From NCBI RefSeq assembly GCF_028736155.1, contig NZ_CP117879.1, forward strand, positions 2,666,001 through 2,730,000: 64,000 bases of DNA, read 5' to 3'. Below the pieces are notes generated by a model. That model made no database searches and was not told where the DNA came from. It saw nothing but the letters and a program-made list of their open reading frames with translations. Positions 1 through 64,000 of the stretch are shown here, piece after piece. The stretch's first letter is position 1. Every line of letters starts with the position of its first letter. Both the position numbers and the translations under genes were made by a program. Origin of the DNA: Flavobacterium sp. KACC 22763 (GTDB lineage: Bacteria; Bacteroidota; Bacteroidia; Flavobacteriales; Flavobacteriaceae).

Positions 1-219
1 TTTTAAGATCGTTCCACCTTTGTTTACAATATTATTTACGCTACGTGGTCCCATCTCTTTGAAGTCGCCCTCAATCATTCCCTGGTACCCTCTATAAATT
101 CCGATACATTCGATATTGTGATATGCGCAAGTTCGAACAACTGATCGTATTGCAGCATTCATTCCAGGTGAATCTCCTCCTGAGGTAAGAACACCTACTT
201 TTTTTATTGTTTTTGGCAT
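1..219 (-). CDS. pfkA: 6-phosphofructokinase, N-terminal part (cut by window edge)
   Basis: ATP-dependent phosphorylation of fructose 6-phosphate, the committed step of glycolysis in the cytosol. Only the first 73 codons are visible, starting at the ATG at 219 and running off the left edge. They contain the PFK nucleotide-binding loop GGDSPGMNAAIR (about residues 14-25) preceded by the GVLTS strand, and then the RGYQGMIEGD segment. These match the start of bacterial PfkA. The gene is not shown as an ORF in the window because its stop lies outside. Family assignment is secure; the catalytic half cannot be inspected. Confidence 0.93.
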   Translation of the reverse strand, partial: MPKTIKKVGVLTSGGDSPGMNAAIRSVVRTCAYHNIECIGIYRGYQGMIEGDFKEMGPRSVNNIVNKGGTILK

Positions 220-471
220 TATTTAAGTATTAAAGTGTAAAATTAGCAAACATTCAGCACTTTTCGGGTTACGATTATCATAAATTAATAAAATTTGTTA
301 AATTCAAACGTTTTCGTTAATAAGTTTTTTCTAAGAAAAAATTTCATTAAAAATAATAAAACGCTATTTTTTTAATTAAATCGTCAAAATTAACAATACC
401 CTAATGAAGTGTTATAAAAATAGAATTTCCCGCTCACATGGAAAATTTTAAAAAAGTGCTTAAATTTAGCA
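220..471. other. AT-rich intergenic leader of pfkA
   Basis: This gene-free stretch between pfkA and the tamB terminator is very AT-rich. It must hold the pfkA promoter on the minus strand. I see only degenerate matches to TAnnTTTG and no convincing small gene or hairpin. Confidence 0.4.
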
Positions 472-502
472 CAAAAAAAACCATTATGAGAATAATGGTT
501 TT
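472..502 (-). terminator. Rho-independent terminator after tamB
   Basis: Stem AAAACCATTAT/ATAATGGTTTT (477-487 with 492-502, loop GAGA), followed on the minus strand by a run of eight T. It lies about 25 bp past the tamB stop and is correctly oriented for it. Confidence 0.85.
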
Positions 503-527
503 ATAAAAGGCTATTTTTAACAAAGTG

Positions 528-3500
528 TTAATAATCATTATCAGGAATTAGTCCTTGATTATTGCTTGGTGTGTGTTCCTGTTCTTTTTTCTTCTTCTTT
601 TCTTCTTCTTTTTTTCTTTTCTCTTCATCTTCTTTTGCTTTCTTCTTATTTTTCTCTGAATCTTTCTTGCTTGAGAAATTCATATATTCAGGAAGATACG
701 AATCTTGAAGATCGTCATGAGAAGAACTTTTTACAGCTTTTTCAATTTTATGGTCTTTAAACAGCTTGTTTACAAGCTCGCTAAAGGTATCAAAATCGAC
801 TTCATAAGAAATACCGACACCTTGCGTATAACCAATTCCTTGTCCTATATAATTAATGTCGTTTTCTTTATTAAACAGACGAAGGTTCATTGTACCGTCT
901 TCATTTACTCGATACAAGATTTCGATATCCCCAACAATTGCAGACTCGTTTACACCTCCTACAGGAACTCCTAATTTTCCGTTGATAGTAATTCGTTCAT
1001 TAATCTGCGAAGATATATTGGCCACAAACTGACCGTCAACCTCCTGCCCTGTTCTTCTGTCTGCAGCAATGTAATTTAAGTCAATATTTACTTTATCATT
1101 ATCCGACTTAATAATGCCACCTAACAAACTTGAAGCGGTTTCTGTTAATGTTCCAGAAAAATCTCCTTGACTAAATCCGTCGGTACTCATAAACGAACCT
1201 GTAGACAATAAATAAAGTGCCTGCGTCTGACGAATATCTTTATCGTCTAATTTATATTGTATTTCCGATTTTAAAACATTACTTACGGACGGAAACTGAA
1301 TATCAAAATTAGGCTCTGGACTCGCCAAATCTCCTCTTAATCCAATCACGACTTCTACGGGAACTTTTTTATTGAATGAAGAAGTATTATCTAAAAGCAC
1401 AGCTGGATTGGCTTGTGTTTTATAAACTGCTTCTAAATTCAGTTGGGCACGCATTGGGTTTCCTTCCCAAATAATCGAACCTCCTTTTTTAACCGTAAAC
1501 TTTTTATCGATAAGTCCGCCGTATTTAAAATTATAAGTTCCTTCGTATGCCTGGAAATCTCCCCACATATTAAATTTGCCTAAAGTGTTGATTTTAAACA
1601 AAAGCGATCCGTATCCTTTTCCTTTCATACCATGGCCCGAATTTCGATCTAGAATAACTTCAACTTCGGCATCTGGCGTAATATCAAAATCAAACTCCAG
1701 TTCAAGTCCGTTATAATCTCTTGTTTTTTCAACAATTCCGTTCTCTAGATTATACTTTTCTTTTGGCGTTACAAAATGAATCCAGCTACTTTCTCCAACG
1801 CTTTGCGCATTATTAATTGGGATTTTGACTTCTGTGCCTTTTTCAGATTTCGCATCTACCTTAATAAAGAGACCTTCTACAGGTCCTTTTATACTGGCTG
1901 TTCCATTTATGAATGCTGTTCCGAAATAAGCCGCGTCATCACTGTCTTTTGTATCCAACGCCACTAAACGCTTGGATGTAATATTTAAATCTAATTTCCA
2001 GTCGCCAAAATTATTGTGCTCTATGCTTCCGTTCAGCAAACCTTTTGTACCGTATTTCGTATCTGTCAATTGATTATTTCTAAACAAGAATTTCTCATTG
2101 GTCAAATCAATAACCGTTCGATCGCTTAATTCGTAATCGGTATTTAAGTACGGAATTGTCATTCCAGCTTTTTCAACATACAAACGACCGTTGATTTCTG
2201 GTTTTTTCAAATTTCCGACAACGGCGGCATTTCCAGAAACAGACCCACGCACATTTGACAGAACATCTCCCCCAATAGTTCCTAAAGTTGCCAAATTAAA
2301 GCCTTCCAACTTCAAGCTCATATCCATGATTGTCTCCTTATTCTCTACAGCAAAAGTTCCGTTGGCTCTAAAAGATTCGGTAAAACCATTCTGAATCGAC
2401 GAATTAACAGTGAATTTTCTAAAAGATTCATCACCAGAAATATCAAAATTAAGCGTACCGAGTTCTGTCTTGTTCATTACAAGGTGATCAATCTTAATGG
2501 ATGCTGTGGGCTGATAAACATTTTTGTTCTGTTTATAATTGACACTTCCATTCAAATTACCATTAAATACAAATTTGGAATTGGCGGGGGTTATTTTATT
2601 AATATCAACATCTTCAAAGGTCAGTTCGAGATCTTTATAATCTTTTCCTTTTATAACTCCGTTCAAATCAATTTTCTGATTTTCATGAGATAAAACGATG
2701 TTATCAAATGTGAAATTTTTAAAATACTGATCAATAACAATCTGATTGTCTTTTTCAGCATCTTCATTTAAGTACCAGATATAGTCCTTAAACTTCATTT
2801 CCGATTTCTTGATTCCGACAATATTATTTTTATTCTTGTCTATTGTATGAAACAAATCAAGATTAAAGTAATCTTCACCTTTATCTCCCCCTTTAAACTC
2901 CGAACGAACAAAAAGAGTATCATTTGCCGTAACATTAATCAAATTAAAATCACGTATTTTATAATACGGTGTTTTTATACTGTCCAATTCGACATAAGCA
3001 TTATAAAGCGGGTTTTTATTATCAATGTTAATTCGAATGTTATCGAATGTATTTTTGTCGGCTGTAATTTTTTTAGATCTGAAACGAAATTTAAATTCTT
3101 GCAAATCTGAATCTATTTTTCCTCTAACCACTGTAGAAGAATCAATATTGATGTCTGGATAAAGCATTTCGACCACTTTATCATAAACACGGAAATTAAA
3201 ATTCAAGAATTGCCCTTTTCTAACTTTATAAGGCTTATAATTGGTATACAGACTACCAACAGAATTCATGACCAATTTATCCAATTGATCAAATCTAAAT
3301 TTACCAACAATTTTTCCGTCTACAACATCATTCGAACTTACTGTAATGGTTCTTAGTCGATCTGCATCAAAACTTGAATTTAAATTTACCTGATCAAAAA
3401 CATAAGTTGTTTTTGGATTTTGATATTCTGCATCGTTTATAAAAATATCTCCTTGCAGATTTTCAATAGAATTTCCAGACAATTGAACTACAACATCTCC

Positions 3501-5069
3501 TTTGAAGTGTGAAATAGAATCATTAATAAACTTAAGTTTTCTTAAATCTGAATTTTCAACATTAATATGAAAATCATAACGATTTTCTCTTTTGCTTAAA
3601 TCGAGTAAACCATCAAAATTCAAATTTAAGTTTGGATCATTTATCGCAATTTGTCCTTTATAATATGGAAGTTTAAAATTTCCATTTACTACTATATTAT
3701 TATAGGTGTATTTATTGTAATCTAATTTAGAAATATCCCCTTTTATAACGGTATTCAAATACTTCTCAGTAAAACCAACTCCGTCTACATCAAGATTCAA
3801 AGTCGTCTTTCCAATATCTTTTCTATTTAAAACAGTTCCGATATCAAAACTATTTAAAACAATATTTCCAGAATAAGAAGCCTTGTCAATAAAATCCATA
3901 TTATTCAAATGAAGATCGACTTCTCCATTTCCTACATCTGTAGCAATCTTAAAAGCGGTTTCTAATTCTGTTGTCGTAACTTTTGCTTTTCCGACAATAT
4001 TAAATTTCCCAATTCGCTTCATTTCTATAGGAAGTCTTTTTCCTAAAACCCCTGGAAGCAAAACCACTAAATCGTCATAACTAGAAAGCAGTTTGTTAAA
4101 CTTTCCATCCATAGAAAATTTCTGCGTTTTACTGCCCAAAAGATTTCTGAAATTGATTGTTCCGTTAATTTTTGATCCGTTTGTGTCGCTTAGTCTCAAT
4201 CCTGTAAGCGTCATATTATTCAACGGACCGTCTAATTTGGTTTTCAGTTTAAAATGCTGATTTTTACCCAAACCATCATAAAAATGGCGAATATCGTTTG
4301 TTGCAATAGAAGAAGAATCTATTAAAACATCAAATCGAACTTTATCTGTAAAATCAAGAAAATCTGATGGTTTATAATTTAAAATTGCAACACCATAAAT
4401 AGAGGATCTTTTGGTTTTTATAGCCAGATTTTGAACTATAATCTGTTTTTTGGTATAACTAAATTTCCCCGCAAAATTAGAAACATACAAACCGCGATGA
4501 TCCATAAATGAAAATCGGTGAATGTTTGTATTTACATCTGGACCATACAATTTAAACTCGCTGATATAAGCGTTTAATTTTGTAAAATCCAGAAATTTAG
4601 GAGTAGTCTTATTTTCATCGACAACAGAAAATCTCCCCTTTTCGATGTAAGCATTTTTAGCGGTTAAAAGGAAATGCTTCGTTGATTTTTTCTTAGGAGT
4701 ATCTTTGACTTCAAAAGCCTGTATAAACTTATTGATATTATTTTCGTCTTCGCCTTTGTAGGTTTTTAGATTAAAAATCAAACCTGTCAAACGCAAATCT
4801 CCAAAAATTAAATCTCCATCTAACAATCTACTGAAACTGGCAATATCAGTTGTAATGATATTCGAATAAATCATCGTTTTTTTATGATGATCTAAAATCG
4901 TTACTTCTTTCAATTTTACTCCGCCAAAAATATTGATTGCCGTTTTTTCAACATTAATATTAACCTTGTAATCTTTGTTTAATGAGTTGGTAACATAATT
5001 GGCAATCTGTGTTTGAACCACAGGAAGAGATAGTATGATAGCAAGTGCTAACAAAAGTAAAATCAACAC
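528..5069 (-). CDS. tamB: TamB-type translocation/assembly module protein
   Basis: Very large (about 1513 aa) envelope protein of the TamB/AsmA-like family, thought to span the periplasm as a beta-taco that moves lipids or helps outer membrane protein assembly. An N-terminal hydrophobic segment (about residues 1-20) anchors it. The long middle is repetitive beta-rich sequence. The C-terminal third (about 1080-1440) has the TamB domain pattern with PEPNFDIQFPS and GGIIKSDNDKVNIDL. The tail is Lys/Glu-rich (about 1480-1500). The first possible start here is GTG at 5069, but the frame stays open to about 5132 and reads like a basic signal-anchor N-terminus with no ATG, so the true start is uncertain. 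It is divergent from tsaD and ends in a good terminator. Confidence 0.9.
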   Translation of the reverse strand: MLILLLLALAIILSLPVVQTQIANYVTNSLNKDYKVNINVEKTAINIFGGVKLKEVTILDHHKKTMIYSNIITTDIASFSRLLDGDLIFGDLRLTGLIFNLKTYKGEDENNINKFIQAFEVKDTPKKKSTKHFLLTAKNAYIEKGRFSVVDENKTTPKFLDFTKLNAYISEFKLYGPDVNTNIHRFSFMDHRGLYVSNFAGKFSYTKKQIIVQNLAIKTKRSSIYGVAILNYKPSDFLDFTDKVRFDVLIDSSSIATNDIRHFYDGLGKNQHFKLKTKLDGPLNNMTLTGLRLSDTNGSKINGTINFRNLLGSKTQKFSMDGKFNKLLSSYDDLVVLLPGVLGKRLPIEMKRIGKFNIVGKAKVTTTELETAFKIATDVGNGEVDLHLNNMDFIDKASYSGNIVLNSFDIGTVLNRKDIGKTTLNLDVDGVGFTEKYLNTVIKGDISKLDYNKYTYNNIVVNGNFKLPYYKGQIAINDPNLNLNFDGLLDLSKRENRYDFHINVENSDLRKLKFINDSISHFKGDVVVQLSGNSIENLQGDIFINDAEYQNPKTTYVFDQVNLNSSFDADRLRTITVSSNDVVDGKIVGKFRFDQLDKLVMNSVGSLYTNYKPYKVRKGQFLNFNFRVYDKVVEMLYPDINIDSSTVVRGKIDSDLQEFKFRFRSKKITADKNTFDNIRINIDNKNPLYNAYVELDSIKTPYYKIRDFNLINVTANDTLFVRSEFKGGDKGEDYFNLDLFHTIDKNKNNIVGIKKSEMKFKDYIWYLNEDAEKDNQIVIDQYFKNFTFDNIVLSHENQKIDLNGVIKGKDYKDLELTFEDVDINKITPANSKFVFNGNLNGSVNYKQNKNVYQPTASIKIDHLVMNKTELGTLNFDISGDESFRKFTVNSSIQNGFTESFRANGTFAVENKETIMDMSLKLEGFNLATLGTIGGDVLSNVRGSVSGNAAVVGNLKKPEINGRLYVEKAGMTIPYLNTDYELSDRTVIDLTNEKFLFRNNQLTDTKYGTKGLLNGSIEHNNFGDWKLDLNITSKRLVALDTKDSDDAAYFGTAFINGTASIKGPVEGLFIKVDAKSEKGTEVKIPINNAQSVGESSWIHFVTPKEKYNLENGIVEKTRDYNGLELEFDFDITPDAEVEVILDRNSGHGMKGKGYGSLLFKINTLGKFNMWGDFQAYEGTYNFKYGGLIDKKFTVKKGGSIIWEGNPMRAQLNLEAVYKTQANPAVLLDNTSSFNKKVPVEVVIGLRGDLASPEPNFDIQFPSVSNVLKSEIQYKLDDKDIRQTQALYLLSTGSFMSTDGFSQGDFSGTLTETASSLLGGIIKSDNDKVNIDLNYIAADRRTGQEVDGQFVANISSQINERITINGKLGVPVGGVNESAIVGDIEILYRVNEDGTMNLRLFNKENDINYIGQGIGYTQGVGISYEVDFDTFSELVNKLFKDHKIEKAVKSSSHDDLQDSYLPEYMNFSSKKDSEKNKKKAKEDEEKRKKEEEKKKKKEQEHTPSNNQGLIPDNDY

Positions 5070-5230
5070 AATTAAGGTTCTTGATATTATTTTCTTTACT
5101 TTTTTGATAGCTTCTTTAATTTTAGTTTTCTTTTAATTTATTTGAACAGACAAAGAACGGCTGTTTTTGATAAAAATTCTTTAATTTTGGGGCACTGCTT
5201 AAATCAAAGAGATGTAATCGTTTGATTTGT

Positions 5231-5238
5231 CAAATATA
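5231..5238 (-). promoter_or_regulatory. -7 promoter element for tamB
   Basis: Reads TATATTTG on the minus strand, an exact match to the Bacteroidota -7 consensus TAnnTTTG, about 100 bp ahead of the tamB reading frame. A TTTG that could serve as the -33 element lies about 24 bp further upstream, which is longer than usual. The assignment is by pattern only. Confidence 0.45.
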
Positions 5239-5259
5239 ATTCAAAATTTGTGCCTTTAT

Positions 5260-6282
5260 ATGCAAAATCCAGAGGTTTTTATTCTAGCCATCGAAAGTTC
5301 ATGCGATGATACTGCTGCCGCGGTTTTACATAACGACAAAGTATTGTCAAATGTTGTAGCCAATCAATTAATTCATAATCAATACGGAGGTGTTGTCCCT
5401 GAATTGGCTTCCCGAGCGCATCAGCAGAATATTGTTCCTGTGATAGATGCTGCACTTCGTAAAGCAAATGTACAAAAAGAACAGTTAAGCGCAATCGCAT
5501 TTACACAAGGTCCAGGATTAATGGGCTCTTTATTGGTGGGGACTTCTTTCAGCAAATCATTATCATTAGCCTTAAATGTGCCACTAATTGCTGTAAATCA
5601 CATGCATGCCCATATTTTAGCTCATTTTATTGATGAAGAAGGCTACGATAAACCTGAATTTCCTTTTTTAGCTTTAACCATTAGCGGAGGACATACTCAG
5701 ATAGTAAAAGTGAATAGTTTTTTTGATATGGAAATTATCGGAGAAACTACAGATGATGCTGTCGGTGAAGCTTTTGATAAAAGTGCCAAAATCCTTGGAC
5801 TTCCATACCCTGGCGGACCTTTGATTGATAAATATGCGAAAGAAGGAAATCCGAAAGCATTTCCTTTTACAAAACCGAAAGTTCCGGGTTTAGATTTCAG
5901 TTTTTCTGGATTGAAAACGGCTATTTTATATTTCATTCAAAAAAACAAACAGCAGAATCCGAATTTTATCGAAGAAAATCTGAATGATATTTGCGCTTCT
6001 ATTCAGCACACCATTATCGAAATTTTGATGGATAAAATTAAGCTGGCTGTAAAAGAAACTGGAATTACACAAATTGCTATTGGCGGAGGAGTTTCGGCAA
6101 ATTCTGGAATTCGAAATACCTTAAAAGAAACCGAAAGCAAATACGGATGGAAAACTTTTATTCCGAAATTTGAATACACAACCGATAATGCTGCAATGAT
6201 TGGAATTGTAGGATACCAAAAATACTTATCTAATCGTTTTGAAACTTCTGCTGTGGTTTCTAAAGCAAGAATCGAATTTTAA
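5260..6282 (+). CDS. tsaD: tRNA N6-adenosine threonylcarbamoyltransferase
   Basis: TsaD transfers the threonylcarbamoyl group to A37 of ANN-decoding tRNAs, in complex with TsaB and TsaE. The protein is 340 aa from the ATG at 5260, the usual length. I prefer this start to the in-frame TTG at 5227 because family members begin just before the ILAIESSCDDT motif (residues 8-18). The metal-binding HMHAH motif follows at about residues 110-116, with the GGHTQIV, PGGPLIDKYA and GGGVSANSG motifs of the ASKHA fold further on. rsmE starts 2 bp after its stop, so the two are one transcription unit, a pairing of translation-related modification genes. Confidence 0.97.
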   Translation: MQNPEVFILAIESSCDDTAAAVLHNDKVLSNVVANQLIHNQYGGVVPELASRAHQQNIVPVIDAALRKANVQKEQLSAIAFTQGPGLMGSLLVGTSFSKSLSLALNVPLIAVNHMHAHILAHFIDEEGYDKPEFPFLALTISGGHTQIVKVNSFFDMEIIGETTDDAVGEAFDKSAKILGLPYPGGPLIDKYAKEGNPKAFPFTKPKVPGLDFSFSGLKTAILYFIQKNKQQNPNFIEENLNDICASIQHTIIEILMDKIKLAVKETGITQIAIGGGVSANSGIRNTLKETESKYGWKTFIPKFEYTTDNAAMIGIVGYQKYLSNRFETSAVVSKARIEF

Positions 6283-6284
6283 TC

Positions 6285-6989
6285 ATGCAGTTATTTTTTA
6301 ATCCGAATATAGACGAGACAACCGAAAGTTTTTCTTTTGATAAAGAAGAAAGCCGTCATATTATAAAAGTTCTTAGAAAGAAAGATGCAGATATTTTGCA
6401 TGTCACCAATGGTTTTGGATTATTGTTTGAGACTCAGATCACTCTGGCTTCAGATAATAAATGTACCGTTGAAGTGCTTTCTATAACAAATGCAGAAAAA
6501 CCTAAATTCCATTTGCATCTGGCTGTTGCTCCAACCAAAATGAACGATCGTTTTGAATGGTTTCTAGAAAAAGCTACCGAAATTGGAGTTCAGGAAATCA
6601 CTCCGATTTTCTGTGATCGCTCTGAACGAAAAGTAATTAATCGTGATCGTTTTGAAAAAATCATTCTTTCGGCAATGAAACAATGCAATGAAACCTTTCT
6701 TCCAAAATTGAATGAAGCTATTTCGTTTAAAGAATTTATTAAACAAAAACAAAATGGTTTACAGTTAATTGCACACTGCGAAGAAACCGATAAAAAGTCA
6801 CTGAAAGAGGTTTTAAAACCAAATGAAGACATTACCATTTTAATTGGTCCAGAAGGTGATTTTTCTGAAAAAGAAATTGCATTGGCATTAGAAAACAATT
6901 ACAAGCCTGTAACCCTAGGAAATACGCGTTTAAGAACAGAAACAGCTGCTGTGGTAGCTTGTCATAGTGTTGTTTTTTTTAATGAATAA
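6285..6989 (+). CDS. rsmE: 16S rRNA m3U1498 methyltransferase
   Basis: RsmE methylates N3 of U1498 in 16S rRNA using SAM. The 234-aa protein has the family layout: a small N-terminal PUA-like beta domain with SFDKEESRHIIKVLRKK (about 17-33), then a SPOUT domain with a trefoil knot. The knot carries the SAM-binding signatures LIGPEGDFSEKE (about 186-197) and LGNTRLRTETAAV (about 211-223). It starts directly after tsaD and is probably co-transcribed with it. Length and motifs are normal. Confidence 0.96.
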   Translation: MQLFFNPNIDETTESFSFDKEESRHIIKVLRKKDADILHVTNGFGLLFETQITLASDNKCTVEVLSITNAEKPKFHLHLAVAPTKMNDRFEWFLEKATEIGVQEITPIFCDRSERKVINRDRFEKIILSAMKQCNETFLPKLNEAISFKEFIKQKQNGLQLIAHCEETDKKSLKEVLKPNEDITILIGPEGDFSEKEIALALENNYKPVTLGNTRLRTETAAVVACHSVVFFNE

Positions 6990-7044
6990 ACAAATTAAAG
7001 ACAATTAAATTTGTCATTTCAAGAGAATAAATCAACTCAATATT

Positions 7045-7170
7045 GTCATTTCGACGAAGGAGACCCGAGCGCTAGCGAATCGGCGAAGCAAATCTCCGCG
7101 AGAAGCTCCGCAACGAAAAGCCAAACTTTGTAGAGCTGCTTATGGAGATTTCTCGTTCCTCGAAATAACA
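7045..7170. repeat. Long intergenic hairpin repeat, family A (hybrid arms, with 27-bp unit)
   Basis: The left arm starts GTCATTTCGACGAAGGAGA, as in the copies at 30185, 36110 and 54698. The right arm instead contains CTCGTTCCTCG like the copy at 26872, so the arms do not match fully. A 27-bp unit (7064-7090) is inserted in the left arm. The core contains the shared CTTTGTAGAGC stretch. It lies between rsmE and the DUF4159 gene. Confidence 0.8.
7064..7090 (+). repeat. 27-bp nested unit, copy 1
   Basis: CCCGAGCGCTAGCGAATCGG followed by CGAAGCA, between GAAGGAGA and AATCTCCGC of a family A hairpin repeat. The uninterrupted arrangement is seen at 36110 and 54698. Confidence 0.85.
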
Positions 7171-7203
7171 AATAGTACGATAAAGCCTTATAATTAAAAT
7201 TAT

Positions 7204-7842
7204 ATGAAAAAAATATTTTACTTATTGTTACTCTTTTCAAGTGTTTCTTTTTCACAAGAAATTGCTTTGCTTAAATACAGCGGTGGCGGCGATTGGTACG
7301 CAAATCCGACTTCGTTGCCAAATTTGATCAGTTTTTGCAATGCTAATATTAATACACGCATCAAAAGCAAACCTTCAACGGTAGAACCAAGCAATCCAGA
7401 TTTACTTTCCTATCCGTTTGTACATATGACCGGACACGGAAATGTTGTTTTTAGTGATGCAGACGTAACAAACTTGAGAAATTATCTAACTGCTGGAGGT
7501 TTTCTGCATATTGATGATAATTACGGAATGGATCAATATATTCGAAAAGAAATCAAAAAGATATTTCCAAATAATAATTTAGTCGAGCTTCCGGCGAATC
7601 ATCCTATTTTTCAGAAGCCTTTTCCTTTCCCAAATGGATTGCCAAAAATTCACGAACACGATGGAACTCGCCCACAGGCATTTGGTATTTTTATAGACAA
7701 CAAACTGGTTTTGCTTTATACCTATGAATGTGATTTGGGTGATGGCTGGGAAGATCCCGAAGTTCATAATGATCCTGCAAACGTAAGAGACAAAGCCTTG
7801 AAAATGGGTGCCAACATTATCAATTATATTTTTACTAATTAA
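7204..7842 (+). CDS. DUF4159 domain protein, exported
   Basis: A 212-aa protein with a clear N-terminal signal peptide (KKIFYLLLLFSSVSFS, cleavage about residue 18), so it acts in the periplasm or envelope. The body matches the DUF4159 pattern: IALLKYSGGGDWYANPTSLPN near the start, then VHMTGHGNVVFS, GGFLHIDDNYGMD and DGTRPQAFGIF. The fold resembles ThuA/glutamine-amidotransferase-like domains, but no reaction is known. It stands alone between a hairpin repeat and an RNA methylase gene, with no operon partner to hint at its job. In other Bacteroidota similar proteins occur near MoxR/BatA-type genes, which are absent here. Confidence 0.85.
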   Translation: MKKIFYLLLLFSSVSFSQEIALLKYSGGGDWYANPTSLPNLISFCNANINTRIKSKPSTVEPSNPDLLSYPFVHMTGHGNVVFSDADVTNLRNYLTAGGFLHIDDNYGMDQYIRKEIKKIFPNNNLVELPANHPIFQKPFPFPNGLPKIHEHDGTRPQAFGIFIDNKLVLLYTYECDLGDGWEDPEVHNDPANVRDKALKMGANIINYIFTN

Positions 7843-7969
7843 TGACTAGTCCCAAGTAATTAGTTACAAGTAATTCATCAATTTAAAAGAGAAAATTATT
7901 TAGATTCGGACTCAACACTATTTACTATTTACTTATTACTAATTACTAATCACTTTTCACTAACAAAAA

Positions 7970-8467
7970 ATGCAACTGACTCACGAAGAAAATCAATTTG
8001 AAAGAAAAACGTTTCCCATTACTTTGGTATGCGATCATATTTACTTTCAGCAGAATATTGGTTCTTTATTTAGAATTTCTGAAGCTTTCGGAGTTGAAAA
8101 TATTATCTTTTACGGAAAAGATATTCCGCTTACACCACGTAAAATCAATAAAACTTCTAGAAGTACACATCTTCATGTGCCACATTCTGTAATTGAAAAT
8201 TTCAACGAACTTCATTCCTATCTGACTGATAATAATTTCGAAATTATTGCTTTAGAAATTACTTCTAACAGCAAACCTTTAAAAGAAGTTATGATTCCTT
8301 TCGATAAAAAAATCGCACTTTTGATTGGAAGTGAAATCAACGGAATTTCTGAAGAACTTCTAAAACTTTCCCATCAAATTGTGCATATCAATATGTTTGG
8401 CAAAAATAGCAGTATGAATGTGGTTCAGGCTGCGAGTATTGCGCTTTATGAGATTACTTCGTTGTAA
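7970..8467 (+). CDS. SpoU/TrmH-family RNA methyltransferase
   Basis: Small (165 aa) SPOUT-class RNA 2'-O-methyltransferase without an extra substrate-binding domain. Visible family motifs are NIGSLFRISEAFGVENIIFYG (motif 1, about residues 25-45), IALLIGSEINGISEELL (motif 2, about 115-131) and MNVVQAASIALYEI near the C-terminus (motif 3, the knot that binds SAM). The target RNA cannot be told from sequence; tRNA ribose methylation is the usual role of this size class. It is preceded by a short AT-rich gap and is probably transcribed alone. Confidence 0.88.
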   Translation: MQLTHEENQFERKTFPITLVCDHIYFQQNIGSLFRISEAFGVENIIFYGKDIPLTPRKINKTSRSTHLHVPHSVIENFNELHSYLTDNNFEIIALEITSNSKPLKEVMIPFDKKIALLIGSEINGISEELLKLSHQIVHINMFGKNSSMNVVQAASIALYEITSL

Positions 8468-8699
8468 AAAATTAAGCTTTAAAAATCTCTTTTAAAAGGA
8501 ACCCTTCAGTTTTACTTCAAATTTATTTGTTAAAATTTATCGTTAAACGACAGATAATCACGACGAAATGCATTAAAAAAATAAAAAGAAAGAAAATACT
8601 GTATAATTTTTTAAAGATATTTTTTGTAGGAATCAATGTTTGTAAGGGATTGTAAAATTTCTCACAAAATTTTTGATCTAATATTTTGCAAGAAAGGTA
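8468..8699. other. Gene-free stretch ahead of the metalloprotease
   Basis: AT-rich spacer with no coding signal. It should contain the promoter for the protease gene, but I see no exact TAnnTTTG element. Confidence 0.4.
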
Positions 8700-8752
8700 T
8701 TTTGTTATAAAATTGCCGCATTATTCAACTAATCAACAATTTTATAACAAAA
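8700..8752 (+). promoter_or_regulatory. 16-bp perfect inverted repeat just upstream of the protease start
   Basis: TTTTGTTATAAAATTG (8700-8715) is perfectly inverted at 8737-8752 with a 21-nt spacer, and the ATG follows 12 nt later. In RNA it would form a long AT-rich hairpin in the 5' leader; in DNA it could be an operator. There is no T-tract after it, so it is not a standard terminator. Confidence 0.7.
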
Positions 8753-8764
8753 ACCCAAATTATT

Positions 8765-9727
8765 ATGAAAAAAGTTATTATTACCACATTTGCAGCATTA
8801 ATGCTGTTTGCTTGTCAAAATGAACAATCTGATTCTGCTAATGCAGATGCAAGCGTTCCAGCAAGAAGAGGCTGTGCAACGCAAGAAGTTTTAGAAGCTC
8901 AATTGAAAGCCGATCCTATGTTGGCAATTAGAATGAACGAAATCGAAACTTTTACTGCACAACACGCAGGTTCAAATTTCACAGGCCGTTTGGTAAATGG
9001 AAAAATCGAAATTCCAGTTGTAGTAAACGTTTTATACAAAACTGCTGCACAAAACATTTCAGATGCACAAATTCAATCACAAATTGATGTGCTAAACAAA
9101 GATTTCAATGCTTTAAACTCTGATTACAATAATGTACCAGCATTATTCTCAGGAGTTAAAGCTAACATCGGAATTACTTTTGTTTTAGATCAGGTTATCA
9201 GAAAATCTACTACAAAAACTTCTTGGGGAACAAATGACGCTATGAAAAAAACAGCTCAGGGCGGAATTGCACCTACTTCTCCAACTACAAAATTAAACCT
9301 GTGGTCATGCGTTATTGGTGGCGGAATTTTAGGTTATGCACAATTTCCTGGAGGTGCTTCTGCTACAGACGGAGTGGTAATTGATCCTAAATACTTCGGA
9401 TTATCTGGTTCTGCAAATGCTCCATATAACTTAGGAAGAACAGCTACACATGAAGTAGGTCACTGGATGAACTTACGTCACATCTGGGGAGATGCAACTT
9501 GCGGAAGCGATCTTGTTTCTGATACTCCTACTCATAACACAGCAAACTACGGAGTTCCTGCTTACCCTCATTACAGCACTTGTACAGGTACACCTGTAGA
9601 AATGACAATGAACTACATGGATTATGTTGATGATGCTGCAATGTACATGTTCTCGACAGGTCAGAAAAATAGAATATCGGCTATTTTTACAACTGGAGGT
9701 GCTAGAGCTTCTTTTGCACAACCATAA
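8765..9727 (+). CDS. Secreted zinc metalloprotease, M43 (pappalysin-like) family
   Basis: A 320-aa lipoprotein-type metalloprotease. The N-terminus is a lipoprotein signal peptide ending LMLFAC (Cys about residue 17), so it is probably lipid-anchored or released outside the inner membrane. The catalytic zinc motif HEVGHWMNLRH (HExxHxxxxxH, about residues 228-238) is intact. A Met-turn region, MTMNYMDYVDD, lies about 45 residues later, as expected for the metzincin clan. Cysteines around the active site (CGSD, STCTG) probably form disulphides. It is a single gene with a perfect inverted repeat in its leader and a strong terminator behind it. The substrate is unknown. Confidence 0.93.
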   Translation: MKKVIITTFAALMLFACQNEQSDSANADASVPARRGCATQEVLEAQLKADPMLAIRMNEIETFTAQHAGSNFTGRLVNGKIEIPVVVNVLYKTAAQNISDAQIQSQIDVLNKDFNALNSDYNNVPALFSGVKANIGITFVLDQVIRKSTTKTSWGTNDAMKKTAQGGIAPTSPTTKLNLWSCVIGGGILGYAQFPGGASATDGVVIDPKYFGLSGSANAPYNLGRTATHEVGHWMNLRHIWGDATCGSDLVSDTPTHNTANYGVPAYPHYSTCTGTPVEMTMNYMDYVDDAAMYMFSTGQKNRISAIFTTGGARASFAQP

Positions 9728-9748
9728 TAAAAAAAAACTTAATTAAAG

Positions 9749-9776
9749 GCGAGATGAAATCATCTCGCTTTTTTTG
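9749..9776 (+). terminator. Terminator of the metalloprotease gene
   Basis: Stem GCGAGATGA/TCATCTCGC (9749-9757 with 9760-9768) followed by seven T. Confidence 0.92.
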
Positions 9777-9831
9777 TTTACCCATAAATTTTAGAATGCT
9801 TTTTCCTATATTTATAGTCTAAATTTTAAGC

Positions 9832-10923
9832 ATGATCACATCAAAAACTATTTCTTACGGAATATTAAGAGCTTTAGCTACAATTTTAATAATTGGTATC
9901 GTCTTATATTTTTTATATGAAATTCAAACTGTAATCGTTTATTTGTGCATTTCGCTACTATTGTGTTTGATTGCCAATCCGATGGTGCTTCTTTTAAAGA
10001 ACAAATTAAAATTCAGCAATTCGATGGCCGCTTCAACCACAATTATCTTTTTCATTTTTCTAATTGTGGGCTTTATTCTATTATTTGTCCCTTTAATTAT
10101 TTCTCAAGCAAATAATCTAGCTCTTCTTGACACAGTACATCTGCAGGCTCAATTTATAGAGACAGAAAACAGTCTCGAAAAGTATTTTAATATTCCGCAT
10201 ATAGATTTGAATAAAGTTATAAAAGATTCTAAGCTCATTTCTTTCTTAGATTTTAGCTATTTTACAGGATTCATCAATACTATAATCAACTTTATGGCCG
10301 ATATGGGAATGGGATTGGTGTCTGTATTTTTTATTACTTTCTTTTTCATAAAAGATCAAGATATCTTTAAAGATCAGGCGAGAAGAATATTGCCAGATTC
10401 AAATGAAGACAAAATTTTAAACTCCATCGCAAAAATAAACCATTTACTGACACGCTATTTCATTGGTTTATTACTGCAGCTAATTGTAGTGTTTATTCTA
10501 TATCTGATTGTATTGCTAATCTTCGGAAATAAAAATGCTTTTGTAATTGCCTTTTTATGCGCCATTCTAAATATAATTCCCTATTTGGGACCAATTATCG
10601 GAACTACTTTGGCTGCGATTCTGACTATGATAAGCATGATTGGAAAAGATTTTCAATCAGAAATTCTGCCAACAACAATCTATGTCGTTATTGGTTTTTT
10701 ATTGGTTCAGGCAATTGACAACAATATTAGCCAGCCCATAATTTCGTCAAAAAGTGTAAATTCGCACCCGTTAGAAATATTCTTGGTTATATTAATCAGC
10801 GGTATTACGTTTGGAATTGTGGGTATGATAATAGCCATTCCAGCGTTTACGATGATTAAAGTAATTTTAAAAGAATTTTTCCCTGACAACAAAATCGTCT
10901 CCGTATTAACCGAAAGAATTTAG
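9832..10923 (+). CDS. AI-2E family (PerM-type) membrane transporter
   Basis: A 363-aa polytopic inner-membrane protein of the AI-2E/PerM family. About eight hydrophobic segments are visible: two near residues 10-50, one at 65-90, one around 155-180, then a cluster from 215 to 345. The family motif region LNIIPYLGPIIGT lies around 245-257. Members export small molecules or ions, and some are Na+/H+ antiporters; the substrate here cannot be predicted. The next gene begins 2 bp after its stop with a TTG, so the two are probably translated from one message. Confidence 0.87.
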   Translation: MITSKTISYGILRALATILIIGIVLYFLYEIQTVIVYLCISLLLCLIANPMVLLLKNKLKFSNSMAASTTIIFFIFLIVGFILLFVPLIISQANNLALLDTVHLQAQFIETENSLEKYFNIPHIDLNKVIKDSKLISFLDFSYFTGFINTIINFMADMGMGLVSVFFITFFFIKDQDIFKDQARRILPDSNEDKILNSIAKINHLLTRYFIGLLLQLIVVFILYLIVLLIFGNKNAFVIAFLCAILNIIPYLGPIIGTTLAAILTMISMIGKDFQSEILPTTIYVVIGFLLVQAIDNNISQPIISSKSVNSHPLEIFLVILISGITFGIVGMIIAIPAFTMIKVILKEFFPDNKIVSVLTERI

Positions 10924-10925
10924 CT

Positions 10926-12104
10926 TTGAACAATCCTATTTTGCATCCAGAAATTCAAGAATATATAATTCAAAATACTGGTGCAGATATAACAAAATTG
11001 GCGCTCCAAAAAAATCCGTTTCCAGAAATGGATTGGATTTTAATTTTAAATCAGATTGAAGCCCGAACAAAAGCACAAGAAAAACTTCCGACTTGGTTTG
11101 CAACCGAAAATATTATTTATCCAAGCAAAATCTCAGTAGAACAAACTTCTTCAGAGAAAACTGCAGCTTATAAGGCTTCCTTAATATCTGGCGAATCTTT
11201 AATTGATTTAACTGGCGGTTTTGGCGTTGACGATTATTATTTTTCGAAGAAATTTAAATCGATAACGCATTGTGAAATAAATGAACAATTGTCTGAAACT
11301 GTAGCTCATAATTTTAAACAGCTGCAAGTTGAAAATTGTACTTTTTATGCTGGCGATTCTATTCATTTATTAGAAGAAACCAACCAAAAATACGATTGGA
11401 TTTATATTGATCCTTCACGAAGAAACGACAGCAAAGGCAAAGTTTTCATGCTGAAAGACTGTCTGCCAAATGTTCCGGAATTGCTTGATTTTTATTTTGA
11501 AAAATCTGATTCTATTTTAATTAAAACTGCTCCTTTATTAGATATTTCGGCGGGATTATCAGAATTAAAGAATGTAAAGAACATTCACATCATTGCTTTA
11601 GAAAACGAAGTTAAAGAACTGCTTTTTGAAATTCATAAAGAGTATACCGGCGAAATAACTTTAAAGACTGCTAATATTTTAAAAGAAAAAACAGAAACTT
11701 TTGAATTTATTCTAGGCGAAGAATCTTTTCCTATTTATAATTTACCTCAACAATATTTATACGAACCAAATTCGGCAATTATGAAATCTGGAGGTTTTGA
11801 TGAAATCAGCACCACTTTTCAGATTAATAAACTGCACAAACATTCTCATTTATATACTTCAGAAGATTTAATCGATTTTCCGGGAAGGAAATTTGAAGTT
11901 CAAAAAGTCATTCCATACCATAAAAATGAGATGAAAAACGAACTAGCCAATAAGCAAGCTAATATTACCACTCGTAATTTTCCTGAAACTGTAGAAAACA
12001 TCCGAAAGAAGTGGAAAATAAAAAATGGAGGAAATTTGTATTGTTTTTTTACGACAGATGTAAAAGATAACAAAATAGTTTTAATTTGCACCAAAATAAT
12101 CTAA
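10926..12104 (+). CDS. Class I SAM-dependent methyltransferase with THUMP-like C-terminus
   Basis: A 392-aa protein of the Bacteroidota family with a SAM-binding Rossmann domain followed by a THUMP-like domain, probably an RNA or small-molecule methylase. The SAM loop LIDLTGGFGVDDYYFSKK lies at about residues 95-112, and the catalytic-type motif WIYIDPSRRN (about 158-167) resembles the DPPY/DPSR motif of N6/N2 base methylases. The only sensible start is the TTG at 10926, which aligns the N-terminus and sits 2 bp after the upstream stop. The substrate is not known. Confidence 0.82.
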   Translation: MNNPILHPEIQEYIIQNTGADITKLALQKNPFPEMDWILILNQIEARTKAQEKLPTWFATENIIYPSKISVEQTSSEKTAAYKASLISGESLIDLTGGFGVDDYYFSKKFKSITHCEINEQLSETVAHNFKQLQVENCTFYAGDSIHLLEETNQKYDWIYIDPSRRNDSKGKVFMLKDCLPNVPELLDFYFEKSDSILIKTAPLLDISAGLSELKNVKNIHIIALENEVKELLFEIHKEYTGEITLKTANILKEKTETFEFILGEESFPIYNLPQQYLYEPNSAIMKSGGFDEISTTFQINKLHKHSHLYTSEDLIDFPGRKFEVQKVIPYHKNEMKNELANKQANITTRNFPETVENIRKKWKIKNGGNLYCFFTTDVKDNKIVLICTKII

Positions 12105-12108
12105 CACA

Positions 12109-12675
12109 ATGAAACAATTAATTACGCTAACTCTATTTTTATTAACCTTTACCGCATTTGCCCAAAAACCTTGTGAATACAGTGTAAATGTAAACGACTC
12201 CATCGGATCTTATAAAATAACAAATGAATATTTGATGAGTGAGAAATATTTTGGCGGAAGCTTTAATTATATCTTCTTCTCTTTGGCTCAAACAGATGGT
12301 TTACCAACATTGAACCTACAATCTATTCAAAAAAGCAAAGATTTTATCAAGGCAAACTGCTTTGACAAAAACTCAAAAATATTTCTGCAATTAGAAAACG
12401 GAAAAATTGTAACCCTAATGCACATCAATCAAGAAAACTGCGGAACACTTGTTCGTGATGAAAAAGGGTTTGATAACCGTATCAATACTGGTATTTTTAT
12501 GTTTATGAAAGATAATTATGAGGAACTAAAAAAATCTCCAATTTCAATAATGAGAATTAAATATCTTACCAATACAGAAGATTACATTGTAAAACGAGAA
12601 CTTACTTCTGAATTAACAGGAAAGGTAACTAATCCGAATACTTATTTTATGGATAATATCAGGTGCGTTGAGTAA
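12109..12675 (+). CDS. Hypothetical exported protein
   Basis: A 188-aa protein with a cleavable signal peptide (KQLITLTLFLLTFTAFA, then QKPCEYS). The mature part is a mixed alpha/beta soluble domain with a few cysteines (CEYS, KANCFD, ENCGT, IRCVE) that could pair in the periplasm. I do not recognise a family. It starts 4 bp after the methyltransferase stop, so it is probably the last gene of that unit, and it is convergent with the dipeptidase gene immediately downstream (1 bp gap), leaving no room for a separate terminator. Confidence 0.75.
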   Translation: MKQLITLTLFLLTFTAFAQKPCEYSVNVNDSIGSYKITNEYLMSEKYFGGSFNYIFFSLAQTDGLPTLNLQSIQKSKDFIKANCFDKNSKIFLQLENGKIVTLMHINQENCGTLVRDEKGFDNRINTGIFMFMKDNYEELKKSPISIMRIKYLTNTEDYIVKRELTSELTGKVTNPNTYFMDNIRCVE

Positions 12676-13323
12676 TTAATTGCACTTCCATTTCTGGTTG
12701 GACACATTATCCTTTAAACCGGTTTTTAAATTGTAATGCCACCACTCAGAATCAAAAGAGTTAAAGCCATTTTTAATCATGGTCTTTTTTAAATAAGCTC
12801 TATTAGAAAGTATTTCTTTTGAAAGCTGTTTAAAATTATGACTCGCCATAATTCCGAAAAAATCAAAAGAAGTTCCCATATCAACTTCTTTTCCGGTTAT
12901 ATCCACCAAAGAAATATCTACGGCTCCTCCTCTATTATGGATGGAGCCTTTTTTTGGATCTGCAACATAAATAGGATTCGATACAATCTCCCACATTTTT
13001 TTCTGAATATCCAAAGGTCTGTAACAATCATATAATTTAATTCTATAACCTTTATTCAAAAAATCCTTATTGGCTGCAATTAATGCTTTTACAGTCTTTA
13101 AACGAAGCATACATTCGGCACAATCATAAACTTTTGTCTTTAAAAAATTATCATCTGTTGCGTATTTCATATCATAGACAAAATCATTGCTGTAATCTCG
13201 CAGATTCACAAATGTAGTATCAGAAATCTTTACTTCAGCTGAAGTTGTATAAGCTTCATTTTGTGCCTGTAAACAGCTTATTCCAAAAAGGAAAAAGACT
13301 AATATTTTGAAAATATAATTCAT
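12676..13323 (-). CDS. D-alanyl-D-alanine dipeptidase (VanX/DdpX type), exported
   Basis: A 215-aa zinc dipeptidase of peptidase family M15D. It has a signal peptide (ending CLQAQ, about residue 20), so it is periplasmic, unlike cytosolic VanX. Key residues are visible: SIHNRGGAVDIS (SxHxxGxAxD zinc ligands, about residues 128-139) and SEWWHYN (ExxHW-type catalytic Glu and zinc His, about 193-199), plus the YDCYRP arginine-containing loop that stabilises the transition state. It probably trims D-Ala-D-Ala released during wall turnover. There are no vanH/vanA neighbours, so a resistance role is not suggested. Confidence 0.9.
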   Translation of the reverse strand: MNYIFKILVFFLFGISCLQAQNEAYTTSAEVKISDTTFVNLRDYSNDFVYDMKYATDDNFLKTKVYDCAECMLRLKTVKALIAANKDFLNKGYRIKLYDCYRPLDIQKKMWEIVSNPIYVADPKKGSIHNRGGAVDISLVDITGKEVDMGTSFDFFGIMASHNFKQLSKEILSNRAYLKKTMIKNGFNSFDSEWWHYNLKTGLKDNVSNQKWKCN

Positions 13324-13531
13324 TTTAAGACGATTTTAAAAATTGAAATTAAACAAAAAAACTTAAAAACCGATTGAACAATTTCTCTTTAAGGGTAAAA
13401 AGTTTGTTTTTACAAATCTACAATTCGTCATAAATTCCTTTCAAACCAAACATTATTTTTAATATCTTTATGAAAATTAGCTCTTTACGACTTTGTAAAT
13501 TAAATTATTAATTCTAAAAACCAGTTATATT

Positions 13532-14053
13532 ATGAATTACAGAGCCAAATACATTTCAGCAGCACTTGCAAGCAGTTTACTCTTATTTTCCTGCAAAAAA
13601 GAAATTATAAAAGAAGTTCCTAAAACAGATTCTACTTCTATTAAAACTGAAGCTTTACAGGCAGACAGTATTGTTTTGAATCCAAATGATACTTTGTATG
13701 GTTTAGTAGATAAAAGTGTCATTGGAACACAGTTTTTAACCAAAAGCAGTTTAGCTCCGAGGTTAAAAAAATTACTAGGAGCAGATTACGATCAAATGAC
13801 AAAAAACTGGAACACAGAAACTCCTTTTGAAAAACAAGATAATATACTTCACGCTTGGGGCTGCAAGCAACATGACTGCAGTACTTATTCTTATGATTTG
13901 TATATTGACGTTAAAAACAATAAAATCAATGTCTATAAATTTTCTGAATCTAAATTAACCGTTTTTAAAGAAGATAATTTTGATATTGAAATAAAAGATA
14001 ACTTCTTAAAAGATTTAAATATTAAAAAGGAGAATATTCAAAATAAAAAATAA
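13532..14053 (+). CDS. Hypothetical lipoprotein
   Basis: A 173-aa protein with a lipoprotein signal ending LLLFSC (Cys about residue 21) and a charged KKEIIKE linker. The body has no family I can name. It contains a C-x4-C pair (CKQHDC, about residues 110-115) followed by a beta-rich SYDLYIDVKNNKINVYKF segment, as in small periplasmic binding or inhibitor-like domains. The gene stands alone and is followed by a strong bidirectional terminator shared with the desaturase gene on the other strand. Confidence 0.7.
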   Translation: MNYRAKYISAALASSLLLFSCKKEIIKEVPKTDSTSIKTEALQADSIVLNPNDTLYGLVDKSVIGTQFLTKSSLAPRLKKLLGADYDQMTKNWNTETPFEKQDNILHAWGCKQHDCSTYSYDLYIDVKNNKINVYKFSESKLTVFKEDNFDIEIKDNFLKDLNIKKENIQNKK

Positions 14054-14063
14054 TGCAAGCATA

Positions 14064-14092
14064 AAAAAAGCGGTTTAAAAACCGCTTTTTTT
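14064..14092. terminator. Bidirectional terminator
   Basis: Stem GCGGTTT/AAACCGC flanked by A7 on the left and T7 on the right, so it works on both strands, for the lipoprotein gene (+) and the desaturase gene (-). Confidence 0.92.
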
Positions 14093-14109
14093 ATTGGATA
14101 TTTTTAGAC

Positions 14110-15213
14110 TTATATTTCTCCTGTAATCAGAATATTTTCTTTTACACCTTTGTCTCTCAACATTCTAAAATGAGAACGAACAGCGTGGTAAAACGGATAT
14201 GAGGTGTATGGCAAATTGTATTCTTCTGCATAACGTTTTATAATTGGCGTAATATACGGATAGTACGTATGTCCAACAGCTGGAAAAAGATGATGTGCTA
14301 CGTGATGCGTAAATCCGCCGTAAAGAAAATTAGCCAGTTTGCTTTCTGTACTAAAATCTTTAGTTACTATCATTTGATGCATTACCCACGTATCGGAAAG
14401 ATTTCCATCTTCATCAGTATGCGGAAAGTGAGCATCTTCATCAACGTGTGTAGAAACCAATGCCACAACACCAATCGCACTACCGCATAAATGCATAGAT
14501 AGCCATGCAAAAAGCACGATATACCAAGGCTGGCTTAAGAGCATCATTGGAATGAAAAGCAAATAAATGAGATTGATAATCTTAGCCGCAAACAGTCTAT
14601 AAACTTCTTGTCTCGGAATTTTATCTACTACTTTCTTTACATAGTTGTCCTTTGTACCAAAAAAGTCTTTAAAATCTCTAATATAAAGCCAATTGAGGCT
14701 ATAAAGAGGATAAATAAACCACATGTAAATATGCTGATACTTGTGGTAATTAAACAGCGGACTGTTCGGAAATATTCTAATAATATCGCTCTGTTTAATA
14801 TCTACGTCCCAATCTGGCACGTTTGGATAAGCATGATGCAGGCTTATATGACGTCGCATCCAAAGCCAATGATTACTCCCAAAGAGTTCTAAAACATATA
14901 AAAACCATTCATTATGCTTAGGCTTTCTAAACAAAGCTCCATGTGCAGCATCATGAAAAGCATTTATAAATAAAACGATCATTGTAATACCAGACAAAAT
15001 GTAAAAAAGAAATAATAACGGGGTCCGGTTCCCGAAAAATAAAATACAGGCGTAGAATAAAAAAAATACTGCCAGAAGCCCTAAAGACTTCACAACATTT
15101 AATACATACAAAGACGAGTTTTTTAAGACCGTTTCATTCACTTCTAAACGCATCTTTTTAAAAAAATCATCTGCTCCAGGTTTAACATAAACCGGTCGTT
15201 TTAATTTTTCCAT
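14110..15213 (-). CDS. Membrane fatty acid desaturase
   Basis: A 367-aa integral membrane di-iron desaturase that introduces double bonds into acyl chains to tune membrane fluidity. All three histidine boxes are present: HDAAHG (about residues 86-91), HISLHH (about 121-126) and HHVAHH (about 302-307). Four or so transmembrane segments lie around 45-80 and 205-245. The WMRRHISLHHAYPNVPDWD stretch is typical of the bacterial acyl-lipid or acyl-CoA type. It is encoded alone and ends at the shared terminator. Which carbon is desaturated cannot be read from sequence. Confidence 0.93.
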   Translation of the reverse strand: MEKLKRPVYVKPGADDFFKKMRLEVNETVLKNSSLYVLNVVKSLGLLAVFFLFYACILFFGNRTPLLFLFYILSGITMIVLFINAFHDAAHGALFRKPKHNEWFLYVLELFGSNHWLWMRRHISLHHAYPNVPDWDVDIKQSDIIRIFPNSPLFNYHKYQHIYMWFIYPLYSLNWLYIRDFKDFFGTKDNYVKKVVDKIPRQEVYRLFAAKIINLIYLLFIPMMLLSQPWYIVLFAWLSMHLCGSAIGVVALVSTHVDEDAHFPHTDEDGNLSDTWVMHQMIVTKDFSTESKLANFLYGGFTHHVAHHLFPAVGHTYYPYITPIIKRYAEEYNLPYTSYPFYHAVRSHFRMLRDKGVKENILITGEI

Positions 15214-15383
15214 ATTGGTTACTGCTAGAAATTGTTAACCAAATTTAGTAAAAAAAAACTTAAACTGTAAGTGTGAATTTAAATAAAAAAGGAGTATTTT
15301 AAATAAAAAAACCACTCAAAAAGAGCGGTTTAAATTAATACTGTGACATTTTAACTGTTAGAAACTTTTTGGAAAACTTTTTA

Positions 15384-15707
15384 TTATTCCTCAAACTTTT
15401 TATCTGCCAGACGCAGGCGAATATTATGAATACGTCCTTCAATTTCTTGCAAGTCATTCAGAATATTCTGCTTCTCATAAACAGGTCCAGCTTCATTAAC
15501 CTTATTTTGCTCATCGGCAAAAAGATCATTCAAATCCACATCTGGAAAATTTTTACTTAAGCTAAGTATAAATTCAGAACCTATACTAGCCGTTCCATGT
15601 AAATATCTTCCAATCATTGCAGGGCTAAATCCTAAAATTGCCCCGACTTCCTTCTGCTTTAATCCTTTATCCCTAAAGAATTTACTTAGTTTCTCGTGAT
15701 ACATCAT
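15384..15707 (-). CDS. XRE-type helix-turn-helix regulator
   Basis: A 107-aa protein with an N-terminal lambda-repressor-like HTH (about residues 4-60). KQKEVGAILGFSPAMIGRYL forms the two DNA-binding helices. A C-terminal helix (about 80-105, DLQEIEGRIHNIRLRLADKK) probably dimerises. It is divergent from two very small genes, and a 27-bp AT-rich inverted repeat lies between them, so it probably represses itself and/or the facing genes. There are two adjacent ATGs; the one at 15707 or 15704 may be used. Confidence 0.85.
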   Translation of the reverse strand: MMYHEKLSKFFRDKGLKQKEVGAILGFSPAMIGRYLHGTASIGSEFILSLSKNFPDVDLNDLFADEQNKVNEAGPVYEKQNILNDLQEIEGRIHNIRLRLADKKFEE

Positions 15708-15756
15708 TATTAAAATTCAAACAAAATATAGCTATAATATATTTTTTAACATTAAA

Positions 15757-15783
15757 AAGAATAAATAATATAATATTATTCTT
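15757..15783. promoter_or_regulatory. AT-rich inverted repeat, likely operator of the XRE regulator
   Basis: AAGAATAA (15757-15764) is inverted at 15776-15783 around an 11-nt AT-only centre. It lies immediately before TACATTTA (15783-15790), a one-mismatch -7 element for the rightward small gene, so a bound repressor would block that promoter. Confidence 0.45.
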
Positions 15784-15829
15784 ACATTTACACGTAATAA
15801 AATACATACAAATAATTATTAGCAAATAT

Positions 15830-16099
15830 ATGTCAAAATTAATCAATAATAGCAATTTTAAAGAAGATAATTCTCACAATAAAAAAGCTTATGAATTTAT
15901 AGATAGGCATTTACCTGTTACCTATGTTGATCTTACTATTGCTTGTATCGTAAAAAAAGGGCAGCCTGCTCCGAGCAAAGCATTAATTAGAAACGTAAGA
16001 AATAAAACCATTCTAAGAAATGATATTTTACTCGCATTGGTAGAAGTAGCCAATGAAAACAAAGAGGCAGTCGAAAAGATTAAACTTCTTACTTCATAA
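15830..16099 (+). CDS. Hypothetical small protein facing the XRE regulator
   Basis: An 89-aa soluble protein with no signal peptide and no family I recognise. The N-terminus is rich in Asn/Lys. The second half, with LIRNVRNKTILRNDILLALVEVANENKEAVEKI, looks like a small helical bundle. It is the first of two tiny genes (45-bp gap) transcribed away from the XRE repressor and is probably under its control. This layout suggests a regulator with its target or partner, but no toxin signature is visible. Confidence 0.6.
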   Translation: MSKLINNSNFKEDNSHNKKAYEFIDRHLPVTYVDLTIACIVKKGQPAPSKALIRNVRNKTILRNDILLALVEVANENKEAVEKIKLLTS

Positions 16100-16144
16100 T
16101 TTTCAAAAAACAGTATAAAACAATATATTACCAAAGCTTATTTT

Positions 16145-16348
16145 ATGACAACTCGAAATAATAATAAAAAAGAAAACAACCAGCAAGAGGCTATTCATAA
16201 TCATTTTGAAATCTTATCGTCAGATAAAAATGATTTTAAAAACATTGCTTATTTATACGGAATGAGTCTTGAACAGTATGAAGAAGGACTTGAAATCCAT
16301 TCAAAATGTTTTAGCCAAATTGAAAAAGTGAAAAGAATTTTCAATTAA
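16145..16348 (+). CDS. Hypothetical small protein
   Basis: A 67-aa hydrophilic protein with a disordered Asn/Lys/Gln start and a helical second half (NDFKNIAYLYGMSLEQYEEGLEIHSKCFSQIEKV). No recognised family. It follows the 89-aa gene by 45 bp on the same strand and is probably co-transcribed. The AYLYGMSLEQYEEG segment could be one helix-turn-helix-like pair, but this is only an impression. Confidence 0.5.
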   Translation: MTTRNNNKKENNQQEAIHNHFEILSSDKNDFKNIAYLYGMSLEQYEEGLEIHSKCFSQIEKVKRIFN

Positions 16349-16691
16349 AAATATCATGCCTGGTCAATAAAAATCACATCAAATACACATCATCTCTCTT
16401 TTCATTATTGCACAAAATCAATAAAAATAATTCCTGCTATAATTTGCAGATTTTAGCATCAAGGCATTAGCTTTCGCAAATTTTATCTTTTTTGTAATTT
16501 GCACACTAGCTAAAAACTAAAAATTGACAAAGACATAAGTCCTAACAGTTTGTGAATCGATTTTGAAATGGAAGAAAAAGGCAATGAATGGCGCTGGACC
16601 AAACAGTGGATTCGGCATTTAGCCCTGTTTTTACAAGCGATAACCACAAGGTCTGAACCATAATTTATTTTGTCATCACAAAATTGCTTTC
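16349..16691. other. Intergenic region with a GC-richer patch
   Basis: AT-rich sequence without a clear gene. The exception is 16568-16663, an open frame of 31 codons (MEEKGNEWRWTKQW...) with clearly higher GC than its surroundings. It may be a remnant or a small peptide gene. There are no strong hairpins. Confidence 0.35.
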
Positions 16692-17465
16692 ATGAAAAAT
16701 TCAATAGTATTTATTCTACTTATTTTAAGCTATTTCTTTCAACCAGATTGCACAGCTCAAAAACAAAAAAAATCGCGATTTAAAGCTTTAGTTTTATACG
16801 AAAATGGCGGACATCATCTTCCGTTTACTAAAGCAGCTAAACCTTGGCTGAACAAACTTGCTATTGACAGCAGCTTTACCATTGATTATATTGAAAGCAC
16901 CAAAACAATCAATGAAACACTTTTAAAACAATATCAGGTTTTTATACAATTAGATTATCCTCCTTATACTTGGAGCGAAGAATCGATGCAGGCGTTTCAG
17001 AAATACATGAACAGCGGAAAAGGCGGATGGGTTGGTTTGCATCATGCCACTTTGCTAGGTGAATTTGATGGATACCCAATGTGGAAATGGTTTTCTGATT
17101 TTATGGGCGGAATCAGATTTGTAAATTACATTCCAGATTTTGCTAGCGGAAAAGTAAACATAGAAGATAAATCGCATCCTGTAACTAAAGGAATTCCATC
17201 TGATTTCATTATCCAAAAAGAAGAATGGTATACTTATGACAAAAGTCCAAGGCCAAATGTTCATGTTCTGGCTTCAGTTGATGAGTCGACTTACGAACCC
17301 GATTCAAAAATAAAAATGGGAGATCATCCCGTAGTTTGGACAAACGATCATTTTGCTTCAAGAAACGTTTATATTTTTATGGGGCATGCTCCAGAATTAT
17401 TCCAAAATGAAGCTTACACTACACTATTACGGAATTCTATTTCCTGGGCGGTTAAAAGAAACTAA
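16692..17465 (+). CDS. ThuA-like domain protein, exported
   Basis: A 257-aa protein with a signal peptide (NSIVFILLILSYFFQPDCTA, about residues 3-22) and a ThuA domain, a glutamine-amidotransferase-like fold linked to trehalose or sugar metabolism. Typical elements are ALVLYENGGHHLPFTKAA (about 33-50), GGWVGLHHATLL (about 115-126), ITKGIPSDF-like HPVTKGIPSDF, and NVYIFMGHAPELFQNEAY near the end. It is probably periplasmic and acts on a carbohydrate, possibly as a keto-glycoside hydrolase as proposed for relatives. It stands alone. Confidence 0.88.
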   Translation: MKNSIVFILLILSYFFQPDCTAQKQKKSRFKALVLYENGGHHLPFTKAAKPWLNKLAIDSSFTIDYIESTKTINETLLKQYQVFIQLDYPPYTWSEESMQAFQKYMNSGKGGWVGLHHATLLGEFDGYPMWKWFSDFMGGIRFVNYIPDFASGKVNIEDKSHPVTKGIPSDFIIQKEEWYTYDKSPRPNVHVLASVDESTYEPDSKIKMGDHPVVWTNDHFASRNVYIFMGHAPELFQNEAYTTLLRNSISWAVKRN

Positions 17466-17500
17466 AGATATTATTCTATCTAAAACATAATAAAAATACC

Positions 17501-17520
17501 CCTCACTTGAGAGGCACTTT
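17501..17520. terminator. Weak convergent terminator
   Basis: Short stem CCTC/GAGG with a following T-rich stretch, between the convergent ThuA and STM3941-like genes. The stem is only 4 bp, so confidence is low. Confidence 0.35.
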
Positions 17521-17522
17521 TT

Positions 17523-18041
17523 CTATTTTTTCCAGTATTTTAAAAACAGCTTATACAATTCATCCGCATCGATTTCAATTTCTGAAGCCGAGTACATTAT
17601 ATTCAATTTAGAATTTTGCTCGTCATAAGCCATTTTCCATAGAAATTTAGAAACGCGACCATCATACTTGTCCACATTATCAGTCGTAACTGCAACCAAA
17701 GTGTCTCCTCCTACTTTTTGCAATTGCACATCGGTAACATCTTGCCATTCTATTCTTCCAAAAGCTTTAGCTACTGGAGTTGTTCTTCCAGAAAATCCAT
17801 TTGAATCTATTTGAATTAAGGGAGATTTGTCTTTTATACTTGCAAGCATTTTAAATATCAAAACAAGCATTATCAAAAGAATAGCACCAGAAGCAATCGA
17901 TAGTTTTATTTTAAATACTCCATCAAAAGTCCCTATTCCGTACAAAAGCATAATCGCTACTAAAATACTGATAGCGCTAGCATATAAAAGTAAACTTCTT
18001 GTTTTCTTAGCGTTTCGGTATAATTTAATTTCTTCATTCAT
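17523..18041 (-). CDS. STM3941-like membrane protein
   Basis: A 172-aa protein with two transmembrane segments near the N-terminus (about residues 17-36 and 46-68, LLLYASAISILVAIMLLYG and LSIASGAILLIMLVLIFKML). A cytosolic PH-like beta domain follows (IQIDSNGFSGRTTPVAKAFGRIEWQDVTDV...). This matches the small STM3941 family whose function is unknown. It is convergent with the thuA-like gene. Two short Lys/Arg clusters flank the first membrane span, consistent with an N-in orientation. Confidence 0.7.
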   Translation of the reverse strand: MNEEIKLYRNAKKTRSLLLYASAISILVAIMLLYGIGTFDGVFKIKLSIASGAILLIMLVLIFKMLASIKDKSPLIQIDSNGFSGRTTPVAKAFGRIEWQDVTDVQLQKVGGDTLVAVTTDNVDKYDGRVSKFLWKMAYDEQNSKLNIMYSASEIEIDADELYKLFLKYWKK

Positions 18042-18123
18042 GGGGTGTAGTAAAAATTTTATTTGTTATTAGAATTAAAAATGAAGATGCAATTTACTAC
18101 AAAATAATTAAGAAAGAGCCAAT

Positions 18124-18669
18124 CTATTTGGCAAGGAATTGTTGCGTTTTACTTTGGATTTGATTTAGTCTTTCGGAGGAACTTCCTTTTACTTCAATCA
18201 CTTCCAAATCAAAATCATCAATTAATTCTCCGATAATATCATTTACTTCATACCTCAGTTCAGGCAAATCAGAGGCTGAGCACAAAATCCGATCTGGCTT
18301 TTCAATAGGAACAAATACAAAAACGTCAATTTCTTTAATTGCATTCTGAATTTTATTAAATATTGACGAAAAATTTAATTTATCATCGACCGCTAAAGCA
18401 TATGCTAAAAGATCAATTGGACAGCGGTCAAAAATAGCGTTTCTGTTACTTTTTACAATTTGCTTTAAAGAATGTTCTAACTGGATTATATAATCATCCG
18501 CAGTAGGCATTTCAGTAAAAACAAATCCCATTTCCTGCAGTTCAAAATACGGTTCTGAATAAAACTCATAATCAGGAAGAGTTTCATGCAGTTTTTCTGC
18601 AAATGTGGTTTTACCAACCTTATGAGCTCCAAGTATTGCTATCCTCATACCATTATATTTTTTAATCAT
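18124..18669 (-). CDS. P-loop NTPase, NadR/AAA_28-like kinase
   Basis: About 181 aa. The N-terminal MRIAILGAHKVGKTTFAEKL holds a Walker A loop (GAHKVGKTT). NAIFDRCPIDLLAYAL (about residues 90-105) is the DR motif with the Walker B-type aspartate typical of nucleoside/nicotinamide riboside-kinase-like AAA_28 proteins. It probably phosphorylates a small nucleotide-like substrate. Starts at the ATG at 18669 or, giving the more usual N-terminus, at 18648; an upstream TTG is less likely. It lies just outside the tRNA-fragment terminator that marks the accessory island. Confidence 0.78.
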   Translation of the reverse strand: MIKKYNGMRIAILGAHKVGKTTFAEKLHETLPDYEFYSEPYFELQEMGFVFTEMPTADDYIIQLEHSLKQIVKSNRNAIFDRCPIDLLAYALAVDDKLNFSSIFNKIQNAIKEIDVFVFVPIEKPDRILCSASDLPELRYEVNDIIGELIDDFDLEVIEVKGSSSERLNQIQSKTQQFLAK

Positions 18670-18702
18670 GAACAACTAAAAATAAGCAAAATAGGTACAA
18701 AA

Positions 18703-18731
18703 CAAAAAAGGATGATCAAAAATGATCATCC
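18703..18731 (-). terminator. Terminator behind the tRNA-Arg fragment
   Basis: Stem GGATGATC/GATCATCC (18710-18717 with 18724-18731), followed on the minus strand by six T. The complete tRNA-Arg genes have the same arrangement 3' of them, which supports this being the tail of a former tRNA gene. Confidence 0.8.
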
Positions 18732-18738
18732 TATAAAG

Positions 18739-18781
18739 TGATCCCAGAAAGATTCGAACCTTCGACCGCCTGTTTAGAAGG
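18739..18781 (-). pseudogene. 3' fragment of a tRNA-Arg gene
   Basis: These 43 nt match the 3' part of the complete tRNA-Arg at 22149-22222 (39 of 43 identical by eye), from the anticodon loop with its TCT anticodon through the T arm to the discriminator base. The last acceptor bases are instead like the tRNA-Arg at 21994. The 5' half is absent. A displaced 3' tRNA end with a full copy downstream in the same orientation is the classic footprint of an element integrated into a tRNA gene; a decayed third gene copy is the alternative. Confidence 0.85.
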
Positions 18782-18885
18782 AACAAACTCACTTTCTTTT
18801 TACTTATTGTTTTACAATACTTTAAAAATAAACATTTTAAAAAAGTTGTATTTTATGATAGTTTCTACAAATAGTTTTTAAAATT

Positions 18886-19557
18886 TTATTTCAATTCCTT
18901 TGATAAATTTTTCAAAACTTGATCAAATTTTGTAGTAAATTTTTCATAATCATCACCTATTATTTCTTTATTATTATCCCTACCATTTATAATTAAAATG
19001 ATAGAATCAAAAAGATCTTTGAATTTATCTGAACATTTAAGAAGATCGATATACTCAATTGAATAAAAATCATATTCATACAAATGCCCATATCTGTGTC
19101 GAAAAGATTCTAAATAAACAGTAATTTCTATTAGAGTATGCCTATACTCTTTTAACTTCAAAATATCATGTTCATCACTCAATTTTTTAGTTACTTTATT
19201 TTCATTTAGGACTGTGCTAACATAAACCGTAATTTGACCAATTTTATCTAAATAAGAAGCCAATTGATCAAAACTGTCTAATCTTCTAAGTAAAAAACTA
19301 TTTTTTTTGTTTTCTGCATTTGATTGTTTATTAATCGAACTGGTTAAAATTGCCAAGATTACTAAACTACTCAGAGAAAGTATTGTATTAATTGTACCTC
19401 CCAAAAAATCTCCAAAAGTTCCCCATACTATCGGATCATCTGATAAAGCAAGTCCTGAAAATTTAATTACATAAAAAGTAATTGGAATTAAACAAGTAAA
19501 GATTGATATGAGAATCAACCACGAAACTACCATATTTTCCTTAAAAAATTCTTTCAT
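18886..19557 (-). CDS. Membrane protein resembling putative phage abortive-infection proteins
   Basis: About 223 aa from the ATG at 19557 (a TTG at 19602 would add 15 residues but abuts the upstream terminator). Two membrane segments are visible: WLILISIFTCLIPITFYVI and, after DPIVWGTFGDFLGGTINTIL, LSSLVILAILTSSI. The WGTFGDFLGGTxN signature between the segments is what I associate with the putAbiC-type family of predicted phage-exclusion proteins. The rest is a charged helical cytosolic domain with HRYGHLYEYDFYSIEYIDLL. It sits next to HicAB-like genes inside the tRNA-bounded island, which fits a defence role. The function is inference. Confidence 0.6.
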   Translation of the reverse strand: MKEFFKENMVVSWLILISIFTCLIPITFYVIKFSGLALSDDPIVWGTFGDFLGGTINTILSLSSLVILAILTSSINKQSNAENKKNSFLLRRLDSFDQLASYLDKIGQITVYVSTVLNENKVTKKLSDEHDILKLKEYRHTLIEITVYLESFRHRYGHLYEYDFYSIEYIDLLKCSDKFKDLFDSIILIINGRDNNKEIIGDDYEKFTTKFDQVLKNLSKELK

Positions 19558-19611
19558 TAAATAAAAATTAGATGATTCTATATCAAACTCTATTTCAGTC
19601 AATTGACCAAT

Positions 19612-19634
19612 AAAAAACCCCTCAAATTGAGGGG
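19612..19634 (-). terminator. Terminator of hicB
   Basis: Stem CCCCTCAA/TTGAGGGG (19618-19625 with 19627-19634), followed on the minus strand by TTTTTT. It separates hicB from the membrane protein gene. Confidence 0.9.
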
Positions 19635-19675
19635 TAAAAGTAGCATAAATTATTAATTTATGAGAAATTTTATTT

Positions 19676-20083
19676 TTAGAGCTTTACATTTAAAAGCTCT
19701 TTACCTAAACGATGTAAACCGTTTTCAATTTCTTTAGCTCTTTTTTCCGATATATATGTTTGTTTCTTTGCATTTGTATATTGTCTAAATAAAGTTGGAT
19801 TTATTCCTATACTTTTTGCAAATTCTCCCTTATTAATTACTTCAAAAAAACTGAAAATCTCCGAAACTTCTAATTCGTATTCAAAATCAATTCCGTTTTT
19901 ATATAATTCATAAGTTTCTGTATCGTTTTCTTCAGCTGCTTCTAAGTACAATTCCACAGCTTCTCTCATGTTATCTTTTAGATCATTGATACTTTCCCCG
20001 TCAGCCACCACTACTCCAGGTACATTTTGTGTTGTTCCCCAATAGCGACCATCAGATTTCTCAATCTTCACTTTGATTGCCAT
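19676..20083 (-). CDS. hicB: HicB-like antitoxin
   Basis: A 135-aa protein with an N-terminal partial-RNase-H-like HicB domain (VKIEKSDGRYWGTTQNVPGVVVADGESINDL, about residues 5-35, and the MREAVELYLEAAEEN helix) that would bind the toxin. The C-terminal half, FAKSIGINPTLFRQYTNAKK with SEKRAKEIENGLHRLGKEL, is an HTH that would bind DNA and autoregulate. It is the antitoxin part of a type II HicAB system. Unusually it is 264 bp downstream of hicA rather than adjacent, and it has its own terminator. Confidence 0.88.
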   Translation of the reverse strand: MAIKVKIEKSDGRYWGTTQNVPGVVVADGESINDLKDNMREAVELYLEAAEENDTETYELYKNGIDFEYELEVSEIFSFFEVINKGEFAKSIGINPTLFRQYTNAKKQTYISEKRAKEIENGLHRLGKELLNVKL

Positions 20084-20347
20084 AATTTTTTTCCTGCTTG
20101 GTATAATAATATTTAATTTTTTTTGATTTATCTATAAATAGATACTAGTATAATAAGCTTATATAAGCCCATTTTACATTAAAGTTATAAGCGTCTCCCA
20201 TAGTTTAAATTTTCATTTTTAGATTAATACTGGTTAAAGTAATACCCCTCGACTTTCAAGGTTAGTAACTGGTTTTTGCGAAATTATTCTAGTTCTAGCA
20301 AGTTTATATTTATATTAGAGTGAAATCCCTACAAGTTAGGGACTGAA
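20084..20347. other. Gap between hicA and hicB
   Basis: 264 bp with no open frame of note. A small hairpin TCCCTA/TAGGGA (20326-20331 with 20337-20342) lies just behind the hicA stop without a T-tract. The rest is AT-rich and probably holds a separate hicB promoter. hicA and hicB are normally adjacent or overlapping, so this space is unusual. Confidence 0.5.
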
Positions 20348-20530
20348 CTAAATCAGCCCCGCTTGTTTTAAAATGCTGTTTAATGTACCTTTCGGAATAT
20401 CCTTTCTCGGATGAGGCACTACAACTATTCCTTTTTCCCCTGGGCGTTTAAAGATATGATGACTTCCATTTGTTCTACTAAGTTCCCATCCGTTAGTTCT
20501 CAATATCTTAAACAAATCTTCACTACTCAT
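20348..20530 (-). CDS. hicA: HicA-like mRNA interferase toxin
   Basis: A 60-aa protein with the HicA/YcfA double-stranded-RNA-binding-like fold: MSSEDLFKILRTNGWELSRT, then the catalytic GSHHIF motif (His about residue 24-25), then KGIVVVPHPRKDIPKGTLNSILKQAGL. It would cleave mRNA when not bound by HicB. I use the ATG at 20530; an upstream in-frame ATG would add a hydrophobic 23-residue extension that family members lack. All key residues are present, so the toxin looks intact. Confidence 0.9.
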   Translation of the reverse strand: MSSEDLFKILRTNGWELSRTNGSHHIFKRPGEKGIVVVPHPRKDIPKGTLNSILKQAGLI

Positions 20531-20700
20531 TCTGCCAAAATTTGTTATAATTATAATGAGACAAATATATATCATTTTTACAATATATATCAAATACAAT
20601 ATATATTTAACTAAAACTTTAACATTTGAGCTTAATTCTTAATTATATCAAAATCAACATATTTTATTTTTATGTATATTTATAAAAACTTTTCTATTTT

Positions 20701-21030
20701 ATGTTTAAGCATGCTTTAATATTGTCAAGTCCGAAGATTTTACTTCCAGAAAATTTAAAAATTGATTTTATAACAAAGTTGTTAAATCAAGGTACTATCT
20801 CTACAATATTTTGGTGCTGAAACAGATAATCAACACGATTTCGTTGAAGACGACATGGAAATGCAAAGTTCTAAGACTTCCTTTTTTTAATTTTATTTTG
20901 ATACTGATTCAAGTATTAATTACAACACGTTTGATGAAACTCAATCGATAAAATGATTTTGACTTTAATTGAAGATTCCGACAATTTGCAATTTGTTGTA
21001 GATGAAAAGGATATTCATATCTATTTGTAA
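20701..21030 (+). pseudogene. Decayed protein-coding remnant
   Basis: Four short protein-like stretches follow one another but in shifting frames: MFKHALILSSPKILLPENLK, then LQYFGAETDNQHDFVEDDME, then FDTDSSINYNTFDETQSIK, then LIEDSDNLQFVVDEKDIHIY and a stop at 21028. The acidic, plausible composition with no single open frame suggests a gene broken by indels. I do not recognise the family. Confidence 0.35.
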
Positions 21031-21222
21031 TATATTTTTTGGTCAAAACACAAATCAACTGTTGATAACTATTTCATTTCACAACCATTGAATCTACCTT
21101 TCAATAAGTAAAATAATGGTTTAACGTTATTATATATAAAGTTTTAAAACTGTTGACAACTGTGCGGATTTTTAACAAGATTCCATTTTTTATTATTCTA
21201 CAATTGATAATCTTTGTAGTAA

Positions 21223-21351
21223 ATGAAATTAAAAAAAAATGAGCCTAAAGACTCAGAAAGTCAATGGCTCAAATTTAAATTTCTCACTGTGTCTATAATA
21301 AGTTTTGGCAGACTCCTAGTTGACATAGTGAAATTATTTATCGAAAGATAG
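21223..21351 (+). CDS. Small membrane peptide gene (42 codons)
   Basis: An ATG at 21223 opens 42 codons ending TAG at 21349-21351. The peptide has a Lys/Glu/Asp-rich head (MKLKKNEPKDSESQWLK) and one hydrophobic segment with a few charges (FLTVSIISFGRLLVDIVKLF), ending IER. A strong terminator follows 14 bp later, and there is no other gene it could serve on this strand. It is too short to be scored by length alone. The single-span, charged-end design is like small membrane toxins or regulatory peptides, but the function is unknown. Confidence 0.6.
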   Translation: MKLKKNEPKDSESQWLKFKFLTVSIISFGRLLVDIVKLFIER

Positions 21352-21364
21352 AATAATTAGTTTT

Positions 21365-21396
21365 AAAACCATCTACAATTGTAGATGGTTTTTTTA
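21365..21396 (+). terminator. Strong terminator behind the 42-codon gene
   Basis: Stem CCATCTAC/GTAGATGG with loop AATT (21369-21388), extended by AAAA/TTTT and followed by seven T. Confidence 0.93.
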
Positions 21397-21963
21397 TTGC
21401 ACAAATATATTTATTCAAACGTGCACTTGATCAAAGTTAGGAATACTTTATCAACAATTTTAGTTAATTAACATAATTAAGACGAATATTTGTATTATTA
21501 AAATTTAAATCTCTTTAACATAACACAATCTAAGTCTCCATAAAAATATAATCAACAATTTTATAATATTTCCCACATAAGCAAGCAATATTTTTATTAA
21601 GAAAAAAATCATAATTCATAATTTTAAAATTGCAAATTTATGACTTCAATTATCTATTTTTATCTTTATAATCTTTTCAACAAGCTAGAAAAGCCAAAAA
21701 TAAATAAATCTCCAAAATTAGATCGACAATATCATAGTTGAAAAGTTTTTTTTGAAGAAATTGTTTTTCTTCTTACAAATAATTAGATTTCTTAGAATCA
21801 AAATTGCATATGAAATATATAAAAAAATCTCATTAGCCTCAACCTTATAATTATTTAGTCTCAATTCCTCAATTTTTCATTCTAAGTTGCAATAAAGTTG
21901 CAAAAATCGACCAGAAAGTAATAATTTACGAAATAAATTTATAAATTAAAATTGTTCAAAACA
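21397..21963. other. AT-rich, gene-free part of the island
   Basis: Almost 570 bp of strongly AT-rich sequence with no open frame that looks coding on either strand and no strong hairpin. Two TTATCAACA-like nonamers are scattered in the wider region but do not cluster. It is probably decayed island DNA. Confidence 0.5.
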
Positions 21964-21993
21964 AAAAAGCCACTCGATTTTGAGTGGCTTTTG
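21964..21993 (-). terminator. Terminator of tRNA-Arg 1
   Basis: Stem GCCACTC/GAGTGGC (21969-21975 with 21982-21988), followed by T6 on the minus strand. Confidence 0.88.
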
Positions 21994-22067
21994 TGATCCC
22001 AGAAGGATTCGAACCTTCGACCTACGCATTAGAAGTGCGTTGCTCTATCCAGCTGAGCTATGGAACC
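21994..22067 (-). tRNA. tRNA-Arg (anticodon TCT), copy 1
   Basis: 74 nt that fold as a cloverleaf. The acceptor is GGTTCCA paired with TGGGATC, the D arm has AGCTCAGCTGGATAGAGC, the anticodon loop CTTCTAA gives TCT, and the T arm is GAAGGTTCGAATCCTTC. The CCA is not encoded. It is followed by its own terminator. Confidence 0.96.
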
Positions 22068-22114
22068 ATTATTTTTAAATTTCTAAGAATAGAAATCAAA
22101 CGTATATACATAAA

Positions 22115-22147
22115 AACAAAAAAGTCACTCTATTTGAGTGACTTTTT
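22115..22147 (-). terminator. Terminator of tRNA-Arg 2
   Basis: Stem AGTCACTC/GAGTGACT, followed by a T-run on the minus strand. It is close in sequence to the terminator of copy 1. Confidence 0.85.
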
Positions 22148-22148
22148 G

Positions 22149-22222
<74 letters not shown>

Positions 22223-22238
22223 ATTATTTCAATTGTAG

Positions 22239-22313
22239 TCGGGGTGGCAGGATTCGAACCTGCGGCCTCCTGCTCCCAAAGCAGGCGCGATAACCGGGCT
22301 ACGCTACACCCCG
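22239..22313 (-). tRNA. tRNA-Pro (anticodon TGG)
   Basis: 75 nt. The acceptor is CGGGGTG with CACCCCG, the anticodon stem CCTGC/GCAGG holds the loop TTTGGGA (TGG), and the T loop GGTTCGAATCC is standard. Confidence 0.96.
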
Positions 22314-22327
22314 AGGCAAAATTTAAG

Positions 22328-22411
22328 CGGAGAGACAGGGACTCGAACCCTGGCGACGGTTACCCGTCGACAGATTAGCAATCTGCTCCATTACCGCTCT
22401 GGCACCTCTCC
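22328..22411 (-). tRNA. tRNA-Ser (anticodon GCT)
   Basis: 84 nt with a long variable arm (CGACGGGTAACCGTCG region), as expected for serine. The acceptor GGAGAGG and discriminator G also fit. The anticodon loop TTGCTAA gives GCT. Confidence 0.96.
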
Positions 22412-22593
22412 TTGCTAGTGGAATTGCTTCCGTTTTGCGAGTGCAAATGTATAACAACATTCCTTTTCTCACAAGCTTTTTTTTGAGTTTTTTTAGTTTT
22501 TTTTTATCTTTTTTCAAAACCGCTTCACAATCAAACAAATAGAATTAACAAAAATTTCACCTTAAATTTAAAATTCGTCTATTCAATACAAAA

Positions 22594-22624
22594 TTTGAAT
22601 TTATTCAAATAAACAGTAAATTTG
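22594..22624 (+). promoter_or_regulatory. Canonical Bacteroidota promoter of the thiolase gene
   Basis: TTTG at 22594-22597, exactly 19 bp, then TAAATTTG at 22617-22624. This is an exact match to the -33/-7 consensus TTTG-N19-TAnnTTTG. The ATG lies 25 bp further on. Confidence 0.85.
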
Positions 22625-22649
22625 CTTACTAACTATTATTAAACAGAAA

Positions 22650-23828
22650 ATGAACAAAAGAGTTGTTATCGTTTCTGCCGTTAGAACACCTATCGGAAGT
22701 TTCATGGGCGGGTTATCTAGTGTACCTGCACCAAAATTAGGAGCGGCTGCCATAAAAGGGGCGCTTTCAAAAATTAATCTTGACCCAAAATTAGTCGATG
22801 AAGTTTTCATGGGGAATGTAATTCAGGCGGGTGTTGGACAAGCTCCAGCGCGCCAGGCTGCATTGTTTGCTGGATTATCTGAAGAAGTTGCTGCTACAAC
22901 AGTAAATAAAGTATGTGCATCTGGAATGAAAGCGGTTATGTTTGCTGCACAAGCAATTGCATGTGGTGACGCTGAAATTGTGGTAGCGGGCGGAATGGAA
23001 AGCATGAGCTTGATTCCTCATTACGTACAAATGCGCGCTGGAAACAAATTTGGTCCTGCAACTATGCTTGACGGAATGCAGAAAGATGGTTTGACAGATG
23101 CTTACGACAACAACGCAATGGGAGTTTGTGCTGACTTGTGTGCTTCTGAATACAAAATCAGCCGTGAAGAGCAAGATGCTTTCGCTATTCAATCTTATGA
23201 AAGAAGTGCCAAAGCTTGGGATGCTGGAAAATTCGACAATGAAGTTGTTCCTGTTGAAGTGCCACAAAGACGTGGCGAACCAGTTATTTTCTCTAAAGAC
23301 GAAGAATATACTAATGTGAAATTAGATAAAATTCCATCTTTAGCACCAGTTTTCACAAAAGACGGAACTGTAACTGCTGCAAATGCTTCTACAATCAATG
23401 ACGGAGCTGCTGCTTTAGTTTTAATGTCTGAAGAAAAAGCAAATGCTTTAGGTTTAAAGCCTCTTGCATACATAAAAGGTTACGCAGATGCGGCTCAAGA
23501 ACCAAAATGGTTTACAACAAGTCCGGCAAAAGCATTACCAAAAGCTTTAGACAAAGCAGGAATCTCAATTTCAGATGTTGATTTCTTCGAATTTAACGAA
23601 GCATTCTCTGTAGTTGGATTAGCCAATGCAAAAATATTAAATCTTGATAACGATAAAGTAAACGTAAACGGTGGTGCAGTTTCTTTAGGACATCCTCTTG
23701 GAGCTTCTGGAGCACGTATTATTGTAACTTTACTTAATGTTTTAGAACAAAACAATGCAAAAACTGGAGCTGCTGCGATCTGCAACGGTGGTGGTGGCGC
23801 ATCGGCAATTGTTATCGAAAGAGCTTAA
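22650..23828 (+). CDS. Acetyl-CoA C-acyltransferase (thiolase)
   Basis: A 392-aa thiolase that condenses two acetyl-CoA or cleaves 3-ketoacyl-CoA in fatty acid and ketone body metabolism. The catalytic residues are all visible: the nucleophilic Cys in NKVCASGMKAV (about residue 90), NEAFSVV, the His in GGAVSLGHPLGASGAR (about 352) and the second Cys in CNGGGGASA (about 382). The length is typical of biosynthetic-type thiolases. It is encoded alone between a consensus promoter and a terminator. Biosynthetic versus degradative direction cannot be decided from sequence. Confidence 0.96.
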   Translation: MNKRVVIVSAVRTPIGSFMGGLSSVPAPKLGAAAIKGALSKINLDPKLVDEVFMGNVIQAGVGQAPARQAALFAGLSEEVAATTVNKVCASGMKAVMFAAQAIACGDAEIVVAGGMESMSLIPHYVQMRAGNKFGPATMLDGMQKDGLTDAYDNNAMGVCADLCASEYKISREEQDAFAIQSYERSAKAWDAGKFDNEVVPVEVPQRRGEPVIFSKDEEYTNVKLDKIPSLAPVFTKDGTVTAANASTINDGAAALVLMSEEKANALGLKPLAYIKGYADAAQEPKWFTTSPAKALPKALDKAGISISDVDFFEFNEAFSVVGLANAKILNLDNDKVNVNGGAVSLGHPLGASGARIIVTLLNVLEQNNAKTGAAAICNGGGGASAIVIERA

Positions 23829-23842
23829 AACAATATCTCAAA

Positions 23843-23876
23843 AAATCAGGAGTTATAACTATGACTCCTGATTTTC
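23843..23876 (+). terminator. Terminator of the thiolase gene
   Basis: Stem AATCAGGAGT/ACTCCTGATT with A/T flanks and TTTT after it. Confidence 0.85.
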
Positions 23877-23896
23877 AACTTTATAAATTTCCTTAG

Positions 23897-24658
23897 ATGT
23901 TTGGAATTTGCAATCTAGCCATAGTACCTGTTCGAGCTGAAGCCAGCGACAGAAGTGAAATTGTTACACAGCTCTTGTTTGGCGAGCATATCGAAATTTT
24001 AGAACGCCATAATCAATGGGCGCGAATCAGAATTCAATATGATGATTACAAAGGCTGGGTAGATTCTAAGCAATATCAGGAAATTAGCAAAGAGCAATTT
24101 GATCTTTTGAGTAAAGAGTCCATTATTTTAAATGCTGACTTAATTGATTATATCACAGCTCCCAATAATCTTCTACTTCCTATTCCGCTCGGAGCTTCTC
24201 TATCTTTTTTAAATAATAGCGAAATCAATACTTCCAACTTTGATTTTGAAGGAACCAAAACCAGCGGCATCAAACCTAAAATCGCTTTAATTAAAACTGC
24301 TTTTATGTATTTGAATGCTCCATATTTATGGGGTGGAAAAACACCTTTTGGAATTGACTGCTCAGGTTTTACCCAAATGGTATATAAATTAAACGGATAT
24401 AAAATTCATCGTGATGCTTCACAGCAAGCACTCGAAGGAGATCCGTTAAGCTTTATTGAAGAATGCGAACCAGGCGATTTGGCTTTCTTTGATAATGATG
24501 AAGGAAACATTACTCACGTAGGCATCATAATGGAAAACAACTACATCATTCACGCAAGTGGAAAAGTACGCATTGACCGTTTGGACCATACTGGAATTTA
24601 CAATCCTGAATTAAACAAACACACTCACAAACTTCGTGTAATCAAGAAAATTATTTAA
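23897..24658 (+). CDS. NlpC/P60 family cysteine peptidase with SH3-like domain
   Basis: A 253-aa protein of the cell-wall gamma-D-glutamyl-diamino-acid endopeptidase type. An N-terminal bacterial SH3 domain (about residues 5-75, with RSEIVTQLLFGEHIEILERH and GWVDSKQYQ) is followed by the NlpC/P60 core. The catalytic Cys lies in GIDCSGFTQMVY (about residue 155), the His in THVGIIM (about 205) and the third residue in YIIHASG (about 218). No clear signal peptide is visible, so it may act on recycled muropeptides in the cytosol or be exported otherwise. Confidence 0.93.
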   Translation: MFGICNLAIVPVRAEASDRSEIVTQLLFGEHIEILERHNQWARIRIQYDDYKGWVDSKQYQEISKEQFDLLSKESIILNADLIDYITAPNNLLLPIPLGASLSFLNNSEINTSNFDFEGTKTSGIKPKIALIKTAFMYLNAPYLWGGKTPFGIDCSGFTQMVYKLNGYKIHRDASQQALEGDPLSFIEECEPGDLAFFDNDEGNITHVGIIMENNYIIHASGKVRIDRLDHTGIYNPELNKHTHKLRVIKKII

Positions 24659-24840
24659 TTAAGACTTTAAGTTAAAGTACACGGATAAAACAGATTCGCT
24701 TTGCGAAAACACTGATTTACTCGGTCTTTTTCTATTTTTCTCTCGCACATTTAACAATTCATTTTTAATTTTTAGTGCTATATGTGAAATAAAAACAGCC
24801 AAAAAATTAGAGTAAATTCGTGAATTCGTGGCTAAAAAAA

Positions 24841-25686
24841 CTACGCACTCAAACGAATCGTCTTTCTAAATTCAGACGGACTATACCCTTTTTGCTTTCT
24901 AAAAAACTTATTAAAGTGGCTTTCATCCGTAAAGCCAAATTCGTATGCAATTTCGTTAATGCGCTTCTCGCTGAATTGCAAACGGTGTTCTATCAACTTC
25001 GTTTTATAATTACTGATATACTGCTGCATCGTTTCACTGGCATGTTTCTTAAAATAACGTCCTAAATACGTATTCGAAATTCCGAAATAATCACTGATAG
25101 ATTCTGCTTTGATTTTTTCAGGATAATAAATATTGTTCTGAATATATTGCAGAATATCCATTGCTTTAGCTTCCGTATTTATAGTCACTTGCTCAGGAAG
25201 ATATTTCGCAATATTTCTCGCCACAATAATAATCAACGTATTTACTAATTGCTGAATCAATTCCTGATTGTAAACATCTTTGTCCTGATGTTCGCGGCAA
25301 ATAGCTTCAATCATCACTTTCACCAAACATTTATCAGGATCATTTTTAAGAATACAGCCCGGTTGATGATTTGCATTCTGAAGAATATATTCTAATCGCT
25401 GAATATTTTCATTCTGCAGACTCGAATTTTTCAAATAAATATCATTAAACCTTAAAAAGAAAAATTTCGTTTTGGTTTCAATTGTAAAATTATGGCAATC
25501 CTCGGGCGTCAATAAAAACAAATGCCCTGGATCATATTCAAAAATATTCTTATTAATACACTGCCTCCCCGTTCCTTCTAGAATATAAACCAGTTCGAAA
25601 AAATTATGACGATCTCCAACATCTGGATATTCATTCAGCGTTTCAAAAGAAACCGTAAAAGGTTCGTATAAGTTTTCTTTTTTCAT
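24841..25686 (-). CDS. AraC-family transcriptional regulator
   Basis: 281 aa from the ATG at 25686. The N-terminal half is a cupin-like AraC ligand domain (FFELVYILEGTGRQCIN...HLFLLTPEDCHNF, about residues 28-65). The C-terminal 100 residues hold two HTH motifs: ISDYFGISNTYLGRYFKK and INEIAYEFGFTDESHFNKFFRKQKGYSPSEFRK, the AraC signature. A -7 element (TATATTTG on the minus strand, 25715-25708) lies just upstream, which supports this start over an upstream TTG. It is divergent from the aldo/keto reductase gene, its probable target. Confidence 0.93.
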   Translation of the reverse strand: MKKENLYEPFTVSFETLNEYPDVGDRHNFFELVYILEGTGRQCINKNIFEYDPGHLFLLTPEDCHNFTIETKTKFFFLRFNDIYLKNSSLQNENIQRLEYILQNANHQPGCILKNDPDKCLVKVMIEAICREHQDKDVYNQELIQQLVNTLIIIVARNIAKYLPEQVTINTEAKAMDILQYIQNNIYYPEKIKAESISDYFGISNTYLGRYFKKHASETMQQYISNYKTKLIEHRLQFSEKRINEIAYEFGFTDESHFNKFFRKQKGYSPSEFRKTIRLSA

Positions 25687-25707
25687 AATTCCATTTATTT
25701 GAAGATG

Positions 25708-25769
25708 CAAATATACCTAAAAAAGACAAATATATACCAAATAAGAATCGTAAAAACGGTATAATTTTG
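25708..25769. promoter_or_regulatory. Divergent promoters between araC-type regulator and aldo/keto reductase
   Basis: Minus-strand TATATTTG elements at 25708-25715 and 25727-25734 point to the AraC gene. Plus-strand TAATTTTG at 25762-25769 points to the reductase gene. Confidence 0.6.
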
Positions 25770-25802
25770 CCTCATCAATTTTAAACATAAAAAATCACAA
25801 TC

Positions 25803-26789
25803 ATGGAATATAGAAAACTAGGCAACTCAGAACTTGAATTATCAGCTATTACTTATGGTGCATTTGCCATTGGAGGAACCATGTGGGGCGGAACTGAAAA
25901 GAAAGATTCAATAGCATCTGTTCAAGCTTCAATTGACCACGGTGTTACCACAATCGATACCGCTCCTTTTTACGGATTTGGTCTAAGCGAAGAAATGATC
26001 GGCGAAGCTATAAAACCTTATGATCGTTCTAAAATTCAATTACTTACTAAATTTGGTTTGGTTTGGGACGGAAGTAATAACGGAAAAGGTGATTTCTTTT
26101 TCGATGCTGACGACAACGGTAAAAAAGTGCCCGTATATAAATATTCATCAAAAGCAAACGTAATTAAAGAAGTTGAAGAAAGCTTAAAACGTCTTCAAAC
26201 CGATTATATCGATTTATTGCAAATTCACTGGCCAGACTCGACAACGCCAATTTCTGAAACAATGGAAGCTGTTGAAACGCTAATCCAACAAGGAAAAATA
26301 AGAGCGTTTGGAGTAAGCAATTATAATGTGGCTCAAATTCAGGAAGCACAAAAAACGATTCAAGTGGCTTCAAATCAAGTGGCATACAGTATGCTGAACC
26401 GTAAAATTGAAGAAGAACTAATTCCTTTCACAGTTGCAGAAAACATCGGAATCATTGCTTATAGTCCAATGGAAAGAGGTTTATTGACTGGAAAATATTT
26501 CACCGACAGTAAATTAAAAGAAAACGATCATAGAAACGGCTATTTCAATCAGTTTGATCTTCAAAAAGTAAAAACTTTAGTTGAAGAATTAACTTCTTTA
26601 GCACATGCAAAAGAAGCAAGTTTATCGCAATTAGTATTACGCTGGACATCTTTACAAAAAGGAATTGCAATTGTTCTAGCAGGAGCAAGAAACGCAGAAC
26701 AAGCCATTTCAAATGCCAAAACAATGAATTTCGATTTATCAGCTTCAGAATTGGAATTCATCAATCAAGCAATTGCTAAAATAAAATAA
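25803..26789 (+). CDS. Aldo/keto reductase
   Basis: A 328-aa NADPH-dependent oxidoreductase with the AKR barrel. The catalytic residues appear in order: Asp in TIDTAPFYGFG with Tyr four residues on (about residues 52-58), Lys in QLLTKFG (about 83), and His in DLLQIHWPD (about 140). The cofactor-phosphate region near the C-terminus (VLAGARNAEQ) is typical of the YajO/Tas-like branch. It is divergently transcribed from an AraC regulator, which suggests induction by a sugar-like or aldehyde signal, perhaps also controlling the quinone reductase genes downstream. Confidence 0.93.
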   Translation: MEYRKLGNSELELSAITYGAFAIGGTMWGGTEKKDSIASVQASIDHGVTTIDTAPFYGFGLSEEMIGEAIKPYDRSKIQLLTKFGLVWDGSNNGKGDFFFDADDNGKKVPVYKYSSKANVIKEVEESLKRLQTDYIDLLQIHWPDSTTPISETMEAVETLIQQGKIRAFGVSNYNVAQIQEAQKTIQVASNQVAYSMLNRKIEEELIPFTVAENIGIIAYSPMERGLLTGKYFTDSKLKENDHRNGYFNQFDLQKVKTLVEELTSLAHAKEASLSQLVLRWTSLQKGIAIVLAGARNAEQAISNAKTMNFDLSASELEFINQAIAKIK

Positions 26790-26871
26790 TATTTTAAACA
26801 CATAGAAACATAGTTTTACTTTGTCTATAAAGGCGTTTCACTGCATTAATAAACATAGTCAACATAATCTT

Positions 26872-26971
26872 GTTATTCCGAGGAACGAGGAATCTCCACA
26901 AGTAACTCCGCACGGTGAGTTGCCAATCTTTGTAGAGCTTCTCGCGGAGATTCCTCGTTCCTCAGAATGAC
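26872..26971. repeat. Long hairpin repeat, family A variant
   Basis: Arms GTTATTCCGAGGAACGAGGA and TCCTCGTTCCTCAGAATGAC are inverted around a core that contains GCCAATCTTTGTAGAGCTTC, the same core as in the copies at 30185, 36110 and 54698 although the arms differ. Confidence 0.85.
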
Positions 26972-27086
26972 AAACTTTGTGAACTATGTGTTAGAAACCA
27001 GTTTCTTTCCATTCTCTTTTCCAGAAAAAAAATTCTACGTTTCTATGTGTTAAAAAAAATCTCAAAAATTAAATAAATAGAATTTG

Positions 27087-27173
27087 GGCGTGTCCCTCCG
27101 GGTCGGGCTTTCGGCTATATTTTTTACTCCATTTCATTACGCAAAAAGATACCGCCTCTATCCCTCACGCATC
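27087..27173. repeat. GC-rich dispersed intergenic element
   Basis: Starts GGGCGTGTCCCTCCGGGTCG, continues GGGCTTTCGGCTATATTTTT and ends CTATCCCTCACGC. Its GC content stands out from the surroundings. A diverged relative with the GTCGGGCT and CTATCCCTC parts lies at 38911-38950. From general knowledge this type is widespread in flavobacterial intergenic DNA. Confidence 0.65.
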
Positions 27174-27199
27174 CATTTTCATAAGAAATAACAATAAAA

Positions 27200-27805
27200 A
27201 TGAAAAAGATATTTATAATTAACGGCGGACAAAAATTCGCACATTCAGGAGGACAATTTAATAAAACTGTTCAAGACTGGACAACTGAATTTCTTTCTAA
27301 AAACAACGATTACGAAATAAAAACAACTCATATTGAAGACGAAATAGATCTTCAAAAAGAAGTAGAAAAATTCGTTTGGGCAGATGTAATCATCTATCAT
27401 ACACCTGTTTGGTGGTTTCAAATTCCGAATCTTTTCAAAAAATATATCGATGATGTTTTTACGCAAGGACACAACAACGGAATCTATAAAAACGACGGAA
27501 GAAGCCGTGTAAATCCTGATATCAACTACGGAACTGGCGGACTTCTACACGGGCGCAAATACATGCTCACCACGAGCTGGAATGCACCTGCAACCGCTTT
27601 TACACTTCCAGGAGAGTTCTTTGAAGAAACTTCTGTCGATGACGGCGTAATGTTTGGCTTCCATAAAATGAACAAATTTACTGGAATGGAAAAACTAAAC
27701 GGATTCCATTTTCATGATGTAGAAAAAGGCGCAACACCAGAAAATATTATTATCTTTAAAGAACAATACGCCAAACACCTAGAGCAAACCTTTAAAAACT
27801 TATAA
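27200..27805 (+). CDS. NAD(P)H quinone oxidoreductase, MdaB-like
   Basis: A 201-aa flavodoxin-fold reductase that transfers two electrons from NADPH to quinones, protecting against redox cycling. Visible family features are IFIINGGQKFAHSGGQFN (FMN phosphate region, about residues 4-21), DVIIYHTPVWWFQIPNLFKKY (about 62-82) and SWNAPATAFT (about 123-132). It is followed 2 bp later by a small monooxygenase gene, a natural partner since MdaB and YgiN interconvert quinol and quinone. Confidence 0.92.
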   Translation: MKKIFIINGGQKFAHSGGQFNKTVQDWTTEFLSKNNDYEIKTTHIEDEIDLQKEVEKFVWADVIIYHTPVWWFQIPNLFKKYIDDVFTQGHNNGIYKNDGRSRVNPDINYGTGGLLHGRKYMLTTSWNAPATAFTLPGEFFEETSVDDGVMFGFHKMNKFTGMEKLNGFHFHDVEKGATPENIIIFKEQYAKHLEQTFKNL

Positions 27806-27807
27806 TT

Positions 27808-28086
27808 ATGATTTCGATTACCGCAATTTTAAAAAGTAAACCAGAACATTTAGTTGAAATTAAAAATATGCTTACTCATCTAGTTACTGAAACAAGAAAA
27901 GAAGCTGCATGTATTCGTTACGATTTACATACTTCTGACAATGTTTTTATTCTTTGGGAAGAATGGAAAGATCAACCAGGATTAGATCTGCATAATACCC
28001 AATCTTACTTGCAAGAATTTATCAAAAAAACCGAACACCTAGTTTCAAGCCCGATTCAGGTTTACAAAACAGAACAGATTCTCTAA
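27808..28086 (+). CDS. Putative quinol monooxygenase (ABM domain, YgiN-like)
   Basis: A 92-aa single ABM-domain protein: ISITAILKSKPEHLVEIKNML, then TRKEAACIRYDLHTSDNVFILWEEWKD, then the C-terminal helix and TEHLVSSPIQVY. It forms dimeric ferredoxin-like barrels and oxidises quinols or similar compounds without a cofactor. It overlaps the same transcript as the MdaB-like gene (2-bp gap). The ACIRYDLH variant of the usual GCxxY segment keeps the Cys and Tyr. Confidence 0.88.
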   Translation: MISITAILKSKPEHLVEIKNMLTHLVTETRKEAACIRYDLHTSDNVFILWEEWKDQPGLDLHNTQSYLQEFIKKTEHLVSSPIQVYKTEQIL

Positions 28087-28095
28087 AGGTTTTTC

Positions 28096-28194
28096 GCCAC
28101 GAATTCACGAATTTATTTTTCAAAATCTATACGCAAAGGATTTAAAATAATTCGTGACTCGAGCGATAGCGAACAGGCGAAGCAATTCGTGGCT
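28096..28194. repeat. GCCACGAATTC-type inverted repeat carrying the 27-bp unit
   Basis: The left arm is GCCACGAATTCACGAATT. The right arm would be its inverse, but the 27-bp unit (28158-28184) interrupts it exactly between ATTCGTGA and ATTCGTGGC. An uninterrupted right arm is seen at 24815-24834. Confidence 0.8.
28158..28184 (+). repeat. 27-bp nested unit, copy 2
   Basis: CTCGAGCGATAGCGAACAGG followed by CGAAGCA. Identical to the copy at 30204-30230 and three mismatches or so from 7064-7090, yet sitting in a different host repeat. Confidence 0.85.
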
Positions 28195-28202
28195 ATAAAA
28201 AA

Positions 28203-28910
28203 CTACTTTATCCCTCCAAATGCTCCAAAACACATATTTTTGTGTAAAATTTCGACTTTTGAAAAACCTACTTTTTTCATCAAATCCAATTGATAATTCA
28301 TAGATCTTGGCGAATCTTCTTTTTCGATATAATCCAAAACTTTCTGACGGTACTCCGCCCCTCCTATTCCTTCTAAATACTCGCCGTAACGCTGCCAAGT
28401 ATATTCGTTTAATAATTCCGTATCCTGCGTTATTAAATCAGAAATCATCAAACAGCCACCTGGCTTCAACAATTTAAATAATTTTGTAAAAGTCGTTTCC
28501 CAATCGTTATCATCACGCAAATGATGCAAAACTGCACCTGCCAAGATAATATCAAAACTATTTTCTTCTAAATCTATTTCTCGAATATCACCTTGTTTGA
28601 TTTCAACTTTTCCTTTTGTTTCTGCTGAAACTCTTTTAAAAGCACGATTCAACATTGGCAAACTCAAATCGACCAAAGTGCAATTCAAGTTTGGCGCTTT
28701 AGATAGCATTTTTAAAGTATAATTACCAGCTCCGCAACCCACATCCAAAATAGTTACAGCATTTGGTACAATGCGTTTTGAAGCTTCCGTTATTAATTCT
28801 AAAGAAATAGTGGCGTCAATTGTGGCAACTTGTCCTGTCTCTAAATTTGAAAATCGTTCGACATCATTGTCAAATCTTTCTTTGATTTCTTCAATAGTTG
28901 ATTTTTTCAT
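28203..28910 (-). CDS. Class I SAM-dependent methyltransferase
   Basis: A 235-aa methylase with the Rossmann SAM site TILDVGCGAGNYTLKML (about residues 54-70), acidic loop TLVDLSLPMLNRA (about 79-91), and FDIILAGAVLHHLRDDNDW (motif IV, about 119-137). The C-terminal part gives no specific substrate clue. A small-molecule or quinone methylase is likely. It is transcribed alone; the promoter side is filled with a hairpin repeat. Confidence 0.87.
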   Translation of the reverse strand: MKKSTIEEIKERFDNDVERFSNLETGQVATIDATISLELITEASKRIVPNAVTILDVGCGAGNYTLKMLSKAPNLNCTLVDLSLPMLNRAFKRVSAETKGKVEIKQGDIREIDLEENSFDIILAGAVLHHLRDDNDWETTFTKLFKLLKPGGCLMISDLITQDTELLNEYTWQRYGEYLEGIGGAEYRQKVLDYIEKEDSPRSMNYQLDLMKKVGFSKVEILHKNMCFGAFGGIK

Positions 28911-29216
28911 AGTCTTTGTTTTTTTTTTAATCTCTCGCAGATCAAGCAGATTGAGCTAATCTTTTTGCTATTATATGATTGGGATATTATTATGATTAAG
29001 ATGATTTATCTAAAATTAATAATCTGCTTTATCTGCTCAATCTGCGAGAGACCTATTTTGCTTTAAAAAGTTATATTTTTTTTTGTTAAGAGTTATTCGT
29101 TACAACTTTCACTTTTAACGTTTCACATCTAACATTTAACTAAAAACCAAAACTACCTCTTTCATAAATACCTTAAAAATACTATTTTTATCAATTAATA
29201 ATACTTTTAAAGTATC
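28911..29216. other. Intergenic region between methyltransferase and LysR genes
   Basis: 306 bp. It contains the CTCTCGCAGAT hairpin repeat and then an AT-rich stretch that must hold both divergent promoters. No small gene is seen. Confidence 0.6.
28931..29051. repeat. CTCTCGCAGAT-type long inverted repeat
   Basis: The left arm TCTCTCGCAGATCAAGCAG and the right arm TCTGCTCAATCTGCGAGAGA are inverted over a roughly 75-bp AT-rich centre. A related copy lies at 31791-31878. Confidence 0.8.
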
Positions 29217-30104
29217 ATGGAATTACGTCATCTAAAATATTTTTTGGCTGTAGCCGAAGAACTGAACTTTACCAAAGCTTCAGAAAAACTCTTTATTTCT
29301 CAACCTCCATTAAGCCGACAAATTGCAGAACTGGAAGAAGAACTCCAAGCAAAGCTTTTTATCAGAAATAATAAAAAAGTAGAACTAACTGAAGCAGGTA
29401 AATATTTTAAAGAAGAAGTTACAGCGATTTTTCAGAATCTAGAACGCATTTCTGTAAAAACAAAAAAGATTGCAGAAAATGTCTCTGGAGAATTCAGGAT
29501 CGCTTATATCAGTTCGATATATTCTGCTGTGATTTCAGATTTAATCAAACATCTAAAGGCGCAATTTCCGTATGTAAATTTCAAACTTTTTGAGATTTCT
29601 ACCACCAAACAAATTGACGCTTTAGAACAAGGAAAAATCGAAATGGGAATTATTCGATCGCCTATTCAATCACCCAAAATAAAATCGCATTTATGGTTTA
29701 AAGATGGTTTTTCATTGGTTTACAATAAAAAATTCATTCAGATAAAAACTGAAAATGAAATTGTAAAACTGAAAGACGAAACGTTTGTATTTTTCAATAA
29801 AGATTACGCTCCGCATTATCATGAAGTTTTATTGGAATTGTGTGCCTTTTATGATTTTACACCACAGATCGTACACGAAGCCAATAACATCAACTCCATC
29901 GTGCAATTGGTCAAAAACGGATTGGGAATTTCGATTGTTCCTTCAAATATTGCCAAAAATAATCAAGATTCTGAAATTGGTTTTATTGAATTGAAAAAGG
30001 TTAATCTATATACAAATGTCTCGTTAATTACATCAAAAGATGATCATTCTAAGATTACTCGATCTGCAGTTGATTTTTTATTGACGAAGAAGAGTTCTCG
30101 TTAA
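29217..30104 (+). CDS. LysR-family transcriptional regulator
   Basis: A 295-aa regulator. The N-terminal winged HTH is canonical: MELRHLKYFLAVAEELNFTK, with ASEKLFISQPPLSRQIAELE (about residues 1-42). The rest is a periplasmic-binding-protein-like effector domain (from about 90). It belongs to the short BenM/CatM-like side. The neighbours are a divergent methyltransferase and a DUF2130 gene, so the regulated target is not obvious; LysR proteins often control the divergent gene. Confidence 0.92.
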   Translation: MELRHLKYFLAVAEELNFTKASEKLFISQPPLSRQIAELEEELQAKLFIRNNKKVELTEAGKYFKEEVTAIFQNLERISVKTKKIAENVSGEFRIAYISSIYSAVISDLIKHLKAQFPYVNFKLFEISTTKQIDALEQGKIEMGIIRSPIQSPKIKSHLWFKDGFSLVYNKKFIQIKTENEIVKLKDETFVFFNKDYAPHYHEVLLELCAFYDFTPQIVHEANNINSIVQLVKNGLGISIVPSNIAKNNQDSEIGFIELKKVNLYTNVSLITSKDDHSKITRSAVDFLLTKKSSR

Positions 30105-30184
30105 GTTTTGATTTTTTAATCTCGCAAAGTCGCAGAGACGCAAAGTTTTTTTTAAAAATTGGCTAATGGTTATATGCAAAGTTT

Positions 30185-30309
30185 GTCATTTCGACGAAGG
30201 AGACTCGAGCGATAGCGAACAGGCGAAGCAAATCTCCACGAGAAGCTCTGCAAAGATTGGCTTATAGGAACGGAGCTACTTGCGGAGATTTCTCCTTCGT
30301 CGAAATGAC
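30185..30309. repeat. Long hairpin repeat, family A, with 27-bp unit
   Basis: Arms GTCATTTCGACGAAGGAGA and TCTCCTTCGTCGAAATGAC are exactly inverted at the ends. The 27-bp unit interrupts the left arm at 30204-30230. The core reads CTCTGCAAAGATTGGC. Confidence 0.88.
30204..30230 (+). repeat. 27-bp nested unit, copy 3
   Basis: Identical to the copy at 28158-28184, here between GAAGGAGA and AATCTCCAC of a family A hairpin repeat. Confidence 0.85.
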
Positions 30310-30472
30310 ATACTATATGGATAATTTGGTAAAAGAAAAAAACTTTACGTCTTAGCGTCTTCGTGGCATATAAAAAATTCGTTACAAATTAGTACAGAAA
30401 TCCACATCATAAAAAGAGAACTTTTAAATATCTTAGCAAATTCAAATTCTACAATAAAAATTTCAATATAAA

Positions 30473-31762
30473 ATGGCTGAGCAATCTTCAATTCAGTGTC
30501 CAAACTGCGGAACTCCTATCGATGTAAATGATGTTTTAAAACATCAATTGGAAGATAGCATTCGTAAAGAATTCCAGCAAAAAGCTAATATTCAAAACCG
30601 TGAATTAGAGCTTAAAAACGAACAATTGGATAAAGCCAAAGCCGAATTTGAAGCCAAAAAGAAACAAGAAAATGAACTTTTTGCCGAACGTTTAGAGCGT
30701 GAGAAAAAAACAGCCGAAAAAGAAATCTCCGAAAAACTAAAAGCCAAACTTGAAGAAGAGAACAAAGATCGTTTACTTTTAATGGAGAAAGAACTCTCTG
30801 AAAAATCGGAAAAAATCAGAGAATTAAATAAAATGGAAGGTGAAATCGCCAAATTACAACGCGAAAAACTGGAAATGAAAGATGCCATTCAAGCTGAAGC
30901 CGAAAAGCAATTGAATGCTCAACTGGCTTTGGAACGTGAAAAAATCAGAAAGCAGGAAGACGATAAAAACGAGTTAAAATTTAAAGAACTCCAGAAGCAG
31001 CTTGAAGAACAAAAAAAGCTGACGGAAGAAATGAAACGCAAGCAGGAACAAGGTTCTATGCAATTGCAAGGCGAAATAATGGAATTGGCAATTGAAGAAT
31101 GGCTTGCCAATAACTTCCCTCTTGACAGTATTGATGAAATTAAGAAAGGGGCAAACGGCGCTGACTGTCTTCAAGTTGTAAATACAAGAGAACACCAAAA
31201 CTGCGGTTCTATTTATTACGAAAGCAAAAGAACCAAAGCATTTCAGCCTTCTTGGATTGAGAAATTCAAAAACGATATTAGAACCAAAAGAGCCAATATT
31301 GGGGTTTTGGTTACCGAAGTGATGCCAAACGGAATGGAAAGAATGGGCATGCGCGACGGAATCTGGATTTGTACGTATGAAGAATTTAAAGGTTTGAGCG
31401 CAGTTTTACGCCAATCTTTAATTCAGATCAATCAAGCGGTTCAGGCACAGGAAAACAAAGGCGATAAAATGTCGATGTTATATGATTTCCTTACAAGCAA
31501 CGAATTCCGTTTGCAGATTGAAGGAATTGTAGAAGGTTTCACTCAAATGCAAAGCGACCTAGATTCTGAAAAAAGAGCCATGCAGAGAATCTGGAAACAA
31601 CGCGAAAAACAAATCGAAAAAGTAGTACACAATACACTGGGAATGTATGGTTCTATACGTGGCATTGCTGGAAATGCGGTTCAGAGTGTAAAGGCTTTGG
31701 AATTGGATTTTATTGAAGGCGATGATACTGAAGAGGAAGAAACTAAGGAATTACTTGAGTAA
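30473..31762 (+). CDS. DUF2130 coiled-coil protein with nuclease-like core
   Basis: A 429-aa protein of the DUF2130 family. A short Cys pair (CPNCG, residues 9-13) looks like half a zinc ribbon. Residues about 30-200 are one long charged coiled coil. The conserved core follows: MELAIEEWLANNFP, KKGANGADCLQVV and YYESKRTKAFQPSWIEKF (about 200-270). The Asp plus ESK spacing is what is expected for a PD-(D/E)xK nuclease-type fold. The C-terminal third is helical. Its role is unknown; a DNA- or phage-related function has been guessed for relatives. It is encoded alone. Confidence 0.85.
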   Translation: MAEQSSIQCPNCGTPIDVNDVLKHQLEDSIRKEFQQKANIQNRELELKNEQLDKAKAEFEAKKKQENELFAERLEREKKTAEKEISEKLKAKLEEENKDRLLLMEKELSEKSEKIRELNKMEGEIAKLQREKLEMKDAIQAEAEKQLNAQLALEREKIRKQEDDKNELKFKELQKQLEEQKKLTEEMKRKQEQGSMQLQGEIMELAIEEWLANNFPLDSIDEIKKGANGADCLQVVNTREHQNCGSIYYESKRTKAFQPSWIEKFKNDIRTKRANIGVLVTEVMPNGMERMGMRDGIWICTYEEFKGLSAVLRQSLIQINQAVQAQENKGDKMSMLYDFLTSNEFRLQIEGIVEGFTQMQSDLDSEKRAMQRIWKQREKQIEKVVHNTLGMYGSIRGIAGNAVQSVKALELDFIEGDDTEEEETKELLE

Positions 31763-31790
31763 TTTATTCGTTATTTAAAACATAAAAAAA

Positions 31791-31878
31791 CTCTCGCAGA
31801 TTAAGCAGAAAAAATCCATTTGATCTGTAGAATCTTTGGTAGTAAAAAACATCTGCTCAATCTGTAAAATCTGCGGGA
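31791..31878. repeat. CTCTCGCAGAT-type inverted repeat, copy 2
   Basis: The left arm CTCTCGCAGATTAAGCAG and the right arm ATCTGCTCAATCTGTAAAAT then CTGCGGG are imperfectly inverted. It lies between convergent genes and may help terminate both. Confidence 0.7.
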
Positions 31879-31892
31879 AACAAATAAAATAA

Positions 31893-32666
31893 TTAATCCA
31901 CCTTCTTAAAAACAGCCAATTTCCCAGAAGGATTAGACAAAATCAATTGATTATTTCCAATCGAATAAGTTGTTGTACTTTGCAATGCTTTAGTAAATTC
32001 TCCTTCTTTATTTCCTGAAGGACAAGCCATGAGAGTTGAAAGCACTTTTGAAAATCGAAGCAAATCCTTTTCATAAAAGATCGAACCGCTTATTGCATTA
32101 CAACCGCCATAGCCAGAAAATCTATTCTCTGATGAATTAATTTCAATTCGAGGCATTTCTTTCTGAAAATCTGTTGCAAAAACTTTATATCCATTTAATT
32201 CTTCTAAAACCCAAATATCATGAAGTCTATAATCGGTAATATATTTTCCGCACCCGCTAAGCTTCTTTGTTTCTAATTCTGAATTATTTCTAATTTCGAC
32301 TTTTACGCTATAAGGCGAAATCGCTCCAGACATCGAATCCTGACAATCCAATTGTTGAATCGTAATCGTTGCCGAAGTGGTTTCGTTACGTGCCTGATAC
32401 ATTTTCACATTAGCATCCATTGCTCTAATAGCATCAACGGCTGGAAAAATGATTTTTTCTTTTCCTGGTATTAATGAGGTAAAAACAATTTCCTCATTCC
32501 CTATTTTAATTCCCCAAAACGGCTCGTTTCCTGTTCCTTTAAAATAATATTTTAAATCCTCTTCTGTAGAACTTGTCGAAGTACTTCCGACAGTTTCTTT
32601 ATTTGCAGCCGTTTTACATCCTATTATTAAAAATGAAAACAACAATATTGAAAGTATTTTTTTCAT
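31893..32666 (-). CDS. META domain lipoprotein
   Basis: A 257-aa lipoprotein (signal ILLFSFLIIGC, Cys about residue 17). The first half matches the small COG3650-like domain (YYFKGTGNEPFWGIKIGNEEIVFTSL, about 40-65) that often precedes META. The second half is a META/HslJ domain, with WVLEELNGYKVF, EINSSENRFSGYGGCNAISG and STLMACPSGNKEGEFTKAL. It is probably an envelope stress protein; HslJ relatives are linked to novobiocin resistance. It is transcribed toward the DUF2130 gene with a hairpin repeat between. Confidence 0.9.
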   Translation of the reverse strand: MKKILSILLFSFLIIGCKTAANKETVGSTSTSSTEEDLKYYFKGTGNEPFWGIKIGNEEIVFTSLIPGKEKIIFPAVDAIRAMDANVKMYQARNETTSATITIQQLDCQDSMSGAISPYSVKVEIRNNSELETKKLSGCGKYITDYRLHDIWVLEELNGYKVFATDFQKEMPRIEINSSENRFSGYGGCNAISGSIFYEKDLLRFSKVLSTLMACPSGNKEGEFTKALQSTTTYSIGNNQLILSNPSGKLAVFKKVD

Positions 32667-32779
32667 GAGATTTTAGTTTAAAAAAGTTCTTGCGCATAAA
32701 ATACCTGTAAAATTCTTATGAATTTACAACATTTTTTTGAAATGCTTATTTAGAATCCTTTCAAATTTAAAAAACTAAG

Positions 32780-32835
32780 TACGTAAAAAATCATTCGAAA
32801 TCCGCACTACGTAAAAGATTACGCCAAAATACGTA
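32780..32835. promoter_or_regulatory. Three upstream TACGTA elements of the nirB promoter region
   Basis: TACGTA occurs at 32780, 32808 and 32830, a high density for a 6-bp word. Together with the site at 32874 they suggest multiple binding of the regulator that recognises the TACGTAT heptamers found at the other nitrate genes. Confidence 0.55.
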
Positions 32836-32873
32836 GTAATCAAAACATAATTATTGCTCAAAAAATAACATTA

Positions 32874-32915
32874 TACGTATTTTTATAAGTATAAATACTT
32901 ATATTTGCATAGTAA
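32874..32915 (+). promoter_or_regulatory. nirB promoter with inverted heptamer sites
   Basis: TACGTAT (32874-32880) and ATAAGTA (32885-32891) form a 7-4-7 inverted pair. TACTTAT (32896-32902) then overlaps the -7 element TATATTTG (32900-32907), with a partial ATAGTA half behind it. The centres of the two palindromes are about 23 bp apart, like those at the nitrate reductase gene. Confidence 0.75.
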
Positions 32916-32933
32916 TACTTAATTAAAGAAATC

Positions 32934-35447
32934 ATGATTAGAGTAATAGTAGTTGGAAACGGCATGGTTGGTTATAAATTTTGCGAAAAGTTTGTTGCAA
33001 AATCAGGACAAGAGAAGTATCAAATCACAGTATTTGGAGAAGAACCAAGACGCGCCTACGATCGCGTTCACTTAAGCGAGTACTTTGGAGGAAAGACAGC
33101 TGATGATTTATCACTATCAACGACCAATTGGTACGCAGAAAACAATATTATTCTAAATACATCAGAGTTAATTACAGATATTAATCGTGATGTAAAAACT
33201 ATTCATACACACTTAGGCAAAACACATACGTACGACTACTTAGTTTTAGCTACAGGTTCTTCGGCATTTGTGCCACCAATTGAAGGCGTAGAAAAAGAAG
33301 GTGTTTTTGTTTACAGAACCATCGAAGATCTAGATGCTATTATGGCTTACGCCAAAAAAATAAAAATAAAGGGTGCTACAGAAGCCGCCGTTTTAGGTGG
33401 AGGTTTATTAGGTCTTGAAGCGGCAAAAGCCGTTAGAGATTTAGGCTTAAATCCTCATGTGGTGGAATTTGCACCACGTTTGATGCCGAGGCAATTGGAT
33501 CAAGGCGCGAGTGATATGCTTCAATCAAAAATAGAAGAATTAAATATCGGAATTCATCTTAACAAAGCAACACAATACATTGATGGAAAGGAAAGTATAA
33601 CGGGAATGATGTTTGCAAACGACGAATTGTTAAAAGTAGACATGTTGGTTATATCTGCCGGAATTAAACCTCGCGACGAACTGGCAAGAGTTTCAGGACT
33701 TGAAGTTGGTGTACGAGGCGGAATTGTGGTAAACAATCAAATGCGAACATCAGATCCTTCTATTTTTGCAATTGGCGAAGCAGCTCTTTACAATCATAAC
33801 ATTTACGGACTTGTTGCGCCAGGTTACGAAATGGCCGATGTAGCTGCTGAACAAATCTTAAATGGTGATAAAACCATGAGAGAAACCATCGATATGTCAA
33901 CACAATTGAAATTAATTGGTGTTGAAGTTGCGAGTTTTGGTGATCCTTTTATTGAAAATAATGATGTCACAGCTATTATTTATGAAAATAAATTAAGTGG
34001 CGTTTACAAAAGAATCAACGTTACTAAGGATTCTAAAAAACTTTTAGGCGGAATTTTAGTTGGAGATTCTAGCGATTACGGTTCGCTTTTTCAGATTTAC
34101 ATCAACGAAATGGCGTTGCCTAAAAACCCAGAAGATTTGATTTTAGGTTCTCGTGACGGTTCTGAAGGTTCTTCTTTAGGAAGCGTAATGGATTTGCCAG
34201 ACACCGCCGTAATTTGTTCTTGCGAAAATGTTACAAAAGGCGCTATCTGCTGTAAAATTTTAGACGAAAGCTGTTCTTCACTTTCAGATGTCGTTAAAGC
34301 GACTAAAGCAACTTCTGGCTGTGGAGGCTGTAAACCAATGGTTTCTGATTTGGTAAAAGCAACACAGAAATCTTTAGGAAAAGAAGTAAAAGAAGTGATC
34401 TGCGAACATTTCAGCTACACACGTCAAGAATTATTTGATTTAGTAAAAATCAACAAATACGAGAATTTCTACGATGTTTTAGATCATCACGGAAAAGGCG
34501 ACGGATGCGAAGTTTGTAAACCAGTTGTAGCTTCTATTTTCTCAAGTATCTACAATGATACTGCTAATAAACACGTAACTACACAAGATACAAACGATAG
34601 ATTTTTAGCAAACATTCAACGAAACGGAACCTATTCTGTAGTTCCAAGAGTTGCTGGAGGAGAAATTACTGCTGAGAAATTAATCGTAATTGGCGAAGTG
34701 GCAAAACAATTCGATTTGTACACTAAAATTACTGGAGCACAAAGAGTTGATTTATTCGGAGCGCACTTAAGCGATTTGCCAAAAATCTGGAAAATCTTAA
34801 TCGACAATGGTTTTGAAAGCGGTCATGCCTACGGAAAATCACTTCGTGCTGTAAAAAGCTGTGTCGGAAATGCGTGGTGCCGTTACGGAATGGACGATAG
34901 CGCCGGATTTGCGATTGAACTAGAAAACAGATATAAAGGAATCCGTTCTCCGCATAAACTAAAAGGTGGTGTTTCAGCCTGCATTCGCGAATGTGCCGAA
35001 GCTCGCGGAAAAGATTTCGGATTAATTGCTGTTGAAGGTGGATGGAATTTATACATCTGCGGAAATGGCGGAGCAAATCCAAAACATGCCGTTTTATTGG
35101 CTGAAAAAATCGACAAAGAAACTGTGATCAAATACATGGATCGCTTCTTAATGTATTACATACGTACTGCTGGTCCGCTAATTAGAACTTCAACTTGGTT
35201 GGAAAAACTAGACGGAGGTTTAGAGTATTTGAAACAAGTAATTATAGAAGATAGTTTAGGAATCTGCGAAACGCTTGAAGCTGAAATGCAGACTTTAGTA
35301 AACACTTTCGAATGCGAATGGAAACAAGTGCTAGAAAAACCAAGATTATTGAAACGTTTCAATCATTTTATAAACTCAGACGAAAAAGACGACAACGCTG
35401 TTTTCGTACCATTAAGAGATCAAAAAATGCCAAAAGCTTGGTCATAA
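32934..35447 (+). CDS. nirB: Assimilatory nitrite reductase large subunit
   Basis: NirB reduces nitrite to ammonium with NAD(P)H, FAD, Fe-S and siroheme in the cytosol. The 837-aa protein has the full layout: an FAD/NAD-binding oxidoreductase (VVGNGMVGYKFCEKF at the start, second GxGxxG-like GGGLLGLEAAKA about 160-171), two BFD-like [2Fe-2S] regions (CSCENVTKGAIC ... SGCGGCKP, about 427-470; then GCEVCKP about 523), and the siroheme/[4Fe-4S] domain with CVGNAWCRYG, CIRECAEARG and YICGNGG (about 645-710). The upstream DNA carries the nitrate-regulon heptamers. nirD follows after a repeat. Confidence 0.97.
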   Translation: MIRVIVVGNGMVGYKFCEKFVAKSGQEKYQITVFGEEPRRAYDRVHLSEYFGGKTADDLSLSTTNWYAENNIILNTSELITDINRDVKTIHTHLGKTHTYDYLVLATGSSAFVPPIEGVEKEGVFVYRTIEDLDAIMAYAKKIKIKGATEAAVLGGGLLGLEAAKAVRDLGLNPHVVEFAPRLMPRQLDQGASDMLQSKIEELNIGIHLNKATQYIDGKESITGMMFANDELLKVDMLVISAGIKPRDELARVSGLEVGVRGGIVVNNQMRTSDPSIFAIGEAALYNHNIYGLVAPGYEMADVAAEQILNGDKTMRETIDMSTQLKLIGVEVASFGDPFIENNDVTAIIYENKLSGVYKRINVTKDSKKLLGGILVGDSSDYGSLFQIYINEMALPKNPEDLILGSRDGSEGSSLGSVMDLPDTAVICSCENVTKGAICCKILDESCSSLSDVVKATKATSGCGGCKPMVSDLVKATQKSLGKEVKEVICEHFSYTRQELFDLVKINKYENFYDVLDHHGKGDGCEVCKPVVASIFSSIYNDTANKHVTTQDTNDRFLANIQRNGTYSVVPRVAGGEITAEKLIVIGEVAKQFDLYTKITGAQRVDLFGAHLSDLPKIWKILIDNGFESGHAYGKSLRAVKSCVGNAWCRYGMDDSAGFAIELENRYKGIRSPHKLKGGVSACIRECAEARGKDFGLIAVEGGWNLYICGNGGANPKHAVLLAEKIDKETVIKYMDRFLMYYIRTAGPLIRTSTWLEKLDGGLEYLKQVIIEDSLGICETLEAEMQTLVNTFECEWKQVLEKPRLLKRFNHFINSDEKDDNAVFVPLRDQKMPKAWS

Positions 35448-35460
35448 ATATTTAAAATTA

Positions 35461-35575
35461 AACACATAGAGACATAGATTTTGCACCTTAACAAAAAGCA
35501 ATGTTTCTCCATAACAGGAATAATTTCTTTTGACAATTCTTTTTTCAAACTATTAAGTCTATGTCTCTATGTGGT
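35461..35575. repeat. ACACATAGAGACATAG-type inverted repeat
   Basis: Arms AACACATAGAGACATAG and CTATGTCTCTATGTGGTT lie about 80 bp apart between nirB and nirD. Half copies occur near 26800, 27040 and 36270. A run of about 18 A follows at 35594-35611. Confidence 0.75.
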
Positions 35576-35716
35576 TAAACTATAAAGCTCCGAAAAAAAA
35601 AAAAAAAAAATCATTAAACGTTTGCTGTCCTTCTTACCCTCTTTTTTACTGCGCCATCAAATCTCTCTTGATTGTAAAAAGAGGGCTAAGAAACAGGAAC
35701 CAAAAACTCAATCAAA

Positions 35717-36094
35717 ATGGAAGAAATCTTAAATCAATACGAAACAGTTCACGCGAGCGATGCAACAATTTGGTTCAAAGCAGGTAAAGTTGAAGATTTC
35801 CCAACCAACCGAGGAGGCTGCATTAAATACAAAAACAAACAAATTGCAATTTTTAATTTTACGCGTCGCAACGAATGGTACGCTTGCCAAAACGCTTGCC
35901 CACATAAAATGGAAATGGTACTTTCAAGAGGAATGACAGGATCTGCAGATGATATTCCGAAAATCGCCTGCCCGATGCATAAAAAGACTTTTTCACTTGT
36001 TGATGGTTCTAATTTAAATGGTGAAGATTATAGCATTGCAACGTATCCTGTTAAGATTGTTGAAGATGAAGTATTTGTTGGTTTTATAGACTGA
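35717..36094 (+). CDS. nirD: Nitrite reductase small subunit (Rieske-like)
   Basis: A 125-aa NirD partner of NirB. The Rieske fold is complete: CPHKMEMVLSRG (C-x-H) and ACPMHKKTFSL (C-x2-H) keep the four [2Fe-2S] ligands, which many enterobacterial NirD proteins have lost. The start WFKAGKVEDFPTNRGG and end FVGFID are family-typical. It lies 270 bp behind nirB with a hairpin repeat between, so coupling may be by read-through. Together with NirB it forms the siroheme nitrite reductase. Confidence 0.93.
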   Translation: MEEILNQYETVHASDATIWFKAGKVEDFPTNRGGCIKYKNKQIAIFNFTRRNEWYACQNACPHKMEMVLSRGMTGSADDIPKIACPMHKKTFSLVDGSNLNGEDYSIATYPVKIVEDEVFVGFID

Positions 36095-36109
36095 TTTAAT
36101 CTCAATCTT

Positions 36110-36207
36110 GTCATTTCGACGAAGGAGAAATCTTCGCAAGTAGCTCCGTTCCAATAAGCCAATCTTTGTCGAGCTTCTCGCGAAGATTTCTCCTTCGTCG
36201 AAATGAC
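36110..36207. repeat. Long hairpin repeat, family A (uninterrupted)
   Basis: GTCATTTCGACGAAGGAGAA and its exact inverse form the arms (about 28 bp, through CTTCGC). The core includes GCCAATCTTTGTCGAGCTTC. This copy lacks the 27-bp unit and shows the empty site. Confidence 0.9.
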
Positions 36208-36316
36208 AAAACTATCACAATTACTATGTGAATTAATGCAAGTGAAACGCCTTTAACCACAAACAAATCTATGTTTCTATGTGTTAAAAAAAACTATCAG
36301 CAAAAACTTAATTCCG

Positions 36317-36324
36317 TATCTTTG
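36317..36324 (+). promoter_or_regulatory. -7 element of the DUF4202-sensor kinase unit
   Basis: TATCTTTG matches TAnnTTTG and lies 23 bp before the ATG at 36348. No heptamer palindrome is present here. Confidence 0.5.
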
Positions 36325-36347
36325 AAATTCTATTATCAAACCAAAAA

Positions 36348-36932
36348 ATGACTACACCTTTTCAAAAAGCAAGCGAATGGATTGATGCTGAAAACGCACA
36401 AGACCCAAACATCGAATTAGACCAAAACAAAGAATATCCAAAAGAATTGTTGTATTCTGACAGGATGTATAAAAAACTGATGGAATTTGAACCGAACGCA
36501 TCCGAAGAAGTTCAAATTGCTTCAAAAGCACAACACATCTGCCGATGGAAAGTCGCTCGTGAATCATATCCAATGGATCGAGTTGGTTACTTAAAATGGA
36601 GAGAAGAACTAAAAAAATTCCACGCAAAAACTACAGCTGAAATCTTAGCAAGAGCAGGTTACGATCAAACTTTTATCGATCGTGTTTCTTTCTTAATCGA
36701 AAAAAAATTACTTAAAAAAGATGCCGAAACACAATTATTGGAAGACGTAATTTGTTTGGTGTTTTTAGATTATTATTTAGAACCTTTCGTTCACAAGCAC
36801 GACGAAGAAAAGCTGAAAAACATCATCAAGAAAACCTGGGATAAAATGTCTGACAAAGGACATCAGGAAGCTTTAAAAATCAATTATTCTGAAGAAAACT
36901 TAAACCTAATAAAAGCTTCTTTAGGATTGTAA
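36348..36932 (+). CDS. DUF4202 domain protein
   Basis: A 194-aa cytosolic protein that matches DUF4202 along its length: FQKASEWIDAENAQDPN, ELLYSDRMYKKLMEFEP, AQHICRWKVARESYPMDRVG, YLKWREELKKFHA and VICLVFLDYYLEPF. The regularly spaced His, Arg and Asp residues hint at an HD-like metal-dependent fold. No reaction is known. It is found beside nitrate or sulfur assimilation genes in several bacteria as far as I recall, and here it starts the unit with the nitrate sensor kinase (6-bp gap), so a link to nitrogen assimilation is likely. Confidence 0.88.
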   Translation: MTTPFQKASEWIDAENAQDPNIELDQNKEYPKELLYSDRMYKKLMEFEPNASEEVQIASKAQHICRWKVARESYPMDRVGYLKWREELKKFHAKTTAEILARAGYDQTFIDRVSFLIEKKLLKKDAETQLLEDVICLVFLDYYLEPFVHKHDEEKLKNIIKKTWDKMSDKGHQEALKINYSEENLNLIKASLGL

Positions 36933-36938
36933 AAAGAT

Positions 36939-38750
36939 ATGAAGAAAAGCAATCAGGAAGCAGCAGAAAAAATCACTTTCAAAAATTTACGCCGTCTGTA
37001 TTTTTTTGCGCTTCTTACTATTGCCTTAACTATAATTGTCAGTCAGTTTCTGGTTCAATACAATCTGAATCAGCAGTTAAGCGATTCTAAAATCATTAAT
37101 TTTTCTGGTAAGCAAAGAATGCTGAGCCAGAAAATTGTCAAAGAAGTCCTCATTTTACATTACGTTTCTGATTCGGCTACAGCCAAAAAAACTTCACACT
37201 TAAAAGAGGTCTTAGAACTTTGGAAAAAGAATCAAAATGCGTTGGAAAACGGGAATGACAGTCTAGCTTTTCCAAAAGAAAAAAGCGAAACGCTAAATAA
37301 ATTGTATCTGGAAATCAATCCGATTTTCAATAAAATTACACAAACTACAGATTCTTTTCTGCTGAATTTACAACAGAAAAAATCGACTTCTGAAAACCAG
37401 AAACTAGTTCAAATTATTCTAGAAAACGAAGGTGTTTTCCTTTCAAAAATGAATCAGATTGTAACGCAATACGATCTTGAAGCGCACGAAAAAGTAACCG
37501 AGCAGCGCAGAATCGAATATTGGATTTTTGGTTTTACATTGCTTGTTCTGCTTTTAGAATTCTTCTTCATTTTCAAACCAACCAACAAGAAAATCGAAAG
37601 GCTCATTGCTCAGCTTTTATCTTCTGAAAAGAAAGCGCTGAAACTAGCCTACGACACCGAAATCATAAGTGAAATCAAAGAAAACTCAGTAAAAGAATTA
37701 AAATCGCTCAATTATGCGATGGAAAATACTTTACTGTATTGCCGAATTTCACCAGATGGCTCGATCATCCATATTGGAGAAAAATTTGCAAAACTTCTTA
37801 ATTACACTAAGTTTTCATCTAACAAAAAGTTCTCTCAAGTACTGACAGAAGACGAAAAAGAACAGGTTAATTTTGACCGTCTTATTTTCGAAAAACAGCG
37901 CAGCGGCTGGCAAGGCGAAATCAAAATTATAAATAAAGATGAAAAAGAAATCTGGCTCGATTTATCGATGGTTCCCGTAATGATCAAAAAAGACGAATTG
38001 GAACTTTTGATCGTTTGTTTCAACATCACCGAACGCAAAAAAGCACAGCGTGAAGTTGAACGTTTGAACCTTGAAAACACTACCGAAAAAATCAACCAGC
38101 AAAAGATTATTTCAAGCAAAATTGTTGAAAATCAGGAAAACGAACAAAACCGAATCGCTAAAGAAATTCATGACGGAATCGGTCAAATGCTTACCGGTTT
38201 AAAGTTCAGTTTAGAAAGCATTAATCTAGACGACAGAGAAAAGTCAGAACAAAAAATAGAATATTTAAAAAAGCTTTCTTTAGATATTATAAAAGGTGTC
38301 CGTACGGCAACTTTCAACCTAATGCCACCAGAATTAAGCGATCACGGAATCGTTTCGTCATTATCAAAACTAACGCAGGAGCTTTCAAAACTTACGGGAA
38401 AAGAAATCCTTTTCTACAACAAAACCGATTTCGACCAGCGCTTAGATTCCTTAATCGAAATCAATATTTACAGACTTACGCAAGAAGCCATCAACAACGC
38501 CATTAAATATGCAGAATCCTCTCATATAATTGTACAGCTTTCGCACAGCGATACACTTTTAAGTATTATCGTTGATGACAACGGAAAAGGTTTTGATGTC
38601 AATTCAGTCGATAAAAAGCGTAACAGCGAATCAGGAATGGGGCTTTTATTTATGAAAGAAAGAATCCAATACATCAACGGCCGCGTTTTCATGAACTCCA
38701 TTCCAGGTGAAGGAACGAGAATTACATTCAACATCCCGATCTTAAAATAA
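36939..38750 (+). CDS. NarX-like membrane sensor histidine kinase
   Basis: A 603-aa kinase. TM1 (about 20-40) and TM2 (about 194-212) enclose a helical periplasmic sensor that begins with NFSGKQRMLSQKI (residues 54-66). This is the P-box-like motif of NarX/PilJ-type sensors, where nitrate is bound by NarX. A coiled stretch, a PAS domain (about 265-370) and a HisKA_3 helix with phospho-acceptor His in RIAKEIHDGIGQML follow, then a HATPase with DDNGKGFDV and GMGLLFMKERI. The NarL-family regulator gene is 715 bp downstream. It is very probably the nitrate/nitrite sensor of the cluster. Confidence 0.88.
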   Translation: MKKSNQEAAEKITFKNLRRLYFFALLTIALTIIVSQFLVQYNLNQQLSDSKIINFSGKQRMLSQKIVKEVLILHYVSDSATAKKTSHLKEVLELWKKNQNALENGNDSLAFPKEKSETLNKLYLEINPIFNKITQTTDSFLLNLQQKKSTSENQKLVQIILENEGVFLSKMNQIVTQYDLEAHEKVTEQRRIEYWIFGFTLLVLLLEFFFIFKPTNKKIERLIAQLLSSEKKALKLAYDTEIISEIKENSVKELKSLNYAMENTLLYCRISPDGSIIHIGEKFAKLLNYTKFSSNKKFSQVLTEDEKEQVNFDRLIFEKQRSGWQGEIKIINKDEKEIWLDLSMVPVMIKKDELELLIVCFNITERKKAQREVERLNLENTTEKINQQKIISSKIVENQENEQNRIAKEIHDGIGQMLTGLKFSLESINLDDREKSEQKIEYLKKLSLDIIKGVRTATFNLMPPELSDHGIVSSLSKLTQELSKLTGKEILFYNKTDFDQRLDSLIEINIYRLTQEAINNAIKYAESSHIIVQLSHSDTLLSIIVDDNGKGFDVNSVDKKRNSESGMGLLFMKERIQYINGRVFMNSIPGEGTRITFNIPILK

Positions 38751-38829
38751 TGAGTTAATGTGCCAATTAGAAAATTAGATAATTATTTAACACATTCATA
38801 AGAATTATCTAATTGACACATTAACTCAT
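38751..38829. repeat. AATTAGATAATT-type inverted repeat
   Basis: TGAGTTAATGTGCCAATTAG followed by AAAATTAGATAATT is inverted as AATTATCTAATTGACACATT then AACTCA. It begins directly at the kinase stop codon and may act as its terminator. Confidence 0.75.
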
Positions 38830-38850
38830 TATCTAATTATCATGGCGAGC

Positions 38851-38911
38851 CAGTATTGGGGAAAGTGGGCAAACAAACTTTGTCTATATTCGCCCACTTT
38901 CCCCAATACTG
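38851..38911. repeat. Perfect 20-bp hairpin element
   Basis: The 20-mer CAGTATTGGGGAAAGTGGGC (38851-38870) is exactly inverted at 38892-38911 with a 21-bp spacer. It is followed by a fragment of the GC-rich GTCGGGCT element also seen at 27087. Confidence 0.85.
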
Positions 38912-39020
38912 TCGGGCTATCCGGGCTACTTCGGTAGCTTCCTCCTATCCCTCTCGCGGGCAAAGGGTTTCAAAAGAAAATTTAATTTTACCAAGGAATT
39001 AAAAAGTGAAAAAATGAATT

Positions 39021-39138
39021 GCCTCCAGCTTTAGCTCGAGGTTACAAAAAAGTACTAGGAAGCGCTTTAGCCAAACTTACGCATTTGGCTAAAGCCCTCT
39101 CTTCTAGCTACAAAAACATCCAGCTAAAGCTGGAGACA
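39021..39138. repeat. CTCCAGCTTTAGCT-type inverted repeat
   Basis: The left arm GCCTCCAGCTTTAGCT and the right arm AGCTAAAGCTGGAGAC lie about 85 bp apart. A second, inner pair (GCGCTTTAGCCAAA / TTTGGCTAAAGCCC) is nested inside. Confidence 0.75.
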
Positions 39139-39176
39139 ATTAAAAACCAAACTTTATCAAAGTTTTATGCACGCTT

Positions 39177-39280
39177 GTCAGGCTGAGCGGAGTCGAAGCC
39201 TACGCGAGTAACTCTACAAAGATTGGCGATTTAGATTGTGGAATTTCTTTGCACTAGCTTCGACTCCGCTCAGCCTGGCA
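39177..39280. repeat. Long hairpin repeat, family C (GCTGAGCGGAGTCGAAG)
   Basis: The left arm GTCAGGCTGAGCGGAGTCGA and the right arm TCGACTCCGCTCAGCCTGGC are inverted. The core again carries CTACAAAGATTGGC, shared with family A in reverse. A lone right arm is at 52163-52187. Confidence 0.85.
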
Positions 39281-39398
39281 ATCCTATATTCAATTTGGAA
39301 TTTGGTATTTTAATATTCGAATTTATCTAAGGATTTCTAATGATTTTTTAATATTGGAATTTGGAATTTCAAAAAATTGGAATTTTAAATAAAAAAAG

Positions 39399-39437
39399 TA
39401 CGTATATTAGCATCTTCTTTTTAGATGAATATACGTA
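39399..39437 (+). promoter_or_regulatory. Heptamer sites ahead of the response regulator
   Basis: TACGTAT (39399-39405) and ATACGTA (39431-39437) are inverted with a 25-bp spacer. TATATTAG (39403-39410), one mismatch from the -7 consensus, overlaps the first. This suggests autoregulation. Confidence 0.6.
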
Positions 39438-39465
39438 AAAATTGAGAATCAAAATTAAGTAAACT

Positions 39466-40125
39466 ATGAACAATATCATTCGTGTAGTACTGGCAGATGA
39501 CCATGTTTTTGTTAGAGACGGAATCAAGTCTTTACTTGAAAACGAAGCAAACATCGAGGTTGTAGGCGAAGCAATTGATGGTGAAGATGCACTTGAAGTA
39601 GTTGCAGCAACACAGCCAGATTTACTTATAGTAGATATTCGTATGCCAAACTTAACAGGTATTGAGGTAGTAGAAAAACTTAGAAACGAAAAAAACAACG
39701 TAAAAATCATCATGCTTTCAATGCACGAATCGGAAGAATATGTCTTGAAATCAATAAAAGCGGGAGCCGACGGATATTTGCTAAAAGGCTCAAGCAAAGA
39801 AGAATTCTTAAAAGCATTGCATAGCGTTGCTGTAGGAGGAAAATATTTCAGCGGTGATATTTCTTCTATATTAATTAGCCAATTAACTAATTCATCAACA
39901 TCATTAGAACCAAAACAACCTTTAGGTGAAGAAATGATGATTACCAAAAGAGAAAAAGAAATCCTAACCCTTCTTTTATCTGGAAAAGGAAACAAAGAAA
40001 TCGCCGAAGCGCTTGATATTAGTAAACGAACTGCCGAAGTGCACCGTTTCAACTTAATGAAAAAACTGAAAGTAAAAAACCTTATGGAACTTTCTAATAA
40101 AGCGGCTGAATATTCTTTAATTTAA
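39466..40125 (+). CDS. NarL/FixJ-family response regulator
   Basis: A 219-aa two-component regulator. The receiver domain (1-125) has the acidic pair in VLADDHVFVRDG (about residues 9-11), the phosphorylated Asp in LLIVDIRMP (about 55) and the Lys in YLLKGSSKEE (about 106). The C-terminal LuxR HTH (about 155-215) reads MITKREKEILTLLLSGKGNK, then EIAEALDISKRTAEVHRFNL. It is the natural partner of the NarX-like kinase. NarL proteins bind TACYYMT heptamers, and close variants of these lie at this cluster's promoters, including its own. Confidence 0.9.
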   Translation: MNNIIRVVLADDHVFVRDGIKSLLENEANIEVVGEAIDGEDALEVVAATQPDLLIVDIRMPNLTGIEVVEKLRNEKNNVKIIMLSMHESEEYVLKSIKAGADGYLLKGSSKEEFLKALHSVAVGGKYFSGDISSILISQLTNSSTSLEPKQPLGEEMMITKREKEILTLLLSGKGNKEIAEALDISKRTAEVHRFNLMKKLKVKNLMELSNKAAEYSLI

Positions 40126-40131
40126 AAAAAA

Positions 40132-40147
40132 TACGTATAAATACGTA
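40132..40147 (+). promoter_or_regulatory. 7-2-7 palindrome upstream of the nitrate transporter gene
   Basis: TACGTAT-AA-ATACGTA, the exact spacing of high-affinity NarL sites. A second loose pair follows (TACTTAC at 40195 and ATAAGTA at 40217), around a weak -7 element TACTTTTA (40199-40206). Confidence 0.75.
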
Positions 40148-40225
40148 ATTATTTTTCTAAAACTGCGTTTTAGCAGGTTTTTACTAAGTTATAGTACTTA
40201 CTTTTACATAAAAACAATAAGTACT

Positions 40226-41710
40226 ATGAAAAATACAAACTCACTATCGCAGTCACACAAAATTTTATTTTTGAACACATTGGCATTTACAGTGTGTTTT
40301 GCCTGTTGGACATTAAACGGGGTTCTAGTAACCTTTTTAGTTGATAATGGAATTTTCCATTGGGATGTTATTCAAGTCGGATGGCTTTTAGGTATTCCAA
40401 TTTTAACTGGATCAATCATGCGTTTGCCAATCGGAATCTTAACGGATAAATTTGGCGGAAAATATGTCTTTTCACTTTTACTTCTTCTAAGTTCAATTCC
40501 GCTTTTCCTTCTTCCTTATGCTGACAGCTTTTTTATGTTTGCGTTACTTAGTTTCTTCTTTGGAATGGTAGGAACCAGTTTTGCAGTCGGAATTGGATAT
40601 ACCTCAATTTGGTACCCAAAAGAATGGCAAGGTCGCGCACTAGGAATCTTCGGAATGGGGAATGCTGGCGCAGCTATCACAACATTTTTAGCACCTTCAT
40701 TATTAAATCATTTCTCTATCGACGATCCGCAAAATGGCTGGAAAGTACTACCTGTTATTTATGCCATTTCATTAGTAGTAATTGGTGTTGCCTTTTTAAT
40801 TTTCGCTCAAAACAAAAAAATAGAAAGCAGTGGTAAAACCATTTCACAAATGCTTACTCCTTTAAAATCAGAAAGAGTTTGGCGTTTTGGAGCTTATTAC
40901 TTCTTAGTTTTCGGATGTTTTGTAGCTTATTCTCAATGGTTATTGCCAAATTTCATGAACGTGTACCAAACGAGTTTAGTTATGGGCGGTTTATTTGCAA
41001 CAATGTTCAGTTTACCATCTGGAGTAATTAGAGCTTTCGGAGGTTATTTATCAGATAAATTTGGAGCGAGAAAAGTAATGTATTGGGTTTTGAGTTCCTC
41101 TGTAATTTTAAGTGCTTTATTATCGATTCCGAAAATGGAAATCACTACTTCTGGGCCAGGAATACTTGCGGCAAAAAAAGGTGTTGTTAACGAAATTAGC
41201 GACAAAACCGTGAAAATTGGCGATAAAGAATATCCAATTGCACAAAAAACAGCCAATAGTAATGAAAATGCTATTTTTCCAACTTCTACTAGCTGGCAAG
41301 ATGTTGTTGTAGCACACAATCAAAGTGTTGCTAAAAAAGAATTGATTGCCAAAGGTGTGACCGTTATTAAGTTTGATGCCAATATGTGGGTATTTCTGGT
41401 TTTAGTAATTCTAATTGGGATTTCTTGGGGAATTGGAAAAGCGGCTGTCTACAAACATATTCCTGAATATTTTCCAAAAGAAGTTGGCGTTGTGGGCGGA
41501 ATGGTAGGAATGATTGGTGGCTTAGGCGGGTTCTTCGGTCCAATTATCTTTGGATATCTATTAACTGCAACCGGAATCTGGTCAAGTTCATGGATTTTTA
41601 TTTTAATCTTTTCAACTATCTGCTTAATTTGGATGCATTACACTATTACTCAACTATCTAAGAAAAAGGAAGTTAAAGTAAATAAAGCAAAATTAGAACC
41701 TGCCTATTAA
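40226..41710 (+). CDS. narK: NarK-type nitrate/nitrite transporter (MFS)
   Basis: A 494-aa major facilitator of the nitrate/nitrite porter family, bringing nitrate in (and possibly nitrite out) across the inner membrane. Twelve membrane spans are expected. Both nitrate signature glycine motifs are present: LGIFGMGNAGAAITTFLAPS (about residues 137-156) and GGMVGMIGGLGGFFGPI (about 423-439). RLPIGILTDKFGGKY is the MFS loop motif. Unusually, about 75-80 hydrophilic residues (about 308-385) with a KGVVNEISDKTVKIGDKEY beta stretch are inserted between membrane spans in the second half. It is preceded by the nitrate-regulon palindrome. Confidence 0.93.
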   Translation: MKNTNSLSQSHKILFLNTLAFTVCFACWTLNGVLVTFLVDNGIFHWDVIQVGWLLGIPILTGSIMRLPIGILTDKFGGKYVFSLLLLLSSIPLFLLPYADSFFMFALLSFFFGMVGTSFAVGIGYTSIWYPKEWQGRALGIFGMGNAGAAITTFLAPSLLNHFSIDDPQNGWKVLPVIYAISLVVIGVAFLIFAQNKKIESSGKTISQMLTPLKSERVWRFGAYYFLVFGCFVAYSQWLLPNFMNVYQTSLVMGGLFATMFSLPSGVIRAFGGYLSDKFGARKVMYWVLSSSVILSALLSIPKMEITTSGPGILAAKKGVVNEISDKTVKIGDKEYPIAQKTANSNENAIFPTSTSWQDVVVAHNQSVAKKELIAKGVTVIKFDANMWVFLVLVILIGISWGIGKAAVYKHIPEYFPKEVGVVGGMVGMIGGLGGFFGPIIFGYLLTATGIWSSSWIFILIFSTICLIWMHYTITQLSKKKEVKVNKAKLEPAY

Positions 41711-41806
41711 ACTAAGATTAAAAAAAAATTAGAAACATGACTATAATCATATTATTATGACGGCATTTTCTTATAAATTTACCTCTGATAAAAAAACAAA
41801 AATTTT

Positions 41807-43084
41807 ATGAAAAAACTTAAACTAATTTTAATACTTATCGTAGGATTAAGTTTTGAAATACAAGCCCAAGAATTAGATGTAAATCTTCAAATCAGACCAC
41901 GATTTGAATATAGAAATGGATTCAAACAACCGTTGCAATACGGCCAAGAAGGAACATCGCAAATTTCACAACGCTCTCGTTTAGGCATTAATTACAAACA
42001 AGAGGATTTAATCGTAAAACTGAGTTTACAAAATACCAGAACTTGGGGAGATGTACCAACGACAACTACTTCCGATAAAAATGGAGTAGCAGTTTTTGAA
42101 GCTTGGGCACAATATAATTTTACTGAAAAATGGAGCGCCAGAATGGGACGTCAAGTGCTTTCTTACGATAATCAGCGTATCCTTGGAGGATTGGATTGGG
42201 CACAGCAAGGACAAAGCCATGACGCGTTAATAGTTTCTTTTCATAATGAAACTCAAAAATTAGATTTTGGAGGTGCATACAATTCAGATGCTGAAAATCT
42301 TGTTCAAACAGCTTATACTGTACCTAATATGTACAAAACCATGCAATATGCTTGGTACCACAATCAATTCAACGAAAATTTAGGCGCAAGCTTTTTAGCA
42401 TTGAATACAGGATACGAATATACTCGTAGTCCAAATACTCCAGAGAGTAAAATTCTAGTAGATTATAAGCAAACTTTTGGACCTTATGTTACTTATAAAA
42501 AAGGCAAACTAGACACCAGTTTCTGGGTATATGGACAAACTGGAAAAAGCAACGATCATCAAGTGAGCGCTTGGAATGCTGCTGCCAATTTAGGGTATAA
42601 CATAACAGAAGCTTTTAAACTAGATTTAGGTTACGAATTTTTATCTGGAAAATCTTCAAATGATGGAAGCACGGTAATAAAATCTTTTAATCCCCTTTTT
42701 GGAACCAACCACGGATTTAACGGTTATATGGATTATTTTTATGTTGGAAATTACACCAATAGCTATGGTTTACAAGATGCCTTTATCAAACTAAACTATA
42801 ATGTAAACAAATGGCAATTTGCTTTAATTCCACATGTATTTTTAACAGCTGCTGATGTAGTAAATGTTCCGCTTAACGAAAAAATGGATTCTTACTTAGG
42901 AACAGAGATTGACGCCACTTTTGGATATAATTTCAAGAAAAACATAACCGTAACTGGAGGTTACTCTCAGATGTTTGGATCTAAAACAATGGAATTTGTA
43001 AAAGGTGGAGATACAAGCCATACTAATAATTGGGCGTGGTTAATGATATCTGTTGATCCGAAAATTTTCAGTTGGAAAAAATAG
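41807..43084 (+). CDS. Alginate-export-type outer membrane porin
   Basis: A 425-aa outer membrane beta-barrel with a signal peptide (LKLILILIVGLSFEIQAQ). The barrel begins LDVNLQIRPRFEYRNGF. The alternating strands end in an aromatic C-terminus (MISVDPKIFSWKK). It matches the alginate_exp porin family. Located directly behind the nitrate transporter and within the nitrate cluster, it is more likely to be the outer membrane pore for nitrate/nitrite than for alginate; this is inference from position. A strong terminator follows. Confidence 0.85.
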   Translation: MKKLKLILILIVGLSFEIQAQELDVNLQIRPRFEYRNGFKQPLQYGQEGTSQISQRSRLGINYKQEDLIVKLSLQNTRTWGDVPTTTTSDKNGVAVFEAWAQYNFTEKWSARMGRQVLSYDNQRILGGLDWAQQGQSHDALIVSFHNETQKLDFGGAYNSDAENLVQTAYTVPNMYKTMQYAWYHNQFNENLGASFLALNTGYEYTRSPNTPESKILVDYKQTFGPYVTYKKGKLDTSFWVYGQTGKSNDHQVSAWNAAANLGYNITEAFKLDLGYEFLSGKSSNDGSTVIKSFNPLFGTNHGFNGYMDYFYVGNYTNSYGLQDAFIKLNYNVNKWQFALIPHVFLTAADVVNVPLNEKMDSYLGTEIDATFGYNFKKNITVTGGYSQMFGSKTMEFVKGGDTSHTNNWAWLMISVDPKIFSWKK

Positions 43085-43112
43085 TTTTTCTTAAAATTTA
43101 ACCTAAATATTT

Positions 43113-43148
43113 TACCCTTTTCCTATTTCTGGAAAAGGGTATTTTTTT
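43113..43148 (+). terminator. Terminator of the porin gene
   Basis: Stem TACCCTTTTCC/GGAAAAGGGTA followed by a T-run. Confidence 0.92.
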
Positions 43149-43184
43149 TATTTAATTATAGCGTGGATTATATGTATAATTATT

Positions 43185-43192
43185 TATATTTG
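43185..43192 (+). promoter_or_regulatory. -7 element of the 121-aa gene
   Basis: TATATTTG, exact consensus, 30 bp before the ATG at 43223. Confidence 0.6.
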
Positions 43193-43222
43193 AAGTGATT
43201 ATGAACCCCCAATTCTATCCTA

Positions 43223-43588
43223 ATGAAACCATTTCTAAAATTGTCCTTGCTGACTTTTATTGTCACGCAAACAGGTATTGCCCAAAAATACGATGATGCC
43301 TTAATTTCGAAAAACTCAGAAATTAATTTTGCCAAAACGCAAAAAAGAGGAATCAAAAAAAACAACATAGTTTATTATGTTGAAAATGATCTGCAGACCA
43401 TTTCTGCCTACAAAAGAAAAAAACTGAAATGGCAAACCAATGTAATTTCAATCTGTGGAAAACCTAAAAAAGGAGAACCTGAAATTAGATATGTTGGTTA
43501 CAACTCAGACAAACTGCTTATCGTAATCGGAAAACACAATTTTGCTGAAATCGACATTAACAGCGGAGAAACAAAATTTGTTGGTTAA
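43223..43588 (+). CDS. Hypothetical small exported protein
   Basis: A 121-aa protein with a signal-peptide-like N-terminus (KPFLKLSLLTFIVTQTGIAQ, about residues 2-21). The remaining 100 residues are beta-rich and basic (YVENDLQTISAYKRKKLKWQ, LLIVIGKHNFAEIDINSG), like a single blade of a PQQ/YWTD-type repeat. No family recognised. It has its own promoter element and terminator, so it is a genuine single-gene unit. Confidence 0.7.
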   Translation: MKPFLKLSLLTFIVTQTGIAQKYDDALISKNSEINFAKTQKRGIKKNNIVYYVENDLQTISAYKRKKLKWQTNVISICGKPKKGEPEIRYVGYNSDKLLIVIGKHNFAEIDINSGETKFVG

Positions 43589-43610
43589 GATTAAAGAAAT
43601 TTATATATAC

Positions 43611-43649
43611 AAACTACCCTTTTTCTATTTTGAGAAAGGGTAGTTTTTT
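43611..43649 (+). terminator. Terminator of the 121-aa gene
   Basis: Stem AAACTACCCTTTTTCT against AGAAAGGGTAGTTT, then T6. It resembles the porin terminator stem. Confidence 0.9.
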
Positions 43650-43680
43650 GATCGATCAAAAAAATATCCTCATTAATCGC

Positions 43681-43688
43681 TATATTTG
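43681..43688 (+). promoter_or_regulatory. -7 element deciding the start of the endonuclease-like gene
   Basis: TATATTTG is an exact -7 consensus. It overlaps the in-frame TTG at 43686, so translation must begin later, at the ATG at 43713. Confidence 0.7.
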
Positions 43689-43712
43689 AGTGAGAAACAA
43701 TTTAATTTTCAA

Positions 43713-44426
43713 ATGAAAATCATCGCTTGGAATTGCAACATGGCATTCAGAAAAAAAGCAGAATTTATTCTAGCTCATAATCCTGATATTGCTGTAATTT
43801 CTGAGTGTGAATGTTCGGAAAAATTAAAATTCCCAACCGAAATACAAACACCAAACGACATTCTTTGGTATGGTACAAATCCGCATAAAGGAGTTGGCGT
43901 GTTTTCTTATAGTGATTATCGGTTTCAATTATTAGATTTTCATAATCCAGATTTCAAAAATATTCTACCAATTGCAGTAACAGGCGGAAAGATTGACTTT
44001 ACTTTATTTGCAATTTGGGCAAATAACCCTGCGGATAAAGATGGCGCTTATGTAACTCAGATCTGGAAAGCGATTCATTTTTACGAAGATCTAATCAAAG
44101 AAACTAAAACCATTTTAATTGGAGATTTTAACAGCAATACGATTTGGGATAAACCACGAAGAGAAGGAAACCATACAACTGTTGTAAATAAATTAGCCGA
44201 AAAAAATATTTTTAGCACATATCATAAATACTTCAATCAGACTCACGGCAAAGAAGAGCATCCAACTTTATATCTTCATAAGAGTAAAAATAAGCCTTAT
44301 CATATAGATTATTGTTTTGCTTCAAATGATTTTAATGAAGCTTTAGAAAGTGTTGAAGTTGGTACTTACAAAGATTGGACGTTGTATAGCGACCACAAAC
44401 CTTTAATAATTAAATTCAATATATAA
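43713..44426 (+). CDS. Endonuclease/exonuclease/phosphatase family protein
   Basis: 237 aa from the ATG at 43713. It has the metal-dependent EEP fold: KIIAWNCNMAFRKKAEFI at the start, DIAVISECE (catalytic Glu, about residue 38), ILIGDFNSNTIWD (Asp/Asn pair, about 144) and LYSDHKPLIIKF at the end (the DH motif). It could act on nucleic acid or phosphoesters; the specificity is not evident. The methyltransferase gene begins 3 bp after its stop, so they form one unit. Confidence 0.87.
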   Translation: MKIIAWNCNMAFRKKAEFILAHNPDIAVISECECSEKLKFPTEIQTPNDILWYGTNPHKGVGVFSYSDYRFQLLDFHNPDFKNILPIAVTGGKIDFTLFAIWANNPADKDGAYVTQIWKAIHFYEDLIKETKTILIGDFNSNTIWDKPRREGNHTTVVNKLAEKNIFSTYHKYFNQTHGKEEHPTLYLHKSKNKPYHIDYCFASNDFNEALESVEVGTYKDWTLYSDHKPLIIKFNI

Positions 44427-44429
44427 ACC

Positions 44430-45053
44430 ATGAACAACTGGACTCAGCGTTGGGACGACCGTTACAAAAGCGAAGATTTCGCATACGGCGAAGAACCCAA
44501 CAATTACTTAAAAGAACAAATCGAAAAATTAAATTCCCGTTCAATTCTTTTTCCTGCCGAAGGCGAAGGGCGAAATGCAATTTTTGCTGCGAAATTAGGA
44601 TGGAACGTTTCTGCTTTTGATATTAGTGAAGAAGGAAGAAATAAAGCCTTAAAACTTGCAGAAGCAAATGATGTTTCAATTGATTATCAAGTTGGCGAAC
44701 TGGAAACTCTTGATTTCGAAGCAGAACAATTTGATGCGATTGCTTTAATTTATGCACATTTTCCGGCAGAAATTAAATCGGAAATTCATCAACAATTAGA
44801 TACATTACTACGCAAAAACGGCATTATCATTTTTGAAGCTTTCAGCAAAAAACATTTGGAATATGTAACCAAAAATGAAAAAGTCGGCGGACCAAAAGAC
44901 ATCGAATCTCTTTTTTCAATCGAAGAAATCAAAGCCGATTTTCCAAATTACGAAATCATTGAATTGGAAGAAAAAGAAATCGAACTCAGCGAAGGTTTAT
45001 TCCATAACGGAACAGGTTCTGTAATTCGATTTGTAGGAAGAAAAAAATCATAA
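44430..45053 (+). CDS. Class I SAM-dependent methyltransferase, TehB-like
   Basis: A 207-aa methylase. It starts with the TehB/thiopurine-methylase-like block [20 protein letters not shown] (about 4-23). It has the SAM loop [21 protein letters not shown] (about 36-56), where the usual GCGxG is replaced by PAEGEGRN, a known variant in this branch. [19 protein letters not shown] is motif IV. Relatives detoxify tellurite or methylate small thiols. It is translated with the EEP-family gene upstream and ends near a hairpin repeat. Confidence 0.88.
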
Positions 45054-45080
45054 ATACGAAGTAGAGACGCATGCGGTAAA

Positions 45081-45105
45081 GACGCACTGCAGTGCGTCTC
45101 TACAA
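45081..45105. terminator. GACGCACTGCAGTGCGTC palindrome (convergent terminator)
   Basis: A perfect 18-bp palindrome at 45081-45098, extended by flanking GTAGAGACG and CTCTAC copies, between the convergent methyltransferase and FNR-like genes. It has no long T-run. It is part of a repeat type rather than a dedicated terminator. Confidence 0.6.
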
Positions 45106-45146
45106 TAAGAAACCTTAGCAACTTAGAATCTTAGCAACTTAGAACC

Positions 45147-45851
45147 CTAAAAATACTTATGCTCCATAATTTCAGATCTTAACTCTGAGACTTCCAAAAT
45201 CCCAACACGCTTTCCTTCGGTTTTAATCAGCGATTCTTTTTTAAGACTTGATAAAATACGTATTGCCTGCTCTTCTGTTGTTCCTGCAAAATCGGCAATT
45301 TCTTTTCGCGAAAGCTCAATATCAATCAAACCATTCGTTTGTCCGAATTTGCGGTGAATATAAAGCAGTAAATCAATTACACGCTCACGAACATTCATGT
45401 GCGCAATCTTGCGGATATTGTTTTCGCTCTTGTTCAATTCTTCGGCATAAAACAACATTAAAGCATAGGTAAATTCCGGAATATGCTGTAAAATTTCGAC
45501 CATAGTTTCGTTGCTGAAATTACACAAAACTGTATCTTCAAGCGCATAAGCTCCAATTAAGTATTTTTTACTTGTTCCAAATCCACGGAAACCGATGATA
45601 TCGCCGTTTTTGGTTAAACGAACAATTTGTTCACGACCATTAATTCCCGTTTTTACCGTTTTAACTTTTCCCTTGCAAATAAAATAAAGCCCTTGTAAAG
45701 GCGCACCTTCCGTTATAAATCGATCAGATTTTTTACAAGTAATACTTCGTTTTTTAGAAACATAACCAGCCATCTGTTCTAAATGCAGATGTTTCTTGAT
45801 AAAACAATTTTCATTGACGCAGGAATAACAAATGGTTTGCTCTTCTTTCAT
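45147..45851 (-). CDS. FNR-like Crp-family regulator with candidate Fe-S cysteines
   Basis: A 234-aa regulator with an N-terminal cNMP-type beta-roll and a C-terminal winged HTH. Cysteines C8, C11 and C16 lie before the roll and C110 (EDTVLC) lies in it. The spacing from C16 to C110 (94) is nearly that of E. coli FNR C29 to C122, so an oxygen-sensing [4Fe-4S] cluster is plausible. The recognition helix (TEEQAIRIL) keeps the FNR Glu and Arg but has Ile at the Ser position, so the DNA site should differ. It is divergent from the nitrate reductase gene, with a palindrome between them. Confidence 0.88.
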   Translation of the reverse strand: MKEEQTICYSCVNENCFIKKHLHLEQMAGYVSKKRSITCKKSDRFITEGAPLQGLYFICKGKVKTVKTGINGREQIVRLTKNGDIIGFRGFGTSKKYLIGAYALEDTVLCNFSNETMVEILQHIPEFTYALMLFYAEELNKSENNIRKIAHMNVRERVIDLLLYIHRKFGQTNGLIDIELSRKEIADFAGTTEEQAIRILSSLKKESLIKTEGKRVGILEVSELRSEIMEHKYF

Positions 45852-45906
45852 GAGTTCTAATTTTTAGCAGTTAAAAACTAATTTGTTGTTCCTCATTTAT
45901 TTCCAT

Positions 45907-45914
45907 CAAAAGTA
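45907..45914 (-). promoter_or_regulatory. -7 element of the FNR-like regulator gene
   Basis: Reads TACTTTTG on the minus strand, matching TAnnTTTG. The 45934-45949 palindrome lies about 31 bp upstream of it, in the -33 region, so the site may control both directions. Confidence 0.6.
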
Positions 45915-45933
45915 AAAAAATAAATCTAAAAAA

Positions 45934-45973
45934 TACGTATTAATACGTAAAAATACTTATTTTTGCATAAGTA
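45934..45973 (+). promoter_or_regulatory. Double palindromic operator of the nitrate reductase promoter
   Basis: TACGTAT-TA-ATACGTA (45934-45949) is a perfect 16-bp palindrome. TACTTAT (45954-45960) and ATAAGTA (45967-45973) form a second inverted pair with a 6-bp spacer that contains most of the -7 element TATTTTTG (45958-45965). The centres are 22 bp apart, two helical turns. TACTTAT fits the NarL heptamer consensus TACYYMT exactly. Confidence 0.82.
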
Positions 45974-46027
45974 CTTTTGTAAAGTCAGACTATTAACTAA
46001 AAGTAGTATCTCTAAATAGAACACTAA

Positions 46028-49000
46028 ATGCAAACTACGAAGATCAAAACTACCTGTTCCTACTGCGGCGTTGGCTGCGGCATAATCGTGACCAATGATG
46101 CTAAAAATGGCGTAATGGTTGAGGGCGACAAAGATCATCCTGTAAACAAAGGAATGCTTTGTTCTAAAGGAATGAACCTGCATTACGTAGTCAACGATAC
46201 TTCCGATAGAATTTTATATCCAGAAATGCGAGGAAGCAAATCGTATCCATTAGAACGCGTAAGCTGGGATACAGCTCTTGATCGCGCCGCTGCGGTTTTT
46301 TCTTCAATCATAAAAAAACATGGACCAGATAGCGTTGGCTTTTATATTTCAGGACAATGTTTAACCGAAGAATATTACTTAGTCAATAAATTGGTAAAAG
46401 GTTTTCTTAAGACCAATAATATAGACACCAATTCAAGACTTTGCATGAGTTCTGCAGTTGTGGGTTATAAAAAAACTTTCGGAGAAGATTCTGTGCCAAT
46501 TGCTTATGATGATATTGAATTGGCTGACACTTTTTTAATTACAGGCGCAAATCCGGCTTGGTGCCACCCTATTCTTTTCAGAAGATTAGAAAAACACAAA
46601 GAGAAAAACCCGAAAACCAAAATAATTTGCATCGATCCAAGACGAACAGATACTGCTGCTTTCGCCGATTTACATTTGCAGATTATTCCAGGTTCGGATA
46701 TTATTTTATATCATGCGATTGCGAGACGTATTATCGAGAAAGGCTACGTCGATCATGATTTTGTAAAAAACCACGCTGAGAATTTCAAACAATATAAAGA
46801 CTTAGTTTTAGGAACTTCTCTTGAGAAAGCTTCTAAACTTTGCGGAATTTCGGTAAACGACATCAAACTTGCCGCCGATATTATTGGTAAAGCAAAAGGT
46901 TTTATTTCGCTTTGGGCAATGGGATTAAACCAAAGTGCTGTTGGCGTTGATAAAAATACGGCTTTGCTGAATTTATCACTTTTAACGGGACAAGTTGGAA
47001 AACCAGGCTCTGGTCCATTTTCTTTAACAGGCCAACCTAACGCAATGGGCGGACGAGAAGTGGGTGGAATGGCAACACTTTTGGCCGCACATAAAGATAT
47101 TGCAAACCCTACGCATCGAAAAGAAGTAGCCGATTTTTGGGGTGTCGATGAGATTTCAGATAAACCGGGCTTAACTGCCACAGAAATGTTTGAAGCTCTT
47201 GAATCTGGAAAAATGAAAGCCGTTTGGATTATCTGCACCAATCCGTTAGTAAGTTTACCAGATTCACGCAGGGCTGAAAAAGCGCTTCAAAATGCTAAAT
47301 TCGTAGTCGTTCAGGACATTTCTCATAATGCTGATACAGCCAAATTTGCCGATTTATTGTTGCCTGCTGCGGGTTGGCTAGAAAAAGAAGGAACGATGAC
47401 CAATTCCGAACGTCGTATATCGTATCTCCCAAAAGGAATCAATGCGCCAGGAGAAGCGCTTCCAGATATTGAAATTTTAATTCGTTTTGCTAAAAAAATG
47501 AATTTCAATGGTTTCAATTTCAACAGTGCCGAGGAAGTTTACAAAGAACATTGTGCACTAACTAAAAATACCAATATTGATATTTCGTTTTTAAATTATA
47601 ATCGTTTAAAAACTGAGGGAACTTTTCAATGGCCAGTTCCTGATTATAATCACCCAGGAACTCCGAGATTATTTACAGACAAAAAATTCTATACACCTTC
47701 TGGAAAAGCGATTTTTAATCTGCCAGTTTCTATCGAAAATACATCGGTTCAGCCAAATGATGAATTTCCTTTTATCTTAACAACGGGAAGAATTCGCGAT
47801 CAATGGCATACGATGACCAAGACTGGAAAAGTATCACGATTACTGACACATATTCCAAGTCCAGTTTTAGAAATAAATCCAATTGACGCTTATAAAAACG
47901 ATATTAAAAACGGAGATATTGTTACCGTTACGAGCAAAAATGGAGAAGTTCGTGTAAAAGCAAAAGTTACAGATTCAATCAAAGAAAAAGTCGTTTTTCT
48001 ACCGATGCATTGGGGAAAACAACTCGAAAATGATTTAAACAGAACCAATAATTTAACGAATACTGTTGTCGATCCAATTTCAAAAGAACCTGATTTTAAG
48101 TTCACAACCGTTTCGATAAAAAAATATGTAAAACCATTTCAGAAAATTGCGATTATTGGCGCTGGAGCGGCTTCTTTCCGCTTCATTCAAAACTATCGCG
48201 AATTCAATTCAACAGATGAAATTATTGTTTTTTCTAATGAAATGAATCCGTTTTATAATCGAGTTTTGCTTCCAGAATATATGACAGGAGAATTCAGCTG
48301 GGAACAACTTTTGAAAGTAAAAGACGGAGAAGCTTTCAGTAAGTTGAAAATCACAATGAAAGCTGGAGTGGCAATTGAAAAATTAGATCCAAAACAAAAA
48401 ACAATTATAGATAGTCAAGGCGAAATTCACACTTTCGATTCGTTGATTATGGCAACCGGAAGCCGTCCTTTCGTTCCAGAAAATGCACAACTTCATCTTC
48501 CTGGCCGTTTTACCGTTAGAAGAAAAGAAGATGCTGATCGTTTAAAAAAACACTTAGACAACACTAATCTTCCGCCAGAAGAACAGCATGTTGTCATTAT
48601 CGGCGGCGGATTATTAGGATTAGAATTGGCTGCAGCATTAAAACATAAAAAAGTAAAAACCACGATCGTTCAAAGAGCTTCTCGTTTAATGGAGCGTCAA
48701 TTGGATCTAATTTCGAGCAAATTATTGGCCGAAGAAGTACAGCTTCGCGATATTCAAATTTATTTTGATAATGAAGTCAGCACCGTTTTTGAAACCGATA
48801 ATCCAAATGAAATCGAAATTGCTTTAAAAAGCGGAAAAATCATAACGGCAAACGCTATTGTATATACCATTGGAACTATTCCGAATATCGAGATTGCTCG
48901 TGAAAGCGGACTTTCTTGCGGTCGCGGTGTAAGAGTAAATCAGTATTTACAGACTTCAAATCCAGATATTTTTGCGATTGGAGAAATTGCAGAATTTGAT

Positions 49001-49546
49001 AATAAGTTATTCGGAATCACTTCTGCAGCTGAAGAACAAGCTGATATTCTAGCCAATTTCCTTGCAGGCGATATAAGCAGTTATTATAAAGGTTCGATTT
49101 TAATGAATATTCTAAAATTAGAAGATATCAACCTTTGCAGTATCGGCGATATTACGATTCCTGAAAATGACGATTCATATGAAGAAATTGTTTTTACCGA
49201 TTTGAAAAAACGCTATTACAAAAAGTGTATCGTAAAAGACGATCTTTTAGTTGGAGCAATTTTAATGGGAGATAAAAACGAGTTTGCCGAATTCAAAACT
49301 ATGATCGAAAGCAAAATCGAATTATCAGACAAACGAAATACGCTTTTAAGAGGAAGCTCAGATGCAAAACCGGTTTTAGGAAAATTAGTCTGTTCATGCA
49401 GTCAAGTTGGAGCTGGAAACATTGAAGAAACGATTAAAAGTGGTGTAAATGATTTCACTGAATTATGCAAAAACACAGGCGCAGGTTTAGGTTGCGGAAG
49501 CTGTAAAACAGAGGTTAAAGAGATTCTTGCGAAATGTAAAGTGTAG
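46028..49546 (+). CDS. Assimilatory nitrate reductase fused to NirB-like reductase module
   Basis: A 1172-aa cytosolic fusion. Residues 1-700 are a molybdopterin nitrate reductase: N-terminal [4Fe-4S] CSYCGVGC (C10, C13, C17, then C46), Mo-bis-MGD domains with SRLCMSSAVVGYKK, GANPAWCHPI and TGQPNAMGGREVGG, and a C-terminal dinucleotide-binding domain (TTGRIRDQWHTMTKTG). Residues about 705-1090 are an FAD/NAD(P)H oxidoreductase like the NirB start (IAIIGAGAASFRFI, IIGGGLLGLELAAAL). About 1115-1165 is a BFD-like [2Fe-2S] domain (CSCSQVG ... GCGSCK). So NAD(P)H-to-nitrate electron flow is built into one chain. There is no signal peptide. Confidence 0.94.
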   Translation: MQTTKIKTTCSYCGVGCGIIVTNDAKNGVMVEGDKDHPVNKGMLCSKGMNLHYVVNDTSDRILYPEMRGSKSYPLERVSWDTALDRAAAVFSSIIKKHGPDSVGFYISGQCLTEEYYLVNKLVKGFLKTNNIDTNSRLCMSSAVVGYKKTFGEDSVPIAYDDIELADTFLITGANPAWCHPILFRRLEKHKEKNPKTKIICIDPRRTDTAAFADLHLQIIPGSDIILYHAIARRIIEKGYVDHDFVKNHAENFKQYKDLVLGTSLEKASKLCGISVNDIKLAADIIGKAKGFISLWAMGLNQSAVGVDKNTALLNLSLLTGQVGKPGSGPFSLTGQPNAMGGREVGGMATLLAAHKDIANPTHRKEVADFWGVDEISDKPGLTATEMFEALESGKMKAVWIICTNPLVSLPDSRRAEKALQNAKFVVVQDISHNADTAKFADLLLPAAGWLEKEGTMTNSERRISYLPKGINAPGEALPDIEILIRFAKKMNFNGFNFNSAEEVYKEHCALTKNTNIDISFLNYNRLKTEGTFQWPVPDYNHPGTPRLFTDKKFYTPSGKAIFNLPVSIENTSVQPNDEFPFILTTGRIRDQWHTMTKTGKVSRLLTHIPSPVLEINPIDAYKNDIKNGDIVTVTSKNGEVRVKAKVTDSIKEKVVFLPMHWGKQLENDLNRTNNLTNTVVDPISKEPDFKFTTVSIKKYVKPFQKIAIIGAGAASFRFIQNYREFNSTDEIIVFSNEMNPFYNRVLLPEYMTGEFSWEQLLKVKDGEAFSKLKITMKAGVAIEKLDPKQKTIIDSQGEIHTFDSLIMATGSRPFVPENAQLHLPGRFTVRRKEDADRLKKHLDNTNLPPEEQHVVIIGGGLLGLELAAALKHKKVKTTIVQRASRLMERQLDLISSKLLAEEVQLRDIQIYFDNEVSTVFETDNPNEIEIALKSGKIITANAIVYTIGTIPNIEIARESGLSCGRGVRVNQYLQTSNPDIFAIGEIAEFDNKLFGITSAAEEQADILANFLAGDISSYYKGSILMNILKLEDINLCSIGDITIPENDDSYEEIVFTDLKKRYYKKCIVKDDLLVGAILMGDKNEFAEFKTMIESKIELSDKRNTLLRGSSDAKPVLGKLVCSCSQVGAGNIEETIKSGVNDFTELCKNTGAGLGCGSCKTEVKEILAKCKV

Positions 49547-49572
49547 TAGCTTTTGTTATATTGAGTTGATCT

Positions 49573-49749
49573 AAACGCAAAGTTCGCAAAGGTTTTTCGC
49601 AAAGTTTCGCAAAGAATAATATTCTGTGCTTAAAATTGTTTTCTATCGAAAAAAGTCCGCAAAGCTATGCGCTAAAATCTTTACCCAAAGCTTTGTGAAC
49701 TTTGGCAACTTATTATAAAGTAAAAAAAATCTTTGCGCTCTTTGCGTTA
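49573..49749. repeat. CGCAAAG-rich imperfect inverted repeat
   Basis: AACGCAAAGTTCGCAAAGG and short CGCAAAG repeats on the left, CTTTGCGCTCTTTGCGTT on the right. Similar tracts occur at 30119 and 30350. Confidence 0.65.
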
Positions 49750-49817
49750 AAATTTATGTTCAAAGTAAAGTAACTTGAAACCTGAAACAAAGAAAACCTG
49801 AAACAAAGAAAAACAAA

Positions 49818-51248
49818 ATGGAACTAACAAGATTAATAGTAAAAGGAGGCGTTATTTCGCCAGGGGAACTTAGAGAAGTTGTAAATATCGCTTCGGAAGA
49901 AGGATTGGATTCAATTTCGTTTGGTTCCAGACAGGATATTATTTTTCCGAAAGGATTTAAATCTTTGGACAAAACCACTTTAGGAAAACATCATTTTGTT
50001 TATCCTGACCAAAAAAGCGGCAACAATATTGTTTCTTCTTATGTTTCGACTGATATTTTCAGAAATACCAACTGGCTTACTGGAAACCGTTTTTTATATA
50101 TTTTAGAAGAATTTAAAGAACAGCCAAAACTTAAAGTCAACATAACCGATCCGAAGCAGCAATTGGTTCCTTTGTTTACAGGACATTTGAATTTCATTGC
50201 TTCAGAACATGAAGATTACTGGTATTTATACATTCGTCTTCCAAAATGGGAAAAAATAGAAGTTTATCCTGTTTTACTTTACAGCTGGGATTTGGCTAAA
50301 ATTTATTACGAAATCGAAAAAATATCAGAAGAAGATTCAGTTGATATTGAAACACTTTTCGCTTTGGTAAGTGAAGCTTTAGATACTAATAATCGAACAA
50401 TTGACAAACCATTAAATATCCCATTTTATCCATTTCCGTATTACGAAGGAATGAACCGAATGGGAATTGATCAATATTGGTTGGGATTGTACTGGAGAAA
50501 TAATTTATACGATTTGGATTTCCTAAAAGAAATGTGTGATCTGTGTTTTGAATGCAAAATTGGAAAAATATGTATTACACCTTGGAAATCCTTCATAATC
50601 AAAGGAATTCCGAAAGACCGAAAACTGGAATGGGAAAAATTCTTAGGAAAACGAGGGATTAACGTTCGTCATTCGTTGTTAGAGTTAAATTGGCATTTAC
50701 CCGTTGCAATGGAATGGGCATTGAATCTAAAGACTTTTCTAGTTAGAACTTTAGATCAATTCGACATCAGTACTTACGGATTGAATTTCGGAATTTCAGA
50801 ATACAATCGCGACGGACATTATTTCACTTCGATTGTCATCGAAAAAAATGAGCTCCCAGTAGCTTTAGAATCGATCAAAATCAGAGATACTTATAATGTA
50901 TTGTTCGCCAAGAATTTCGACCCAAATACTCGCGAATATATCGTGCATTCACAAGATATTGATAAACTAGAACTTCCGACAATTTTAATTGAGTTAAGCC
51001 GAAAATATTTCGATGAACTCGGAAATTCAACTTCAGAGACAACTGAAAATTCTCAGAAAAAAGAAAAACCACAGTTAGACATTTATCAATGCCAGGAATG
51101 TTTAACGCTTTATAATTCTGAATACGGAGATGAAACCCAAGGTGTTCCAAAAGGCATTTTATTTGAAAATCTACCCGGAAATTATTGCTGTTCTCTTTGC
51201 GAGGCACCAAAAAGCAATTTTAGAATTTTGGAAACGGTTGAAAATTAA
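49818..51248 (+). CDS. Nitrite/sulfite-reductase-like protein with C-terminal rubredoxin domain
   Basis: A 476-aa protein. The start, IVKGGVISPGELREVVNIAS then FGSRQDIIFPKG (about residues 6-50), resembles the ferredoxin-like half-domain of siroheme nitrite/sulfite reductases. A second such half lies at about 235-300 (CDLCFECKIGKICITPWKSFI). The siroheme/[4Fe-4S] ligand cysteines of true reductases are not evident. The last 60 residues are a rubredoxin: YQCQECLTLYN and YCCSLCEAPKSNF (two CxxC). It probably passes electrons to the nitrate/nitrite enzymes rather than reducing nitrite itself. It follows the nitrate reductase on the same strand. Confidence 0.78.
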   Translation: MELTRLIVKGGVISPGELREVVNIASEEGLDSISFGSRQDIIFPKGFKSLDKTTLGKHHFVYPDQKSGNNIVSSYVSTDIFRNTNWLTGNRFLYILEEFKEQPKLKVNITDPKQQLVPLFTGHLNFIASEHEDYWYLYIRLPKWEKIEVYPVLLYSWDLAKIYYEIEKISEEDSVDIETLFALVSEALDTNNRTIDKPLNIPFYPFPYYEGMNRMGIDQYWLGLYWRNNLYDLDFLKEMCDLCFECKIGKICITPWKSFIIKGIPKDRKLEWEKFLGKRGINVRHSLLELNWHLPVAMEWALNLKTFLVRTLDQFDISTYGLNFGISEYNRDGHYFTSIVIEKNELPVALESIKIRDTYNVLFAKNFDPNTREYIVHSQDIDKLELPTILIELSRKYFDELGNSTSETTENSQKKEKPQLDIYQCQECLTLYNSEYGDETQGVPKGILFENLPGNYCCSLCEAPKSNFRILETVEN

Positions 51249-51389
51249 TGAGTTCTAAAAAAGTGTCGCATTTTGTATTCAAAAATTGTGTATATTCAGC
51301 TTAACTAAGAATTTATCGTAAGGCTGCATCCTTCAAAAGCTTTGAAACCACTTGGTTAACATCTATTTATTCAATAAAAAAATACAGTT

Positions 51390-52007
51390 ATGATAAAAAG
51401 AACAACACAATCTTCTGCTGAAAAAGCTACTGATATTCCAGCAGAAACAGCTGTAGAAAGTACTACAGAAATACAACCAGAAACTAAAACAACAGTTAGA
51501 AGAACCACCAGAACAGCTGTAAAACCATCAGCTGCCAAGACTTCAACAACGAAAACGACAGCTACAAAAGCACCAACTGCTACTGTCAAACCTGCAGCGA
51601 AAACACCAGTAAGAGCAGCTTCTAAAACAACTCCTAGTGCAACTGTGAAAAAAGCAGCAACAGCACCTGCAAAAAAAGAGCCTATAGTTTCTGAAATTGT
51701 AGAAATTAAAACCAATGATGCTGCGGAAAACAAGCCTGTTGTTACTGTTGAAAAAATTGGCAAAGAGAAAAACGATATAAAATCTAAGCTGAAAGCTAAA
51801 CTGAAAGCCAAAAAAGAGAAAGAAAAGAAAAGAGAAAAAGCGATTAAAGCTGTTATCAAAAAATTAGAAAAAGCTAAAAAAGCAAAACTAAAAGCAGCTG
51901 AAAAGAAAAAGGAAAAGGCTAAAAAAGAGAAAGCAAAAGCTAAAGCTAAGAAACTTGAAAAGAAAGCTAAAGCTCAAAAAAAGGCAAAAGCTAAAAAGAA
52001 AAAATAA
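51390..52007 (+). CDS. Histone H1-like Lys/Ala-rich protein
   Basis: A 205-aa low-complexity protein. Residues 1-110 are Thr/Ala/Pro/Lys rich with TTRT and AAKT-type repeats. Residues about 125-205 are nearly all Lys, Ala and Glu (KAKAKKLEKKAKAQKKAKA). This looks like a disordered DNA-condensing protein, as in bacterial histone H1-like or AlgP-like proteins. No globular domain is present. The gene has its own terminator and shares no obvious link with the nitrate cluster around it. Confidence 0.75.
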   Translation: MIKRTTQSSAEKATDIPAETAVESTTEIQPETKTTVRRTTRTAVKPSAAKTSTTKTTATKAPTATVKPAAKTPVRAASKTTPSATVKKAATAPAKKEPIVSEIVEIKTNDAAENKPVVTVEKIGKEKNDIKSKLKAKLKAKKEKEKKREKAIKAVIKKLEKAKKAKLKAAEKKKEKAKKEKAKAKAKKLEKKAKAQKKAKAKKKK

Positions 52008-52017
52008 TATTCTGAGA

Positions 52018-52050
52018 AAGGTTTGACTTTGAAAAAGTTAAACCTTTTTT
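52018..52050 (+). terminator. Terminator of the H1-like gene
   Basis: Stem AAAGGTTTGACTTT against AAAGTTAAACCTTT, then T-run. Confidence 0.88.
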
Positions 52051-52065
52051 TATTCACAGCAGTAA

Positions 52066-52147
52066 GTCATTGCGAGGAACGAAGCAATCACACGATTATT
52101 TGCAACGTTGCTTTTGTTAGTGCGGTTGCTTCGTTCCTCGCAATGAC
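52066..52147. repeat. Long hairpin repeat, family B (GTCATTGCGAGGAACGAAGC)
   Basis: Arms GTCATTGCGAGGAACGAAGC and GCTTCGTTCCTCGCAATGAC are exactly inverted over a 42-bp centre. Directly beside it, at 52163-52187, is a lone right arm of family C. Confidence 0.88.
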
Positions 52148-52267
52148 AAACTATGCGAATTAGGCTTCGACTCCGCTCAGCCAGACAAACTTTGTGTTAT
52201 CACAAGAAGCTTAATTATTTATAAAGTAACTCATTCACAATTTACAATTAACCATTCACAATTAACA

Positions 52268-53275
52268 TTACCCCCCAATCGCAATCATACTACGATTGTC
52301 AAAATGTTTTTTAGGATCGTCCATTTCATCCATCGTAACCATTCCCGCACGAACTTTCTTTTTATTCTGAATCGATTCTGAAATTAAATCAGTAATGGAT
52401 TCTCCATTTCTAAAAGCAGTTAATAAGTCAGTTTCTGAATTAGAGAAAAGGCAGTTTTTTATTTTTCCATCTGCCGTCAAGCGGATACGGTTACAACTAT
52501 CACAAAACGGATTTGTAATCGAACTTATGATTCCGAAATCGCCTTGAAATCCTTTTATTTTATAGTTTCTTGAAGTGAAGTTTTTTTCATCTTCTAATTT
52601 CAGAATTTCTTCTGACGAAAATTGAGCTCCAACTAAAGATAAAATTTCTTGTTGCGAAACCATTTTGCTTCTGTCCCACTCATTTCCCGCAAACGGCATA
52701 AACTCGATGAAACGAACAGAAATAGGAAGAAACTGCGTTAGTTTTACAAAATCAACAATTTCATTATCATTAAAACCTTTCATCAAAACCACATTTACTT
52801 TTACCTGAAAATCATTATTTAGAAGCAAATGCAAATTATCAATTACTTTCTCAAACTGATTTCTAAGCGTTATCGAAGCGAATTTAGATGAAACTAAGGT
52901 ATCTAAACTCAAATTGATTTTTTTGACATTAAATTGCTTTAAAACCTCAATATGACGATCAATTAAAATTCCGTTTGTGGTAATGGAAAGTGAAATATCT
53001 AAATGAGATAGTTTAGAAACAATTTCTGGAAAATCTTTTCTTAGCAAAGGTTCGCCACCAGTTAACCTGATTTTGTCAACACCATTTTTTACGAAAGTTT
53101 GAGCAATGGCAAAAATCTCATCAGCCGTCATTAAACTGCTTTTTGGAGAAAGCGCAATTCCTTCAGCCGGCATACAGTACGTACAACGCAAGTTGCATTT
53201 TTCCAGCAGCGAAATGCGCAAATAATTATGCTTGCGCCCAAAACCATCCGTTAAATCAGTGTTAGAGGCTGTCAT
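52268..53275 (-). CDS. moaA: GTP 3',8-cyclase
   Basis: MoaA catalyses the first step of molybdenum cofactor synthesis with MoaC, converting GTP to the cyclic intermediate by radical SAM chemistry. The 335-aa protein has CNLRCTYCM (C-x3-C-x2-C, about residues 27-35) for the SAM-binding [4Fe-4S] cluster. The second cluster is CDSCNRIRLTADGKIKNCLF (about 260-279). The C-terminus ends in GG, required for activity. It overlaps the upstream moaCB gene by 14 bp and is the last gene of the Moco set. Confidence 0.96.
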   Translation of the reverse strand: MTASNTDLTDGFGRKHNYLRISLLEKCNLRCTYCMPAEGIALSPKSSLMTADEIFAIAQTFVKNGVDKIRLTGGEPLLRKDFPEIVSKLSHLDISLSITTNGILIDRHIEVLKQFNVKKINLSLDTLVSSKFASITLRNQFEKVIDNLHLLLNNDFQVKVNVVLMKGFNDNEIVDFVKLTQFLPISVRFIEFMPFAGNEWDRSKMVSQQEILSLVGAQFSSEEILKLEDEKNFTSRNYKIKGFQGDFGIISSITNPFCDSCNRIRLTADGKIKNCLFSNSETDLLTAFRNGESITDLISESIQNKKKVRAGMVTMDEMDDPKKHFDNRSMIAIGG

Positions 53276-54176
53276 GATTTTTTCCTTTTAAAATATGAAA
53301 AACGTGCATTACATGTGGAAAAACAGCGTCCATAGATTCTCTTACTCCGTTTGTTGAACCTGGCAAAGCCAAAACTAAACTTTTTCCTAATGTTCCTGCA
53401 ACACTTCTTGAAAGCATTGCATAAGGCATTCTTTGCTGACCGTAATTACGAATGGCTTCTTCGATTCCAGGAATTCTGCTTTCCAATAATGGTTCTAAAG
53501 CTTCTGGTGTAACATCTCTTGGAGACAATCCTGTTCCGCCTGTAAAAATCACCAGCTGATTTTCTTTGGCGAAAGCTTTAGTTTTTTCCTGAATAATATC
53601 CAATTCGTCTGGAATGATTTCATAATGAGAAGTCTCGACTCCGTATGAATTTAATTTTTCTACAATAGTTTTTCCAGAACGATCTTCTTTATCGCCCGCA
53701 AAAATCGAATCGGAACAAACGAAAACTGCGGCTCTAATTGCATTTGGAAATTTATTTTTGAAAGACGATTTTCCGCCTTCTTTATTAATTAATTTGATTG
53801 TTGAAATTTCGATTTCCTTATCAATTGGTTTTAGCATATCATACATTGTAAGCGCTACAATTGATGCTCCGTGCATCGCTTCAACCTCAACCCCGGTTTT
53901 ATAAACGGTTTTTACTTTGAAAATAATATGAATATCTAAACCTTCAATATTGTATTCTACAGAAGTAAATTCAATTGGAAGCGGATGACAATCTGGAATG
54001 GACAAATGCGTGTTTTTTACCGCAAACAGTCCAGCAGTTTTTGCCATTTCAAACACGTTTCCTTTTGGCACTAAATTATTGACAACTGCATCAATTGTTT
54101 CTTGTTTGCTAACCTTTACAATTGCGGTTGCTGTTGCGACTCTTAAAGTGCTTATTTTATGCGTAATATCTACCAT
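53262..54176 (-). CDS. MoaC-MoaB/MogA fusion (cyclic pyranopterin phosphate synthase and molybdopterin adenylyltransferase)
   Basis: A 304-aa fusion of two cofactor enzymes. Residues 1-150 are MoaC, with DCHPLPI, GVEVEAMHGASIVALTMYDM and the catalytic-lysine segment NKEGGKS. Residues about 155-304 are a MoaB/MogA domain, with VFVCSDSIFAGDKEDRSG, IFTGGTGLSPRDVTPEA and LALPGSTNGVRESMDAV, which adenylylates or binds molybdopterin. Such moaCB fusions are known in Bacteroidota. It overlaps moaA by 14 bp, so the two are translationally coupled. In the MoaC part the usual GVEMEAL is GVEVEAM, a mild change. Confidence 0.95.
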   Translation of the reverse strand: MVDITHKISTLRVATATAIVKVSKQETIDAVVNNLVPKGNVFEMAKTAGLFAVKNTHLSIPDCHPLPIEFTSVEYNIEGLDIHIIFKVKTVYKTGVEVEAMHGASIVALTMYDMLKPIDKEIEISTIKLINKEGGKSSFKNKFPNAIRAAVFVCSDSIFAGDKEDRSGKTIVEKLNSYGVETSHYEIIPDELDIIQEKTKAFAKENQLVIFTGGTGLSPRDVTPEALEPLLESRIPGIEEAIRNYGQQRMPYAMLSRSVAGTLGKSLVLALPGSTNGVRESMDAVFPHVMHVFHILKGKNHDSL

Positions 54177-54185
54177 TTTATTTTG

Positions 54186-54617
54186 TTAGGTATTTTGTTT
54201 CCAAGTGAATGTATCGTTTTCAAACATTTCTTTGCCAAAAATTGGCACATCTGTTTTAATCCAGTTTACAATGGCTTCTGTAGCTTCATAAACCTGTTTG
54301 CGTCGCGTTGCCGAAACAAAGACAAACAAACAGATTTCACCTGCTTTTACAACACCTAAACTATGGTAAATGTGCATGCAGGTCAAATCAAATTTAGCAA
54401 AAGCTTTTTCACGGATTGCGTACAACGCTTCATTTGCCATGTCTTTATATGCCGAATAATCAATTGCTACGACGGTGTTGTCGTGAATAATATCGGCACG
54501 GACTTGTCCCAAAAAGATATTATGTGCTCCAATCGTATGTTTTGATTGGTGTTTGGCGATTGATTCGGCTATAAATTCAGGGGCAATTGGCCCTTCTATA
54601 AATACATTTTTACTCAT
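54186..54617 (-). CDS. moaE: Molybdopterin synthase catalytic subunit
   Basis: MoaE binds the thiocarboxylated MoaD tail and inserts the two sulfurs into precursor Z. The 143-aa protein has GAHNIFLGQVRAD (about residues 31-43), MANEALYAIREKAFAKF, IYHSLGVVKAGEICLFVFVS (about 84-103) and WIKTDVPIFGKEMF with the catalytic lysine (K-x-x-x-P-I-x-K-x-E). It is 9 bp upstream of moaCB in the operon. It is standard in length and motif content. The gap to the moeB-like gene upstream holds a hairpin repeat. Confidence 0.95.
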   Translation of the reverse strand: MSKNVFIEGPIAPEFIAESIAKHQSKHTIGAHNIFLGQVRADIIHDNTVVAIDYSAYKDMANEALYAIREKAFAKFDLTCMHIYHSLGVVKAGEICLFVFVSATRRKQVYEATEAIVNWIKTDVPIFGKEMFENDTFTWKQNT

Positions 54618-54697
54618 TTTTTATTTTTTTTTTAGCCACGAATTACACTAATTTTCACAAATTAAAATCTATTTTAAAAAAAGTTAATCTCAATATT

Positions 54698-54797
54698 GTC
54701 ATTTCGACGAAGGAGAAATCTTCGCAAGGAACTCCTCTCAGTAATTCGCCAATCTTTGTCGAGCTACTTGCGAAGATTTCTCCTTCGTCGAAATGAC
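54698..54797. repeat. Long hairpin repeat, family A (uninterrupted)
   Basis: The arms GTCATTTCGACGAAGGAGAA and their exact inverse, and core GCCAATCTTTGTCGAGC, are as at 36110, without the 27-bp unit. It splits the Moco gene set between moaE and the moeB-like gene. Confidence 0.9.
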
Positions 54798-54826
54798 AAG
54801 CTAGACGAACATTTTAAAATCTATGA

Positions 54827-55894
54827 CTATATTTTTATTTCTTGTAATAACTGTTTCATTGCCAAAGCGCCTCCAGCAATACTTTTTATGTTTTTAAATT
54901 GATGCTTTTGAAGCAATTCGACTGCAATTTTACTTCTAATTCCAGATTGGCAGAAAATGTAAATCGTTTGTTTTTTATCTAGATTTTCCAACTTACTTTC
55001 CAAATGCATTAACGGAATCTGAATTTGATTTTTTAAGCTGATTTTTGGCGATTCATCTGTATTTCGAACATCCAGAAAAAGAACCTCAGCATTATCCATT
55101 TCATTCAAAACCGATTCAAAACTCACTTCTTCAACTTCACATTTATTGTATTTTTCTTCGAATGCTTCTCTGGTTATGGTTTCAATATCGTTTTTTTCGA
55201 AATCATACTTTTGCTGTTCGTTATTCAGAACATTATAAACCAATATTTTTCCGCTTAAAACTTCACCAATTTCCAGAATCATTTTTAAAACTTCATTGGC
55301 CTGAAACATACCAATAATTCCAACTGAAACCCCTAAAACTCCTGCTTCTTCACAATTTATCGCATTCAAGTTTTCATCAGGATATAGACATCTATATGTT
55401 GGTCCATTTTGATAATTGAAAACCGAAACTTGTCCCTGAAATCTAAAAATAGATCCATAAACCATTGGTTTATTAGTCACGAAACAGGCATCGTTTATTA
55501 AATATTTAATTGCGATGTTGTCAGTCGCATCAACTATAATATCATATTTTTCAAATAACGAAATGGCATTTCTTCCAGATAATTTTTCAGAAATTGCTTT
55601 TACTTTCACTAAAGGATTCAATTCAGCAATCGTCGCTTTGGCTTCCTTTGCTTTTGATTTTCCGATAGCATCAGTTTTGTAAATTACTTGTCTTTGAAGA
55701 TTAGAAATTTCAATAACATCGTGATCTAAAATTCCGATTTCTCCTACTCCTGCTGCAGCGAGATATGGCAGAATCGCAGCGCCCAAGCCTCCTGCACCAA
55801 TTACTAAAACCTTTGATTTAGCTAATTTCTGCTGGCCTTCCTCTCCTATTTCTGGAAGTATAATTTGTCTATTATATCGGGTAGATGAACTCAT
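54827..55894 (-). CDS. moeB: MoaD-activating adenylyltransferase with rhodanese domain (MoeB-like)
   Basis: A 355-aa E1-like enzyme that adenylates the MoaD C-terminal Gly, with a C-terminal rhodanese domain to supply sulfur. Residues 1-245 are the ThiF/MoeB fold: RYNRQIILPEIG, KVLVIGAGGLGAAILPYLAA (about 29-48) and DHDVIEISNLQRQVIY. About 260-355 is rhodanese, with FLDVRNTDESPKI and the active Cys loop IFCQSGIRSKIAVELL (CxxxGxRS). The fusion means sulfur activation and transfer are on one chain. It lies 10 bp downstream of moaD. Confidence 0.93.
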   Translation of the reverse strand: MSSSTRYNRQIILPEIGEEGQQKLAKSKVLVIGAGGLGAAILPYLAAAGVGEIGILDHDVIEISNLQRQVIYKTDAIGKSKAKEAKATIAELNPLVKVKAISEKLSGRNAISLFEKYDIIVDATDNIAIKYLINDACFVTNKPMVYGSIFRFQGQVSVFNYQNGPTYRCLYPDENLNAINCEEAGVLGVSVGIIGMFQANEVLKMILEIGEVLSGKILVYNVLNNEQQKYDFEKNDIETITREAFEEKYNKCEVEEVSFESVLNEMDNAEVLFLDVRNTDESPKISLKNQIQIPLMHLESKLENLDKKQTIYIFCQSGIRSKIAVELLQKHQFKNIKSIAGGALAMKQLLQEIKI

Positions 55895-55904
55895 AAATTA
55901 TGTT

Positions 55905-56144
55905 TTATCCTCCTGCAAACGGCGGTAATAATGCTACAATATCGCTGGTCTGTAAAGTGTAATCTGAAGTTTTTGAAACTATTTTTTGATTTACTGCAAC
56001 GCTGAAGGTCAGTGATTCAAACTCGTATTTTTGGTTCAGATCCTTCAATAGTTTTTGCAATGACAATTCTTCTGAAAAAGATAATTTTTCGAATTCACAT
56101 TTCGTTTTTTCAGCGACAGCTCCAAAATATTTAACCTCAATCAT
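55905..56144 (-). CDS. moaD: Molybdopterin synthase sulfur carrier subunit
   Basis: A 79-aa ubiquitin-like sulfur carrier. It begins IEVKYFGAVAEKTKCEFEKL and ends IVALLPPFAGG, the invariant C-terminal GG that is thiocarboxylated. It partners MoaE and is activated by the adjacent moeB-rhodanese product. cobA follows immediately upstream (2 bp away), an arrangement that couples molybdopterin and siroheme supply in one unit. Confidence 0.95.
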   Translation of the reverse strand: MIEVKYFGAVAEKTKCEFEKLSFSEELSLQKLLKDLNQKYEFESLTFSVAVNQKIVSKTSDYTLQTSDIVALLPPFAGG

Positions 56145-56146
56145 TT

Positions 56147-56935
56147 TTATAAATTTAAATTTTGAAAAATAAATTCGTCATCAAAGTGCTCCTGAAAATA
56201 TGAAATCCAACTTGATGTGTTTCTAACAACTTCGCCAATAACGATAATTGCCGGCGATGATATATTTTTTTCAGCTACCAATTTAGTAATTGTATTGATA
56301 GTTCCGATTACCTTTTGTTCTGAATTTTTCGTTCCGTTTTGGATAATAGCAATTGGCAGATCATCATTTCTGTTTTCCTGATAGATTGAAATAATTTCAT
56401 TCAATTTATGCATTCCCATTAAAATAACCACAGTTGCAGCCGATTTTGAAGCCAAATGAACGTCTTTCGATAATTCATGAGATGAAGTTGTTCCTGTGAT
56501 AACCCAGAAACTTTCAGCCACTTTTCGCTGTGTCAAACTGATTCCGACCGAAGCAGGAACTCCTAAAGCAGATGAAATTCCAGGAACAATAGCAGTTTCT
56601 ATTCCGAAATCTTCTGCAAATTCAATTTCTTCGCTTCCTCTTCCAAAAACAAACGGATCGCCACCTTTTAAACGAACTACATGTCCGTGAGTTTTTGCCA
56701 TCGAAACAATTAAATCGTTAATTTGATCTTGTGTGTAAGCATGACAGCCTAAACGTTTTCCAACAAAAACAATTTCTGCATTAGGTGCATATTCTAGTAA
56801 TTCTTCATTTACTAAAGCATCGTACAAAACCACATCGGCACTTTTTAAAGCTTTAATTGCTTTTATAGTAATCAATTCAACGTCGCCTGGACCTGCGCCT
56901 ACAATCGTCAATTTTGGTGTTTTTAAATTTCGCAT
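56147..56935 (-). CDS. cobA: Uroporphyrinogen-III C-methyltransferase
   Basis: Methylates uroporphyrinogen III twice with SAM to give precorrin-2 for siroheme, the cofactor of NirB. The 262-aa protein has the tetrapyrrole methylase motifs: LTIVGAGPGDVELIT (about residues 9-23), DALVNEELL, VRLKGGDPFVFGRGSEE (about 87-103), VPGISSALGVPASVGI and LMGMHKLNEI (about 173). It is a stand-alone SUMT without a CysG ring-modifying part, so the dehydrogenase/chelatase must be elsewhere. It sits between moaD and mobA. Confidence 0.95.
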   Translation of the reverse strand: MRNLKTPKLTIVGAGPGDVELITIKAIKALKSADVVLYDALVNEELLEYAPNAEIVFVGKRLGCHAYTQDQINDLIVSMAKTHGHVVRLKGGDPFVFGRGSEEIEFAEDFGIETAIVPGISSALGVPASVGISLTQRKVAESFWVITGTTSSHELSKDVHLASKSAATVVILMGMHKLNEIISIYQENRNDDLPIAIIQNGTKNSEQKVIGTINTITKLVAEKNISSPAIIVIGEVVRNTSSWISYFQEHFDDEFIFQNLNL

Positions 56936-56941
56936 AGTCTT

Positions 56942-57514
56942 TTAAGTTAAATTGATATTCAGGTCGTTTAACTCGTCAGCCGAATTAATATTGGTTAAAT
57001 GAAAGTTCTCGCTTTCTTCTATGTTGATAATCTGATGCGGTAATTTCGCTAGCAGATCCATCATTTTTAATTCATTCGAATCAATTGCTTCTTTAATAAC
57101 TGGGACAATACTTTTTGAATAAATCCCTATTAAAGGATGTGTTTTACTTTCTGATGCAAAAACTGTAATTCCAGCTTCTTGCGTATGTTTTGAAATTAAT
57201 TCCTGTAATAATTCGGTCGAAATTAACGGAATATCACAGCTTAAAATCAGATTGAATTCGGTTTCAGAATGTGATAATGCCGTGTAAATTCCGCCCAGCG
57301 GACCTTTATCTATAATTAGATCGGGAATTTTTTCATATTTCAAATAATCATATTCTTTTGATGCCGTAATCAGTTTAATTTGATCTGTTATCGGTAAAAT
57401 AGCCTGAATGATATGTTCTATAAATGGTTTATCCTGAAACAAAACCAATCCTTTTTCTGACTGCATTCTGGTGCTTTTTCCTCCGCAAAGAATAAATACT
57501 GTTAGTGTTTCCAT
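56942..57514 (-). CDS. mobA: Molybdenum cofactor guanylyltransferase
   Basis: MobA attaches GMP to molybdopterin to make the MGD form used by the nitrate reductases. The 190-aa protein carries the nucleotidyltransferase motif ILCGGKSTRMQSEKGLVLFQ (about residues 8-27), a variant of LAGGxSxRMGxDK with CGG and no Asp. It also has LPITDQIKLI, IIDKGPLGGIYTAL (about 68-81) and LILSCDIPLIS (about 89-99). It is 6 bp upstream of cobA and of normal length. A hairpin repeat separates it from the TauE gene. Confidence 0.93.
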   Translation of the reverse strand: METLTVFILCGGKSTRMQSEKGLVLFQDKPFIEHIIQAILPITDQIKLITASKEYDYLKYEKIPDLIIDKGPLGGIYTALSHSETEFNLILSCDIPLISTELLQELISKHTQEAGITVFASESKTHPLIGIYSKSIVPVIKEAIDSNELKMMDLLAKLPHQIINIEESENFHLTNINSADELNDLNINLT

Positions 57515-57547
57515 TTTCTTTTTGTTTCAGGTTTTATTATTTATTCT

Positions 57548-57720
57548 GCCACAGATTTCACAGATTAAAGAGATTATTTTAAAATACTTTGTCTTGATTC
57601 TTTTGCCACGAATTACACAAATTTTCGCAAATTTTTATTTGTAGAAGCCAAAAAAACTTCATTTAAATTTGTTTAATTTATTGCAAACAAAAATCCTTTC
57701 TAATCTGTGAAATCTGTGGC
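57548..57720. repeat. GCCACAGATTTCACAGATTA inverted repeat
   Basis: The left arm GCCACAGATTTCACAGATTA and the right arm TAATCTGTGAAATCTGTGGC are exactly inverted over about 130 bp. The interior holds GCCACGAATTACAC of another repeat type. Confidence 0.85.
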
Positions 57721-57766
57721 AAAAAATTCTGCGTACAGAACTTATGAATTCTATTTTATTATTATT

Positions 57767-58513
57767 TCAAGGAAAAATCAATTTAACGCTTGCCATCAAA
57801 ATCACTGTTCCTAATACCATTTTTAATGTTTTATTGGAAAAAGAGCCACTTCCGTAGAATCCTCCCAACATTCCTCCTACAACCGCAATTGGAACTAAAT
57901 AAAAACTTTCCATTGGAATTGTTTTTCCTCCTAAAAAGAATCCTAACATTCCAGCAAATGAATTCACAAAAATGAATAAACTCGAAATTGCCGCTGATTC
58001 TTTTACCGACGCCCATCCTAAAAACAACAAAATCGGACTCAAAATAATTCCACCGCCAATTCCTAACATTCCAGATAATAATCCGATTGCAAAACCAATT
58101 GCTAAAGCAAACGGAAGATTTATTTTTACTTCTTCTTTTTCTTTAAAATTAAATACTCCAAACAATCTCAAGGCTGCAAAAACCAATACAATTCCTAAAA
58201 CAATTTTATAAATCGCATTATCTAAGGTTATAAAACCCCCAATAAACGCCGCGGGAATCGATGCAATCGCAAACGGATAAAAGAGCTTGGGCTTGAAATA
58301 ATTATTTTTATAATAAAATAAAAACGAAATACTCGACACGAACAAATTCAATAACAAAGCTGATGGTTTCATAATCGAAACCGGGAAAGCAAAAATGCTC
58401 ATCAATGCTAAATATCCCGAAGCTCCGCCATGCCCAACGCTTGAATATAAAAATGCAATTACAATTAAGGCGAAACTGAATAATAGTATATTTTCGGAAT
58501 TTAGGAGGTTCAT
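57767..58513 (-). CDS. TauE/SafE-family membrane permease
   Basis: A 248-aa polytopic protein of the sulfite/anion exporter family. Eight or so hydrophobic spans are visible. Glycine motifs are ASSVGHGGASGYLALMSIFA-like (SSVGHGGASGYLAL, about residues 24-37) and GLLSGMLGIGGGIILSPILLFLG (about 144-166), the duplicated TauE signature. Placed among Moco and siroheme genes of a nitrate cluster, it could move sulfite, nitrite or an oxyanion such as molybdate; the substrate is not resolved. It is transcribed with the surrounding minus-strand genes but flanked by gaps. Confidence 0.88.
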   Translation of the reverse strand: MNLLNSENILLFSFALIVIAFLYSSVGHGGASGYLALMSIFAFPVSIMKPSALLLNLFVSSISFLFYYKNNYFKPKLFYPFAIASIPAAFIGGFITLDNAIYKIVLGIVLVFAALRLFGVFNFKEKEEVKINLPFALAIGFAIGLLSGMLGIGGGIILSPILLFLGWASVKESAAISSLFIFVNSFAGMLGFFLGGKTIPMESFYLVPIAVVGGMLGGFYGSGSFSNKTLKMVLGTVILMASVKLIFP

Positions 58514-58640
58514 TGGGTATTTGTTTGTTTCAGGTTTAAAGTTTCAAGTGACTCAGCTATATGTTTTTATTTACATACTGCTTTTCATCTTTAATAAGTA
58601 AAATCTTTTTTCTTCGCGCTTTATTCTATTTTCTTAAAAT

Positions 58641-59813
58641 CTAATCAATTGGCAATAATGTTACCAATTGCCCTTTTTTATAATTTTCAATATCTTCCGG
58701 AACAATTAATAAACTGTTTGCAACTGCAAATGTGTTTAGCATTGCAGAACTTTGTCCATCCAAAACTGTTACGCTTGTTTCGTCGTATTTTGCTTTTAAA
58801 AACAATGTTTTTCCGGTATTGTTTTTTATTTCTGAGTTTAATTTTCGAACTACTTTCGGTTTATGAATTTCCGAAAATCCAATTCTGTTTTTCACCGCCG
58901 GAGCAACATAAATATAAAAATTAGTCAGAGATGAAGCCGGATTTCCCGGAAGCGCAAAAACTAAAGTTTCATTTTTAGATCCAAAAAACATAGGCTTTCC
59001 TGGCTTTTGATTGATTTTATAAAAAAGTTCTTTTACATCGTTTTGCAATAATGCTTCTTTTACAAAATCATAATCTCCAACCGAAATTCCACCAGAAATA
59101 AGAACGATATCATATTTTTTTAAAATCCCTTGCAACGCTTTTTTTGTTGCTTTTAGATTATCTTTTACTCTGTAAACTTTCGTTTTTTCAATTCCGATAG
59201 TTTGAAGCGCTGCTTCTAACATAACTGAATTACTTTCGTATATTTTCCCTTTTTTTAGCTTCTCACCTGCCTGAACTAGTTCATTTCCTGTTACTAAAAT
59301 CGCTACTTTCGGTTTCTTATAAACTTCAATTTCTGTAATCCCTAAGCAAGCCAAAAAACCAATTGCTGCAGGTGTAATCAAAGTATTGGCTTCAAAAACA
59401 ACCTCATCTTTAGCAATCTGTTCTCCTTTTGGACGAACGTTTGACAATTTCTCTGGCATTGTAGCAATTAAAATCGAATTTTTATTTGCCATCACATGTT
59501 CCTGCATTACCACTGTATCAGCATCATCTGGAACATAAGCTCCTGTAAATATTCTAATTGCTTCAGTTGCTTTCAGTTTTATATTTGAATGATCTCCAGC
59601 CTGAGAAATTCCAACAACATCATATTGATGGCGAATACTGTGTGTAAACGCATATCCATCCATCGCTGATTGGCGAAATGGAGGCATATTGATTGGCGAA
59701 ATCACTTTTTCTGCTAAAACATATCCTAAAGCTTTGCGTACCGAAATATTCTTTGTTGGCATTTTAGTACTATTCGCTTCAATAATTGCTATGGCTTCTT
59801 CAACTTTAATCAT
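58641..59813 (-). CDS. moeA: Molybdopterin molybdotransferase
   Basis: MoeA inserts molybdate into adenylylated molybdopterin. The 390-aa protein has the MoeA order: MPPFRQSAMDGYAFTH (about residues 38-53), IFTGAYVPDDADTVVMQEHV (about 88-107), VAILVTGNELV, KIYESNSVML (about 190), DIVLISGGISVGDYDFVKEAL (about 235-255) and FALPGNPASSL (about 286-296), all typical. A nitrate-regulon-type promoter lies 30-60 bp upstream of the start, which ties cofactor synthesis to nitrate control. Confidence 0.96.
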   Translation of the reverse strand: MIKVEEAIAIIEANSTKMPTKNISVRKALGYVLAEKVISPINMPPFRQSAMDGYAFTHSIRHQYDVVGISQAGDHSNIKLKATEAIRIFTGAYVPDDADTVVMQEHVMANKNSILIATMPEKLSNVRPKGEQIAKDEVVFEANTLITPAAIGFLACLGITEIEVYKKPKVAILVTGNELVQAGEKLKKGKIYESNSVMLEAALQTIGIEKTKVYRVKDNLKATKKALQGILKKYDIVLISGGISVGDYDFVKEALLQNDVKELFYKINQKPGKPMFFGSKNETLVFALPGNPASSLTNFYIYVAPAVKNRIGFSEIHKPKVVRKLNSEIKNNTGKTLFLKAKYDETSVTVLDGQSSAMLNTFAVANSLLIVPEDIENYKKGQLVTLLPID

Positions 59814-59842
59814 TATGCTGGTGTATATTTAAAAGCAAAAAA

Positions 59843-59876
59843 TACTTATTACAAATATAAGTATTTTTACTTAGTT
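59843..59876 (-). promoter_or_regulatory. Nitrate-regulon-type operator and promoter of moeA
   Basis: TACTTAT (59843-59849) and ATAAGTA (59857-59863) are inverted with a 7-bp spacer that, on the minus strand, completes the -7 element TATATTTG (59859-59852). An upstream half-site TACTTAG (59868-59874) sits where a 7-2-7 site would be centred, about 22 bp from the first, the spacing seen at the nitrate reductase gene. Confidence 0.72.
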
Positions 59877-59983
59877 AAAATCATTAAAAAACCTTAATTC
59901 TTTAAAAAATATAAATTTAGCGTAATTAATGCAAATAGATTCATAAAAAACCAAAATAGCTTTTTGAAATTAAGAATTTCGTT

Positions 59984-60232
59984 TTATTTGTTTCTGAAAT
60001 TTCCCTTTGGAAGATAATAAAGCCAAGCAAACCCAATTAAAAATAAGATGGCAGAAGCGATAAAAGCAGGAATTAAAATCTCTTTATTATTATCTAATGC
60101 ATTGTTTAATGATGCATACAAAAGCCAAATTTGAATGCTTACATTTAAAATCAGAATAAAGATAAGTGTCGAAAGTATGTTGTTCAATTTATTCGGATTC
60201 GCTCTGTTTTGGCTTCTTCTAAATGTGCTCAT
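59984..60232 (-). CDS. Small two-span membrane protein
   Basis: An 82-aa protein with a basic N-terminus (MSTFRRSQNRANPNK) and two transmembrane segments, NILSTLIFILILNVSIQIWL (about 18-37) and LIPAFIASAILFLIGFAWLYYL (about 53-74). The short connecting loop is polar (ALDNNKE). The function is not known to me. It is the last gene behind the Rieske gene (15-bp gap), and its two-span shape would suit an anchor or quinone-facing partner for the Rieske and Fe-S proteins of the second reductase. Confidence 0.75.
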   Translation of the reverse strand: MSTFRRSQNRANPNKLNNILSTLIFILILNVSIQIWLLYASLNNALDNNKEILIPAFIASAILFLIGFAWLYYLPKGNFRNK

Positions 60233-60247
60233 AATTCAAAATTTAAA

Positions 60248-60760
60248 TTAGCTTTCTTTTTTCTCAATTAATGCTTTTACAAAAACAGCATTTTCTTTAA
60301 AAACTACCTCCAATTGTGGTAAAGCTCTCGGTGGAGGCCCAGCAATTACATCTCCCGTCATGGCATCAAACGATCCTTCGTGGCATGGGCAATGTATAAT
60401 TCCGGTTCCAGGTTTATAAAAAACAGAACACGAAAGATGCGTACATTTTTGTTCGTAAGCTCTAAATTCACCACTTTCTAAATGAATTAAAATATACGGA
60501 ATTGTACTTCCTTCTAAAACAAAACCTCTCGTCCCTCCAACAGGAACATCTTCTTTATTGCAAATAAAATGCTCGCCTTGCACTTCTTCCTTTGGCAATA
60601 AAAAAGCTTTTGCAGTCACAAATCCAGTTCCCACCATTAAGCCTCCAGAAACAAAAGTTAAGAATTTGGCAAAATCGCGTCGACTGACCTGGGTTGATTC
60701 TTGTTTTTTTATTGGAAAATCTTTTTTCCAGTTTTCATTTAAATTATCTTCTTTAGACAT
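60248..60760 (-). CDS. Rieske [2Fe-2S] protein with Tat-type N-terminus
   Basis: A 170-aa Rieske protein. The N-terminus has SRRDFAKFLTFVSGG (about residues 26-40), a twin-arginine motif before one hydrophobic segment, so it is exported or anchored facing the periplasm after folding. The cluster motifs are complete: CTHLSCSVFY (C-x-H) and CPCHEGSFD (C-x2-H), about 111-142, with the two extra cysteines that form the Rieske disulphide. It could accept quinol electrons. It sits between the ferredoxin gene and the small membrane gene. Confidence 0.92.
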   Translation of the reverse strand: MSKEDNLNENWKKDFPIKKQESTQVSRRDFAKFLTFVSGGLMVGTGFVTAKAFLLPKEEVQGEHFICNKEDVPVGGTRGFVLEGSTIPYILIHLESGEFRAYEQKCTHLSCSVFYKPGTGIIHCPCHEGSFDAMTGDVIAGPPPRALPQLEVVFKENAVFVKALIEKKES

Positions 60761-60770
60761 GATTTGTCAT

Positions 60771-61340
60771 TTAATAAATTCGTAATTCTGTACTGCCTTT
60801 TGGCATCATAATATTGACTTTGGTTTTCACTTTTTCTTTTCCAAAAATGAAATTATTAATTGGTGTGCTGTTTGGTCTCATTTCTTCAATTTGTTCTCTG
60901 GTGCCATAAAACAAAGCACCGCTAGGGCAAACTGTTGCACACATTGGTTTTTTTCCAACGCTGGTTCTGTCATAGCACATGGTGCATTTCATCATCAAAT
61001 CGTATTCTTCGACTTTTTTGGGCACTCCAAACGGACATGCCATTACGCAATTTGAACAACCAATACATCTTTCTGTGCTTGCTGTGTGAACTACGCCAAA
61101 TTCATCTTGTGAAATAGCGTCTGCGGGACAAACATTGGCACAAACTGGATCTTCACAATGCATACAAACTTGAACTGTGGTCTGAATAGTTGCCGCGCGA
61201 TCTACATAATTTACGCTGATTAAAGTTTGCTGCCCATTGGTTTCACACTCAGCGCAAGCCATCTCGCAAGCTTTACAGCCAATGCAGCGTTGCATATCTA
61301 CAAAAAATTCTTCGCTGGTATTAAAATTCGTTAAATTCAT
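60771..61340 (-). CDS. Four-cluster [4Fe-4S] ferredoxin subunit (DmsB/NrfC-like)
   Basis: A 189-aa iron-sulfur electron-transfer subunit. Four Cys groups are visible: [15 protein letters not shown] (about residues 18-32), [15 protein letters not shown] (about 58-72), [14 protein letters not shown] (about 92-105) and [20 protein letters not shown] (about 118-137). This is the beta-subunit pattern of molybdoenzyme complexes. It would shuttle electrons between a membrane donor and the Mo subunit encoded 17 bp upstream. There is no signal peptide, so it is cytosolic. Confidence 0.94.
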
Positions 61341-61357
61341 ACTATTCTTTTTATAGA

Positions 61358-63574
61358 TTAAACACTTGCATAAGCTTCAGATTCTTTTGCTGGCGGGGCA
61401 ATTGCCCCTTGCGGAAATAATTGGCAGGCACAGACTTTAAACTCAGGAATTTTAGAAATTGGATCTAATGTTCCTGGTGTTAACTGATTTGCAGATTTGT
61501 GTCCCGGCCAATGATACGGAATGAAAACAGTATCTTTTCTAATAGTTTCTACAATATTGGCGGGAAAAATTCCTTCGCCTCTACGCGTTACTACTCGAAC
61601 TAATTCACGTTGTTTAATATTATATTTTGTGGCCATTTCTGGATGGATTTCGACCATTGGCTCCGGAAACTGATCCACTAATTTGCCAATTCTTCGGGTT
61701 TGCGTTCCACTCAAATATTGCGAAACTACACGTCCAGTTGTCAGTGTTATTGGATATTCATCATCGGTAACTTCACCCGGAAGTTTATATGGCGCGGGAT
61801 TAAAATGCGCTTTCCCGTCAGGTGTTTTAAACTTTTTATCTTCCCAAAGTCTTGGTGTTCCCGGATGATCTTCAGTTGGACAAGGCCAGAAAACGCCCAT
61901 ATTATCTTCTACTTTTTTATATGTGATCCCGAAATAATCTGCTGTACCGCCTTTTGAAGCTACACGTAATTCATTGAAAATTTCTTCGCTATTATTGTAA
62001 GTAAATTTATCTTTTTCGCCCAAACGCTCAGCAATTTCTAATAAAATCGAAGTATCTGTTCTTGCTTCACCCGGTGGCGTAACGGCTTGCCTGATTCGAA
62101 TAACACGTCCTTCTGCAGAAGTTGTTGTTCCTTCTTCTTCTTCCTGTAAAGAGCCTGCTAAAACAATATCCGCATGTCTTGCAGTTTCATTCAAGAAGAA
62201 ATCAATACATACATAAAACTCTAATTTTTCTAAAGCTGATCGCACATAATTATTGTTTGGAAGCGAAACCAACGGATTAAAACAAATAGAAATTAAGCCT
62301 TTTATTTCATCTCTATGAATTGCTTCGATAATTTCGTAAGCTGTGAGTCCTTTTCCTGGTAAATCTTTTTCATCAATTCCCCAAACTTCAGAAATATATT
62401 TTCTATGTTCTGGATTTTCAATATCTCTGTTTCCTGGCAATTGATCACATTTATGTCCATGTTCCCTGCCTCCCTGACCATTTCCTTGTCCTGTAATTGT
62501 TCCGTAACCACAATACGGTTTTCCGATTCTTCCAGTTGCTAGAACCAAATTGATACAGCCTACAACATTATCTACGCCTTTTGAATGATGCTCAATTCCT
62601 CTTGCATGCAATAAAAAGCTAGTTTTTGCTTTTCCCCATAATTCGGCAGCAGCTTTTATTTTTTCCTTGTCAATTCCAGTTACTTCTTCTGCCCATTCTA
62701 AAGTATAGTCTTTTACAGCATCAATTGTTTCTTGAAATCCAGATGTATAATTATCGATAAAATCATGATCTAACATATCGTGATCTACCAAATATTTCAG
62801 CATTGCGCCATATAAAGCCGAATCTGTTCCGGGTTTTACGTCAAGATGAATATCGGCAGTTCTAGCCAGCGGAATCATTCTTGGATCTATAACAATTAAT
62901 TTTGCACCACGATCTCTGGCTTTCCAAATCCAATGAGTAAGAGTTGGAAATGTTTCACTGATATTCGCTCCAGTTACGATAATAACTTCAGCATATTCTA
63001 AATCAGAATAATTGTTTGAAGCTCGGTCTAAACCAAATGCTTTTTTATTTCCTGCACCAGCACTTACCATGCAAAGTCTGCCGTTATAATCCAGATTTCT
63101 TGTTTTTAAGGCAACGCGAGCAAACTTTCCAACTAAATAACTTTTTTCATTGGTTAATGAAACGCCAGAAAGCATTGAGAATGCGTGTTTTCCGTATTTC
63201 TCCTGAATTCTTTTTATTTCAGAAACCGTTTTGTCCATTGCATCATCCCAGGAAACTTTCTCAAAACCTTTTCCTTCTACTCTTTGTATTGGATGCAAAA
63301 GACGATCAGGATGATTATTTTGAAGATAACGCTGTACTCCTTTTGGGCATAGACGACCTTCATTAAAAGGAAATTCCATCCATGGTTCAAAACCTACAAC
63401 TTTGTTTTCTTTCACCATTAATTGAATGCCACATTGCATGCCACAGAAACAGCAATGCGTTTTTACAACTTCATCTGGTTCATCTCTTCCAGCATAACCG
63501 TCTACTGGCGCGTAGTTTAAATGTGGTCCAAAGTCATCTATTATTTTCTCTATTGATACTGGTAGTTTTGCCAT
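61358..63574 (-). CDS. Molybdopterin oxidoreductase (second nitrate-reductase-like enzyme)
   Basis: 738 aa from the ATG at 63574 (an upstream TTG would run into the flanking repeat). It is a bis-MGD enzyme of the formate dehydrogenase/assimilatory nitrate reductase branch. The N-terminal [4Fe-4S] motif is [12 protein letters not shown] (about residues 41-52) with the fourth Cys in [11 protein letters not shown]. Downstream motifs are [32 protein letters not shown] and [14 protein letters not shown], and a C-terminal domain [17 protein letters not shown]. There is no Tat signal, so it is cytosolic. With the ferredoxin, Rieske and small membrane genes it makes one operon. The substrate is probably nitrate, by context. 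Confidence 0.9.
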
Positions 63575-63600
63575 TGCCTTTTTGTTATTTTTTGTTTTAG

Positions 63601-63717
63601 GTTTCAAGTTTCATGTTCTGTGCGAAACTTGAAACCTCAAATTTGAAACTTTATAAATTTTGTCTTCAGGTTTTACGTTCAGTCTGGAACTTGAAACTTT
63701 AAACCTGAAACTTTTTA
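63601..63717. repeat. GAAACTTGAAACCT-type repeat tract
   Basis: Alternating GGTTTCAAGTTTC and GAAACTTGAAACCT pieces form several overlapping inverted repeats between the two genes. Single pieces also occur near 49770, 57525 and 58530. Confidence 0.65.
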
Positions 63718-63719
63718 AA

Positions 63720-64000
63720 TTATCCAAATAAATTACCGCCTTCTAATCTGGCTTTTAAATGTGCTTGTGCTAAGCGCGATCTTTTTCCCTCAGGACTTAA
63801 ATCAAGATGAGAAGTTCCATCTTCATGAGTAAAATCGAAACCTAATTGTTTGGTTACAATTTTTAAATCTTCTATATGAAGCTTCGTTGCAAATTCGTCG
63901 CCTGTATGAGGGCAAACAGCCATTCCTTTTTTAATTCCCTCTTGCTTATAAATATGTGCTCCAATTTGCGCGGGACGCTGAATGATGTGGAAGAATTTCC
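63720..64000 (-). CDS. C-terminal part of an unrecognised protein (cut by window edge)
   Basis: The reading frame enters from the right edge and ends at TAA at 63720, giving 92 visible residues. The frame is open to the edge, so the ATG within it is not necessarily the start. The visible sequence is hydrophilic: GAHIYKQEGIKKGMAVCPHT, then a helix KLHIEDLKIVTKQLGFDF, and a charged tail ending in EGGNLFG. One Cys-Pro-His motif is present. I do not recognise a family. It is immediately upstream of the second Mo enzyme on the same strand and may belong to its operon. Confidence 0.6.
   Translation of the reverse strand, partial: KFFHIIQRPAQIGAHIYKQEGIKKGMAVCPHTGDEFATKLHIEDLKIVTKQLGFDFTHEDGTSHLDLSPEGKRSRLAQAHLKARLEGGNLFG

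Follow-up and report, generated by a model that had tools for sequence, protein, structure and literature searches.

In Flavobacterium sp. KACC 22763, genes for nitrate and nitrite reduction, nitrate transport and molybdenum cofactor synthesis lie within the 64,000-nucleotide stretch of contig NZ_CP117879.1 analysed here (hereafter, the window), together with genes for a sensor kinase, a NarL-like response regulator and an FNR-like regulator. Similar palindromes precede several of these genes, and a sequence-only reading of the window had proposed that they form a shared operator, bound by either the NarL-like or the FNR-like protein. We asked whether these palindromes exceed chance, how widely they are kept in relatives, which protein is likely to bind them, and with what effect.

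A 16-bp palindrome concentrated in the nitrate locus

The two 7-2-7 palindromes at 45934-45949 and 40132-40147 are exact, and are the sole exact copies of TACGTATNNATACGTA in the 5.56-Mb genome. A spaced TACGTA pair upstream of the response regulator (39399/39432) and two TACTTAT...ATAAGTA pairs, one with a spacer of 6 (45954-45973) and the other with a spacer of 7 (59843-59863), are likewise present as described beforehand. The 7-4-7 pair reported upstream of nirB (32874-32891) exists, but its right arm reads ATAAGTA rather than ATACGTA, and the nirB palindrome that is conserved, at 32886-32901, had not been named. Realignment of the promoters yielded a better description of the palindromes, the 16-bp site TAMGTA-N4-TACKTA, with nine exact copies in the genome against one for the reversed-pattern control. 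Six of the nine fall in the window, which holds 1.15% of the genome sequence (binomial 2e-10), starting at 32886 (nirB), 33227 (nirB coding DNA), 40132 (narK), 45934 and 45944 (nasA), and 59858 (moeA). Of the other three, one precedes a ModE-like gene, one precedes an sdhC-like gene, and one is in the gap separating sucA from an unknown gene. Leaving out the match in coding DNA, five of nine in the window still give a binomial value of 2e-8. That match (33227-33242) is kept in several relatives; it appears to be a coincidence, probably retained through a protein motif (a YDYL-type codon run), and stands as a warning for motif scans.

The enrichment anticipated for a genome scan was borne out for exact matches, which cluster in the window, but not for mismatch-tolerant ones, which show no genome-wide excess. 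With up to one mismatch, TAMGTANNNNTACKTA has 7 matches in the window versus 0.33 expected. Genome-wide, the signal is drowned at ≤1 mismatch of TAMGTA-N4-TACKTA (49 sites versus 139 for the reversed pattern) and lost at ≤2 mismatches of the original palindrome pattern (21 sites, equal to the 21 of the reversed control). The palindromes are real, beyond chance and, as detailed below, conserved across the Flavobacteriaceae; where the sequence-only reading saw a two-site switch, the conserved core is one palindrome plus additional half-sites.

Arrangement of sites at individual promoters

Upstream of nirB, the nitrite reductase large subunit gene (32934-35447, forward strand; NCBIfam TIGR02374 above cut-off), the operator TAAGTATAAATACTTA (32886-32901) ends in a TA that is also the beginning of the −7 element TATATTTG (32900-32907). 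It is flanked by an upstream half-site TACGTA (32874-32879) and by a downstream half-site TACTTA ahead of the start codon (32916-32921). Many relatives have such flanking half-sites at nirB: of 56 promoters, 26 carry TAMGTA no more than 24 bp ahead of the site, and 36 carry TACKTA no more than 34 bp past it.

The nitrate reductase promoter is more elaborate. A distal operator shared with the divergent fnr-like gene, TACGTATTAATACGTA (45934-45949), is followed 10 bp downstream by a proximal operator, TACGTAAAAATACTTA (45944-45959), so that the two exact sites overlap by 6 bp and have one half-site in common, and the proximal one shares its TA with the −7 element TATTTTTG (45958-45965). Downstream, the forward strand encodes an assimilatory nitrate reductase of nasA type, to which a NirB-like reductase part is fused (46028-49546; NasC model 531 bits, below the cut-off of 1100). 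A second molybdopterin enzyme, near NasC (849 bits, cut-off 1100), is encoded in the same window at 61358-63607. At narK (40226-41710, forward strand), a narK-like nitrate/nitrite transporter gene scoring 189 bits for the NarK family (cut-off 312), the distal operator TACGTATAAATACGTA (40132-40147) is exact. A proximal site found by the pattern scan, TAAGTTATAGTACTTA (40185-40200), has one mismatch and places a half-site TACTTA on the −7-like TACTTTTA (40199-40206; 40185-40206 as a whole), an arrangement that recurs at the same place in the Flavobacterium narK upstreams compared. On the reverse strand, the molybdenum-cofactor gene moeA (58641-59813, identified by domain/profile match) has the −7 element TATATTTG at 59852-59859 and an exact operator, TAAGTAAAAATACTTA, at 59858-59873.

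The presumed promoter of the regulator gene consists of a half-site TACGTA (39399-39404) abutting the −7-like TATATTAG (39403-39410), on the forward strand as is a second TACGTA in the leader (39432-39437); upstreams of the regulator in Flavobacterium likewise show TACGTA followed by a similar box. This leader (39399-39437) can be folded as a hairpin (−13.4 kcal/mol, z −2.4) whose arms are the two half-sites. An RNA structure was nonetheless rejected: the left arm reads TACGTATATT or TACGTATCTT depending on the relative, without a matching change in the right arm, and this lack of compensating changes makes DNA half-sites the simpler reading. The half-sites standing right before the start codons of nirB, narK and the regulator could be explained in part by A-rich translation starts.

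Conservation across relatives

That one operator links the nitrate promoters is supported, and the operator is conserved in related genomes. Counting a site within 300 bp of the gene, among genomes for which upstream DNA was fetched and ignoring kinship, we found it in 56/56 nirB and 20/20 narK upstreams, 15/17 for moeA, 17/22 for cobA, 38/51 for nasA (full site absent in 13) and 52/64 for the fnr-like gene (absent in 12). It is less regular at the regulator gene itself (23/58, full site absent in 35, and 0/21 in Flavobacterium) and at an algE-like porin gene (12/47). No site was found upstream of the genes for the DUF4202 protein (0/34), a NirA-like protein (0/26), moaA (0/12), tauE (0/9) or the open reading frame at 43223 (0/10).

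In the nasA-fnr intergenic region of relatives, the arrangement TAMGTA-N4-TACGTA-N4-TACTTA-TTTTTG recurs, and some relatives keep the distal palindrome with one additional base before the last half-site. The TACTTAT-N6-ATAAGTA pair, on the other hand, is poorly conserved: in the nasA flanks compared, its downstream half-site is present in four genomes (G000, G006, G042, G049) and absent from eight (G003, G008, G010, G025, G046, G052, G054, G060). Among 180 sites collected upstream of nirB, the fnr-like gene, narK, nasA and moeA, with the common nasA-fnr region counted twice, position 3 is C in 101, A in 78 and G in 1, and position 14 is T in 105, G in 72, C in 2 and A in 1. The search itself imposed positions 1, 2, 4-6, 11-13, 15 and 16, and all 56 nirB promoters satisfy them.

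Across a phylum-wide sample of 345 genomes, nirB was found in 26, with an exact site in 15 of these, a single-mismatch site in G654, an N5-spaced version in G527, and no site in the other nine. This distribution points to an operator of the Flavobacteriaceae and near relatives rather than of the whole phylum.

Register with the −7 element

The section of PMC9723704 describing the sigma-A promoter of F. psychrophilum gives its −7 box as TAnnTTTG at −12 to −5. In 53/56 nirB promoters, such an element begins with the TA that ends the operator, whereas elsewhere in nirB upstream regions only 1.1% of TA dinucleotides precede a box of this kind. From this overlap, the operator would span about −26 to −11. 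Expressed as the distance from operator center to box, this register (6.5) is shared by nirB, 28/35 fnr-like promoters of other genera and 10/38 nasA promoters. Further nasA and fnr promoters have distances of 17.5 or 27.5, and narK has 59.5 in 7/18 Flavobacterium genomes, with no such box in 9, though the narK upstreams compared keep the half-site on the box.

The offsets 6.5, 17.5, 27.5 and 59.5 thus recur between promoters. Others are off whole turns, namely 10.5 at the porin gene and 14.5-16.5 at nasA and the regulator gene of other genera, and 11/20 nasA promoters of other genera have no box of this pattern within reach. A helical-phase test on 11 modes gave p-values of 0.005 at 10.5 bp, 0.05 at 10 bp and 0.006 at 11 bp; as these modes were picked by hand, the preference for a 10.5-bp period is no more than suggestive. 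TTG at −33 occurs at chance level (5/82 versus 5.4 expected in shuffled flanks).

A NarL-like regulator as the probable binder

The site, its conservation, its register with the −7 element and its co-occurrence with a response regulator are observed; from these we infer that the palindromes probably serve as operators for the nitrate/nitrite two-component system whose genes occupy 36939-40125. In this system, the sensor kinase (36939-38750, forward strand) combines, by Pfam, a PilJ/NarX-type sensor domain with PAS, HisKA_3 and HATPase domains. The section of PMC8199190 that defines a Bacteroidetes class of nitrate-sensing kinases lists a P-box N..G..RM, PAS and HisKA_3, without HAMP or GAF. 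The kinase of the window fits this class, with an INFSGKQRM motif (INFSGKQRMLS as P-box), matches to PilJ, PAS_9, HisKA_3 and HATPase, and neither HAMP nor GAF among its domain matches.

The response regulator (39466-40125, forward strand), our proposed binder, has the features that define the NarL/FixJ group, namely a receiver with a phospho-accepting Asp (Response_reg, PF00072) and a GerE/LuxR-type helix-turn-helix (GerE, PF00196). Its best solved relative is E. coli NarL (1a04), aligned over the full length, and its scores are below the NCBIfam cut-offs for NarL (163 bits, cut-off 250) and MctR (197 bits, cut-off 300). Residues D11, D12, D57 and K107 are present in all 62 regulator homologs aligned, including two diverged outgroup ones, and the recognition helix E.HR[FY]N in 52/52 regulators found in the fetched loci of the 56 nirB genomes. 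An identical regulator occurs in Flavobacterium nitrogenifigens NXU-44, and F. johnsoniae CI04 also has the regulator. NarL contacts bases through K188, V189 and K192, and the residues aligned to these positions here are E, V and F.

Among the candidates weighed, then, the NarL-like regulator proposed in the sequence-only reading appears the best, but equating the palindromes with the NarL heptamer itself did not hold. In the 7-2-7 consensus cited there (TACYYMT), positions 4 and 5 are pyrimidines. Here position 4 is always G, and position 3, where NarL has C, is A in 78/180 sites; the helix differs as well. The G was required by our search, yet 56/56 nirB promoters satisfy that search.

Site counts were next related to regulator presence; all are per genome, with the reversed pattern as control, and are uncorrected for kinship, so that lineage is a confounder. 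In a genus sample of 61 genomes, an FNR-like protein was found in 19 and the response regulator in 22 (E ≤1e-60). Genomes with both (n = 19) have 6-14 sites, on average 8.9 versus 2.3 for the control, and those with neither (n = 39) average 1.2 versus 1.4. A family sample of 299 genomes contained the FNR-like protein in 49 and the regulator in 52 (E ≤1e-70), with more just below the cut-off. Sites were scanned in 77 of these genomes. Means were 7.7 versus 2.9 with both regulators (n = 47), 5.0 versus 3.1 with the regulator but no FNR (n = 11; a modest excess, Wilcoxon 0.04), and 1.6 versus 2.2 with neither (n = 19). In the 11 regulator-only genomes, 34/55 exact sites lie within the fetched stretches of about 20-32 kb that surround the nitrate genes, although individual genomes depart from the trend, such as G202 with 5 sites versus 10 for the control.

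Several apparent exceptions dissolved when weaker matches were considered. Seven genomes that seemed FNR-positive and regulator-negative at 1e-70 all have the regulator just below this threshold, at 215-237 bits (below cut-off in G135, G211, G239, G243 and G287; by tblastn in fetched loci in G135, G243, G288 and G345). G071, initially classed as having neither, has a regulator at 229 bits and is counted as regulator-bearing in the scan. Three neither-class genomes have several sites (G065, 7; G016, 6; G073, 6), and other members of this class could hide a weaker regulator ortholog; none of the 19 neither-class family genomes has nirB above cut-off. Conversely, G057 and G004 keep the regulator without an excess of sites (4 versus 4 and 2 versus 6 for the control), and neither has FNR or, in the 20 kb fetched from each, an intact nirB or nasA. 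In G057, the regulator is 95% identical and has a relic site behind it, nirB and narK are found only as fragments, the kinase is in two pieces, and nasA (in the fetched 20 kb) and an fnr-like ortholog are missing, as in a decaying regulon. Outside the family, the helix E.HRFN accompanies an exact site in G542 and the N5-spaced variant in G527, while the nine nirB genomes without a site comprise two with a diverged regulator of changed helix and seven without a regulator in the ~20 kb fetched.

Alternative binding proteins

The FNR-like regulator (45147-45851, reverse strand) was initially favored as the binder, which would place the nitrate genes under oxygen control through FNR-type 14-mers with N4 spacing. 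Its gene is divergent from nasA, with the nasA operator common to both, and tracks the sites across the genus. The G of the site lies 4.5 bp from the center, as in FNR and CRP geometry, and the E and R of the recognition helix are kept in 46/47 helices compared, the remaining one having D for the first E of TTEEQ with the same E and R. As in FNR, all four presumed cluster cysteines, by which membership of this group is judged, are present (C8, C11, C16, C110); they are found in 62/65 orthologs, including one lacking only C39, while two others have H at position 110 and one has an alignment that does not span residues 8-16. Site counts are also higher where the FNR-like protein is present than in genomes having just the response regulator, an excess that partly reflects the site at fnr itself. 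What led us to drop this candidate is that genomes without FNR have intact sites. The nirB site is kept in every one of the 19 nirB genomes that lack FNR; one of them, Flavobacterium G008, also has intact sites at nasA and narK. Conversely, the site is missing from three outgroup genomes in which nirB has an FNR-like neighbor (31-37% identical) and the fetched stretch contains no response regulator. The presence of the site does not depend on an FNR-type regulator, as it should for an FNR operator, and we consider binding by this protein improbable. Given that FNR-less genomes keep their sites and that the site lies upstream of the fnr-like gene in most genomes that have this gene, the gene is probably a target of the nitrate system instead.

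Regulator, kinase and nirB are inherited together, and their distribution is therefore also compatible with another factor, linked or unlinked. The DUF4202 protein, encoded behind nirB-nirD at window positions 36348-36932, is one such operon-tied candidate, as its gene follows nirD in most family loci fetched (20/20 in one set). Pfam, however, finds DUF4202 alone in this protein and no DNA-binding domain, and in G239 and G287, where nirB has a site, the 17 kb fetched contain neither DUF4202 nor a kinase. A general, unlinked regulator fits poorly with genomes lacking the nitrate system, which show no motif excess. Such a factor, whether operon-tied or unlinked, seems to us even slightly less probable than the FNR-like protein.

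Proposed regulon and mode of action

Should the NarL-like regulator be the binder, the kinase would detect nitrate or nitrite through its PilJ/NarX-type sensor and phosphorylate the regulator; a regulator dimer would then occupy TAMGTA-N4-TACKTA. Computational footprinting suggests a regulon made up of nirB, followed by nirD, DUF4202 and the kinase gene, together with narK, nasA, moeA and the cofactor genes, the fnr-like gene and a modE-like molybdenum gene. The regulator may also control its own gene. The right half-site is placed directly on the −7 element in the nirB promoter, in part of the nasA promoters and, in other genera, at the fnr-like gene; at other promoters, the palindrome is found further upstream, often by whole helical turns.

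The modE-like gene was picked up by the blind genome search for the site. At position 3826223 of the genome, an operator lies on the −7 element of this gene, which encodes a ModE-like DNA-binding protein (ModE domain 88.2 bits, cut-off 98.5) and is followed by TonB-dependent receptors; in the distant genome G005, a similar protein of 115 aa is encoded behind the same operator and box. Exact TACGTACTTTTACGTA palindromes were also seen at 3914707, upstream of the sdhC-like gene, and at 4544300, between sucA and the small unknown gene. In 30 loci read, of 38 genomes matched, the sdhC site at −122/−123 is kept in 9/12 of the closest and 0/18 of the more distant relatives; G057, which has lost its nitrate genes, still keeps it. 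A link from nitrate control to the TCA cycle via the sdhC and sucA sites is possible.

As to the sign of regulation, we infer from promoter geometry that activation is somewhat the likelier output. The fixed register, the partial helical phasing and the lack of −33 enrichment make us lean towards an activator-dependent promoter. A repressor, which the sequence-only reading expected at a site covering the −7 element, would instead block RNA polymerase there until a signal releases it. The span of the proximal site, from about −26 to −11, and the additional half-sites downstream of the start fit this reading, and the part of PMC4549865 dealing with frdA describes repression by E. coli NarL from sites close to the start. 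A repressor would need neither the exact −7 register of 53/56 nirB promoters nor distal sites partly in phase, however, and the absence of TTG enrichment at −33 is as in activator-dependent promoters, although −33 may be weak in this group anyway. We regard repression of a basal promoter as the main alternative, less likely than activation, and a mixed effect takes up what remains after activation and repression. The geometry can be read as activation in a specific form, which we put forward tentatively. The Flavobacteriaceae regulator may activate from an operator whose right half-site forms part of the −7 element, with its center at about −18.5; contact with RNA polymerase would then be made in the spacer, not at −42 or further upstream. 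Distal copies would act by whole helical turns, and in close relatives the regulator would also reach sdhC and sucA.

Relation to known systems

Two-component control by nitrate is already known as a kind. The locus resembles the NarX/NarQ-NarL/NarP systems of Proteobacteria in its NarX-type sensor motif (GxxR kept), NarL-like regulator, nitrate/nitrite targets and 16-bp palindrome. It differs from them in the core TAMGTA-N4-TACKTA, the helix E.HRFN, the fusion of the operator to the −7 element and the assimilatory nature of the genes. In NreBC of staphylococci, a LuxR-type regulator likewise controls nitrate and nitrite reductase genes via palindromes, as proposed here, with a different sensor type and a GC-rich site. 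Unlike in FNR systems, the operator is kept in genomes without the FNR-like protein, whose gene looks like a target. For comparison, the engineered NarL 7-2-7 heptamer site reported in the relevant section of PMC4549865 is TACCCCTAAAGGGGTA.

A further parallel is with the Bacteroidetes nitrate-sensing kinases as presented in the main text of PMC8199190, with which the kinase shares the sensor, PAS and HisKA_3 domains, no matched HAMP and nitrate-gene neighbors. A word search of that main text finds neither "promoter" nor "DNA-binding"; regulator, operator and regulon are what the present analysis adds to this kinase class. A search of titles and abstract openings in the open literature, with subscription journals mostly outside its reach, found no publication on this operator. 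The analysis proposes a DNA target for the nitrate-sensing kinases of Bacteroidota, and a regulon that takes in nitrate reduction and transport, the molybdenum cofactor and an FNR-like regulator. An operator joined in fixed register to the −7 element would also be an informative case of how activators work with the unusual Bacteroidota promoter.
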